Shown piece after piece: positions 1-40,490 of a DNA stretch of 40,490 nucleotides. Every line of letters starts with the position of its first letter. Positions within the stretch are counted from its first letter, which is position 1. The stretch covers positions 1 through 40,490 of the forward strand of contig JAUSMA010000057.1 in the NCBI GenBank assembly GCA_030645475.1. Direction: 5' to 3'. Made by a program: the position numbers and the translations under genes. The notes beneath the pieces were generated by a model. The model did not search any database. It was given only the letters and a program-made list of their open reading frames with translations, and was not told where the DNA came from. This DNA comes from Nitrospirota bacterium. GTDB taxonomy: Bacteria; Nitrospirota; Nitrospiria; Nitrospirales; Nitrospiraceae.

Positions 1-1
1 A

Positions 2-1003
2 TTTACGTCAACCGTTCGAGCACTCCTCCACGACGCCGCGGGGAGTCTGTATCACATCGTCATCGTCGCCTTGAGTGCGGGCATTGCGCTCTTGCTCCCG
101 GCAGGCGCCAGGCATTTCCTCGCCTTCTGGGCGCGCGTCGAACAGGACAAACTCTCGCTCATCGCCGTGGAAATGACGCTGACGGTGCTATTGATCATCG
201 GCCTCAACTACATCCGTCGCAGCATGCGGGATCGAGCCCTCGCTCTTGTGGCAACCGGAGCGGGCCTCGTCTCGTTCTTCCCACGCCGCACGCGGGGAGC
301 GCAACGGCATATCGCAAAGCTCCGGGAAGAGCAGGGCACAGGCCGAACCATCTCGGTCATCGGGTCGACCGGCCATAGCACGTTTGTGGACCAAGTGGGA
401 GGCCTGTCCTCCGTCCTCGACAAGTGCCTGGGGGCCAGAATCATGCTGGTGAATCCCTACAGCCAGGAAGCGAGCGCACGTATCCAGGCGATCAACCATC
501 CCGAGTTCACACTGGAGCAATTCCGGGCGGAAGTCAGGCAGAGTATCCTGCTCCTCAAACGGCTGAAGGCCATGGGGAAGGCCGTCAAACTGAAACTCTA
601 CTCGGATTCTCCGCTGATGAAATTGGTGATCCTGGGAGATTACCTCTGGCTCCAGCATTACCATGCCGATTTGGATGTAAAGACGATGCCGGAATACGTC
701 ATGCGGCATAACAGCAAGGACCACGGTCTCTATACCCTCTATGCCCATTACTTCCTGCAGCGTTGGGCGAACGTCGAGATTCCAGAATATGATCTGGAAA
801 CGGACGAGCTGATCTATCGGAATAAGACCGGCAGCGAAATCCGGAGAGAGCGGTTTGAGCTGGAACCGGCGCCAGAAGAGGTCGGAGCCCCGATGGGATC
901 CTTCGAGCTCACCACCAAGACGACCCACATGGAATTGAGCCGATCGGCCCGACTGCAAACCGATAGAGCTGCGATCGGACTTCTCCCGAGCCTGAGTGAC
1001 TAG
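2..1003 (+). CDS. Membrane-anchored protein of unknown function (5' end outside window)
   Basis: The reading frame is open back to the window edge, so the gene starts upstream; a TTG at 71 is in frame but lies inside a hydrophobic stretch and is probably not the start. Two hydrophobic segments (about codons 17-40 and 50-67 of the visible part) suggest two N-terminal membrane helices. A basic linker and a soluble domain of about 230 residues follow. The soluble part has an IGSTG stretch, an MLVNPYS strand and a GDYLWLQHYH segment. That spacing is faintly like phospholipase-D-type folds, but no HKD motif is visible, so no activity is claimed. The next gene is on the opposite strand and converges on it. 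I do not recognise the family with confidence. It is real by length, codon pattern and membrane architecture. Confidence 0.75.
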   Translation, partial: FTSTVRALLHDAAGSLYHIVIVALSAGIALLLPAGARHFLAFWARVEQDKLSLIAVEMTLTVLLIIGLNYIRRSMRDRALALVATGAGLVSFFPRRTRGAQRHIAKLREEQGTGRTISVIGSTGHSTFVDQVGGLSSVLDKCLGARIMLVNPYSQEASARIQAINHPEFTLEQFRAEVRQSILLLKRLKAMGKAVKLKLYSDSPLMKLVILGDYLWLQHYHADLDVKTMPEYVMRHNSKDHGLYTLYAHYFLQRWANVEIPEYDLETDELIYRNKTGSEIRRERFELEPAPEEVGAPMGSFELTTKTTHMELSRSARLQTDRAAIGLLPSLSD

Positions 1004-1080
1004 CAGACTACCGATAGGCTCGCCTGATAAAGACAACCTGGCCAGAATCTTCTGCATGGTGATGGGACCAGAATCACCGT

Positions 1081-1170
1081 AGGATGCTCAAACAGGCCGT
1101 CCTCGTCGTTCATGAAAGGTGAAACGTAAAACGTGAGACGTCGAATCCGGAAACGAACAACGTTTCACGG
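1081..1170. repeat. Intergenic repeat: half-copy of the ~122-bp element plus a heptad array
   Basis: Bases 1081-1103 match the left arm of the inverted-repeat element described at 11164, without the right arm. Next to it, 1119-1141 is a run of 7-bp units (GTGAAAC, GTAAAAC, GTGAGAC). A partial reverse-complement arm (aacgtttcac) lies at 1158-1167, so the stretch can fold. It lies between two convergent genes and could work in 3'-end formation, which is inference. Confidence 0.55.
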
Positions 1171-1182
1171 TCTTTGCCGTGA

Positions 1183-1761
1183 CTAGAAGAGCGGATGGTG
1201 AGGGCTAGACGTGACAGGCGCTGTGCTCGGCGCAGCGCCCGCGTTCCCCAGAAAGCGCCAAGCTCCATCCTCATGAACCAGATAGTGGACCTCGCGAAAC
1301 CAACTATCCAACGTGATCCGCGTGCCACCCTTGTCCTCCGTACCGTATAGGCCGCCGGTGCAGGTGATTTCTGCACGCAACTGAGGCCCTGACCGGAACA
1401 CCTTCACTTCCGAAAAGAGATGGGTCGACGACAGGTTGCGGTAATGATCGAAGACTTCTCCCCAGATCCGGCGCACATCCGCCGGTTTCAAGCCATGGTA
1501 GTTGTAGCCCTTGGCGTAGAACTGGAGCAGCGGCGCCAGATCCTCTTTCTGCACGGCGGATTCGGCACGGCCGAAAGCCGCCAGAATCTCCTGCACGGTC
1601 GGGTCAGAGACGACTGATGCATGATCGTGAACAGCCCGGCCATCGACCGTGAGTGAAATTTCCGGAAGGATCTGCACCACCGCATGGCTCTCCGGCAAAA
1701 GTGCGAGGAAGACGACCGCAAAAGCGGTAAGACTCCGACGCCGAACCCTGTGCCTGTTCAT
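1183..1761 (-). CDS. Secreted NTF2-like / SnoaL-fold protein
   Basis: The start at 1761 is preceded by GGGAGA at good spacing and opens a typical signal peptide (MNRHRVRRRS, a hydrophobic core, then SHA). The mature part of about 165 residues begins a helical segment 'VQEILAAFGRAESAVQKEDL' and continues with a calcium/calmodulin-kinase-association or SnoaL-like pattern: a YAKGYNYHGL segment, a tryptophan-containing helix, then alternating strands ending in EDGAWRFLGN. Such domains hold small ligands or act as scaffolds; no catalytic residue can be named. It lies 59 bases downstream of the antiporter gene on the same strand and is probably co-transcribed with it. The open frame extends further upstream, but that part overlaps the antiporter. 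Function unknown; fold assignment moderately sure. Confidence 0.7.
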   Translation of the reverse strand: MNRHRVRRRSLTAFAVVFLALLPESHAVVQILPEISLTVDGRAVHDHASVVSDPTVQEILAAFGRAESAVQKEDLAPLLQFYAKGYNYHGLKPADVRRIWGEVFDHYRNLSSTHLFSEVKVFRSGPQLRAEITCTGGLYGTEDKGGTRITLDSWFREVHYLVHEDGAWRFLGNAGAAPSTAPVTSSPHHPLF

Positions 1762-1820
1762 GACATGATCTCCCAGAAAAAAGTGCCACTCCCACCGAGT
1801 GAAGAAGCAGATCCTCGCCG

Positions 1821-2999
1821 TTACCCCTCGAAGATGAGCATAAGATAGGCCAAAAACAGCAGCAAGTGCACGGCCCCGAGCAAGACATTCGTTCGTGAGC
1901 TGCCGAAGGTCAAGGTGCTGAGCCCCAAGGTCAGCAGCAACAGGATCATATCGACGGGACCAAGGCCAAGAGTGATCGTCTTGCCCGTGAGGAACCCAAT
2001 GGTCAGAACGGCCGGAATGGTGAGACTGATCGTCGCCAGCACGGATCCCAACAACACATTGACGGACCGCTGAAGCTGGTTCGCCAGCGCTGCGCGCGCC
2101 GCCCCGAGCGACTCCGGAGCCAGAATCAACACGGCGACCAAAAATCCGCCCAATGCCGACGGCGCGCCCCACTTATGGATGGCGAAATTGATCGGCACCG
2201 CCATCTGTTTGCTCAACACGACAAGCGGGGCGAGATACAGCAGCAAGAAGAGAGTGTGATACCCGACAGAGCAATGCTCACAATTTTCACCCTGCCCGTG
2301 AGGCGGTCCCGCGACGGCATCTTCCGACTCAGGAGACACGAAATAGTTACGGTGGCGTAAGTTCTGGATCGCCAGAAACACAGCGTACAACCCGATCGAC
2401 ATGACGATGAGAAACACGGCTTGAAACGACGAGAGGGTGGGACCGGGAGACGACGTCGTAAAGTTCGGCAGGATGAGACCCAGCACGGCCAACGGCACAA
2501 TGACCGCCAGAAACGCGTTGGCGCCTTGAAGATTGTATGTCTGTTCGTGGTACCGCAAGCCGCCCAGCAGGAGCGACAAACCGACCATGCCGTTCAATAC
2601 GATCATCACCACTGCAAACATGGCATCGCGGGCCAACGACGAACCGCCTTCAGCGGTATACATCACCGCCGCGATCATCATGACTTCGATGCCGGTCACG
2701 GACAGCGTGAGAACGAGCGTCCCTAGGGGCTCGCCAAGCTTGACGGCCAGCACCTCCGCATGGCGAACGACCGCGAACGCCGAGAGCAGGACGACGCCGA
2801 ACAGCCACAGCAGAACGAATGCAAACCAGACGGGGTTGGACAGGTCGGCCAGCCACTCTTGACCGAAGGCGAGAAACGCCGCCGCCGTCGCGATGCTGCT
2901 CAGAAGCGGCCATTCCCGCTGAGCCACACTCAGAATGCTCAGGCGCGATCCGTTGTGCGGAGGAAGAGCAGCAGCCGGCTGCGGGTGCGATGTCTTCAT
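1821..2999 (-). CDS. chaA: Ca2+(Na+,K+)/H+ antiporter, ChaA type
   Basis: This is a 392-residue integral membrane protein of the CaCA superfamily, which exchanges cytoplasmic calcium or monovalent cations for protons. About eleven hydrophobic segments are visible. The two inverted alpha-repeats are recognisable: GEPLGTLVLTLSVTGIEV in the first half and LAPESLGAARAALANQLQRS in the second. Each holds the acidic residue expected for cation binding. A short polar loop (about residues 225-245, SPESEDAVAGPPHGQG) separates the halves, as in ChaA. Length is close to E. coli ChaA (366). No strong ribosome-binding site precedes the ATG at 2999. It is followed on the same strand by the secreted NTF2-like gene. 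The family call is secure; the exact ion is inferred. Confidence 0.88.
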   Translation of the reverse strand: MKTSHPQPAAALPPHNGSRLSILSVAQREWPLLSSIATAAAFLAFGQEWLADLSNPVWFAFVLLWLFGVVLLSAFAVVRHAEVLAVKLGEPLGTLVLTLSVTGIEVMMIAAVMYTAEGGSSLARDAMFAVVMIVLNGMVGLSLLLGGLRYHEQTYNLQGANAFLAVIVPLAVLGLILPNFTTSSPGPTLSSFQAVFLIVMSIGLYAVFLAIQNLRHRNYFVSPESEDAVAGPPHGQGENCEHCSVGYHTLFLLLYLAPLVVLSKQMAVPINFAIHKWGAPSALGGFLVAVLILAPESLGAARAALANQLQRSVNVLLGSVLATISLTIPAVLTIGFLTGKTITLGLGPVDMILLLLTLGLSTLTFGSSRTNVLLGAVHLLLFLAYLMLIFEG

Positions 3000-3367
3000 C
3001 TAGATGATTCCAATCAGAGTCTGCATCGGTATGGTGAGCACGGACACAACACGGCGCTGGAGCAACATCCCCTGCGCGTCATTGGCATGCATGGGCCTGT
3101 CAGAACCGGATGTAGGCTACTGACTTGCCGGAGACCTGTCAACGAGACCACCGCCTCGATAACGGAACATACCAGTGCCTGGCCGGCGGCTCGATCGGCT
3201 GAATCGGAGATAGAAGGAAAATCACCTTCAACAGATGACCTGCCCTATTGTTACCTTTCAATGGGGAGCGAGTTACTACTAAGATGACATGGATGATACG
3301 ATAGCCACACCGATAACGGCCCTACTGCCCGGCAGTTAATCATTTTTCGCAGAAAGCCTGTCCCCTC
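3000..3367. other. Intergenic region between divergent chaA and rbgA
   Basis: There are 368 bases without a convincing gene. It should hold the promoters of both flanking genes because they diverge, but I see no -10/-35 pair good enough to mark, no operator palindrome and none of the repeat elements found elsewhere in the window. Confidence 0.5.
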
Positions 3368-4231
3368 ATGTCTATACAGTGGTTTCCCGGTCACATGAAC
3401 GCGGCGCGCAAAGAAGCGGCCAAGACGATGGAGGTGATCGATGTCATCGTCGAGGTGCTGGATGCGCGCATACCGGACGCCAGCGTCAACCCGCTGATCG
3501 AAGAACTGCGCCTGGTCCGCCAGCGTCCTTGCCTGAAAGTACTCAACAAGGCCGACCTTGCCGATCCCGCCGTCACACAGGCCTGGCTCAACCTGTATAA
3601 CCGGCAACCGGACGTCAGCGCCGTGGCCCTCTCGTGCAGTCAGGCGGGCGACGCGGCCAAGATCCCCCAGCTCTGTCAGACGCTCGCCCCCCATCGCAAC
3701 AGCAGCGTCAAGCCGCTCCGTATGCTGATCATGGGAATCCCCAATGTCGGGAAATCGACCCTGATGAACCGGCTCCTCAATCGCCGTATCGCTCGTGTGG
3801 GCGACGAACCGGCGGTGACCAAAGTTCAACAGCGTCACAAACTAAACGACCATATGGCCATCACCGATTCACCGGGCCTGTTGTGGGGAACGATCAAAGA
3901 TCCGAACGTCGGCCTGCTGCTCGCGACGGTCAACGCCGTGGGCCACAAGGTCGTCGACGACGAAACCGTCGCCGAATTTCTCGCGACCATCCTGCTGGCG
4001 CGTTATCCTGCCAGGCTCACGGCTCGCTACGGCTTCGCGGTAGAGGGGCTGACGAGTTCGGACGTGCTCGACGCCATCGCCCAAAAGCGCGGCTGCCTGC
4101 TGACCAGGAGCGGCGGCGGACTGGACCGGGACAAGGCGGCGAGGATTCTCCTGTTGGACTACCGCAACGGCACATTGGGCCGGACCAGCCTGGAGACGCC
4201 TGAGTCGTCGCCAAACACGCTACCCCAATAA
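3368..4231 (+). CDS. rbgA: Ribosome biogenesis GTPase RbgA/YlqF
   Basis: This is a circularly permuted GTPase that in Bacillus promotes late assembly of the 50S subunit. Motif order shows the permutation: G4 NKAD at residues 60-63 comes before G1 GIPNVGKST at 123-131 and G3 DSPG at 167-170 (usually DTPG). The N-terminal WFPGHM carries His9, the residue implicated in GTP hydrolysis in RbgA. The C-terminal 90 residues form the ANTAR-like helical region that contacts rRNA (VAEFLA...YGF...KRGCLL...DRDKAAR). Length 287 matches the family (about 280-290). No Shine-Dalgarno is obvious before the ATG, but the start fits the conserved N-terminus exactly. It stands alone, with the lipid operon 250 bases downstream. 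Confidence 0.93.
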   Translation: MSIQWFPGHMNAARKEAAKTMEVIDVIVEVLDARIPDASVNPLIEELRLVRQRPCLKVLNKADLADPAVTQAWLNLYNRQPDVSAVALSCSQAGDAAKIPQLCQTLAPHRNSSVKPLRMLIMGIPNVGKSTLMNRLLNRRIARVGDEPAVTKVQQRHKLNDHMAITDSPGLLWGTIKDPNVGLLLATVNAVGHKVVDDETVAEFLATILLARYPARLTARYGFAVEGLTSSDVLDAIAQKRGCLLTRSGGGLDRDKAARILLLDYRNGTLGRTSLETPESSPNTLPQ

Positions 4232-4482
4232 CGACTGTGCTGCATGAAAACCGGCTCATGGCCCCTGGTCTGTCTCGTTCTCATCTATTTCGTTGAACCG
4301 GTGAGCCAGATAGCCTCTTTCGGCCAGATCCCCTGCTACGTACCGCAAAATGACGCGACAACCATTTTCTCATTGTAAGACATTTTTTTGCTTCCTAGGC
4401 CGATGCCAATCGCGTACAATGGCCCCGCTTCTTGCAAACCCCGATTGAGTTCGAGGATGAAGATCAACGATGAGCACCCTGT

Positions 4483-5364
4483 ATGAATAGACTGTCGTGC
4501 GACTCCGTCGGTTCCCTCGATCAGGATGTGACCGCGAAACAGCTCCAATGGAAGGGTGCCATCCCCTTCCTGACCATCCACCTGATGTGCCTATGGGTCA
4601 TTCAGACCGGAATCAGCATGGAGTGGGTGGCGCTGGCCCTGGGGAGCTACTACCTGAGAATGGTCGCCATCACGGCAGGCTATCACCGCTATTTCTCGCA
4701 CCGCTCCTACAAGACCAGCCGGGTCTTCCAGTTTCTTCTGGCATTTTTCGCCATGACCTCTGCACAGAAAGGCGTGCTCTGGTGGGCCTCACACCATCGG
4801 CACCACCACAAGCACTCAGACCGGGCGGAAGATCGCCATTCCCCGCTGCAACGAGGATTCTGGTATTCCCATGTCGGATGGCTGTTGTCTGACGAATATA
4901 TCGAGACCGATTTCACGGTCGTGAGGGACCTGGTAAAATATCCTGAGCTGCGCTTCCTCAACCGCTTTCACGTCATTCCGCCAACGCTGTACGCGCTGAC
5001 GATGTATGCGCTGTGGGGGTTCCCGGGACTGGTCTGGGGTTTCTTCGTGTCCACCACTGTCCTCTATCATTGCACCTTCTTTATCAATTCCCTGACGCAC
5101 ATCGTCGGTCGGGTTCGATACAACTCCCGCGATGGGAGCAAGAACAGTTTCATCCTGGCGGTGCTCTGCTGTGGAGAGGGCTGGCACAATAACCACCATT
5201 ACTACCAATCGTCGGTCAATCAGGGCTGGTTATGGTGGGAAGTGGACTTCTCCTATTACGTCTTGACGGTCCTCTCCTGGTTCGGGATCGTCTGGGACCT
5301 GCGAACGCCGCCGGCCCACATCAAAGCCGCCATCCTCGCGACGGAACATACCTCCATCTTGTAG
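4483..5364 (+). CDS. Membrane fatty-acid (acyl-CoA/acyl-lipid) desaturase
   Basis: This di-iron desaturase introduces a cis double bond into a saturated acyl chain, using O2 and electrons. All three histidine boxes are present: HRYFSH at 68-73, HHRHHH at 104-109 with KHSD following, and GEGWHNNHH at 231-239; the supporting NSLTH is at 202-206. Four or more hydrophobic helices surround the boxes. Length 293 is typical of bacterial delta-9-type enzymes. There is no cytochrome b5 or ferredoxin domain, so electrons come from a separate protein. It is the first gene of an apparent operon with a Cfa-type methyltransferase and an FAD oxidoreductase, so its product is probably their substrate. Double-bond position cannot be read from sequence. 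Confidence 0.92.
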   Translation: MNRLSCDSVGSLDQDVTAKQLQWKGAIPFLTIHLMCLWVIQTGISMEWVALALGSYYLRMVAITAGYHRYFSHRSYKTSRVFQFLLAFFAMTSAQKGVLWWASHHRHHHKHSDRAEDRHSPLQRGFWYSHVGWLLSDEYIETDFTVVRDLVKYPELRFLNRFHVIPPTLYALTMYALWGFPGLVWGFFVSTTVLYHCTFFINSLTHIVGRVRYNSRDGSKNSFILAVLCCGEGWHNNHHYYQSSVNQGWLWWEVDFSYYVLTVLSWFGIVWDLRTPPAHIKAAILATEHTSIL

Positions 5365-5484
5365 CGAGATTGCTCGCGGCGGCAACGCCTGTTGTGTCGC
5401 CCTCCATCGGGGCTCATACTGCGCACGAGCCGCAATCTGCCCGAATCAACTCACTCGCCTGGTGGGGGAAAGAGGGTCCGCTCC

Positions 5485-6594
5485 ATGAATCGACAGCACG
5501 TTGTTCAAGAGTTGCTCGAGAAGGCCCAGGTGCACATCAATGGATCTCAACCGGGGGATATCCAGGTACACCATGATCGATTCTACGATCGCATCCTGAC
5601 CGAGGGTTCGCTGGGACTCGGCGAATCCTATATGGAGGGCTGGTGGGATGCCAACCAGCTCGACGAGTTCTTCTTCAGATTCCACCTGGCCCAGCTCGAT
5701 ACAGCCGTGCGCGATAAGCGCCTCATCCTGAACGTTCTCAAAGCTCGTCTGTTCAACATGCAGAATCGGCGGCGCTCAACCAGAGTGGCCCAACAGCACT
5801 ACGACCTCAGCAACGAGTTCTACGAACAGATGCTTGGCCCCCGCATGCAATATACCTGTGCTTACTGGAAGGGGACGAAGAACCTGGCGGAGGCACAGGA
5901 GCACAAGTTAGATCTCATATGCCGGAAGCTACAGCTCAAGAAGGGCGAACGTGTGTTAGAGCTGGGGTGCGGCTGGGGAGGCTTTGCCCATTTCGCTGCC
6001 TCCAACTATGGTTGCTCGGTCGTCGCCTATAACATTTCCGAGCAGCAAGTCGCCTACGCGCGGCGCTGGTGTGCCGGACTTCCCGTTGATATCAGACTCA
6101 TGGACTACCGTGAAGCGACGGGGGAGTTCGACAAGGTCGCCGCCATCGGAATCTGCGAACATGTGGGATATAAAAATTACCGCGACCTCATGGAAGTGGC
6201 CCACAGGACCGTCAAACCACACGGTTTGTTTTTGCTCCACAGCATCGGGAACAATGCCTCCGTCACCACCGGCGATCCCTGGTTCGATAAATACATCTTC
6301 CCGGGTGGCATGCTCCCCTCCGTCGCGCAACTGAGCGCCGCGATGGACGGACTCTTCGTCATGGAGGACTGGCATAATTTCGGGCCTGACTATGACCGCA
6401 CCCTCCTGGCATGGCAGAGCAATGTCGACGAGCATCGGGGACAATGGCAATCCTCTTTCGATGAGCGCTTCTCCCGCATGTGGCGCTACTATCTGCTCTC
6501 CCTCGCGGGGGCATTCCGCGCCAGGACCATCCACCTCTGGCAAATTGTCATGTCGAAGCGCGGGCTGATAGGCGGCTACGAAACCGTGCGGTAA
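5485..6594 (+). CDS. cfa: Cyclopropane-fatty-acyl-phospholipid synthase family methyltransferase
   Basis: This SAM-dependent enzyme transfers a methylene or methyl group to the double bond of an unsaturated acyl chain in a phospholipid. The 369 residues match Cfa (382 in E. coli). Visible landmarks are QHYDLSNEFY at 105-114, MQYTCAYW at 121-128, the SAM-binding motif VLELGCGWGGF at 157-167, and the EHVGYKNY region involved in the active site. The ATG at 5485 follows a GGGGGAAAGAGG stretch; an open frame upstream of it does not resemble the family. The stop codon overlaps the start of the FAD oxidoreductase gene (TAATG), showing tight coupling. In actinobacteria such pairs make 10-methyl branched chains rather than cyclopropanes, so TmsB/BfaB-like activity is an equal or better guess than classical Cfa. 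Confidence 0.9.
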   Translation: MNRQHVVQELLEKAQVHINGSQPGDIQVHHDRFYDRILTEGSLGLGESYMEGWWDANQLDEFFFRFHLAQLDTAVRDKRLILNVLKARLFNMQNRRRSTRVAQQHYDLSNEFYEQMLGPRMQYTCAYWKGTKNLAEAQEHKLDLICRKLQLKKGERVLELGCGWGGFAHFAASNYGCSVVAYNISEQQVAYARRWCAGLPVDIRLMDYREATGEFDKVAAIGICEHVGYKNYRDLMEVAHRTVKPHGLFLLHSIGNNASVTTGDPWFDKYIFPGGMLPSVAQLSAAMDGLFVMEDWHNFGPDYDRTLLAWQSNVDEHRGQWQSSFDERFSRMWRYYLLSLAGAFRARTIHLWQIVMSKRGLIGGYETVR

Positions 6595-7943
6595 TGGCCA
6601 TGATCTCGCATGAAGACCACGCCCGCAAACGGGAGTCTTTGATCAAGACTCTTCATACATCGAACACGACCGGATCCCTCGCCCTCGAAAAGTCCACATC
6701 TAATCTGTTCCGGCAGCGTACCGCTGAGCCGCGGCACAGACTGGATGTGCGCCACTTCAATCGCGTCATCCACGTTGACGAGAAAGAGCGCTACGCAGAA
6801 GTCGAAGGCATGACGACCTACGAGGACCTCGTCCGTGAAACGCTGCCGTTCCAGCTCATGCCCGCCGTCGTCCCCCAACTGAAATCGATTACCATTGGCG
6901 GAGCGATGGCCGGAATCGGCATCGAATCCTCCTCGTTCAAGTACGGGTTTGTCCACGAAACCATACTGGAGATTGACGTCCTCCTGCCCGATGGAGCCAT
7001 CGCGGTGGCCACCAAAGACAACGAGCACAGGGATTTGTTCTTCGGCTTCGCCAATTCCTATGGCACGCTGGGCTATGCACTCACAGTGAAGGTGCAGCTC
7101 GTGCCTGTCAAAAACTTCGTCAAACTACGGCACGAGCGCTACTCGAACCTCGAAACCTATTTCCAGGCGCTGGGACAGGTCTGCCAGGACCGGCAGGTGG
7201 ATTTTGTCGACGGCACATTGTTCGATGAACAGAGGCTCTATTTCACGACCGGTACGTTCGTCGACCAAGCCGAATGGCTCAGCGATTACACCGATCGGCA
7301 CATCTACTATCAATCGATCCCGCGCAACAAAATCGACTACCTCACGACGCACGACTATCTCTGGCGATGGGACACCGATTGGTTCTGGTGCTCAAAACAT
7401 TTCCTCGCACAGCATCCGCTCGTGCGCTGGTTATGGGGAAAGAAGCGTCTGAACTCCACGACCTATTGGAAACTGCGCAAGCTGTTCAATCACTCACGCA
7501 TCGCGCAGCTGGGGGCCAGAGTGCTTGGCGGACGGCAAGAGGCGGTGATTCAAGACGTGGAGATCCCGATTGAGCATGCACCGGCCTTTGCACGATTCTT
7601 CAATCAAGAGATCGGGATCAAGCCTCTGTGGATCTGTCCGGTCGCAGCCTATGATCCATCGGTCTCCTATCCGTTGTATCCCATGAATCCCCGGACGCTC
7701 TATGTCAACTTCGGATTCTGGGATGCCGTCAGAAGCGATCACGAGGAGGGCTATTTCAATAAAAAAATAGAAGCCAAGGTTCGGGAACTGAATGGCATAA
7801 AGTCTCTGTACTCGAATTCATTCTATTCGCGTGAAGAATTTTGGCAGTTGCACCACGAACCAACCTACCGCAAGCTCAAAGCTCGCTACGATCCGACAGG
7901 CAGACTGAAAGATCTCTACGAGAAATGCGTCCTCACACAGTGA
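6594..7943 (+). CDS. FAD-binding oxidoreductase (DHCR24/TmsA-like)
   Basis: This is a 449-residue flavoprotein with a PCMH-type (FAD_binding_4) N-terminal domain. A VEGMTTYEDLV segment lies near residue 65, and SITIGGAMAGIGIESSSFKYG with FVHETILEIDVLLPDG lies around 98-132. These are the nucleotide-binding signature of the vanillyl-alcohol-oxidase superfamily. The closest recognisable relatives are delta-24 sterol reductases and the actinobacterial TmsA/BfaA proteins, which reduce a methylene-acyl intermediate to a methyl-branched chain. The ATG at 6594 overlaps the last base of the cfa stop codon; upstream in-frame codons lie inside cfa. The C-terminus ends in LKDLYEKCVL. Function in branched-lipid synthesis is inferred from family plus operon; the fold is clear. 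Confidence 0.85.
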   Translation: MAMISHEDHARKRESLIKTLHTSNTTGSLALEKSTSNLFRQRTAEPRHRLDVRHFNRVIHVDEKERYAEVEGMTTYEDLVRETLPFQLMPAVVPQLKSITIGGAMAGIGIESSSFKYGFVHETILEIDVLLPDGAIAVATKDNEHRDLFFGFANSYGTLGYALTVKVQLVPVKNFVKLRHERYSNLETYFQALGQVCQDRQVDFVDGTLFDEQRLYFTTGTFVDQAEWLSDYTDRHIYYQSIPRNKIDYLTTHDYLWRWDTDWFWCSKHFLAQHPLVRWLWGKKRLNSTTYWKLRKLFNHSRIAQLGARVLGGRQEAVIQDVEIPIEHAPAFARFFNQEIGIKPLWICPVAAYDPSVSYPLYPMNPRTLYVNFGFWDAVRSDHEEGYFNKKIEAKVRELNGIKSLYSNSFYSREEFWQLHHEPTYRKLKARYDPTGRLKDLYEKCVLTQ

Positions 7944-7968
7944 CCCTCTTGGACCTCTTGATTGCTCT

Positions 7969-8040
7969 GGTTGGTTTGTCTTGTTTATTTCGTTCCCCGA
8001 ACAAGACAACCGAGTTAAACGCAAAAACCACATGAGCCAG
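7969..8040. repeat. Intergenic T-rich/A-rich inverted repeat
   Basis: A T-rich arm (ttggtttgtcttgtttattt) is followed by a purine-rich arm ending aaaaaccacatgagccag. A similar arrangement occurs at 10995-11062. It sits just after the lipid operon and may serve as a 3' hairpin, which is inference. Confidence 0.4.
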
Positions 8041-8149
8041 ATTCCCGATAGGTGCTCTCCTGCTCAAGGTTTCGTGAAACGGAGTGTGCACGAGTCTTCA
8101 ATTCTCACAAACACTGTGCATGAGGCGCCGATGGCGCTATACTTTCGTC

Positions 8150-8623
8150 ATGGTTGAACGCCCCCTTCATGCCACACCACCCGACAAACCAACGGAAAAG
8201 CTTCCGGCTCGGACCGTGAAGAGCATCATGTCCAAGAAGGTGGTCAGCATCACCATGGACGACTCCCTCGCCAAAGCCCGTGAGCTCTTCTTGGAGTTTC
8301 ATTTCCATCATCTCCTGGTCCTGGAGTCAGGACGTCTGGTGGGTGTGATCTCCGATCGGGACCTTCTCAAAGCCATCAGTCCATATATCGGGTCCCTTTC
8401 CGAGTTGGAGCGGGACCGGGCCACCCTCAACAAACGAGCCCATCAAATCATGAGCCGGAACCCCATCACGGTCGAGGCGGACGAGACCGTTGAGACAGCC
8501 TCGCAACGGCTTCTTGAAAACAGGGTGTCGTGTCTCCCCGTCGTCACTCAAGACGGAACGGTACACGGCATCGTGAGTTGGAGAGACCTCCTCAAAGTCT
8601 ACCTGCCTCCCCTCTCCCAATAA
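8150..8623 (+). CDS. CBS-domain pair protein
   Basis: The 157-residue protein is little more than two CBS domains, the adenine-nucleotide-sensing module. CBS1 covers about residues 24-85 (TVKSIMSKKVVSITMDDSL ... GVISDRDLLKAI). CBS2 covers about 95-155 (AHQIMSRNPITVEADETV ... GIVSWRDLLKVYL). An N-terminal basic/proline tail precedes them. Stand-alone CBS pairs bind AMP/ATP or SAM and often respond to energy or oxygen stress, as with mycobacterial Hrp1. The start is uncertain: the ATG at 8150 has no clear Shine-Dalgarno, and a GTG at 8084 would add 22 residues. The CBS domains are intact with either start. It is transcribed alone. Confidence 0.85.
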   Translation: MVERPLHATPPDKPTEKLPARTVKSIMSKKVVSITMDDSLAKARELFLEFHFHHLLVLESGRLVGVISDRDLLKAISPYIGSLSELERDRATLNKRAHQIMSRNPITVEADETVETASQRLLENRVSCLPVVTQDGTVHGIVSWRDLLKVYLPPLSQ

Positions 8624-8799
8624 CCGTGAGTCTGACAGGCCAGGAAGGAAAACCTCGGCGCCCTGACGCGCAACGAGTGATCACTGGATGTGTGAAAAAG
8701 CCAGAACCGCGCGCAGGGGCAATCTATCTGGCCTGCGGATTTGGCTGATGTATTTGTTCTCTGAACGGGACAAAGCAGAATACTGTGACTGCCTCACGA

Positions 8800-10257
8800 T
8801 CAGACTCTGACGAAGTCGATATACCCTCGCTCAACGTCCGTACTGATGAGCTCGACTCGTACCTTGTCTCCGACGTCGAGGCCGCTCGTGCCGGTCACCA
8901 CTCTTCCCTCGACCGGCGGCTCAAGGAGCCGAACCCACGTGCCGCTTTCTGAGGCGCCCGTCACGATGGCATCGAAGCGCTGCCCGATCCGTGATTCGAG
9001 CAAGAGGGCGGCGGCGGATTTGCGAAGCCGCCGTTCGACTTTTTCCGCATCGTCTTCTTTCTCAGTACAATGGCCGGCCAGATACTTCAATTCTTCTGGC
9101 TTATAGGGCGTTGCCGTTCCGGCCAGCGCCGCTTTGACCAGCCGTTGGGTGATGAGATCGGGGAAGCGCCGGTTAGGAGCCGTGGAATGGGTATAGCCCT
9201 TCACGGCCAGCCCGAAATGTTCTGGCGCACCATCTTTCGACTGGTCCAGCACATATTCGCCTCTACCAATGAGCTTCACGATGGCCAGGGAAAGATCGGG
9301 AAAGGTGAGGGGATCGGCCTTCCGCCGCTTCACGAGAAACCCTTCCAGCGCACTCGCATCCGGCTCCGGAGGTAACGGCTCACCCCAGCGGGCCGCCACC
9401 TCGACAATCCTCAGCCACCGTTCGGGAGAGCGCAGGATTCGGCGAAAGGAAGGCACGCCCTTTCCCTTGAGATAGGATGCCGTCGCCTGATTCGCGGCGA
9501 TCATAAAGTCTTCGATCAGTTCCTTGGCGCGATTCTTCTGCTCAACCCTGAGATCGGTCAACAGCTCACCATCAAACACCGCTCGGGCCTCAATCGTTTC
9601 AAGACTCAAGGCTCCCTGCTGATGCCGTCGCACTTTCAGCCGCTGCGCGACCTGGTCTTGGAGCCGAAGTTGCGCGTCGAGACCGGAGACAGCCGTGACC
9701 CGCTCAGGCGCTGGGGCCTCACCTGCAAGCCAAGCCGCGACGCCGTTATAGGCCAGCTTCGCGTGATTGTGGACTAGAGCCCGAAAAATGTTCGAACTGC
9801 GAACCACTCCATCTTCCGTGATCGTCATGTCCACGACGACCGCAAGGCGGTCTTCCCCTTCACCGAGAGAGGTTAGGTCGGTCGACAGCTTTTCCGGCAG
9901 CATGGGGAACATGTCGCCGGACGTATAGACTGAGGTCGTATTGTGTTTGGCATGACCGTCCAGGGCGGAGTCCTTCTTGACCAGCGCATCCACGTCGGCA
10001 ATCGCAACCAGGATCTTCACAGACCGATCCGGACGCAGCTCGGCTACAGTCAGTTGGTCGAGATCCCTGGAATCGTCGTTGTCGATCGAGGCCCAGAGCA
10101 GTCCCGTTAAGTCACGCAGGTTCGCATGCGAGTCGGTGGCGGCAGTCTGTATGCGGGACAGCTCGGTCATCGCCGCGGCAGAAAAATCAGGCAAGAGGTC
10201 GCGTTCGACCATGGCACGACGAGCGATACTCCTGAGATCAGTACGATGGCTTTTCAT
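8800..10257 (-). CDS. RNB-domain exoribonuclease (RNase II family) with S1 domain
   Basis: This is a predicted 3'-5' exoribonuclease of 485 residues, shorter than E. coli RNase II (644) or RNase R. It lacks obvious N-terminal cold-shock domains and starts almost directly with the RNB core. The metal-binding motif is SIDNDDSRDLDQL at 57-69. Asp59, Asp65 and Asp67 correspond to RNase II D201, D207 and D209, but the fourth position (D210) is Gln68. GYTHSTAPNRRFPDL supplies the conserved RNB tail motif (usually TSPIRRYxDL). An S1-like RNA-binding domain occupies about 415-485. The ATG at 10257 follows GAAGGGAAGC; longer upstream frames run through a palindromic repeat and are rejected. This shortened subtype is known from Deinococcus and cyanobacteria. 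Confidence 0.87.
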   Translation of the reverse strand: MKSHRTDLRSIARRAMVERDLLPDFSAAAMTELSRIQTAATDSHANLRDLTGLLWASIDNDDSRDLDQLTVAELRPDRSVKILVAIADVDALVKKDSALDGHAKHNTTSVYTSGDMFPMLPEKLSTDLTSLGEGEDRLAVVVDMTITEDGVVRSSNIFRALVHNHAKLAYNGVAAWLAGEAPAPERVTAVSGLDAQLRLQDQVAQRLKVRRHQQGALSLETIEARAVFDGELLTDLRVEQKNRAKELIEDFMIAANQATASYLKGKGVPSFRRILRSPERWLRIVEVAARWGEPLPPEPDASALEGFLVKRRKADPLTFPDLSLAIVKLIGRGEYVLDQSKDGAPEHFGLAVKGYTHSTAPNRRFPDLITQRLVKAALAGTATPYKPEELKYLAGHCTEKEDDAEKVERRLRKSAAALLLESRIGQRFDAIVTGASESGTWVRLLEPPVEGRVVTGTSGLDVGDKVRVELISTDVERGYIDFVRV

Positions 10258-10332
10258 GCTTCCCTTCAATACTGCGTCCGTCGGGCGAGCGCTCCGTAAT
10301 TTCCTTTTCTCTATACCTCTCCATAAGGGAAC

Positions 10333-10414
10333 GGCCAGACTATTCTTCACTGCGCGCGTCGAACGAGCACATTCTGATCGTGCGCGTTCCGCGAGCAAGA
10401 AGGATGGTCTGGCC
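10333..10414. repeat. GC-rich palindromic repeat, copy 1
   Basis: Terminal arms GGCCAGAC (10333) and GTCTGGCC (ending 10414) enclose a core beginning ctgcgcgcgtcgaacgag. Two related copies lie at 11813-11895 and 11971-12068. All three are within 1.8 kb, between and beside genes, suggesting a mobile or structured intergenic repeat family. Confidence 0.65.
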
Positions 10415-10423
10415 GCGCCCCTC

Positions 10424-10954
10424 TTACTTTTTCTTTGTCCCCTCGGCCTTCGTCGTGGCCACCATGACGACCACCGGAGTCTGAGGTGAGAAGGCCTCCT
10501 CGATGCGCTTCTTTCCATTGCTCGTAAGGATCACGATTCCGGCGTGGTTCTCGATGCGCAGGAGGAGATGGGCCGTCTCTGCGTTCGCATATCGGTCATG
10601 GGAATCTTTGACCTTGGTGCGTGACCCAAACAGCGCGTCCGCCTCATCGAAAAAGAGGATCGAGCCACTCGCGGCGGCTTTATCGAATACATTGTTCAAA
10701 TTCTTCTCAGTTTCGCCGATATACTTGCTCACCACCGCCGACAGATCCACCCGGAACAAATCGACCTTGAGGGTTTCGGCCAAGGTCTCGGCTGCCTTCC
10801 TCCGGCGGAGCGGCGTGGAGCCGGACAAAATCAGAACCGCGGAGGATGCCGCCTTGGACTTTTTCGCCCGTCGAACCGGCGTGGTCTTCTTCTTTCCCAC
10901 GGCCTTCTTCACTGCGGTCTTCACTTTCTTCTCTCTAATGATCTTGGCTGCCAT
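10424..10954 (-). CDS. AAA-family protein with lysine-rich tail and lost Walker A
   Basis: This 176-residue protein has a basic N-terminal tail (about residues 1-36, many KK and RR pairs) and one truncated AAA core. Walker B is intact (ILFFDEADALFG at 99-110). The SKYIGETEKNL pore-side helix, the KDSHDRYAN segment and sensor-1 TSN (144-146) match AAA ATPases of the family annotated only as 'ATP-binding protein'. Where GPPGTGKT is expected there is GSTPLRRRKAA (45-55), so the P-loop is gone. The lid and arginine-finger part is also missing; after TSN the chain ends in a short lysine-rich tail. It probably cannot hydrolyse ATP alone. Start 10954 is 12 bases downstream of GAGGAG. It is uninterrupted, so not an obvious pseudogene. 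Confidence 0.75.
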   Translation of the reverse strand: MAAKIIREKKVKTAVKKAVGKKKTTPVRRAKKSKAASSAVLILSGSTPLRRRKAAETLAETLKVDLFRVDLSAVVSKYIGETEKNLNNVFDKAAASGSILFFDEADALFGSRTKVKDSHDRYANAETAHLLLRIENHAGIVILTSNGKKRIEEAFSPQTPVVVMVATTKAEGTKKK

Positions 10955-10994
10955 TCTTTTTCATGCTCCTCTTAATGCGTTAAACCGAGTGGTT

Positions 10995-11062
10995 GCTCTA
11001 GTTTGTTTAGTTTGTCTCGTGTATTTGATTGGACCGGATAAAACCAGATGAGCCGGACAAAC
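10995..11062. repeat. Intergenic inverted repeat (T-rich arm/A-rich arm)
   Basis: gtttgtttagtttgtctcg on the left is mirrored by gataaaaccagatgagccggacaaac on the right, with GTTTGTC and GACAAAC complementary. It is related in layout to 7969-8040. It lies upstream of the AAA gene (minus strand) and may affect its leader. Confidence 0.45.
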
Positions 11063-11163
11063 CGCCCACGAACCCTCCTGAGTATACGGCGACGGCTTGC
11101 GGATCATATCTGCAATTGATCACAATGACCAGCGGCTTCCCCCTGCACATCGAAAAGGCCTAG

Positions 11164-11285
11164 CAGGATGCTGAAAAAGTCCGCCAGCGGCGTTCTCGCT
11201 TCACGAAGAGGCTCAACGTACCAACCCGTACGCCTCGCCTCCTCGCTCGCTGCGGCCTTGCTGGACGGACTTTTTGAACATCCTG
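11164..11285. repeat. ~122-bp inverted-repeat element, copy 1
   Basis: The ends CAGGATGCTGAAAAAG and CTTTTTGAACATCCTG are nearly complementary. The interior has the two conserved blocks gccagcggcgttctcgc and ctgcggccttgctggacgg around an acgtacc/cccgtacgc centre. The same element occurs at 24653, 30692, 35007, 35776 and 38517. There is no coding capacity. It resembles a MITE or REPIN-type element. A half-arm (tttttcagcagcctgc) follows at 11349. Confidence 0.8.
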
Positions 11286-11367
11286 TGGTTATTCAGACCA
11301 CGAGTGTCACTCGGAGTATTTTAGCCATGTTTTTCATATACACCGAGTTTTTCAGCAGCCTGCGAGG

Positions 11368-11718
11368 ATGACGACCACGAGACTGATCGAACAGGAACTT
11401 GCGGCAGCCGAGGCTGCGCAACAGGGCCGCAACGACGGAAAGGCACGCGTCTGCGCCAGACGCGCCGTGGCACTCGCCACCGACGCCTGGTTAGCCAGAC
11501 TTCCTCGTCCACAATGGCGCGGGGATGCCATGGCACATCTCCGCCACATTCAGCAGGACGAATCCTTCCCGTTTCCCATTCGCCAGGCAGCCGAACGACT
11601 AAGCACCCCTGTCACCCGTCAACACCAAGCCCCCTTCACCACAGACCCCCTCGCCGACGCGAGACTCATTATCGCTCATCTCCGCAGCACCTCAGAGAAC
11701 GCGGTCCAGGAACCGTAA
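11368..11718 (+). CDS. Hypothetical small soluble protein
   Basis: This 116-residue frame begins MTTTRLIEQELAAAEAA. It continues as an alanine/arginine-rich, likely all-helical protein (LIEQELAAAEAAQQ, KARVCARRAVALATDAWLARL, RQAAERL, ADARLIIAHLR). The first 45 residues look like a helical hairpin of the TPR/HEPN kind. No catalytic motif is visible and I do not recognise the family. GAGG lies directly before the ATG, closer than ideal. Codon use looks like the neighbouring genes (C/G third positions). It sits between a repeat element and palindromic repeats. It is probably real, but could be fortuitous. Confidence 0.5.
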   Translation: MTTTRLIEQELAAAEAAQQGRNDGKARVCARRAVALATDAWLARLPRPQWRGDAMAHLRHIQQDESFPFPIRQAAERLSTPVTRQHQAPFTTDPLADARLIIAHLRSTSENAVQEP

Positions 11719-11812
11719 AACGTGGGCGTGAGGCCTGAAACGAGAGTTAGCGAGGAACTGCTACCGTCGAGCGAGGCCCTTCTCTATATCCCCAACCATT
11801 TCTTAAAGGGAG

Positions 11813-11895
11813 TGGCCAAGGTTGCCCTCTACTGCGCGCATCGAACGAGCACATTCTGATCGTGCGCGTTCTGCAAGCAAGAGAACGACCAGGCC
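11813..11895. repeat. GC-rich palindromic repeat, copy 2
   Basis: The core is almost identical to copy 1 (ctgcgcgcatcgaacgagca, then cattctgatcgtgcgcgttc). Terminal arms are gtggcca on the left and gaccaggcc on the right. Confidence 0.6.
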
Positions 11896-11970
11896 CGCTC
11901 ATCCCATCCTGCTGAGGGCCCGTGTTGCACAAGGACAATGGTCCTTCCAAGCTTGCTTGTTTCTCCCCAA

Positions 11971-12068
11971 GGAGGGTGGCCTGTTTGGTCTCCCACTGCG
12001 CGCGTCCAACGAGGGTCTTCTGAGACCGCGCGTTGCGCGAGCACAGGAGACCAACAGGCCACCCTCCC
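11971..12068. terminator. Long hairpin 3' of zwf (palindromic repeat, copy 3)
   Basis: Bases 11971-11993 (ggagggtggcctg then tttggtctcc) and 12047-12068 (ggagaccaacaggccaccct then cc) form a stem of about 22 pairs. It starts four bases after the zwf stop codon on the minus strand. There is no U-tract, so intrinsic termination is uncertain; it could protect the mRNA 3' end. The inner core belongs to the same family as copies 1 and 2, with compensating differences in the arms. Confidence 0.5.
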
Positions 12069-12071
12069 CTC

Positions 12072-13535
12072 TTACCAGCCTAAGGCCCACTGATGCCCAT
12101 TTTTCTCCAGCAACGCATCCGCTTCCCTCGGCCCCCAGCTACCGGCGCTATAGAAGTGGACAGATTTTTCGCCGGTCAACAGCGGGTCATAGAGGCGCCA
12201 GGCCGTTTCGGTGAAGTCCGCGCTGACAAAGAGGGTCTGATCGCCGATCATCACGTCGCGAAGTAACGTCTCATAGGCTTCAGGCAGCTGGCCGAACGCT
12301 TGTTCATAGTCGAACTGCAGCGCATGGTCGCTCAGTTGGAACGGCCTCCCAGGACTCTTCACGGAAAAGCAGAGTGAGAACCCTTCACTGGGCTGCAGCG
12401 TAATCAGCAGCTTATTGGGGGCAATGCTCCCTGGATCGAGGGACCGAAACACTTGGGTGGGGGCCTCACGAAAGGTCACCGCGATCTGGGTCATTTTGCG
12501 CGGGAAGCGTTTGCCCGTCCTCAGATAGAACGGTACGCCCTTCCATCGCCAGTTGTGAATCTCCGCTTTCAGCGCAACATAAGTCTCTGTGGTCGAATCC
12601 TTCGGAACCCCTCGTTCCTCGCGATAGCCAGGAATCGTCTGGTCGGCGATCTGCCAGGACGTGTATTGGCCAAAGACGACATCCTGCTGCGTAATCGGCG
12701 CAATGGAATGGAGCACTTTCAGTTTTTCGTTCTGGATCGCCGCGGCATCGAAAGAGACCGGCACTTCCATCGCCACGACCGTCATCAGTTGGGTCAGGTG
12801 GTTCTGGACCATATCGCGGAATGCCCCGGCTTGCTGGTAGTAGGCCCCGCGATGCTCGACGCCGAGATCTTCGGCCACGGTAATCTGCACGTTCTCGATG
12901 GTGTCGCGTTTCCAGAGCGATTCAAAAATCGGGTTCGCAAAGCGGAAGGCCAGGAGATTCTGCACCGTCTCTTTGCCGAGATAATGATCGATGCGGTAGA
13001 TCTGGGATTCCTCGATATATTGATGCAGGGTCGTATTCAGTTTCCGGGCTGAGAGAAAGTCGTGGCCAAATGGTTTTTCGAACACGACGCGGACCCACCC
13101 GTGGCTCTTGAGCAGTCCCGCCTGGTCCAGCCGTTCCATAGCGATAGGCACGATGTCCGGTGGCAACGCGAGGTAAAATACCCGGTTCTCCGGCATCTTG
13201 TGCTGACGCTCCAACCCTCGAATGTATACGGCCAACGCCTCATAATCTTGAGTGCTTCCTTCATGCACAGTCTGGTAGTGCAGACATTCCTCGCACCAGG
13301 CGCGCAACTCTGTTTCATTACGCCAGCCGGCTTGCTGCAGACCTTCGAAGGCCCAGAGCCGAAACCCCTCTTCCCCCATCTCGGGCAAAGCGGCACCGAC
13401 AATCAGCGTGTTGCGAGTTTCCAGAATTCCCTGATCCCGCAGATGATACAGCGCCGGCAGGAGCTTCCGGCGCGTCAGATCGCCAGTGCCACCGATGATG
13501 ACAAAAACATGGGGTTCAACCTGCTGTTCCGACAT
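12072..13535 (-). CDS. zwf: Glucose-6-phosphate 1-dehydrogenase
   Basis: It oxidises glucose-6-phosphate to 6-phosphogluconolactone with NAD(P)+, opening the oxidative pentose phosphate route. The 487 residues match the family. The dinucleotide-binding GGTGDLTRRKLLPAL starts at 15, EKPFG is at 153-157, and the substrate-binding RIDHYLGKE is at 181-189. Start ATG 13535 is ten bases after AGGGAG; a TTG two codons earlier is possible. It is the last gene of a minus-strand run pfp - usp - P-type ATPase - zwf, 110 bases behind the ATPase. A strong hairpin follows the stop. No gnd or pgl gene is beside it in this window. Confidence 0.95.
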   Translation of the reverse strand: MSEQQVEPHVFVIIGGTGDLTRRKLLPALYHLRDQGILETRNTLIVGAALPEMGEEGFRLWAFEGLQQAGWRNETELRAWCEECLHYQTVHEGSTQDYEALAVYIRGLERQHKMPENRVFYLALPPDIVPIAMERLDQAGLLKSHGWVRVVFEKPFGHDFLSARKLNTTLHQYIEESQIYRIDHYLGKETVQNLLAFRFANPIFESLWKRDTIENVQITVAEDLGVEHRGAYYQQAGAFRDMVQNHLTQLMTVVAMEVPVSFDAAAIQNEKLKVLHSIAPITQQDVVFGQYTSWQIADQTIPGYREERGVPKDSTTETYVALKAEIHNWRWKGVPFYLRTGKRFPRKMTQIAVTFREAPTQVFRSLDPGSIAPNKLLITLQPSEGFSLCFSVKSPGRPFQLSDHALQFDYEQAFGQLPEAYETLLRDVMIGDQTLFVSADFTETAWRLYDPLLTGEKSVHFYSAGSWGPREADALLEKNGHQWALGW

Positions 13536-13645
13536 GCGCAACGTTCTCCCTGTATAAAATCAACCGCCACTTCACAAGATACTGAATGCGTCCGCCGGCT
13601 GGGAAGCGCCCAACGATGAGCAAGGCAATGAGGTCGCTCCGGCGT

Positions 13646-16342
13646 TCATCGCACAGAGCTCAGCATTCCGTTGCCCGCTCCATGCTTGGAGTTCCAGCGC
13701 AACCAACCTTGCCGGATGCACCACTTTTCGATCTCCACTGCGATGAATACGATCGACGAGAGCGCCAGGCATAGCAGCAGTTCATCGAGATCGAGCGGCT
13801 CGGTCTTGAAGATCGGATTCAAGGCCGGGATATAGATCGTGCCCATCTGCAAAACAAAAGTCAGCACCACCGCGCCCAGAAGCGGAAGATTGGACCAGGG
13901 GCCGAGCTGGAAGAACGAGGCACGCTCGGAACGAAGGGCGAGCACGTTGCCCATTTGCGATAGCGTCAGAACCGTGAAGACCATCGTCTGCCAATGGGCA
14001 TGTCCCGTGCGGTAGGCCCAGGCCTGGGTGACGAGGGTGACGCCGCCCATGAGCAGACCGATCCAGAGAATATCCTGCCACATCCCGTCCGCGAAGATAC
14101 TTTCGCGCGGGGGTCTGGGCGGCCGCTCCATGAGACCTCGTTCTTCCGGCTCCACCGCCAGAGCCAGCCCCGGCAACCCGTCGGTCACGAGGTTGATCCA
14201 GAGAATATGGATCGGCAACAGGGGAATCGGCATGCCCAGAAACGGCGCGAGAAAGATCGTCCAGACCTCAGCGGTGTTACACGAGAGCGCATATTTGATG
14301 AACTTGCGGATATTGTCGAAAATCCGCCGCCCTTCCTCTACCGCCGTCACGATCGTGGCAAAGTTGTCGTCGAGCAAGATCATATGCGACGACTCGCGCG
14401 CCACATCGGTGCCGGTCAGCCCCATGGCAATCCCAATGTCGGCGCGCTGAAGCGCGGGAGCATCGTTCACGCCATCGCCCGTCATCGCGACGAACTCACC
14501 CTGATCTTGGAGTCCCTTCACGATCGTGATCTTCTGCTCGGGCGACACCCGCGCATAGACCCGGATCCCCTCCACTCGCGCCTCGTACTCCTCCAGCGGC
14601 AACTTCGCCAGCTCCTGACCCGTCAGGACTCCATCGTGGTTCTCGATGATACCGAGGCGCAAGGCAATGGCGCGGGCCGTCGCGGGATGGTCGCCGGTAA
14701 TCATCACGGGCGTGATGCCGGCCGACTTACACAGGGCCACCGCGGCCTTCGCTTCTTCCCGTGGCGGGTCCATCAAGCCAACCAGACCGAGAAAGGTCAG
14801 CCCTCGTTCGACGCTGTCAGGTGTGAGCGCTGCCGGGAGATCCGGCCAAGTCCGATAAGCCACAGCCAAGACGCGCAAACCAGCCGCCGCCATCCGCTCA
14901 GCGCGATCTAAGATTGCCGCCGTATCGAGTGCAGTTCTGGCATCGCCAGTTAACTGCCCATCGCAGAGGGCCACGACCTGCTCAGGCGCCCCTTTGGTGA
15001 AGGCCACGACCTCCGAGCCCTCCCGATGCAGGGTCGTCATGCATTTGCGATCTGAATCGAACGGCAGTTCCGCCACCCGCGGCGCCTGCACCAATAGTTC
15101 GGCCTTCCCGTAGCCCCTCTCTTCTGCGCCTTGAAACAGCGCGACCTCCGTCGGATCGCCGATCATGTGGCCATCGTCATGCCTGGCCGCGTCGTTGCTG
15201 AGGGCCATGGCCTTCAGCAACCAACGCCAGGACTCCTCTTTGCCCGTGGAGCCCGTCTCCGGCTGACCGCTTACAACCAGTTGTTCCACCCGCATCTTGT
15301 TCTGGGTGAGCGTGCCTGTCTTGTCCGAACAGATATAGGTGACAGACCCCAGCGTTTCCACCGCCGCCAATCGACGAATCAGCGCGTGTTTTTTCACCAG
15401 CCGACGGGCTCCTAAGGCCAGCGACACCGTCACCACGGCCGGGAGCGCTTCCGGGATTGCCGCGACGGCCAAACTCACCGCCGTCAAAAACATCAAGGCC
15501 ATCGACTCCCCACGCAACACGCCGACGGCAAACACGATGGCACAGATCGCCAGAGCTACGAGAGCCAGACGTTGCCCGAATTGCGCAAGCCGTTTCTGGA
15601 GCGGAGTCTTCACGACCTCTTCACTCCCCAGCATCGACGCGATCCGGCCTAATTCAGTCTGCATGCCGGTTGCGACCACCAGGCCGCTCCCACGGCCATA
15701 GGTCACGCTGGTCCCTTTGTAGGCGAGGTTCACCCGGTCGCCGATCGATGCCTCTGCCTCTTTCAACGAAGCCGTACGTTTTTCAATCGGGACCGACTCA
15801 CCGGTCAGCGGTGACTCATCCACTTTCAGCTGGACTGTTTCGATCAGACGCAGATCCGCCGGCATCGTATTGCCTGCCTCCAGCAAGACGATGTCGCCGG
15901 GAACCAGTTGCAGGGCCGAAATCTCTGTCACCTGGCCACCACGCCTCACCCGCGCCGTGGACGCGGCAAGCAACTTCAGCGCCGCGACCGCTCGCTCCGC
16001 CCGATATTCCTGAACGAAACCGATCACCCCGTTAAGCAGGACGATCACGACGATGGCGATCGCATCGGGCGGTTCGCCGATGATGCCGGAAATGATCGCC
16101 GCCCCGATCAAGACGAGGATCATGAAGTCGGTGAACTGATCGAGAAACATGCGCCAGAGCGGGCGCGCGGGGCGCTCATGGATGTCGTTCAGGCCATATT
16201 GAGCAATCCGCCGCGAGGCCTCCTCAGCGGTGAGACCGGCGTCCGGATCGACCGTAAGATGGGTGGCGACTTCACCGGGCGAGAGCAGGTGCCAGAGCAT
16301 AGGTGTGAGTGGAGACGGAGGAATGGCCTCTTGCGAACTCAT
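13646..16342 (-). CDS. P-type Ca2+-transporting ATPase (P2A-like)
   Basis: This cation pump of 898 residues exports Ca2+ (or a related cation) at the expense of ATP. The actuator TGES is at 180-183 and the phosphorylated Asp340 in CSDKTGTLTQNKM. The hinge MTGDGVNDAPAL is present. M4 has PEAL (Glu298), M5 CNTAEV and M6 NLVTDGLP; these keep the acidic, Asn and Thr ligands of SERCA calcium site II. An N-terminal cation_ATPase_N domain (about 15-75) and a C-terminal helical block (about 720-895) complete the usual layout. ATG 16342 follows GGGGGAG by eight bases; a GTG at 16351 is the alternative. It lies 47 bases behind a Usp gene, an arrangement also known for mycobacterial CtpF. Ion choice is inferred. 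Confidence 0.92.
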   Translation of the reverse strand: MSSQEAIPPSPLTPMLWHLLSPGEVATHLTVDPDAGLTAEEASRRIAQYGLNDIHERPARPLWRMFLDQFTDFMILVLIGAAIISGIIGEPPDAIAIVVIVLLNGVIGFVQEYRAERAVAALKLLAASTARVRRGGQVTEISALQLVPGDIVLLEAGNTMPADLRLIETVQLKVDESPLTGESVPIEKRTASLKEAEASIGDRVNLAYKGTSVTYGRGSGLVVATGMQTELGRIASMLGSEEVVKTPLQKRLAQFGQRLALVALAICAIVFAVGVLRGESMALMFLTAVSLAVAAIPEALPAVVTVSLALGARRLVKKHALIRRLAAVETLGSVTYICSDKTGTLTQNKMRVEQLVVSGQPETGSTGKEESWRWLLKAMALSNDAARHDDGHMIGDPTEVALFQGAEERGYGKAELLVQAPRVAELPFDSDRKCMTTLHREGSEVVAFTKGAPEQVVALCDGQLTGDARTALDTAAILDRAERMAAAGLRVLAVAYRTWPDLPAALTPDSVERGLTFLGLVGLMDPPREEAKAAVALCKSAGITPVMITGDHPATARAIALRLGIIENHDGVLTGQELAKLPLEEYEARVEGIRVYARVSPEQKITIVKGLQDQGEFVAMTGDGVNDAPALQRADIGIAMGLTGTDVARESSHMILLDDNFATIVTAVEEGRRIFDNIRKFIKYALSCNTAEVWTIFLAPFLGMPIPLLPIHILWINLVTDGLPGLALAVEPEERGLMERPPRPPRESIFADGMWQDILWIGLLMGGVTLVTQAWAYRTGHAHWQTMVFTVLTLSQMGNVLALRSERASFFQLGPWSNLPLLGAVVLTFVLQMGTIYIPALNPIFKTEPLDLDELLLCLALSSIVFIAVEIEKWCIRQGWLRWNSKHGAGNGMLSSVR

Positions 16343-16389
16343 GCCGACCACTCCCCCACCAGACGAGATACACGAGTAGAGCTGCGAGA

Positions 16390-17253
16390 CTATCTGACGA
16401 CAAGAACCGAACAGGAACTATGTTGGACCACCCTGGTCGAGACACTGCCCAGCAGAAAGCGCGCAATGGCGCCCAACCCTTTGGCCCCCATCACGATCAG
16501 ATCGGCCTGATGCTTGGACGCCACTTTCATAATCTCTTCTGCCGGCTTCCCGAGCTGATAGACAGCCTCAGCCGTAAACCCCACCTTGACCAGCTTCCGC
16601 ACGTTCTGCTCGACCAGATGGCGGCCTGCCGCCTTCAGCTCCGGATACTTGATGAAGGGCATCACATGAATGACGCTCACGTGAATGGGCGCATGCCCGC
16701 CCTGGCCGGTCGACGTATCGGGCTGAAAATGCTTCACCACAAACGCCAGGGCTTTGGCCGATGCGGCCGATCCATCGGTCGCCAAGGTAATCCGCCGCAG
16801 CGGTACCGCTTCGTCCTTGACGACAAGCACAGGACAGGCCGCATGATGGATGAGATTCGTCGACACGCTGCCGAGCATGAAACGGTCGAGGGCATCGAGG
16901 CCCTGACTGCCCACGACCAGGAGCCCGTCCCGTTTGGGGGCGCGCTTCAAAATCGTCGGGGCGATCGCCCCTTGCTCCTTGCGGACTGTGCCCTTGAGCT
17001 TCAGTGACGCCAACTGCTGTTTGGCCTCCTTAAGCGCTTTTGCCGAGCGCGCTTCCATGCGCTGAACTTCTTCCTGGATGTACCGCTCCATTCCCGCCAT
17101 CACCGGCTGCGAAAGAAACGGTGCGCGGAGCGCGGCGATATCCACCACATGTAGCGCCGTGACCTTCGGCGGCTCTACAAACGGCAGCTTGGCCACCCAG
17201 TTCAATCCCCATTTCCCAAACTTGGATCCATCCGTCGCCACGAGCACATTCAT
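16390..17253 (-). CDS. Universal stress protein, tandem UspA domains
   Basis: There are 287 residues in two UspA domains (about 1-145 and 150-287). Domain 1 starts MNVLVATDGS and ends VVGSQGLDALDRFMLGSVST. Domain 2 ends MGAKGLGAIARFLLGSVSTR. Both keep the G-x2-G-x9-G-S/T ATP-binding signature, so nucleotide binding is likely. Usp proteins are cytoplasmic and accumulate under starvation, hypoxia or redox stress. AAGGA precedes the ATG by about eight bases. It lies between pfp (35 bases upstream) and the Ca2+ ATPase gene (47 bases downstream), so it is almost certainly in the same transcript. Confidence 0.93.
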   Translation of the reverse strand: MNVLVATDGSKFGKWGLNWVAKLPFVEPPKVTALHVVDIAALRAPFLSQPVMAGMERYIQEEVQRMEARSAKALKEAKQQLASLKLKGTVRKEQGAIAPTILKRAPKRDGLLVVGSQGLDALDRFMLGSVSTNLIHHAACPVLVVKDEAVPLRRITLATDGSAASAKALAFVVKHFQPDTSTGQGGHAPIHVSVIHVMPFIKYPELKAAGRHLVEQNVRKLVKVGFTAEAVYQLGKPAEEIMKVASKHQADLIVMGAKGLGAIARFLLGSVSTRVVQHSSCSVLVVR

Positions 17254-17288
17254 GTTGCATATCCTTTCAATTGACAGTTGGTTACATG

Positions 17289-18536
17289 TCAGACAACAGG
17301 CTGAAACCGGCGTTGAAAGACTTCCGGCGACAGCCCCGCGAGGCCCGCGTAGCAGCCCAGTGTCACCGGATCCTTGAGATCCTCGTTGGACAGCCGGATC
17401 ATGTACTGGCGCGCAATCTGATACGACTGCGCCGTGACATCCACCATCCGCACTTTCGCCCGGCCACTAACGGGGTCGAGCATCTGCTTGAACGGGATCG
17501 GCGTAAACCGCCCATCTTGAATCGAGACCATGGCCGCCGTGCCTCCGTCGAGCAGGAACTGCGCCGCACAATAGCCGAGATCGCGGGTGTATTCCATATC
17601 GAACGGAATCGGGTCCGCGCAGCGCAACTCATACCCGACATTCTTGGCGACGATCGTCGTGGCCAGTCCCAAGGCCTTCATGCCCTTGGCGACTTCACGC
17701 CGAAGCACATCGCCGATATCCACTTCGGCCAATCGCAGGTGGCCATGTTCATCCCGCTCGACATGATCCAACCCACCCAGGTCTTGCGGGTCGAGCATCT
17801 CGATCAGCCCTTCCGCCAGCACGACCACCCCGTCTAAGCGCCCTCCGCTGAGACGCTTGATCATCGTCCCGATCACGAGATCCACCAGGCGCTGAAGCTT
17901 CACAGGCCGTTCCGTAAATTCCTCAGGAATGACCGTGAGGGTGGCGCCGGCCGCCTTGCCGATTCCAAGCGCCAAATGACCGGCTTTCCGCCCCATGGTC
18001 ACGGCAAAATACCAGCGCGCCGTCGTATGCGCGTCCACCATGAGATTCTTGACGATCTCGACGGCGACGTGCCGGGCCGTTTGAAAGCCGAACGTCGGAA
18101 TGCCGGCGGGAAGATCAAGGTCGTTGTCGATGGTTTTGGGGACATGCACAATTTGTATCCGCCCTGCCGCCTGTTCTTCCAACTTGAGCGATGAGAAGGC
18201 GGTATCGTCTCCCCCAATCGTCACCAGGCGCGTGATGCCCAGTTTCATCAAGCCAGACAAGACGGTGGCAAGAGATTCCGCCTTCTTCGTCGGATTCGCC
18301 CGTGAGGTGCCCAGATGTGACCCGCCTCGAAAATGAATGCGACTGACTTCTTCTATCGAGAGGGAGCGCACCTGGCTCGTGTTCCCCTCCATCAGCCACT
18401 TGAATCCATCGATGATTCCGACGACATCGCAGCCGCCGAGGATACTGCGGATCGTAACCGCACTGATGACGCTATTGATGCCGGGGGCCGGTCCGCCCCC
18501 GACCAGTATTCCAACGGTCGCTCTCTGCAACGCCAT
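17289..18536 (-). CDS. pfp: 6-phosphofructokinase, pyrophosphate-dependent type
   Basis: It phosphorylates fructose-6-phosphate reversibly. The 415 residues start with the glycine-rich VGGGPAPGINSVI (12-24). Two diagnostic positions point to PPi rather than ATP as donor. The GGDDT motif (108-112) has Asp where ATP-PFKs have Gly (GGDGS). The PKTIDND motif (133-139) has Lys where ATP enzymes have Gly (PGTIDND). MGRKAGH supplies the substrate-binding MGR. AGGAGG lies four bases before ATG 18536. It heads the minus-strand run with usp, the Ca2+ ATPase and zwf. A PPi enzyme can work in both glycolysis and gluconeogenesis and saves ATP, which suits an autotroph or a starved cell. Confidence 0.9.
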   Translation of the reverse strand: MALQRATVGILVGGGPAPGINSVISAVTIRSILGGCDVVGIIDGFKWLMEGNTSQVRSLSIEEVSRIHFRGGSHLGTSRANPTKKAESLATVLSGLMKLGITRLVTIGGDDTAFSSLKLEEQAAGRIQIVHVPKTIDNDLDLPAGIPTFGFQTARHVAVEIVKNLMVDAHTTARWYFAVTMGRKAGHLALGIGKAAGATLTVIPEEFTERPVKLQRLVDLVIGTMIKRLSGGRLDGVVVLAEGLIEMLDPQDLGGLDHVERDEHGHLRLAEVDIGDVLRREVAKGMKALGLATTIVAKNVGYELRCADPIPFDMEYTRDLGYCAAQFLLDGGTAAMVSIQDGRFTPIPFKQMLDPVSGRAKVRMVDVTAQSYQIARQYMIRLSNEDLKDPVTLGCYAGLAGLSPEVFQRRFQPVV

Positions 18537-18711
18537 CTGCCCTCCTAGCAAGCTGTTACGAAAGGTCGTGCACACTCTGCAAAGACATCATGTTATGCAA
18601 TCACGGACAAAAACTAACACCGCAGGCGGTTCAACTTCTTCATAATCTGCGCCATGGTTGTATACTCCATTTCGTCGAGAGGCAACCAGTGCGGCGCGAA
18701 GGAAACAACCC

Positions 18712-19605
18712 TCACTGAACGTGTACCGAATGCCCCTCGCCTTCCCCGCGAAGATACACAAACCAATAGATCAGGGCCACCAGGATCGTCCCGCCAAAGA
18801 TGTTCCCGATCGTCACCAGCAGGAGATTGCTCAATGCTCCGAGTACTGACAGCGGGGCGGGACCGCCGGCTGCCAGCACGATGCCGACCGGAAGAAAAAA
18901 CATATTGGCGACGGAATGCTCGAATCCGCAGGCGACGAAAGCGCTGATGGGAAGGAGAATCGCGAGGATCTTGTCCGTGACGCTCCGCGCGCCCATACAC
19001 AACCAGACCGCCAGACAGACCAGCACGTTGCAGAGGACCCCACGGGCCACCGCCGAAACCGGATCGAGCGCGATCTTGCTGCGGGCGATCTGGATCAGCG
19101 TCTCCCCGACGGCTCCGCCGCTGAGGGTCTGGACGCCGGCCAGCAAGACAAGAGCGGCGGTGCCGACTGCGCCGATAAGGTTGCCGAGATAGACCCATAA
19201 CCAATTCTTCACCACCTGGCTGGTCCGGACACAGCCGACGGCCCAGGCCATCGCGATAAGATTATTCCCGGTAAAAAGTTCCGCCCCTCCCACGACCACC
19301 AACACAAGGCCCAGGCTAAACGTCAGGCCCCCTGCGAGACGAAGAAGCCCGAATGGGACAGCAGCATCGTTCCCGGTCGTCACGGTGACGGCGTAAAACA
19401 GCCCACCCAGCGAGATAAACGCTCCTGCCAGCAGGGCCAGCGCCATCATCGTCGGAACCGGCATGGTGACTTTCGCCAGCCCGATCTCGCAGACACGCGC
19501 TGCGATCTGAGCCGGAGCGTAAGCATCAGCCGCCAGCGGCGCCTCGGGCCCTGGGTTAGGGGCATGAGGCAATGGGTGGTGTGCCGGCGTGGAAGAGTCG
19601 AGCAT
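18712..19605 (-). CDS. focA: Formate/nitrite transporter family channel (FocA-like)
   Basis: This 297-residue pentameric-channel subunit has six hydrophobic segments after a 45-residue polar N-terminus. The conserved AELFTGNN (around 108-115) and the GFEHSVANMFFLP segment are visible; its His matches the pore histidine of FocA. The gene lies 63 bases behind fdsA on the same strand, so formate uptake or export is the likely role. NirC-like nitrite transport cannot be excluded by sequence, and would also make sense in a nitrite oxidiser. The start is preceded only by a weak purine stretch. The C-terminus ends in a short, highly polar tail. Confidence 0.88.
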   Translation of the reverse strand: MLDSSTPAHHPLPHAPNPGPEAPLAADAYAPAQIAARVCEIGLAKVTMPVPTMMALALLAGAFISLGGLFYAVTVTTGNDAAVPFGLLRLAGGLTFSLGLVLVVVGGAELFTGNNLIAMAWAVGCVRTSQVVKNWLWVYLGNLIGAVGTAALVLLAGVQTLSGGAVGETLIQIARSKIALDPVSAVARGVLCNVLVCLAVWLCMGARSVTDKILAILLPISAFVACGFEHSVANMFFLPVGIVLAAGGPAPLSVLGALSNLLLVTIGNIFGGTILVALIYWFVYLRGEGEGHSVHVQ

Positions 19606-19633
19606 ATCTTCTTTCTTGTATGTGCTAACGCGT

Positions 19634-19665
19634 ACTACCGCCCCTAGCCTCTCGCCCCTTGCCCG
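19634..19665. repeat. Short heptad-like array between fdsA and focA
   Basis: cgcccctagcctctcgcccc is followed by ttgcccg. It belongs to the ~7-bp (CCTCTAG/CCTCTCG/CCTTGCC) family that recurs at 22500, 33437 and 34650-34890. It lies in the 63-base gap of the operon. Confidence 0.45.
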
Positions 19666-19668
19666 ATG

Positions 19669-22494
19669 CTACGTAATCAATCTGACTCGCATGCGCTGCA
19701 GTTCCGCTTCATCTTCCGGATCGAGTTCATCCCGTTCGATTGGCTCCACACGCACGGCAGACACCTTGTATTCAGGACACTTTGAACTTTCATCCGCGCT
19801 CGATGACAGTAATTCGTTCACCGTCGAAGCCGGGAAGTGAAAACTGGTGAAGAGATGCCCCGGAAGGACACGTTCACTCCCGACAACAGGGAGCAGCGCC
19901 TCGCCACGGGCACTTACCAGACGAACGATCTCACCGTCGTACAGATGCAACGCCGCCATATCGGTCCGATGCATTTCCAGCACATCGGTATCGACCAATT
20001 CCAGGATATCCGTCCGACGCGTTTGAGACCCGCAATTGTAATGTTGAAGAATACGGCCCGTGGTCAGCACAAAGGGATAGTCCTGACTCGCAACTTCCCC
20101 AGGCGGCAGGTACTCGACGCCGACAAAGTGCGCCTTCCCTTTCGGGAATGTCTCCCGGTGCATCAGCGCAGTGCCTTCATGTGTCGCAGCCGGCACGGGC
20201 CACTGTAAGCCGGCAGGCTGGTCGAGCCGTTCGTAGGACAGACCAGCGAACATCGGTGTGAGCGTCGCAATCTCGTCCATGATCTCGGAGGGATGCCGAT
20301 AGGGCATAGGATAACCCATCCGTTGTGACACTTCGCAGACCACGCGCCAATCAGGAAGGATCCCGTTCGGCGGCTCCACCACTTTTCTGATTCGCTGAAT
20401 TCGCCGCTCAAGATTGGTAAAGGTACCATCCTTTTCGAGGAACGAGGCGCCGGGTAATACGAGATGGGCAAACTTCGCGGTCTCGCTGAGGAACAAATCC
20501 TGGACGACCAGAAACTCCACCTGCTTCAACGCCTCATGCACTTTCTTCAAATTCGGGTCGGTCTGCGCGACGTCATAACCGATGATCCAGAGCCCCTTGA
20601 GACGGCCGGCAATCGCCGCATCCCACATGTCGGGCGTTTTCATACCGCGCTTCGTGGGCATGGGACGGCCTGTGATGGTCTGATGCAGCACGGCCAGCTT
20701 CGGGTCGTCCAGGCTCTGGTAGCCGGCAAAGTAGGTCGGAAGGCAGCCCATATCCGAAGCCCCCTGCACATTGTTCTGTCCACGCAAGGGATTGATGCCG
20801 GTACCGGGCCTTCCGATGTTGCCGGTGGCCAGAGCCAGATTACAGAGCGCGATGACCCCATGACTGCCCCAGCGGTGCTCCGTCACACCGAGTCCATGGC
20901 AACAGAGCGAGGCGCCGCTGGTCCCATAACGCCGAGCCGCCAGAGCGATGAGATGGGCCGGCACGCCGGTGATGGCTTCCGCCGATTCCGGCGTACAGTC
21001 CGAAACCGTCTTGAGCCAGTCGTCAAGGCCTTCGGCCCTGGCCGCAATGAAGCTCCGATCGAGGAGGCCTTCCTTGACCAGGACATGGCCCATCGCATTG
21101 AGCAAGGCGACGTTGGTGCCGGGCCGCAGTTGCAGATGCAGATCGGCCAGCCGCGCCAGTTCCGTGCGCCTGGGATCGATAACGATCAAGGGCACCCCTC
21201 GCCGATGCGCCTGCTTGATCCTCGCCCCGACTACCGGATGGGACTCTGTCGGATTCGCTCCCACCACCATGATCAAGTGCGCCAGATCGAAATCCTGAAT
21301 TGAATTGGTCGCAGCCGAGGCGCCCAGCGTCTCCATCATCCCGGTCACAGTTGCGCTGTGACAGACGCGGGCACAGTTGTCGATGTGGTTCGTGCCGATC
21401 ACGCAACGCATGAACTTGGCGAACACATAATTCTCTTCGTTCGTGCCCCGGCTGGATGAAATGGTCGCGAGGGCATCAGAACCGTGATCGGCCTTGATGC
21501 GGGTAAACTCCTGCGCGACGCGATCCAAGGCCGATTCCCAAGAAATCTCCTCCCAGTCCTTGCCGCGGCGCAGCAGCGGGACTCGCAGCCGATCGGGCGC
21601 ATCGTGATAGGTCCAGCCGAACCGACCCTTCATGCAGGCATGGCCCTGATTCGAAGGCCCATCGTCTGCGGGCAGCATCTGTACCACTCGACCATCCCTC
21701 ACGCCGGCGTCGAAGGCACAACCCACGCCGCAATAGGCACAAGTCGTGCGGACGGTTCCGGTCAGCGCTCCCTGCTCCAGCACCGTTTTCTCCGTGAGCG
21801 CGCCGGTCGGACATTCCTTCACGCAGGCGCCGCAGGAGACACAGTTGGAATCGGCGAAACCAAGAGCGAATGGCTGATGGCTGATCGCTGATGGCTGATA
21901 CGGCCCTGCCGCTGGCCTGGACTCAAAACCTCGACCGAACATCGTCAGTGCGAACGTGCCTTGAATTTCGTCGCAGGCCCGCACGCAGCGGGCACAGGAC
22001 ACGCAGGCGGCATTATCGAAGACAAAGAACGGATTTGAGTCGTCGTAATAGGCCTGGCGGCGTGCCGGATTCTGATAACGCACAGCATGGACTCCCGAAG
22101 AAACAGCCAGGCGCTGCAGCGCCTCCGGCACGGGTCCCGCTGCAGGCTGTTCAGAGAGATACAACTCGATGATGTTGCGCCGCAGCCGTTGGAGCCTTGT
22201 GGTGTCGGTCTGCACGACGAGCCCTTCTCGCACCGGCATCGTACAGGTCGCAGGGGTCCCGCTCTGCCCTTCGACTTCGCAAAGGCATAGGCGGCAAGAC
22301 CCGAAAGGATTGAGGTGATCGGACGCGCAGAGGCTCGGGATCACGATCCCCGCTTTCTTGGCAGCCTGGTAAATCGTATCGCCGGGATCGGCAGTGATGC
22401 GGTGACTGTTGATGGTCACCGTCATTGCTGACGGCGGGCCAGAGGCCTGAGGAGCGAGGCGCGAGGATACATTCCGCTGAGAATTCTTGCTCAT
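19669..22494 (-). CDS. fdsA: NAD-dependent formate dehydrogenase, catalytic (alpha) subunit
   Basis: This cytosolic molybdenum/tungsten enzyme subunit oxidises formate to CO2. In order: a 2Fe-2S domain (Cys56, 67, 70, 84), two 4Fe-4S motifs (Cys164/167/170/174 and 218/221/224/228), the Mo-proximal 4Fe-4S (Cys252/255/259/287), then the bis-MGD domains. The active-site residue is Cys378 in ARVCHS, not selenocysteine. Length 941 matches FdsA. Residues 199-213 are an insertion relative to the family as I know it, encoded by a four-unit heptad repeat. Residues 1-23 also look like read-in repeat sequence, and Met24 (MTVTINSHRI) may be the ancestral start. ATG 22494 is kept because of the GAGGTTAGGT before it. 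No transmembrane segment is visible. Confidence 0.94.
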   Translation of the reverse strand: MSKNSQRNVSSRLAPQASGPPSAMTVTINSHRITADPGDTIYQAAKKAGIVIPSLCASDHLNPFGSCRLCLCEVEGQSGTPATCTMPVREGLVVQTDTTRLQRLRRNIIELYLSEQPAAGPVPEALQRLAVSSGVHAVRYQNPARRQAYYDDSNPFFVFDNAACVSCARCVRACDEIQGTFALTMFGRGFESRPAAGPYQPSAISHQPFALGFADSNCVSCGACVKECPTGALTEKTVLEQGALTGTVRTTCAYCGVGCAFDAGVRDGRVVQMLPADDGPSNQGHACMKGRFGWTYHDAPDRLRVPLLRRGKDWEEISWESALDRVAQEFTRIKADHGSDALATISSSRGTNEENYVFAKFMRCVIGTNHIDNCARVCHSATVTGMMETLGASAATNSIQDFDLAHLIMVVGANPTESHPVVGARIKQAHRRGVPLIVIDPRRTELARLADLHLQLRPGTNVALLNAMGHVLVKEGLLDRSFIAARAEGLDDWLKTVSDCTPESAEAITGVPAHLIALAARRYGTSGASLCCHGLGVTEHRWGSHGVIALCNLALATGNIGRPGTGINPLRGQNNVQGASDMGCLPTYFAGYQSLDDPKLAVLHQTITGRPMPTKRGMKTPDMWDAAIAGRLKGLWIIGYDVAQTDPNLKKVHEALKQVEFLVVQDLFLSETAKFAHLVLPGASFLEKDGTFTNLERRIQRIRKVVEPPNGILPDWRVVCEVSQRMGYPMPYRHPSEIMDEIATLTPMFAGLSYERLDQPAGLQWPVPAATHEGTALMHRETFPKGKAHFVGVEYLPPGEVASQDYPFVLTTGRILQHYNCGSQTRRTDILELVDTDVLEMHRTDMAALHLYDGEIVRLVSARGEALLPVVGSERVLPGHLFTSFHFPASTVNELLSSSADESSKCPEYKVSAVRVEPIERDELDPEDEAELQRMRVRLIT
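21871..21899. repeat. Four-unit 7-bp tandem repeat inside fdsA
   Basis: tggctga is repeated four times (third unit tcgctga) and encodes in frame the QPSAISHQP stretch of FdsA, between two iron-sulphur motifs. The same unit family is otherwise intergenic here (28651, 28708, 24116). Confidence 0.85.
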
Positions 22495-22499
22495 ACCTA

Positions 22500-22535
22500 A
22501 CCTCTTGCCCCTCGCCTCTAGCCTCTAGGCTTTAG
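22500..22535. repeat. Heptad array between fdsB and fdsA
   Basis: Units of CTCTTGC, CCCTCGC, CTCTAGC and CTCTAGG type, then ctttagcctgaactc, which overlaps the 3' end of fdsB (stop at 22518). It forms the ribosome-binding region of fdsA. Confidence 0.5.
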
Positions 22536-24011
22536 CCTGAACTCTTCTGGGAAATGTTCAATCGCCGTCAATACCGGATAGGGCGCTCGCCCTCCCAAGG
22601 CACAGAGGCTAGCGCTCTTCATGGTCTCGCCGAGGTCGGATAGAAGAATGAGATCCTCCGCAGTTCCCTGGCCGCTCTGAATCCGTTCGAGAATTTCACG
22701 CCCGCGAACCGATCCAACCCGGCAGGGAGTACATTTCCCGCAGGATTCGTCCGCCGTGAAGGACATGAAGTGCCGCGCCAAATCGACCATGCTCGTTTCG
22801 TCGTCGTAGACGACGATGCCCCCATGCCCAAGAATGGCTCCGGCCCCGGCGAAGGCGTCATAACAAATAGGGATATCGAGTTGAGATTCGGGAAACAGGC
22901 TCCCCAACGGCCCCCCCACCTGTACCGCTTTCAACCGCGCGCCAGGCGCCATGCCTCCGCCGAATCGATCCAAGACATCCCGGAGCGTCAAGCCAAAAGG
23001 CACTTCCACAAGTCCCGGCTGCTTCACGCGCCCACCGATCTGCAGCGCCATCGTCCCGCGCGACCCTTCCGTGCCAAGCGAGGCATGCCAGGCGCCGCCA
23101 TTCGCCAGAATATTGGGCAGCGTGGCGAACGTCAGAACATTGCTCACGATCGTCGGCTTGCCATAGAGTCCGGACACTGCCGGATAGGGCGGCTTCGCCA
23201 GCACAACACCCCGCCGGCCTTCCAGCGATTCCAACAAGGCTGTTTCCTCGCCGCAGACGTAGGAGCCGGCGCCGATCACCACTTCAAGATCGAACGGATA
23301 GTCGTCGCAGTCGAACAGGTCCGCCTCACGCGCCTTCTGAATCGCGAACTGCATGGCCCGCGCCGCGGCCGGATATTCGTACCGGCAATAGAGATAGCCG
23401 CGCGTCGCCCCGATCGCCCTGGCGCAAATCATCATGCCTTCGATCAACCGGAAGGGATCGCCCTCCATCATCATCCGATCGGAATAGGTGCCGGCATCCC
23501 CTTCGTCGGCATTCGCCACCACATATTTCTGCTTCGACTCGGTCTGCTGCGCGACCTGCCACTTTTTCCAGACAGGAAACGCCGCGCCGCCGCGGCCTCG
23601 CAATCCCGAGAGACGCAACTCTTCGACGATCGCGTCCGGCGACAGGCTCTGAGCCGCTGCCAATCCCTTGAATCCACCCCGCGATTGGTATTCATCGAGC
23701 GCGAGCGGCTCGGTGATGCCGAAGTTGGCGAACGTGAAGCGGTTCTGTTGTTGCAGAAACGGTATCTCGGCAACCTTCGTCCCACCCACGCCGGCCACGA
23801 TACGCGGCAAATCATTCGGCAGCACGTTGAACCAGGCCTCACGCCCGCCTGGTGTATCACGCTCCACCATCGGTTCGAGAAAGAAGGCTCCGCGCGAAGA
23901 CGTATGAATCAGTTGAATCTCAGAACGATCCCTCCAGGCATCGGCAAGCTTTTCAGCGCCCGCCGCACGAGAGGAGGTATCGTTGGAGAGGTAAAGGCGT
24001 ATCGGCGTCAT
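22518..24011 (-). CDS. fdsB: NAD-dependent formate dehydrogenase, beta subunit (NuoF-like)
   Basis: This is the diaphorase subunit that passes electrons from the iron-sulphur chain through FMN to NAD+. Its 497 residues comprise a thioredoxin-like N-terminal domain (about 1-110), fused as usual in FdsB, and a NuoF/51-kDa core. The FMN/NADH site shows GLRGRGGAAFPVWKKW near residue 137 and ANADEGDAGTYSDR. GAGSYVCGEETALLESLEG follows, and the 4Fe-4S motif is ESCGKCTPCRVG with a later Cys. The start follows no strong Shine-Dalgarno. It is separated from fdsG by 142 bases containing repeats, and is nearly contiguous with fdsA downstream. Confidence 0.94.
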   Translation of the reverse strand: MTPIRLYLSNDTSSRAAGAEKLADAWRDRSEIQLIHTSSRGAFFLEPMVERDTPGGREAWFNVLPNDLPRIVAGVGGTKVAEIPFLQQQNRFTFANFGITEPLALDEYQSRGGFKGLAAAQSLSPDAIVEELRLSGLRGRGGAAFPVWKKWQVAQQTESKQKYVVANADEGDAGTYSDRMMMEGDPFRLIEGMMICARAIGATRGYLYCRYEYPAAARAMQFAIQKAREADLFDCDDYPFDLEVVIGAGSYVCGEETALLESLEGRRGVVLAKPPYPAVSGLYGKPTIVSNVLTFATLPNILANGGAWHASLGTEGSRGTMALQIGGRVKQPGLVEVPFGLTLRDVLDRFGGGMAPGARLKAVQVGGPLGSLFPESQLDIPICYDAFAGAGAILGHGGIVVYDDETSMVDLARHFMSFTADESCGKCTPCRVGSVRGREILERIQSGQGTAEDLILLSDLGETMKSASLCALGGRAPYPVLTAIEHFPEEFRLKPRG

Positions 24012-24029
24012 CTATCGTAACTACTCAGG

Positions 24030-24145
24030 TCAATAGGCTGAAGGCGTTTGGTCTTCAGCCTAAACACCAGACCCACTGGTGATTCGTGCCTTGCGAGATC
24101 ATTTATAGTCTTCACACTTCAGCCTTCAGCCTGAACACCTGAGAA
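24030..24145. repeat. Heptad hairpin between fdsG and fdsB
   Basis: aggctgaaggcgtttgg is followed by ccaaacgcc-like complement ggtcttcagcctaaacacc. A second arm, cttcagccttcagcctgaac, lies at 24117-24136. The units are GGCTGAA and complement. It occupies nearly the whole fdsG-fdsB spacer and may tune expression of the two subunits, which is inference. Confidence 0.55.
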
Positions 24146-24153
24146 GTGAGCCT

Positions 24154-24624
24154 CTATCGATAGGGTTCCAGCAACGAGGAAACATCGGAGGGCGTGACTC
24201 TTCCACGTATGTCGTTATCGATCATCACCGTTGGCGACAGTGCGCAGTTCCCCGCGCAAGACATTGTGTCTACCGTGAATCGCTCTGCCGCTAAGGGATC
24301 TCCGGCAACCTCGCGCACGTGATCTTGGATTGCACGAAGGACGCGCGCGCTGTGGTTGGCCATGCAGGACTCGCCCATACAGGCTCGAATGAGATGCCGG
24401 CCTGTCGGCTGAGTCCGGAGATCCGAATAGTAGGACAGAACCCCGGCAACCTGGGTATCCGTCACGCCCAATACCTGTGCAATCTGTAGAATGCCGCTCA
24501 TCGGCACATGGCCCAGGGCAGACTGAACCGCCAGAAGCGTCTTGAGGATGTTCGGACTGGCCGGCGGCACAGGTCGACAGCGTTCGAGCACGTCAGCCAG
24601 TTTTGAGTTGTGCCCTATCGTCAT
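24154..24624 (-). CDS. fdsG: NAD-dependent formate dehydrogenase, gamma subunit (NuoE-like)
   Basis: This 156-residue 2Fe-2S protein of the NuoE/24-kDa family is the partner of FdsB. A four-helix N-terminal part (LLAVQSALGHVP, IAQVLGVTDTQVAGVLSYYSDL) precedes the thioredoxin-like domain. Cluster cysteines are CMGESC (about 83-88) and CAGNC (about 123-127). GAGGTGA precedes ATG 24624 at good spacing. It is the first gene of fdsG-fdsB-fdsA-focA. A repeat element (24653-24850) lies directly upstream, so the promoter is either within or beyond that element. Confidence 0.94.
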   Translation of the reverse strand: MTIGHNSKLADVLERCRPVPPASPNILKTLLAVQSALGHVPMSGILQIAQVLGVTDTQVAGVLSYYSDLRTQPTGRHLIRACMGESCMANHSARVLRAIQDHVREVAGDPLAAERFTVDTMSCAGNCALSPTVMIDNDIRGRVTPSDVSSLLEPYR

Positions 24625-24652
24625 CGAGTCACCTCATAACTGTAAAAATATT

Positions 24653-24850
24653 CAGGATGCTCAAAAAGGCCGTCCGGCAAGGCCGCAGCGAGCGCAGAGG
24701 CGAGGAGGTACAAACCGCACTTCGTGTAGGCCGTTCGCCCTTCCAATGGATCTCGGCGAACGGAAAATCTCCTCCAGTGCTTCCGACCTCCGACAACGTC
24801 GAGTCTCTGCGCGAAGCGAGAACGCCGCTGGCGGACTTTTTCAGCATCCT
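24653..24850. repeat. Inverted-repeat element, copy 2 (expanded to ~198 bp)
   Basis: The arms are caggatgctcaaaaaggccg and cggactttttcagcatcct, the same as the ~122-bp element in opposite orientation. The centre is enlarged by about 75 bases carrying its own small fold (ccgttcgcc ... ggcgaacgg). Its right end supplies the stop codon of the neighbouring 461-aa gene. Confidence 0.75.
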
Positions 24851-26226
24851 ATTTCATCGAGCCCCACATGAGCCCTCAGCTTATTATAGTCAAATGATGC
24901 CTGACCCGCGCGCCTGATTCCAGGGTCCTGTCGCTCCATGTCGGCGATCAAGGCCGCAACCTGTTTGCGCCCGGCTTCTGACGTGGCGGCGTGACGAGGC
25001 ATGTGATTGCCCAGCGCCGGACAGTCCCGTTCCGCCCATGCTAAATATAGGGTCTCCAAGAACCCGTTCAGGAGGGCTCGATCTTCTTCCGCCGAAATGA
25101 CCAGCGTCAGAGGCTCCTCAACGGCCAACTCGGACTCCTTGATCTGTCGAGGCGGTGACACATAGGTTTCGCCACGGAAATGCAAAGAAAACCCGAACGT
25201 CGACGCCAACGCATGCTTGATGGTATCCAGACGCTCACGCGAATCGCACTCCACCCACAATTGGGTCGCCGTCAGGATCAACCGTGCGACCACCACGGGT
25301 TGGAGGTGCCCATAGGCCCCTCGTTGCACACAATGCTGGGGGGCCTTCGCCCCTGATGCTCCACTGCCGGAAGAGGCCACCGCTTCCCGCTCGAACCCTT
25401 CAAGCCCTGCGAGCAGCTCACCCATATACCCGTACTCATGATGATCGTACAGCGCCAAGGCATACAGATAGGGCTGCCCCCCTTCTGTGACGTAGTGAAT
25501 ACTTTGCACGGCGTCGACAAGCGCGGCAACCCGCATACGGGCGAAGGTCCACAGCAACACATGCCCATAACGCTTGGCGAATTCCGGCCAATCGCCGAGC
25601 TCGAAGGACCCGGCGGAAATTTCCACCTGCCGCTGATAGTCCCGTGCGGCGTTCAGCAGGCCCTGTCCGTCCTCGCTGGATAACCGGATCGCGGCGCCCG
25701 CAATCACCGCCCGCTCCCATTCCACATCCCCCGGCTCACGAATCAGCCGCGTCAATAGTACTTGTCCCGGCTGTAACCCCTCGCGGAAGGCTCCGTCCGG
25801 CACGCGATAGACCCGCGCATTTCCTAGCGAGCGGAAGACCAGGCGCTGGGCCGGTTCATCGAACGACAGGAATTCGACCAGATCGAGAGCCGAATGTTTC
25901 AGCGGATCCAACCACTCTCGTTCTTCTTGCGGAATATGCTCCGTGATGACGTCGCGCAACTGTTCGATCAACGTCAGTTGTCCGTCCTGCGGATAGAAAT
26001 CGGCGTAGAGGACGAGGTTGGCTAACGTCGTTTCCTGCTGCAGCGGGGACATCAGAGCCCCGACCCCACCCTCAAAATAGGGCTGGAGGGCGAGACGCAA
26101 TGCTATCTGCGACTGAGCAGCGAACCCCGCCTCCAACGAAAGAGATTCCAATCGAGCGAGTAGCGCCTCGAGCGAGGGGGCGAGAGGCACCCAGAAGCCG
26201 GCGGTCGTTTCACTCGCGAGCTTCAT
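24841..26226 (-). CDS. Hypothetical 461-aa protein with C-terminal MbcA/ParS-like segment
   Basis: This is a soluble protein with no signal peptide or membrane segment. Most of it (1-385) is an unfamiliar mixed alpha/beta region containing LDLVEFLSFDEPAQRLVFRS and a DHHEYGYMGELLAGLEGFE stretch. The last 65 residues (PALGNHMPRHAATSEAGRKQ, then VAALIADMERQD) resemble the C-terminal helix pair often annotated MbcA/ParS-type or SEC-C-associated, where 'G.TPREA...GR..V..L...E' is typical. The stop codon lies within the right arm of a repeat element, so the final residues DEIGC may be acquired. Its start overlaps the end of the upstream DUF2934 gene by 17 bases, which implies translational coupling. 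No function is proposed. Confidence 0.8.
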   Translation of the reverse strand: MKLASETTAGFWVPLAPSLEALLARLESLSLEAGFAAQSQIALRLALQPYFEGGVGALMSPLQQETTLANLVLYADFYPQDGQLTLIEQLRDVITEHIPQEEREWLDPLKHSALDLVEFLSFDEPAQRLVFRSLGNARVYRVPDGAFREGLQPGQVLLTRLIREPGDVEWERAVIAGAAIRLSSEDGQGLLNAARDYQRQVEISAGSFELGDWPEFAKRYGHVLLWTFARMRVAALVDAVQSIHYVTEGGQPYLYALALYDHHEYGYMGELLAGLEGFEREAVASSGSGASGAKAPQHCVQRGAYGHLQPVVVARLILTATQLWVECDSRERLDTIKHALASTFGFSLHFRGETYVSPPRQIKESELAVEEPLTLVISAEEDRALLNGFLETLYLAWAERDCPALGNHMPRHAATSEAGRKQVAALIADMERQDPGIRRAGQASFDYNKLRAHVGLDEIGC

Positions 26227-26434
26227 GAATTTCTTCCATCACGATGGTCTTGGCATCAAACCAATCTTCGAGATCGTGTCCGTCTCGATAGCCCCGCTCC
26301 TGCCACAGTTCAAAGGCTTTTCTTGAAATCCGCTCCCACAGGCTATCCGGCAGCTCCATAGATTGTGGCGATGCCGCCAACGCCGAACGCTTCGAAGGTT
26401 TCACTTTTCCAGTTGGTTTAATCGTACCCATCAT
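26210..26434 (-). CDS. DUF2934 family protein
   Basis: This 74-residue protein has a basic, low-complexity start followed by the DUF2934 motif, about residues 33-68: RISRKAFELWQERGYRDGHD, then LEDWF. The family is small, cytoplasmic and of unknown role, and often encoded near stress and Usp genes. AAGGAG lies six to seven bases before ATG 26434; a GTG one codon earlier and an ATG one codon later are alternatives. It overlaps the 461-aa gene by 17 bases and begins 14 bases after the stop of the upstream Usp gene, so the three probably share a transcript. Confidence 0.85.
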   Translation of the reverse strand: MMGTIKPTGKVKPSKRSALAASPQSMELPDSLWERISRKAFELWQERGYRDGHDLEDWFDAKTIVMEEIHEARE

Positions 26435-26448
26435 CACTTACTCCTTGA

Positions 26449-27408
26449 TTACTTGTGCGTTAAGGGAAACATTGCTGCCGGAATCACCCGGCTATAGCCG
26501 GGTCCGAGCTTGAGGCTCCGCACCGTCAGGACAGGGCAGGGCGCTTTTCGCAGGACAGCCTCCGCCACGCTGCCGGAATAGGCATGCGAGATGCCGCGGC
26601 GTCCATGCGTACCCATCACGATCAGGTCGCAGGGCAGATTCTGGGCTGAATCTAAGATTGAATCGGCCTGAACGCCGCCCCGCAGTTGAAATGCGACCGG
26701 AATACCCGTCATCTTGAGCGAAGAGGCCAACTCCTCCAGTCGCTTCGTCCAGGTCTCGCGCACTTGCTCGCGTGTCCTGCTATGGCCGAGGGTAAAATCC
26801 AAGCCATAGGACACCGGCTCCAACACATGCAGCAACATGAGGGAGGCCTTGGCCTGCTGCGCCACCACCGCTGCATATTCCACGGCATCGAGGGAACAAT
26901 CTGAAAAGTCGACCGGCACGAGAATGCGCTCCAGGACGATAGGCTCCGACAGGGCACCCTCCTCCCGTTCAGCGTCTGTCTGATCCGTTCGTACCGTCAG
27001 CACAGGGCAGGGGGCTCCGCGAATGACCCGCTCGGCAGTACTGCCCAACAAGACGTGCGCAAGGCCGGTCTTGCCCTTCGTCCCGACGACAATCAGGTCT
27101 GACTCCTCCGCCTGCGCCGCAGTGACCACCCCTTCACTCGGAATGCCCGTTTCCACCCTGGTCGTGACCGTCATGCCTCGCCGCTCCGCCCGGCCTTTGA
27201 GATCGGCGAGCTTCGCCGACGCCGTTTTGAGCAGATCCGCCAAGTATTGCTGATTGATGGGGTAGTCGGGATTGAGCCCCGGCTGAAACTCCGCGATGCT
27301 GAGCACCGTCAAGCTCGCCTTCCACGAACAGGCAAGGGCACAGGCATAGTCTTCCGCCCGCCTGGCCCACGGTGAAAAATCCGTCGCAAACAAAATTCGC
27401 TTGATCAA
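26449..27408 (-). CDS. Universal stress protein, tandem UspA domains
   Basis: There are 319 residues in two UspA domains (about 1-145 and 155-305). ATP-site signatures are VGTKGKTGLAHVLLGSTAERV in domain 1 and MGTHGRRGISHAYSGSVAEAV in domain 2. The start is TTG at 27408: no ATG is suitable, GGGAGG lies about six bases upstream, and the N-terminus MIKRILFATDFS is exactly the family start. It precedes the DUF2934 gene by 14 bases. The C-terminus carries a 20-residue extension past the second domain. It is a cytoplasmic stress-response protein; no partner is identifiable. Confidence 0.93.
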   Translation of the reverse strand: MIKRILFATDFSPWARRAEDYACALACSWKASLTVLSIAEFQPGLNPDYPINQQYLADLLKTASAKLADLKGRAERRGMTVTTRVETGIPSEGVVTAAQAEESDLIVVGTKGKTGLAHVLLGSTAERVIRGAPCPVLTVRTDQTDAEREEGALSEPIVLERILVPVDFSDCSLDAVEYAAVVAQQAKASLMLLHVLEPVSYGLDFTLGHSRTREQVRETWTKRLEELASSLKMTGIPVAFQLRGGVQADSILDSAQNLPCDLIVMGTHGRRGISHAYSGSVAEAVLRKAPCPVLTVRSLKLGPGYSRVIPAAMFPLTHK

Positions 27409-27423
27409 GGATGCCCTCCCATA

Positions 27424-27578
27424 TCTCGTCGTTCGTGAAGCGTCGTTCGTCTCTCGTCCCTGAAAAGAGCATATGGCCTATAGCCAATAGCGTATGGTTC
27501 GGAATGAAGAGGGGGAGAATCTTTGCTGCCAGCTATACGCCATACGCTCTTCTCTCTACGAGAAACGCTTCACGTTTT
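27424..27578. repeat. Heptad-built palindrome between cupredoxin and usp genes
   Basis: The left half is ctcgtcgttcgtgaagcgtc, then agagcatatggcctatagc. It is mirrored by agctatacgccatacgctct and acgagaaacgcttcacg. The spacer is therefore one long imperfect inverted repeat made of short units of the GTGAAGC and GCATATG/GCCTATA type. Confidence 0.6.
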
Positions 27579-28004
27579 CTAGACCGCCTCCACACTGAGC
27601 AACAACAACTCACCCTTCATATTCGGATGGATCGAACAGCGGAATTCATGTCGGCCAGGCCTCGACATATTGAACCGAATGGACACATCCCGCTTAGGAT
27701 CAAGAAACACTCCGCTCAGACCCCGTCCGTAGACGGTCACCCCGTCTTTCTCGATCTGAGTGGGAATGCCTTCAAACATGGTCGAGCCAAAGTCATGCCG
27801 TTCGGCATCCTCGTTCTTCACCTTGATCACGGCAGGGAATCCGAGGCGAAGCGACCCCTGCTTGGTCACAAATTTAAAGTCTTTGATCGTGACCTCAACG
27901 ACTTGTTCGGACTGCGAAAAGACCGGCGCTGCCGCCTCCCACCAAAACCCACATGTGACCGCCAGCACCAGAGCCCATCCCCACTGCACCTTCTCACTGT
28001 TCAT
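27579..28004 (-). CDS. Secreted cupredoxin-domain protein (type 1 copper site)
   Basis: The 141 residues begin with a signal peptide (MNSEKVQWGW, hydrophobic core, cleavage near residue 30), so it is periplasmic or extracytoplasmic. The rest is one cupredoxin beta-barrel. Predicted type 1 copper ligands are His70 (ERHDF), Cys123, His126 and Met129 in FRCSIHPNMKG, with the spacing of plastocyanin-like sites. Strand IKVKNEDAERHDF matches the N-side ligand strand. It could carry electrons in a copper-rich respiratory chain. GGGAGGG lies four bases before the ATG. It sits between two Usp genes, separated by repeat-filled spacers. Confidence 0.9.
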   Translation of the reverse strand: MNSEKVQWGWALVLAVTCGFWWEAAAPVFSQSEQVVEVTIKDFKFVTKQGSLRLGFPAVIKVKNEDAERHDFGSTMFEGIPTQIEKDGVTVYGRGLSGVFLDPKRDVSIRFNMSRPGRHEFRCSIHPNMKGELLLLSVEAV

Positions 28005-28021
28005 GTATCCCTCCCTTTGGC

Positions 28022-28125
28022 AAAATGCTCAAAAAGCCCACCACTGGCGTACTCAAAACCCGTGAAGCGTATCTCGTGAAGCGTCAGTCGTTTCCGGATT
28101 CGGACGTTTCACGAACGACGAGATT
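28022..28125. repeat. Partial inverted-repeat arm plus heptad units
   Basis: 28022-28050 (aaaatgctcaaaaagcccac) matches the left arm of the ~122-bp element. Then 28060-28125 has GTGAAGC units and the reverse-complement gtttcacgaac. It extends into the 3' end of the downstream Usp gene. Confidence 0.45.
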
Positions 28126-28594
28126 TAGGTGGCAGCGGAACCGTCAACACCGGGCAACCCGCTGTCCTCACCACCTTTTCCGCCGTACTGCCGAAAAAAA
28201 TCTTGTCCACGCTACCCGAGCGCCCCCCATAGCTCCCCATGACGACCAAATCCACTTTTTCCGTTCGGGCCATCTTCGCGATCTCCGTAAACGGCGCACC
28301 CTCTAAGACCACTCGCGTCACCGCCACACCCTCAGCCGATTCTGACTCAAGCAACCGCCGCACGTTGAGCCGGGCATGATGACGCAACCGCCGCTTCTGG
28401 CCCTGTGCATCTGAAGGCACCGCCAACAGCCCCAGCTGGTTGAACGTCGCCAGGGCATTCGTATCGATGACATGCAGCAGCAACAGCTTGGATTGAAACG
28501 TCCGGGCCATGGTCAACGCGACGCGGAAGGCTTCTTCCGAACAAGTAGAAAAATCTACCGGCACCAATATCTTCGTAAACAGCGACTCAGCCAT
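28109..28594 (-). CDS. Universal stress protein, single UspA domain
   Basis: The 161 residues start MAESLFTKILVPVDFSTCSE and end with the ATP-binding signature VMGSYGGRSGSVDKIFFGSTAEKV. Strand-helix order is that of one UspA domain, with an insertion-rich helix (about 60-95, KRRLRHHARLNVRRLLES). GGAGG lies four bases before ATG 28594; a Met eight codons further upstream lacks such a site. It is the first gene in this minus-strand stretch. The upstream region (28619-28735) contains a heptad hairpin and probably the promoter. Confidence 0.92.
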   Translation of the reverse strand: MAESLFTKILVPVDFSTCSEEAFRVALTMARTFQSKLLLLHVIDTNALATFNQLGLLAVPSDAQGQKRRLRHHARLNVRRLLESESAEGVAVTRVVLEGAPFTEIAKMARTEKVDLVVMGSYGGRSGSVDKIFFGSTAEKVVRTAGCPVLTVPLPPKSRRS

Positions 28595-28650
28595 ATCACC
28601 TCCACAAAATTGACTCATTCCCTAATATCGCAAGGCTGGTGCCACTGATA

Positions 28651-28734
28651 TAGGCTGAAGGCTGAAGGCTGATAGCTGCGTAGAAACAACAGCTTTCTTT
28701 ATCTTGTCAGGCCATCAGCCATACGCCATCGGCT
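28651..28734. repeat. Heptad hairpin upstream of usp
   Basis: taggctgaaggctgaaggct (three GGCTGAA/T units) at 28651 is mirrored by caggccatcagccatacgcc at 28708. This is the same unit family as the repeat inside fdsA. Confidence 0.65.
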
Positions 28735-28969
28735 CTTGGCATATTACGCGGGGGTGTCTTGCTACAGAGTGAAGAGTCACACTGTGGCGGAAGGCAACAG
28801 AAGCCGTGAAACGTGGACCGTTAGCCCTGAGAGGCAAGAAGACAAACGACGCCAACCGCCTCTCGCTCCTCATGATACAGCTCACCCCCTCACGGCCTGT
28901 ACCCCTTCTCCAGGGGAGGCATCGGACTTGCTGACATTGGTTGCTCAGAAACAGTTGGAGATCACGAGC
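28735..28969. other. Gene-poor stretch before the small membrane peptide
   Basis: An open frame runs through here on the plus strand but its translation is low-complexity and unlike a protein. It contains a further heptad-like run (aagccgtgaaacgtggaccg). I see no convincing gene or promoter. Confidence 0.4.
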
Positions 28970-29065
28970 ATGACAAGAACAAAGTGGTGGTTCGTGGGAG
29001 CGGTGCTCCTCGGGCTTGCGGTCGCAGTCTATTTTCTATTTTTCTGCCCCACGGAATGCCAGTGA
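28970..29065 (+). CDS. Small single-pass membrane protein (31 aa)
   Basis: The frame MTRTKWW...FFCPTECQ encodes a basic N-terminus, one hydrophobic helix (about residues 6-25) and two Cys near the C-terminus. GGAG lies nine bases before ATG 28970, and the next gene on the same strand starts 73 bases later. Such peptides are easily missed. The composition of a textbook membrane anchor plus a plausible ribosome site supports it, but there is no family match that I can name. Confidence 0.45.
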   Translation: MTRTKWWFVGAVLLGLAVAVYFLFFCPTECQ

Positions 29066-29138
29066 GCGTCGAATAACCTTGATCGCCATCGAACCGACGG
29101 TGTGGCCATGACCGGTTTGGAAGACGTGATGGACGGCA

Positions 29139-29819
29139 ATGAATGAAGAAACTATCAGGATTACGCGAGGGCCCCTTTCTCTTGAAGGAGTCCTCGGTCT
29201 TCCAACCAAAGCAATCGGAATAGTGGTCTTCGCCCACGGAAGCGGCAGCGGACGATTCAGTCCGCGCAACAACGTCGTCGCCCGTTATCTCCAGCGAGGA
29301 CAGGTGGCCACATTGCTGCTGGACCTCCTGACCCCGGATGAAGCCGATGACCGCCGCAAGGTCTTCGACATCGATCTGTTGGCAGATCGAGTGCTGTTTG
29401 CAAAGGGCTGGCTCGAACAAGACGATCGGACGAAGCGCCTGGGCATCGGCTACTTCGGCGCCAGTACCGGCGCTGGCGCAGCCCTGCAGGCGGCAGCCCG
29501 CGATCCCTCATCGATTGTGGCGGTCGTGTCACGGGGTGGCAGACCGGATCTGGCAGAACCCTATCTCCCGTCAGTCACCGCGCCGACGTTATTGATTGTC
29601 GGGGGAGACGACGAGCCGGTCATCGAGATGAATCGAACGGCCTACCGCCTTCTCGCTTGCCCTAAACGTTTGGTGATCGTACCAGGCGCCTCACATCTCT
29701 TCGAAGAACCCGGCACACTTGAACAGGTCGCAGAGCAGGCACTCGCCTGGTTTCAGCGCTACTTTCATGCTGCCCCGCATGAGGGCGGCGTGACGACAAC
29801 AAAGGAGTCGCACCGATGA
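29139..29819 (+). CDS. Alpha/beta hydrolase (dienelactone-hydrolase-like)
   Basis: This 226-residue cytoplasmic alpha/beta hydrolase has FAHGSGSGRFSPRN forming the oxyanion region. GYFGASTGAGAAL holds the nucleophile Ser in G-x-S-x-G. GGDDEPV carries the probable catalytic Asp and GASHLFEEPG the His. The order Ser-Asp-His and the short length match the family often annotated 'dienelactone hydrolase family' or 'phosphoribosyl transferase-associated hydrolase'. The substrate is unknown. The last four bases overlap the next gene (ATGA), so it is translationally coupled to a Usp protein, a common pairing. Confidence 0.88.
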   Translation: MNEETIRITRGPLSLEGVLGLPTKAIGIVVFAHGSGSGRFSPRNNVVARYLQRGQVATLLLDLLTPDEADDRRKVFDIDLLADRVLFAKGWLEQDDRTKRLGIGYFGASTGAGAALQAAARDPSSIVAVVSRGGRPDLAEPYLPSVTAPTLLIVGGDDEPVIEMNRTAYRLLACPKRLVIVPGASHLFEEPGTLEQVAEQALAWFQRYFHAAPHEGGVTTTKESHR

Positions 29820-30679
29820 AAACGTTGCTTGCGGTCGATGGATCGGATAATGCCTATGAGGCCGTTCACGCCATGAAATACCTGGCCCGGGCAGAGGAAC
29901 TGACCCTGCTTCATGCCCTGGACGTCCCGAGACCAGCCTATCCCATGATGGTGCCTGAGGTGGCGGAGGAACTCTATCGGTCTCTCGAACAGAGCATGAG
30001 GGAAGACGGCGAGCGGCTGCTGGACCGGGTTCAGTCCCTCCTCCCCATGCACGCAGGCCCTTCGACAAAACAGCTTCGAATCGGGTCTCCCGCAGAAGTG
30101 ATTGTGGCGACGGCGGAGGAACAAAAGGCCGATCTCATCGTGATGGGAGCACGGGGCCTTGGTCCCATCAAGGAGCGGCTGCTTGGCAGTGTGTCCCACC
30201 GCATCCTCACCCTAGCCCCCTGCGCCACGCTGATCGTGAACGGTCCGGTCAAAGCCATGAAAAATATCCTACTGCCGCTCCAGGGGCTCTCAGACGCGGA
30301 GGCCGCGATTCGTTTTCTACAGTTGAAACCGTTCCACGATCCGGTTGAGATCACGCTACTGACCGTCTTGCCTTCGACACAACCGCCCTGGCCGGTTGAA
30401 GCCGCCGCCGCCGAGAAACTGGAGAAGCAAGCCTTGCAGAGCGCGCGCGGCTACATCGACAGCGTCACAGAACGTCTCCGCGCCTTAGGTTATCAGGCGC
30501 AGGGAACAGCCGTACTTGGAACTCCCTCTGCCATGATCTTGCAGGAAGCCACCACACTTCGCTCTGATCTGATTCTGATGGGCACCAGTGGCAGGCAGGG
30601 AATCACTCGCTTCGTGCTCGGCAGTGTATCCCATGCTCTGTTGCACAAGATGCCGTGCCCGGTGCTGGCGTTCCACTGA
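29816..30679 (+). CDS. Universal stress protein, tandem UspA domains
   Basis: There are 287 residues in two UspA domains. The first ends MGARGLGPIKERLLGSVSHRI (about residues 108-128), the second MGTSGRQGITRFVLGSVSHALL. Both keep the ATP-binding G-x2-G-x9-G-S pattern. It starts MKTLLAVDGSDNAYEAV; AAAGGAG lies eight bases upstream. The ATG overlaps the stop of the hydrolase gene. It is the fourth Usp protein in this window and one of three with two domains. An inverted-repeat element begins 13 bases after its stop. Confidence 0.93.
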   Translation: MKTLLAVDGSDNAYEAVHAMKYLARAEELTLLHALDVPRPAYPMMVPEVAEELYRSLEQSMREDGERLLDRVQSLLPMHAGPSTKQLRIGSPAEVIVATAEEQKADLIVMGARGLGPIKERLLGSVSHRILTLAPCATLIVNGPVKAMKNILLPLQGLSDAEAAIRFLQLKPFHDPVEITLLTVLPSTQPPWPVEAAAAEKLEKQALQSARGYIDSVTERLRALGYQAQGTAVLGTPSAMILQEATTLRSDLILMGTSGRQGITRFVLGSVSHALLHKMPCPVLAFH

Positions 30680-30691
30680 GCACCAGCTGTC

Positions 30692-30814
30692 GGATGCTGA
30701 AAAATGCCGCCAGCTTCGTTCTCACCTTGAACGCATCCTCAACGTACCCCTGAGGGTACGCCTCCGGTCCGTTCGTCGGCTGCGGCCTTGCTGGACAGCC
30801 TTTTTGAGCATCCT
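30692..30814. repeat. ~122-bp inverted-repeat element, copy 3
   Basis: The arms are ggatgctgaaaaatgccgcc and gacagcctttttgagcatcc, and the centre cgtacccctgagggtacg is itself a perfect small hairpin. Its right end abuts the decayed APS-kinase fragment at 30814. Confidence 0.8.
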
Positions 30815-30900
30815 CTAGAGAAATTTTTCTTCGACTAGATTCAAGGTCTGGCAGGCTGCATCGCTGAAGGTTGCGGGGTTATGCTGATCCGCATAAGATG
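30815..30900 (-). pseudogene. Remnant of the 3' end of an APS-kinase-like gene
   Basis: Read on the minus strand, this stretch encodes SDAACQTLNLVEEKFL followed by TAG. The intact kinase gene at 32893 ends SDAARQILGLVKEKFL followed by TAG. Upstream, the match continues (CGGATC and ACC/AGC blocks) but with a one-base deletion that breaks the frame. About 65-85 bases are recognisable. It therefore forms an imperfect direct repeat with 32893-32970, bracketing the inserted cassettes. It is not a functional gene. Confidence 0.8.
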
Positions 30901-30922
30901 CCGTAATAACACGAGGGACAGG

Positions 30923-31042
30923 CAGCGCCCCATTGAATGTAATGGGGCTGACAGATCTTCGACAAAAAATCCCACGACCTGTTATACGGACAGAAAAATA
31001 GAGCCCCGAATCGTATACGGATCAGCCTAGTTGTAGTTAGCT
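30923..31042 (+). repeat. Direct repeat A (cassette leader), ends in GTTAG core
   Basis: About 120 bases with clear similarity to 31773-31890: shared blocks cagcgc, attgaatg, ttcgacaa, aaatcc, ttcggacagaaaa/tacggacagaaaa and a final GTTAG. Both copies end 16-17 bases before the ATG of a plus-strand gene. They may be recombination-site derivatives or a copied leader. Confidence 0.7.
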
Positions 31043-31058
31043 GCACGAAGACGACATC

Positions 31059-31634
31059 ATGCCCTACTTCATTATTGAAAAGACTCCGGTGTTCATTTCG
31101 TCGGCGCGACATCGAGCCCTTGAAGAGGAAGTGGGGAAGGACAAAAGTGCAACGTGGAGAATCGGAAGTCACATTGCTGGCAATAAGGCGGGCGAAGAAA
31201 AATCTGCCTTGATATACCAAGCTCTCCTGCAAAAGTCAGTGCACGATCCTGATAGATTCAGGGCAGAATGGGTCCATTTCGATTTATGTGGAGAGGAAGC
31301 GGTCGCCAACGTCTGGGACGTACTCTACGATTATTGTCATTTTAGAGGCTACGCGTTTTTATCCGACATTCGCGACTCAGTAGAAAAAATCGTCGCGAGC
31401 TACGAGGGTGAAAGCTTTGCGCATCCAATGGGCAGGATTTTCACGCTGAATCATTTCGTTAAGCCCGCTAAATGGTGGTGGAAGTTCACCCACCGGATGG
31501 CGGGTCGCAAGGTAAGCGTTCACATTAACAGTCACAAAGTAGTCCGCATCGTTGGAGATTTAGCTCAGTTTGAAATATACGGCGAAGGGTTTGTACTACT
31601 CTGCGGTGAACACCTGGACGTCAGATTGTTTTGA
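31059..31634 (+). CDS. Cassette-borne protein of unknown function
   Basis: This 191-residue protein has no membrane segment or signal peptide. Features are an N-terminal MPYFIIEKTPVFISS strand pair and a central acidic helix region (WVHFDLCGEEAVANVWDVLYDYC). A KPAKWWWKFTHRM aromatic/basic patch and a C-terminal beta-rich segment follow. I do not recognise it. Third codon positions are clearly more A/T-rich than in flanking genes, which suggests acquisition. It starts 17 bases after a GTTAG core and is followed 37 bases later by an attC-like site, the layout of an integron gene cassette. Its function, possibly defence or stress as for many cassettes, is unknown. Confidence 0.7.
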   Translation: MPYFIIEKTPVFISSARHRALEEEVGKDKSATWRIGSHIAGNKAGEEKSALIYQALLQKSVHDPDRFRAEWVHFDLCGEEAVANVWDVLYDYCHFRGYAFLSDIRDSVEKIVASYEGESFAHPMGRIFTLNHFVKPAKWWWKFTHRMAGRKVSVHINSHKVVRIVGDLAQFEIYGEGFVLLCGEHLDVRLF

Positions 31635-31670
31635 TTGGAGACAGAAGCAGAAGTGGTGGCCCGGCCCGGC

Positions 31671-31735
31671 GGCTAACAAACGGCTGGAGCAGACCGCTGA
31701 GAAGTGCGGCCGCTCAGCCGCAGGCCATTGAGTGG
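31671..31735 (+). other. Degenerate attC-like recombination site
   Basis: GGCTAAC at 31671 (expected RYYYAAC) is followed by the arms cggctggagcagaccgc and gcggccgctcagccg. These pair with an unpaired extra base in one arm, the hallmark of attC sites. The downstream core is decayed (ccattga instead of GTTRRRY), although a perfect GTTAGGC occurs at 31884. Confidence 0.6.
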
Positions 31736-31772
31736 GCGTCGGAGAAATATGGGGCCTGACCCCTTAAATTCA

Positions 31773-31890
31773 CAGCGCACTATTGAATGGACCGGGACAC
31801 CAGACCTTCGACAAGAAATCCTACGGTGTGCTATTCGGACAGAAAATCAGACCCCCGCATCTTTGCAGGTCAGTCTAAATATTGTTAGGC
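31773..31890 (+). repeat. Direct repeat B (cassette leader), ends in GTTAGGC
   Basis: Partner of repeat A about 850 bases upstream. It ends in the perfect core GTTAGGC (31884-31890), 17 bases before the HNH-like gene. A ggggcctgacccc palindrome lies just upstream at 31751. Confidence 0.7.
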
Positions 31891-31907
31891 CGTACAGGCC
31901 CTGAACC

Positions 31908-32768
31908 ATGCCCACGACAAACGCAGTTCCGCCACTTCACGGTTACTTGCCGAATCAGACGGCGTACACCTACAAACCTGTCGGTTACTGCATCTATTGC
32001 GGATCAACGGGCCAACTGTCAGACGAGCACATCATCCCTCTCGGGCTTGGTGGTCGTTTAGTGCTACCGCAGTCAAGCTGTTCTACTTGTAGCACCAAAA
32101 CCAGCAAGCTTGAGCGTACTTGCCTGCGCACGATGTATGGCCCACTCCGGATGCTCTACGGCCTCCCAACTCGCCGAAAGAACAGCCGACCCGAAACACT
32201 TCAATTGAAGATCAAGCGGACGGAAGCATCCGTGTGGGAGTACGTTCCAGTCGCCCAGGAACGGTACCCCTTTTTGATCACCTTCCCCTACTTTGAAGCG
32301 CCCGGCGCACTAACCGTTATTGAGGAATCCGCGGCGGCAGGCCCGGCAACCCGGCGTCTGTGGATTCGGGGTGCGTCACCCAATTACGACTTCCATGAAT
32401 TACTGCGGTCATTAGCGGAAGAACTCGGAGTTCACTCGCTCATGCCGGAATCCAAGGCTGAAGTCTCGGCGTTCTGCAGTCTCCTGGCCAAGATCGCACT
32501 TTCATACATAGTCGCAGAACAGGGTGTCGCGGCCCAACGATCAAGGCTCGCAAGCATGGCAGTGGGAGAAGACATGCAAAACTGTCTGCATTACATCGGA
32601 AGCGTTGAAAAGGATGAACCACCGTCCGATTCCCTCCACGAGCTATCGCTCGGCCACGACGCTCGCACTGGCTCCACACTTGTCCGGCTTCGCCTGCTTG
32701 CGAAGTTGGGAACACCGACCTACTTCGTTGTTCTTCCGCCGCAAGCACCTAGAGACATGTCCAAATGA
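31908..32768 (+). CDS. HNH-endonuclease-like zinc protein, cassette-borne
   Basis: The 286 residues include an N-terminal zinc/HNH-like module: CIYCGSTGQLSDEHIIPLGL (about 28-47), then a second Cys pair CSTCS (about 60-64). CxxC, DEH and CxxC fit HNH or HNH_5-type nucleases, with His in DEHI the likely metal or catalytic residue. The usual Asn-His end is not obvious, so catalytic activity is uncertain. The C-terminal 200 residues are unrecognised (SLAEELGVHSLMPESKAEVS segment). It starts 17 bases after a GTTAGGC core and ends 25 bases before an attC-like site, so it looks like an integron cassette gene. A nuclease role in DNA defence or mobility is inference. Confidence 0.75.
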   Translation: MPTTNAVPPLHGYLPNQTAYTYKPVGYCIYCGSTGQLSDEHIIPLGLGGRLVLPQSSCSTCSTKTSKLERTCLRTMYGPLRMLYGLPTRRKNSRPETLQLKIKRTEASVWEYVPVAQERYPFLITFPYFEAPGALTVIEESAAAGPATRRLWIRGASPNYDFHELLRSLAEELGVHSLMPESKAEVSAFCSLLAKIALSYIVAEQGVAAQRSRLASMAVGEDMQNCLHYIGSVEKDEPPSDSLHELSLGHDARTGSTLVRLRLLAKLGTPTYFVVLPPQAPRDMSK

Positions 32769-32793
32769 ATACACCCTCTCGTTCTAAAGCGCG

Positions 32794-32861
32794 GTCTAAC
32801 CCTCCATCAAGAGAGCTTGTCCCTACAAGCCGGAACAAATCTCTCATGTCGAACGTTATGC
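32794..32861 (+). other. attC-like integron recombination site
   Basis: The 68-base site runs from GTCTAAC (RYYYAAC consensus) to GTTATGC (GTT core). Inside are partly complementary arms (catcaagagag against ctctcatgtcg, with extra bases in one arm) and a perfect hairpin GCTTGT-ccct-ACAAGC. Length and position 25 bases after the HNH gene are typical. No integrase gene is visible in the window. Confidence 0.6.
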
Positions 32862-32892
32862 GGGTGAGAAGACCGAGCTTCCTCGCATCCTG

Positions 32893-33420
32893 CTAGAGGA
32901 ATTTCTCTTTGACTAAGCCGAGGATCTGACGGGCTGCATCGCTGGAGGTCGTGGAGGTACTATCGATCCGGAGCTCCGGATTGGTCGGCGCTTCGTAGGG
33001 GGATTGGAGTCCAGGAACAGTGAGTGAGTCGCCCCGCTGGCCCTTCAGATAGGTCCCTTTCTTGTCTCGCTCCATACAGATTGCAAGGGGACATTCCACA
33101 GAAACCTCGATGAAGCGAGGGATCACAGACCTCGCAAAGTCCCGATAGACCCTCCGGCTCGCCGTGGCATCGAAGACCACGGTCACACCATGGGCTAGGA
33201 GCTTCTTTCCGGTGAATACCAACGCGCGATAGAAGAGATCCCGCTCCGCTTCTGAGTAGGTCGGCGTCGGCGTGATGATCCGCCGGACCTCATCGGACTC
33301 CAACACTTCGACCGTCAATCCAAGCTCTTCGAGCTGCGGCTTCAGAGCCGAGACGATCGTGCTCTTACCCGAGGCCGGGAGACCGGTGATCCAGATGGCA
33401 AAACTTTGAGGTCGGCTCAT
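32893..33420 (-). CDS. Adenylylsulfate-kinase-like P-loop kinase
   Basis: This 175-residue P-loop kinase has Walker A GLPASGKST near residue 13. The C-terminal KKGTYLKGQRG, PYEAP and NPELRID blocks are the classical APS-kinase (CysC) signature. The middle differs: LESDEVRRIITPTPTYSEAE replaces the usual LDGDxxRxxL...GFSxxDR. Phosphorylation of APS is therefore uncertain, and another small acceptor is possible. ATG 33420 gives the normal distance to Walker A; an in-frame ATG lies four codons upstream. No ribosome site is clear, and the leader is a heptad array. It follows an APH-fold kinase gene on the same strand. A decayed copy of its last codons occurs 2.08 kb downstream. Confidence 0.85.
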   Translation of the reverse strand: MSRPQSFAIWITGLPASGKSTIVSALKPQLEELGLTVEVLESDEVRRIITPTPTYSEAERDLFYRALVFTGKKLLAHGVTVVFDATASRRVYRDFARSVIPRFIEVSVECPLAICMERDKKGTYLKGQRGDSLTVPGLQSPYEAPTNPELRIDSTSTTSSDAARQILGLVKEKFL

Positions 33421-33436
33421 TTCATGACCCATCTGG

Positions 33437-33507
33437 CTAGAGGCACGAGGCCAGAGGCTAGAGGCTAGAGGAAAAATAATACTGCCGCTCGCCCTACGCC
33501 CCTTGCC
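33437..33507. repeat. Heptad hairpin between the two kinase genes
   Basis: Five 7-bp units (ctagagg, cacgagg, ccagagg, ctagagg, ctagagg) at 33437-33471 are followed by a rough complement cgccctacgccccttgcc at 33489-33506. It forms the leader of the APS-kinase-like gene. Confidence 0.65.
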
Positions 33508-33519
33508 GCGCACCTGCCG

Positions 33520-34638
33520 CTATACGGCGCAATATTCGTTCACGCGAGCAGGATCGAAGCGGGGCTCATCCAACACATGTTCGACAAACCGGAAGATGGT
33601 CCGGCGCACCTCAATCGGCAGCTTGGGGTACCACAGGGGACTTGCCAAGACTAACCCCCGAAACGCAAAAAACGGGGCGGCCGACTCTGCAACTGCATGG
33701 TCGTGGCTGGCTTCCATATAGCTGTCCCAAAAGAGCCGGAACAGCACTTCCAACGGCCCCTGCAAGGTGCCCCAGCGACAGAGTGAGAAGAATAGATAGT
33801 TGATCGTCATCGACGTCACATCGTCAGCCGGCTCTCCCCATTCCCCTCGTGACCGATCGAGCACTGAAAAATCCGTTCCTTTCCGGAACAAGACATTCCA
33901 GGGATGAAAGTCTCCGTGGACTTGCGACAGACGATGCGTTTCCCCGCGCAGGCGCCAGCGCCAGCGATTACAGGCTTCCTCAACCCCGCGCAAGAGATCC
34001 GTCGTGATGAACTCGTAGCGGTCGGGATAACTGTCGGTCAGCCCCATAATACATTCGCCGTGGCCGATCAACTCCCGAAGCCGACGCCGATAGAGGTCGG
34101 GATCGCGAAGTTTTCTGGCATGAATCTCTGCCAGGTAGCGCGCCAGGGCGATCGTGCGCGCTCGATCCTGCTTCCGTAGCCTTCCACCTTTGACCAACCG
34201 TTCCAGGTCGAAATGATAGCTGCTCCCATCCGTCCATTGGTTGAGGACAAAGAACTCCCGTGCCGGGGCTACCGACATGAGTTCGTGATCAGCGGTAAAC
34301 GCGCCGATATCGAGCGCCTTCACATGGCGCGGCAGCCGGCCATAGGAATCATAATCCCACAGCATGGCCTGCGCGCGATCAGCCATATGCTCATGGCCGA
34401 AGGGACCCGGCTTCATGGTCTCCAGTACCGCAGACTGAATCTTCCGTCCGACTTGGAATGTCAGCTTGACCGGCGTGCCATAGCCATATTGTTTGTAGGT
34501 GCCCTGCGAACTGTCTTTTCCAATGACTCCATAGGTCAACAAGGTCGCCTTGGGACCGAACCGGTCGCGAAGGTATCGTTCCAGGGATTCCTTCTTTAGC
34601 GTCAGCATCATCATCGATATAGGCAAGTCGTGTTCCAT
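33520..34638 (-). CDS. APH-fold phosphotransferase (aminoglycoside phosphotransferase family)
   Basis: The 372 residues form a protein-kinase-like phosphotransferase. The catalytic loop is QVHGDFHPWNVLF (Brenner motif, Asp in HGDFHxxN) followed by the metal-binding FSVLDRSRGEWGEPADDV. An N-lobe with KLTFQVGRKIQSAVLETMKP precedes. These enzymes phosphorylate small hydroxyl compounds or proteins; antibiotic resistance should not be assumed. In mycobacterial Rv2004c an APH-like domain and a P-loop kinase domain are fused. Here a similar pair is encoded by two adjacent genes, 99 bases apart. The start is uncertain (34638, or Met codons at 34614-34608), with no clear ribosome site because a repeat lies in the leader. 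Confidence 0.82.
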   Translation of the reverse strand: MEHDLPISMMMLTLKKESLERYLRDRFGPKATLLTYGVIGKDSSQGTYKQYGYGTPVKLTFQVGRKIQSAVLETMKPGPFGHEHMADRAQAMLWDYDSYGRLPRHVKALDIGAFTADHELMSVAPAREFFVLNQWTDGSSYHFDLERLVKGGRLRKQDRARTIALARYLAEIHARKLRDPDLYRRRLRELIGHGECIMGLTDSYPDRYEFITTDLLRGVEEACNRWRWRLRGETHRLSQVHGDFHPWNVLFRKGTDFSVLDRSRGEWGEPADDVTSMTINYLFFSLCRWGTLQGPLEVLFRLFWDSYMEASHDHAVAESAAPFFAFRGLVLASPLWYPKLPIEVRRTIFRFVEHVLDEPRFDPARVNEYCAV

Positions 34639-34649
34639 CACGATACCAG

Positions 34650-34890
34650 GCAAGGGGCGAGAGGCTGGAGGCGAGCGGAAAAGCAAAATCCTTAAAATAT
34701 TATCTCTCTCACCCCTGGCCTCTGGCCTATTGCCTCTCGCCTATCGTTTAACTGGCGCATTGAGCTTCAGTACCAAGGTGACCAGTGAGGAAAAATGCGC
34801 CACTTCCGTTAGGCAAGGGACGAGCGGCAAGGGGCAAGAGGCAATAAATATCAGACCCCTGGCCTCTTGCCTCTCACCCCAAGCCTCCGT
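34650..34890. repeat. Nested heptad arrays upstream of the APH-like gene
   Basis: Four arrays: caaggggcgagaggctggag (34650), cctctggcctattgcctctc (34715), ggcaagggacgagcggcaag (34814) and ctggcctcttgcctctcacc (34858). The first pairs with the second and the third with the fourth. Units are near 7 bp (GAGGCTG, GGCAAGA). No gene is visible between 34639 and 35006. Confidence 0.6.
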
Positions 34891-35006
34891 TTGAGGACGG
34901 CACATCGCTTGCTGATATCAACCACCAGCAGGTTGCGGAGAAACCAATTCGGCACAGCAGGGTTTTGATGGCCTGAAGGTTTTTGAGAAGAAGAGGACGT
35001 CCCCGC

Positions 35007-35129
35007 AGGATGCTCAAAAAGGCCGCCCAGCAAGGCCGCAGCCGATGGACGCACCGGAGGCGTAGCCCCTGGCTACGTTGAGGATGCGTTCAAGGCGAGA
35101 ACGAAGCTGGCGGATTTTTTCAGCATCCT
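35007..35129. repeat. ~122-bp inverted-repeat element, copy 4
   Basis: The arms are aggatgctcaaaaaggccgc and cggattttttcagcatcct. The interior is nearly identical to copy 5 at 35776, in the same orientation. Together they bracket the HPF-cold-shock gene. Confidence 0.8.
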
Positions 35130-35165
35130 GCAAGAGGACCACGATCAACTCCAATAGGAGGCCGT

Positions 35166-35711
35166 ATGAATCTAGAAGTTGAAAGCAGAAACATCGAGAT
35201 GACTCCCCGCTGGAAAAGCGAAATCGAAACGCGCATGGCAGATCTCCATGAGCGGCATGACGATTTAATCCATGGGCGAGTCACCCTCACGAAAAACCTC
35301 CATCACAAGAAGTTGGCCAACGTTGCCGAGGCACTCATCGTCGTCACGCTCCCAGGCCGTCACACCATGACCGCCCGCAAGGAAGACAAGACGTTCGAAG
35401 AGGCCATCAGAACCGCCTTCGACGCCATCGCCATCGAACTCCGCAAGCACCGTGAGAAGCGGGGCCGCACTGAGGTGCGCACGGCTCCAATTCCTCCCTT
35501 GCGCGGCGTGATCTGCAAACTCTTCCCAATAGAAGGCTACGGGTTCATCCTCAAGGAGGGCGGGGGGGAAGTGTATTTTCACAAACACGCGCTGCAGGGA
35601 CTCACGTTCGACGAACTAGACAATGGAACTGACGTTGCCTTCAACATGGAGGAAGGCGAAAAAGGCCCTCAGGCAACAACGGTGCACCGTCCGTCCCCAC
35701 TCGTCCCATAA
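35166..35711 (+). CDS. Ribosome hibernation factor (HPF/RaiA) fused to a cold-shock domain
   Basis: This is a 181-residue two-domain protein. Residues 1-100 are an S30AE/HPF-type beta-alpha-beta-beta-beta-alpha fold (MNLEVESRNIEMTPRWKSEI, VEALIVV-like strands, TARKEDKTFEEAIRTAFDAI). This domain binds the 30S decoding region and silences idle ribosomes. Residues 110-178 are a cold-shock domain (RGVICKLFPIEGYGFILKEG, VYFHKHAL) that would bind RNA. The basic linker KHREKRGRTEVRT joins them. AGGAGG lies four bases before the ATG. Copies of the inverted-repeat element lie on both sides. The fold calls are clear; the role in dormancy is from family knowledge. Confidence 0.9.
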   Translation: MNLEVESRNIEMTPRWKSEIETRMADLHERHDDLIHGRVTLTKNLHHKKLANVAEALIVVTLPGRHTMTARKEDKTFEEAIRTAFDAIAIELRKHREKRGRTEVRTAPIPPLRGVICKLFPIEGYGFILKEGGGEVYFHKHALQGLTFDELDNGTDVAFNMEEGEKGPQATTVHRPSPLVP

Positions 35712-35775
35712 AACCATTCTGGAAGCTGGGAAACAGAAGACTGAGGCAAGCAACAAGTCGTTCTATCAACACACG

Positions 35776-35899
35776 TAGGCTGTTCAAAACGGTCGTCCAG
35801 CAAGGCCGCAGCCGACGAACGCACCGGAGGCGTAGCCCCTGGCTACGTTGAGGATGCGTTCAAGGCGAGAACGAAGCTGGCGGACGTTTTCAACAGCCG
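35776..35899. repeat. Inverted-repeat element, copy 5, with compensated arm changes
   Basis: The terminal arms are taggctgttcaaaac and gttttcaacagcc instead of GGATGCTcAAAAA and TTTTTcAGCATCC. Every change in one arm is matched in the other. The interior is the same as copy 4. Confidence 0.8.
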
Positions 35900-35912
35900 A
35901 CGAGGAATCACG

Positions 35913-38336
35913 ATGACGATTGATAAGTTCAAGATCCCCGTCTCCATGCTGTCGCCGACCGTCGATCCGGCACAGCTGGGGTTCGACGACACCAGCGAAC
36001 TGGAGCCCCTGAACGAAATTATCGGACAAGAGCGAGCCGTTGAGGCCTTGGAGTTCGGCCTCAACATGAAGGGCCCGGGCTTCAATATTTATGTGTCTGG
36101 TCCGGTCGGAACCGGCAAGGGGACGCTCGTTCGCACCATGGTGAAGCGGCAGGCCCAGGGGGCGCCGGCCCCGGCCGACTGGTGTTATGTGAATAATTTC
36201 CAGGATGCGTCGCGTCCAGTCTGCCTTTCATTTCCAGCAGGACAGGGTTGCGCCTTCAAACGCGAGATGGCGGCGTTCATCGAAAACTTGCGACGTGACA
36301 TTCCCCTCGCATTTGAAAGCAAGAAGTATCTGGATGCCAAGGCCAAAATCATTGAGGACACGGAGTCGAAAAAGAAAGCGCTGTTTCAAGACCTCACGAA
36401 ACTCGGCCTGACGCGCGGGTTTGGATTCGAAGAAACACCGGCAGGGTTCGGACTCGCCCCCCTCAAAGAGGGCCAGCCGATGACGGACGAACAGATGGAG
36501 GCCCTGACGGAGCAGGAACAGCAAGAGATGACGGAGCGGCGGAAAATACTCGAAGGCGAGATCCGTGAATTTCACGTCCGTATCCACGGCCTTGAGAAAG
36601 AAGCCGAGCACCAACTGCGCCTGCTGGACCACCAAATAGTGGCCAATCTCCTGGAGGGCCGCTATGAGACGATACGCCGTGCCTACCTGGACTTGCCGGC
36701 GATCTCCGGCTATCTCGAACGAGTACACCACGATATTATTCATCACTATAAGGACTTCCTCCCGCACGAAGGCCCGGCCATTCACCTTCCAGGACTGGAG
36801 CCTCGTCGGCCCGACATGACCCGCTACCTCGTCAATCTCATTGTCGAAAATAACCAGACGGAGGGAGCACCGGTTATCGATGAATCTCACCCGACCTATA
36901 CCAACCTGATCGGGAAGATCGAGCGGAAAGCCCAGATGGGCGTCATGTACACCGATTTTATGGAGATCAGGGCCGGCGCGGTCCTACAAGCCAGCGGCGG
37001 CTATTTGATCGTCAATGCGATGGATGTCCTCCGCCAGCCTTTTTCCTGGGACGCGCTGAAGCGCGTGATCAAGACCGGGGCTGTCAAAATCGAAGATCCC
37101 GCCGAGTTCTATGGTTTTTCCACCGCGGGCCTCAGGCCGGAGCCGATTCCCGTCAACGTGAAAGTCATCATGGTCGGGCCTCCGATGCTGTATCACCTCC
37201 TGCAATCGTACGAAGAAGACTTTTCGAAGCTCTTCAAGGTGAAGGCGGATTTCGACACCGAGGTGGTGCGGAGCGAGCGGCAGGACCGCCAGTATGCGCG
37301 CTTCGTCGCCAAACTCTGCCGGGAGGAAGGGCTCCCGCATTTCGGCGTCGATGCCGTGGCAGAGGTCATCAAGCAGGGGTTCCGATTTGCGGATCGGCAC
37401 GACCGGCTCTCGTTGCGCCTCAGCCTGGTCAGCGACCTCATCAGGGAAGCCAGCTACTGGGCCAAAAAGGAAGGCCATGCGTTCGCCACTCGCACGGACG
37501 TCGAAGCCGCGGTCTCGCACAAACGCCATCGGTCGAATCTGGTGGAGCACTGGGTCCAGGACGAGATCAAAGAAGGCACCTTGATGGTAGATCTGGACAA
37601 AGAGGTCGTGGGCCAGGTGAACGGCCTCTCCGTGCACGAACTCGGGGACTACGCCTTCGGCCGCCCGATCAGGATCACCGCACGCACCTCCGTCGGCACC
37701 AAAGGAGTGATCGACATCCAACGCGAAGCGGAACTCGCCGGCAACATCCATAGCAAGGGCGTGATGACGCTCGCGGGATTCCTCACCGGCAAGTTTGCCG
37801 GGATCCAGCCCTTTGCCTTGAGCGCCTCACTGACCTTCGAACAGACCTATTCTGAAGTGGAAGGTGACAGCGCCGCTGTGGGCGAATTGGTCGCCATCCT
37901 GTCCAGCCTCGCGGATCTCCCCGTCCGTCAATGGCTGGCCGTGACCGGCTCCGTCAACCAGCTGGGTGAGGTGCAGCCGATCGGCGGCGCGAATGAAAAG
38001 ATCGAAGGATTCTTCGAGTCCTGCGTCCGACGGGGACTGACCGGGAAACAAGGGGTGATTATTCCAGCCCGCAACACCAAACATCTTGCCCTCCGGCGCG
38101 ATGTGGTCGAGGCGGTGGAAAGCGGACAATTCACGATCTACGGCGTGAACACGATCGAAGAGGCCGTCGAATTGCTGACCGGCGTGCCGGCCGGCGAGCG
38201 TGGTCTTGATGGGGAGTATCCTCCCGACACGGTCTACGGCCGCGCGGCGCAACGGCTCGCGGAGTTGGCCGAGGCCCTCGCCGAATGGAGCGACAGCGAA
38301 CCGGCGTCGGGCGGCCGCATCATCACAGAAGTCTAG
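35913..38336 (+). CDS. Lon-family ATP-dependent protease (LonB/YcbZ-like)
   Basis: This 807-residue AAA+ serine protease lacks the LonA N-domain. Walker A is GPVGTGKG at 63-70. A long helical insertion (about 130-290, rich in E/K/Q) interrupts the AAA module. Walker B is the GGYLIVNAMDVL segment, and a lid domain precedes the protease domain (about 560-790). The Ser-Lys dyad is Ser653 in EGDSAAV and Lys696 in GGANEKIEGF, 43 residues apart as in Lon. Cytosolic Lon-type proteases degrade unfolded or regulatory proteins. GAGGA precedes the ATG. The FmdB-like gene follows after 13 bases, so the two are probably co-transcribed. Confidence 0.93.
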   Translation: MTIDKFKIPVSMLSPTVDPAQLGFDDTSELEPLNEIIGQERAVEALEFGLNMKGPGFNIYVSGPVGTGKGTLVRTMVKRQAQGAPAPADWCYVNNFQDASRPVCLSFPAGQGCAFKREMAAFIENLRRDIPLAFESKKYLDAKAKIIEDTESKKKALFQDLTKLGLTRGFGFEETPAGFGLAPLKEGQPMTDEQMEALTEQEQQEMTERRKILEGEIREFHVRIHGLEKEAEHQLRLLDHQIVANLLEGRYETIRRAYLDLPAISGYLERVHHDIIHHYKDFLPHEGPAIHLPGLEPRRPDMTRYLVNLIVENNQTEGAPVIDESHPTYTNLIGKIERKAQMGVMYTDFMEIRAGAVLQASGGYLIVNAMDVLRQPFSWDALKRVIKTGAVKIEDPAEFYGFSTAGLRPEPIPVNVKVIMVGPPMLYHLLQSYEEDFSKLFKVKADFDTEVVRSERQDRQYARFVAKLCREEGLPHFGVDAVAEVIKQGFRFADRHDRLSLRLSLVSDLIREASYWAKKEGHAFATRTDVEAAVSHKRHRSNLVEHWVQDEIKEGTLMVDLDKEVVGQVNGLSVHELGDYAFGRPIRITARTSVGTKGVIDIQREAELAGNIHSKGVMTLAGFLTGKFAGIQPFALSASLTFEQTYSEVEGDSAAVGELVAILSSLADLPVRQWLAVTGSVNQLGEVQPIGGANEKIEGFFESCVRRGLTGKQGVIIPARNTKHLALRRDVVEAVESGQFTIYGVNTIEEAVELLTGVPAGERGLDGEYPPDTVYGRAAQRLAELAEALAEWSDSEPASGGRIITEV

Positions 38337-38349
38337 GGGGAAACACGTC

Positions 38350-38514
38350 ATGCCCATGTACGACTATACCTGTCTGGACTGCGGAAAAGAATCGTTGATC
38401 GTCTTGACCCTGAAGGAACATGAATCTACTAAAGTGACTTGCCCGAAATGTGGCAGCAGCAACATGAAGCAACTTTTCACGTCGTTTGTCGCCCACACGA
38501 CCAAGAAAAGCTAG
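38350..38514 (+). CDS. FmdB-family zinc ribbon protein
   Basis: The 54-residue protein starts MPMYDYTCLDCGKE, the standard FmdB/CxxC_CxxC_SSSS start, with a second pair CPKCGSS about 27 residues later. The four cysteines form a rubredoxin-like zinc ribbon. It ends in a short Thr/Lys tail. FmdB-type proteins are proposed regulators or small metal proteins; the actual role is unknown. GGGGGAAA lies about nine bases before the ATG, and the start is 13 bases after the Lon-family stop codon. An inverted-repeat element begins right after its stop. Confidence 0.9.
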   Translation: MPMYDYTCLDCGKESLIVLTLKEHESTKVTCPKCGSSNMKQLFTSFVAHTTKKS

Positions 38515-38516
38515 TA

Positions 38517-38638
38517 GCATGCTGAAAAAGGCCACCAGCTTCGTTCTCGCATCGTTCAGATCCTCAACGTACCCTCCGGGTACGCCTCGGCCCTTCACTC
38601 GCTGCGGCCTTGCTGGACGGCCTTTTTGAGCATGCTGC
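38517..38638. repeat. ~122-bp inverted-repeat element, copy 6
   Basis: The arms are agcatgctgaaaaaggcc and ggcctttttgagcatgct, perfectly paired at the ends with a compensated change (CATGCT instead of CATCCT). The internal centre acgtaccctccgggtacgcc is a small hairpin. It separates the FmdB gene from the cytochrome gene. Confidence 0.8.
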
Positions 38639-38676
38639 AATACATATATTTTATGGTCAATAGCAAGGAGGCCGTA

Positions 38677-39060
38677 ATGCACATTCCCTTTCTCAACGCG
38701 AAGTCGGCTCTCAGGGTCACCTTGGGCATGGGACTCATCGGCCTTCTGTTCGCGCCGCTCCTCCAGGCACAAGAATATCCCGCCGATGTCGCACGAGGGA
38801 AAGCCGTATATCAACGCAATTGCCAGGCCTGCCACGGTGTCGGAGGATGGGGGGATGGACCGGACGCGAAAAATCTCAAAGTGGCGCCGGCGAACTTCCA
38901 CCGCTTTCCGTCCTTTCTGAAATCCGACGAAGAACTGTTACGGACGATCGAGCACGGGATCGTCTTCAGCCCCATGCATGCATGGCGAGGCCAGCTGACG
39001 GACGGGGAAATGCAGGACGTGGTAGCGTACATTCGTCTGTTGGCACAAGCGGCACGTTGA
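38677..39060 (+). CDS. Secreted mono-haem cytochrome c
   Basis: The 127 residues begin with a signal peptide (residues 1-32, hydrophobic VTLGMGLIGLLFAPLL, ends LQAQ). One haem-binding motif, CQACH at 49-53, is followed by a class I cytochrome c domain. The sixth ligand is probably Met in SPMHAW, with the closing helix QLTDGEMQDVVAYIRLL typical of the family. It should be a soluble or periplasmic electron carrier. AAGGAGG lies about six bases before ATG 38677; earlier in-frame Met codons lie in the repeat. A pentapeptide-repeat protein gene follows after 48 bases. Small cytochromes of this type are numerous in nitrite oxidisers. Confidence 0.92.
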   Translation: MHIPFLNAKSALRVTLGMGLIGLLFAPLLQAQEYPADVARGKAVYQRNCQACHGVGGWGDGPDAKNLKVAPANFHRFPSFLKSDEELLRTIEHGIVFSPMHAWRGQLTDGEMQDVVAYIRLLAQAAR

Positions 39061-39108
39061 AGCGATCAACTCACACAGCAGACACACATCATTTTGGAGA
39101 GCATCAGC

Positions 39109-40490
39109 ATGACACCACGCACCGTTCTGACCCTGACCCTGGCATCCCTCGTCCTCGCCCAATCGGCCATCACCGATGCGGCACAGCCGAGTAAGACGGA
39201 CAGCCACCCTACTCGCTGTGAGAGCGCGTACAACAAGAAACCCGTTCCGCCCAAGCAACTGCAGGCCATCGTGGCATCGCATGGACAGTGGCTCGACCAC
39301 CGTGAACAGCCGGAATATCGCCGCGCAGATCTGTGCCAAGCAGACTTGAACCACGCGAAACTGGCCGGGGCCAATCTGGAGCGGGCTCGATTGGAAGGGG
39401 CCGTCCTCCGCCAGGCGAATCTGTACCAGAGTAATTTGTCACAAGCGAATCTTGCGGGAGCCGATCTGACGAAAGCCGTCTTGGAAGACAGCAACCTGGC
39501 GGGAGCCGATCTCCGGCATGCACGATTGTCGAACGCCAATCTGTTCCGTGCGATCGGCGACGAAGCGGCCCTCTACAACGCCGTCCTGATCGGGGCACAA
39601 CTGCACGAATCCACCTTCGAGCGGGCCCATTTTGAGGAGGCCAATCTTGCCTCAGCCGATCTGACGAACGCCTCCTTCATCGACACCTACTTCTACGGCG
39701 CCAACCTTTCCCGTGCCATCTTGGCAGGGACCGACCTGATGGGGGCCGACCTTCGTCACACCGTCATGACTCACGCCAATCTTCATCAGGCCAATCTGCA
39801 AGGCGCACTCCTCGACGGAGCCAGGCTCGATGGAGCTCTGATGGTGGAAGCAGACTTAGAAAGCGCCTATCTCGACGATACCAGCCTCGTGGGAGCCAAC
39901 CTGCGTGACGCCATCCTCCGCGGGGCGGATCTGCGATACGCCAACCTCCGTTCGGCCGGCTTGCAGAAGGCCGATCTGGAAGGAGCCAATTTAGAAGGTG
40001 CGCAATTGATCAAGGCGAATGTACAGTCGGGCACACTGCGGATGGCGATTCTCTATAAGGCTATCCTGGACCAGGCGGATTTCCGGGAGGCTATTCTCTC
40101 GCGCGCGGTGCTGATCGGCGCCAGAGGAACCGGCACCATCTTTACGAAAGCGGACCTCAGCGAGATCTACGCCCCGAAATCCCAGTTTCATCACGCACAA
40201 TTTAATGAAGCGGCTATGGAATCGGCCAATCTCGTCGCAGCGGACCTGAGAGATTCCAATTTCAGCCATGCCATGCTCATGGAGGCCAATCTCCAAGAAG
40301 CGAACCTCCAAGGCGCCACGTTCTCCGGGGCCGATCTCAGCGGCGCGCGACTCGACGCGGCAGATCTCCACCGGGCGACCTTGCATGGAGCCAACCTGTC
40401 GTTGGTGTCAGGCTTGACGCAAGCCCAGCTCGATACAGCCTGTATAGACGAACAGACGAAATTGCCGTCCGATCTCAATCGTCCCGCGCC
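39109..40490 (+). CDS. Exported pentapeptide-repeat protein (3' end outside window)
   Basis: The frame is open from ATG 39109 to the window end (460 complete codons), with no stop. It starts with a signal peptide (MTPRTVLTLTLASLVLAQSA), so the product is probably periplasmic. From about residue 75 to 430 it is almost pure A(D/N)LxX repeats, which build a right-handed quadrilateral beta-helix. The last visible residues, LDTACIDEQTKLPSDL, match the usual C-terminal cap, so only a few residues are missing. GGAGA lies about ten bases before the ATG. The function of exported pentapeptide proteins is unknown; DNA-gyrase protection is cytoplasmic and unlikely here. It is coupled with the cytochrome c gene. 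Confidence 0.9.
   Translation, partial: MTPRTVLTLTLASLVLAQSAITDAAQPSKTDSHPTRCESAYNKKPVPPKQLQAIVASHGQWLDHREQPEYRRADLCQADLNHAKLAGANLERARLEGAVLRQANLYQSNLSQANLAGADLTKAVLEDSNLAGADLRHARLSNANLFRAIGDEAALYNAVLIGAQLHESTFERAHFEEANLASADLTNASFIDTYFYGANLSRAILAGTDLMGADLRHTVMTHANLHQANLQGALLDGARLDGALMVEADLESAYLDDTSLVGANLRDAILRGADLRYANLRSAGLQKADLEGANLEGAQLIKANVQSGTLRMAILYKAILDQADFREAILSRAVLIGARGTGTIFTKADLSEIYAPKSQFHHAQFNEAAMESANLVAADLRDSNFSHAMLMEANLQEANLQGATFSGADLSGARLDAADLHRATLHGANLSLVSGLTQAQLDTACIDEQTKLPSDLNRPA

Follow-up and report, generated by a model that had tools for sequence, protein, structure and literature searches.

Since 2001, some Nitrospira have been recognised chemotaxonomically by 11-methyl-hexadecanoate (11-methyl-16:0), a lipid for which we found no assigned genes in the literature searched. 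Does the three-gene operon on a contig from a Nitrospirota bacterium (JAUSMA010000057.1; 40,490 nucleotides, the whole stretch of DNA analysed here and called the window below) encode a route to a lipid of this kind? Judging from family membership, gene neighbourhood and inheritance, we consider it probable (about 0.78) that the operon product is a saturated fatty acid carrying a single mid-chain methyl branch.

The sequence-only reading of this DNA had described a desaturase, a Cfa-type methyltransferase and an FAD oxidoreductase in that order, the last two overlapping at a TAATG. All three open reading frames were indeed found on the plus strand in this arrangement (Table 1), and the overlap is present as well, the TAA stop at 6592-6594 having one base in common with the FAD gene ATG at 6594. 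The first in-frame start of the methyltransferase reading frame is a TTG at 5392, and the start supported by homologues is the ATG at 5485, which yields a protein of 369 amino acids, a length that is identical in all 19 relatives. The tight junction between methyltransferase and FAD gene is no accident, because the spacing of the two lies between -1 and +6 nt in 19/19 related loci, with the desaturase 43-148 nt upstream of the pair in 17 of them. A scan for promoters and terminators at the operon gave nothing informative.

Table 1. Features of the putative methyl-branching operon, in window positions.
Feature	Positions	Strand	Basis
Desaturase, membrane acyl (SCD1-like, three His boxes)	4483..5364	+	PF00487, E 3.6e-14
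Methyltransferase, SAM-dependent, E. coli Cfa family (predicted fatty acyl substrate)	5485..6594	+	PF02353, 2.6e-77; PRK11705
FAD-binding oxidoreductase, BfaA/TmsA family, proposed methylene-fatty-acid reductase	6594..7943	+	PF01565, 3.5e-14; T. curvata BfaA homology
TAATG overlap, methyltransferase stop/FAD gene start	6592..6596	+	read from sequence

The FAD protein, earlier described as TmsA-like, belongs to the BfaA family along its full length, with 48.6% identity (E 8e-151) over residues 1-446 of 449 to the BfaA of a genome (G481, the source of the BfaA and BfaB sequences compared here) that we take to be Thermomonospora curvata. PF01565 is its sole Pfam match, its predicted model has a VAO-type fold, and Foldseek returned cytokinin dehydrogenase and DprE1 (probability 1.00) and no BfaA structure; its GGxxxGxGIESSS motif presumably resembles that of DHCR24. 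An assignment to the TmpA type was rejected, as the geranylgeranyl-reductase-like TmpA belongs to the wrong flavoprotein family for a protein that matches only PF01565. A profile scan of bacterial genomes recovered actinobacterial and proteobacterial proteins 47-57% identical to it, most of them beside a Cfa-superfamily gene. The bfa operon of T. curvata, when placed in E. coli fed with oleate, gives rise to 10-methylstearate (PMC7791843).

The methyltransferase is 49.6% identical to E. coli Cfa versus 32.5% to T. curvata BfaB. In a phylogeny it sits in a supported clade inside the E. coli-type Cfas, apart from the proteobacterial partners of BfaA-type genes, and BfaB forms a separate clade (support 100/100). 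The TmsB/BfaB likeness suggested by the sequence-only reading thus stands for membership of the Cfa family and falls for orthology, the enzyme grouping with E. coli-type Cfa and not with BfaB. Its best Foldseek match is E. coli Cfa (6bqc), the predicted model has the expected fold, and it is the lone strong CMAS-family gene of the window genome (261 bits, the next best reaching 37). It also scores 552 bits against the NCBIfam equivalog PRK11705 (cut-off 400), which would name both this enzyme and a paired relative in L124 cyclopropane synthase. For these two the name is probably a misnomer, which suggests that automatic annotation misnames BfaA-paired E. coli-type methyltransferases. Separately, L124 is one of four contigs (with L126, L169 and L175) that carry the methyltransferase-BfaA pair under the labels Magasanikbacteria, Woesearchaeota or Patescibacteria, a finding that may reflect either misbinning or horizontal transfer.

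How could these enzymes act together? We propose that the desaturase would place a cis double bond into a C16 acyl chain, an alkene that other desaturases of the cell could supply too, and that the Cfa-type enzyme would transfer the methyl group of SAM to one of the alkene carbons. The resulting cation would lose a proton instead of closing a cyclopropane ring, leaving a methylene (or methyl-alkene) chain whose double bond the BfaA-type flavoprotein would reduce, a step for which T. curvata BfaA uses NADPH (PMC7791843); in Nitrospira the end product would most likely be 11-methyl-hexadecanoate. Such an operon, very probably one for methyl-branched synthesis, would represent a Bfa-type pathway with a different methyltransferase, derived from the E. 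coli Cfa lineage, the reductase family being already known.

The place of the desaturase in this scheme has to be qualified. Its closest PDB chain is acyl-CoA desaturase 1 (7e-28), and the boxes HRYFSH, HHRHHH and HNNHH are seen in the sequence alongside the PF00487 match. Of the 24 operon-bearing genomes, 22 have an orthologue of it next to the pair (G005 and G137 lack this orthologue), and the operon's desaturase is absent from the genome that we take, like locus L199, to be N. defluvii (G027). Since N. defluvii makes cis-11 16:1 all the same (PMC3660363), the operon desaturase is not the sole source of this acid. Of the direct route of desaturation, methylation and reduction that had been put forward for the operon, the methylate-then-reduce pairing therefore holds, and the desaturase as an essential step does not.

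Which branched acid would be formed? Both 11-methyl-16:0 and cis-11 16:1, named at the outset as Nitrospira lipids, are listed for Nitrospira species in PMC3660363, where 11-methyl-16:0 is the sole mid-chain branched acid given as a marker of the genus. N. moscoviensis, N. bockiana and N. calida have it as a major acid, which N. defluvii does not (Table 3, PMC3660363), and in lineage IV it amounts to 0.8% in N. marina and up to 2.3% in Ecomares 2.1 (Table 1, PMC3660363); the lipid-rich and the lipid-free species of that survey fit cis-11 16:1 as its precursor. The operon, in a comparison that left out N. moscoviensis, N. bockiana and N. calida, is present in N. japonica NJ1 (G001) and strain KM1 (G030), two carriers for which no lipid data were found in the literature, and absent from strain ND1 (G033) and N. 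defluvii. Lineage I, to which the latter two belong, is without operon and without 11-methyl-16:0, the lipid data coming from N. defluvii only. Lineage IV, which lies outside the Nitrospiraceae in the same order, has no operon and contains the traces of 0.8-2.3%, so another route to 11-methyl-16:0 must exist there.

That the operon product is 11-methyl-16:0 is plausible, at roughly even odds. BfaB methylates the far carbon of the double bond (C10 of a delta9 chain; PMC7791843), and 11-methyl-16:0 would accordingly need either a delta10 substrate or, from a delta11 chain, attack at the near carbon, for which UfaM, which methylates C11 of the delta11 chain of cis-vaccenate, provides a precedent (PMC7380195). 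It is somewhat less probable, and still a serious contender, that the product is branched in another way (10- or 12-methyl-16:0, or a C18 homologue) and that N. moscoviensis owes its 11-methyl-16:0 to other genes. Far-carbon attack as in BfaB would turn a delta11 chain into a 12-methyl acid, and both the operon-free traces in lineage IV and the synthesis of cis-11 16:1 by N. defluvii without the operon's desaturase are consistent with such a product. The near-carbon attack by UfaM within the same superfamily argues against it, as do the standing of 11-methyl-16:0 as the only mid-chain branched Nitrospira marker and a trace of 16:1 cis10 in Ecomares 2.1 (PMC3660363). As a concrete candidate, the operon makes the origin of the Nitrospira marker lipid directly testable.

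We think it unlikely that the methyltransferase is an ordinary cyclopropane synthase, merely co-transcribed with an FAD protein that acts on another substrate, although its position in the E. coli-type clade, its PRK11705 score and its complete bicarbonate site would all suit such an enzyme. Among 147 genomes of the family, the methyltransferase occurs in 24 (at >=73% identity) and the FAD gene in 25; in all 24 the FAD gene is present and adjacent, so that the methyltransferase is found alone in 0/147 and the FAD gene alone in one (Fisher p 1e-26, with the 147 genomes taken as independent and phylogeny ignored). Furthermore, the FAD family adjoins at least four unrelated Cfa-type lineages, that of the tested bfa operon included. 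In 231 genomes, the FAD gene was seen in no family of the order other than the Nitrospiraceae. The single unpaired copy (G091; L057:7507-8652) is a BfaA-type gene that lacks the first 67 residues and lies behind an unrelated gene, in a genome with neither methyltransferase nor desaturase.

Genomes that have lost the pair also argue for a common function. On the desaturase tree, the desaturase-only genomes G041, G067, G072 and G122, together with G057, nest among operon-bearing genomes. Two of them, G057 and G072, retain a whole desaturase and no methyltransferase, and all that is left of the FAD gene is a C-terminal remnant behind the desaturase; in G072 this remnant lies next to the RNase-like gene that also borders the window operon (synteny is kept). 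Methyltransferase and reductase were thus lost together, and the desaturase can persist, a pattern that fits a desaturase product with a use of its own and a methyltransferase product that needs the reductase to be of use. The methyltransferase and the FAD gene are inherited as one unit.

The distribution of this unit also differs among ammonia oxidisers. The window genome has no AMO gene. In one genus (g1) the operon is present in 4/10 ammonia oxidisers (G032, G048, G054 and G073), and this is the sole genus with operon-bearing ammonia oxidisers; in another (g6) it is found in 0/40 AMO-positive versus 7/24 AMO-negative genomes (p 0.0006, phylogeny ignored). We infer that g1 is the comammox genus of clade B and g6 that of clade A. 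The operon would predict which lineages are capable of making the lipid: some of the ammonia-oxidising genomes of g1 and not one of the 40 of g6.

The active site was compared residue by residue in an alignment to 6bqc. The bicarbonate-site residues C125, E225, H252, I254 and Y303 are all retained in the window methyltransferase, and the authors of the bfa study likewise asked for the bicarbonate-site residues in BfaB (PMC7791843). Just before the catalytic Glu, however, the window enzyme has Cys224 at the position of E. coli Phe238. This residue is Phe in the Cfas of E. coli, A. aeolicus and L. acidophilus and in 38/42 unpaired E. coli-type Cfas, none of which has Cys; a Phe before the catalytic Glu (GMFEHVG) as a mark of E. 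coli-type Cfa is an observation of this analysis and no established criterion. BfaA-adjacent methyltransferases with a readable motif (about five lineages; two further loci gave none) carry C, M, T, L or H at position 238 and F in no case, with Cys in the Nitrospira clade, Thr in BfaB, Leu in the proteobacterial partners and Met or His elsewhere. In L149 and L178, a second Cfa has Phe at this position and the BfaA-adjacent Cfa does not. The loss of Phe238 in paired clades and only a few others argues against an ordinary cyclopropane synthase, in a pattern that is non-specific in that some unpaired Cfa-like families are also without this Phe.

On a tree with more unpaired Cfas, the E. coli-type partners of BfaA fall into two groups, one with Cys and the other with Met at position 238. 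On a wider tree, the pairing with BfaA takes five changes, and supported branches force four of these. When the loss of Phe238 was set against pairing in a sibling-pair test, the result was not significant (p 0.5) because only 4-5 independent pairings exist. Tentatively, and with slightly more doubt than confidence, we suggest that the loss of Phe238 repeatedly turned cyclopropane synthases into methylene-forming enzymes as they joined a BfaA-type reductase. If true, Nitrospira and related lineages (Cys) and the second E. coli-type group (Met) would add new examples of this conversion among enzymes that databases annotate as cyclopropane synthases, and a change at a single residue would be a hypothetical explanation of the step from cyclopropane synthase to methyl-branching enzyme.

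Other arrangements of these families were seen as well. Some gammaproteobacterial BfaA-type genes have no adjacent Cfa-type gene (L125, L128, L129, L131, L133, L138, L165 and L190), and the L190 genome has one unlinked Cfa (L267) with Leu at position 238. On a Streptomyces virginiae plasmid (L227:928-3625), a desaturase, a gene of the nitroreductase/quinone-reductase family and an E. coli-type cfa form one tight operon, in which the reductase partner may be of yet another type.

A furan- or methyl-alkene-forming pathway akin to UfaM/UfaD/UfaO, without full saturation, is very improbable, for although the methyltransferases share a superfamily and UfaM attacks C11, the FAD partner here is a member of the BfaA family, and N. 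defluvii has a separate Cfa-like gene in a cluster with SDR, chalcone-isomerase-like and amine-oxidase-like flavoprotein genes (by eye). The Cfa-like gene of that cluster (L199:4300-9520) has the motif VEMIEAVG, and a SnoaL-like gene is also seen there by eye.

Methyl-branched synthesis by the Nitrospira operon, as we propose it, can be set beside four known systems. Akin to bfaAB/tmsAB of T. curvata and Mycobacterium chlorophenolicum, it combines the same reductase family with a Cfa-superfamily methyltransferase in two tightly linked genes; it differs in that its methyltransferase stems from the E. coli Cfa lineage, that the methyltransferase gene precedes the reductase gene (the reverse of the actinobacterial loci compared) and that a desaturase is the first gene of the operon. 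With tmpBA of Desulfobacter and Marinobacter it shares a Cfa-superfamily methyltransferase gene followed by one for a flavoprotein, and a C16 product, as predicted here, whereas TmpA reportedly resembles geranylgeranyl reductases and has no homology to BfaA (PMC7791843). E. coli Cfa (6bqc) resembles the Nitrospira methyltransferase in sequence (49.6% identity), fold and bicarbonate-site residues, and is set apart by Phe238 in place of Cys224 and by the co-inherited reductase and the operon with a desaturase on the Nitrospira side. Finally, UfaM of Rhodobacter sphaeroides transfers a methyl group to an acyl chain without ring closure, at C11 of a delta11 chain, as the Nitrospira enzyme may do, but together with UfaD and UfaO it leads to a furan fatty acid and not to a saturated chain.
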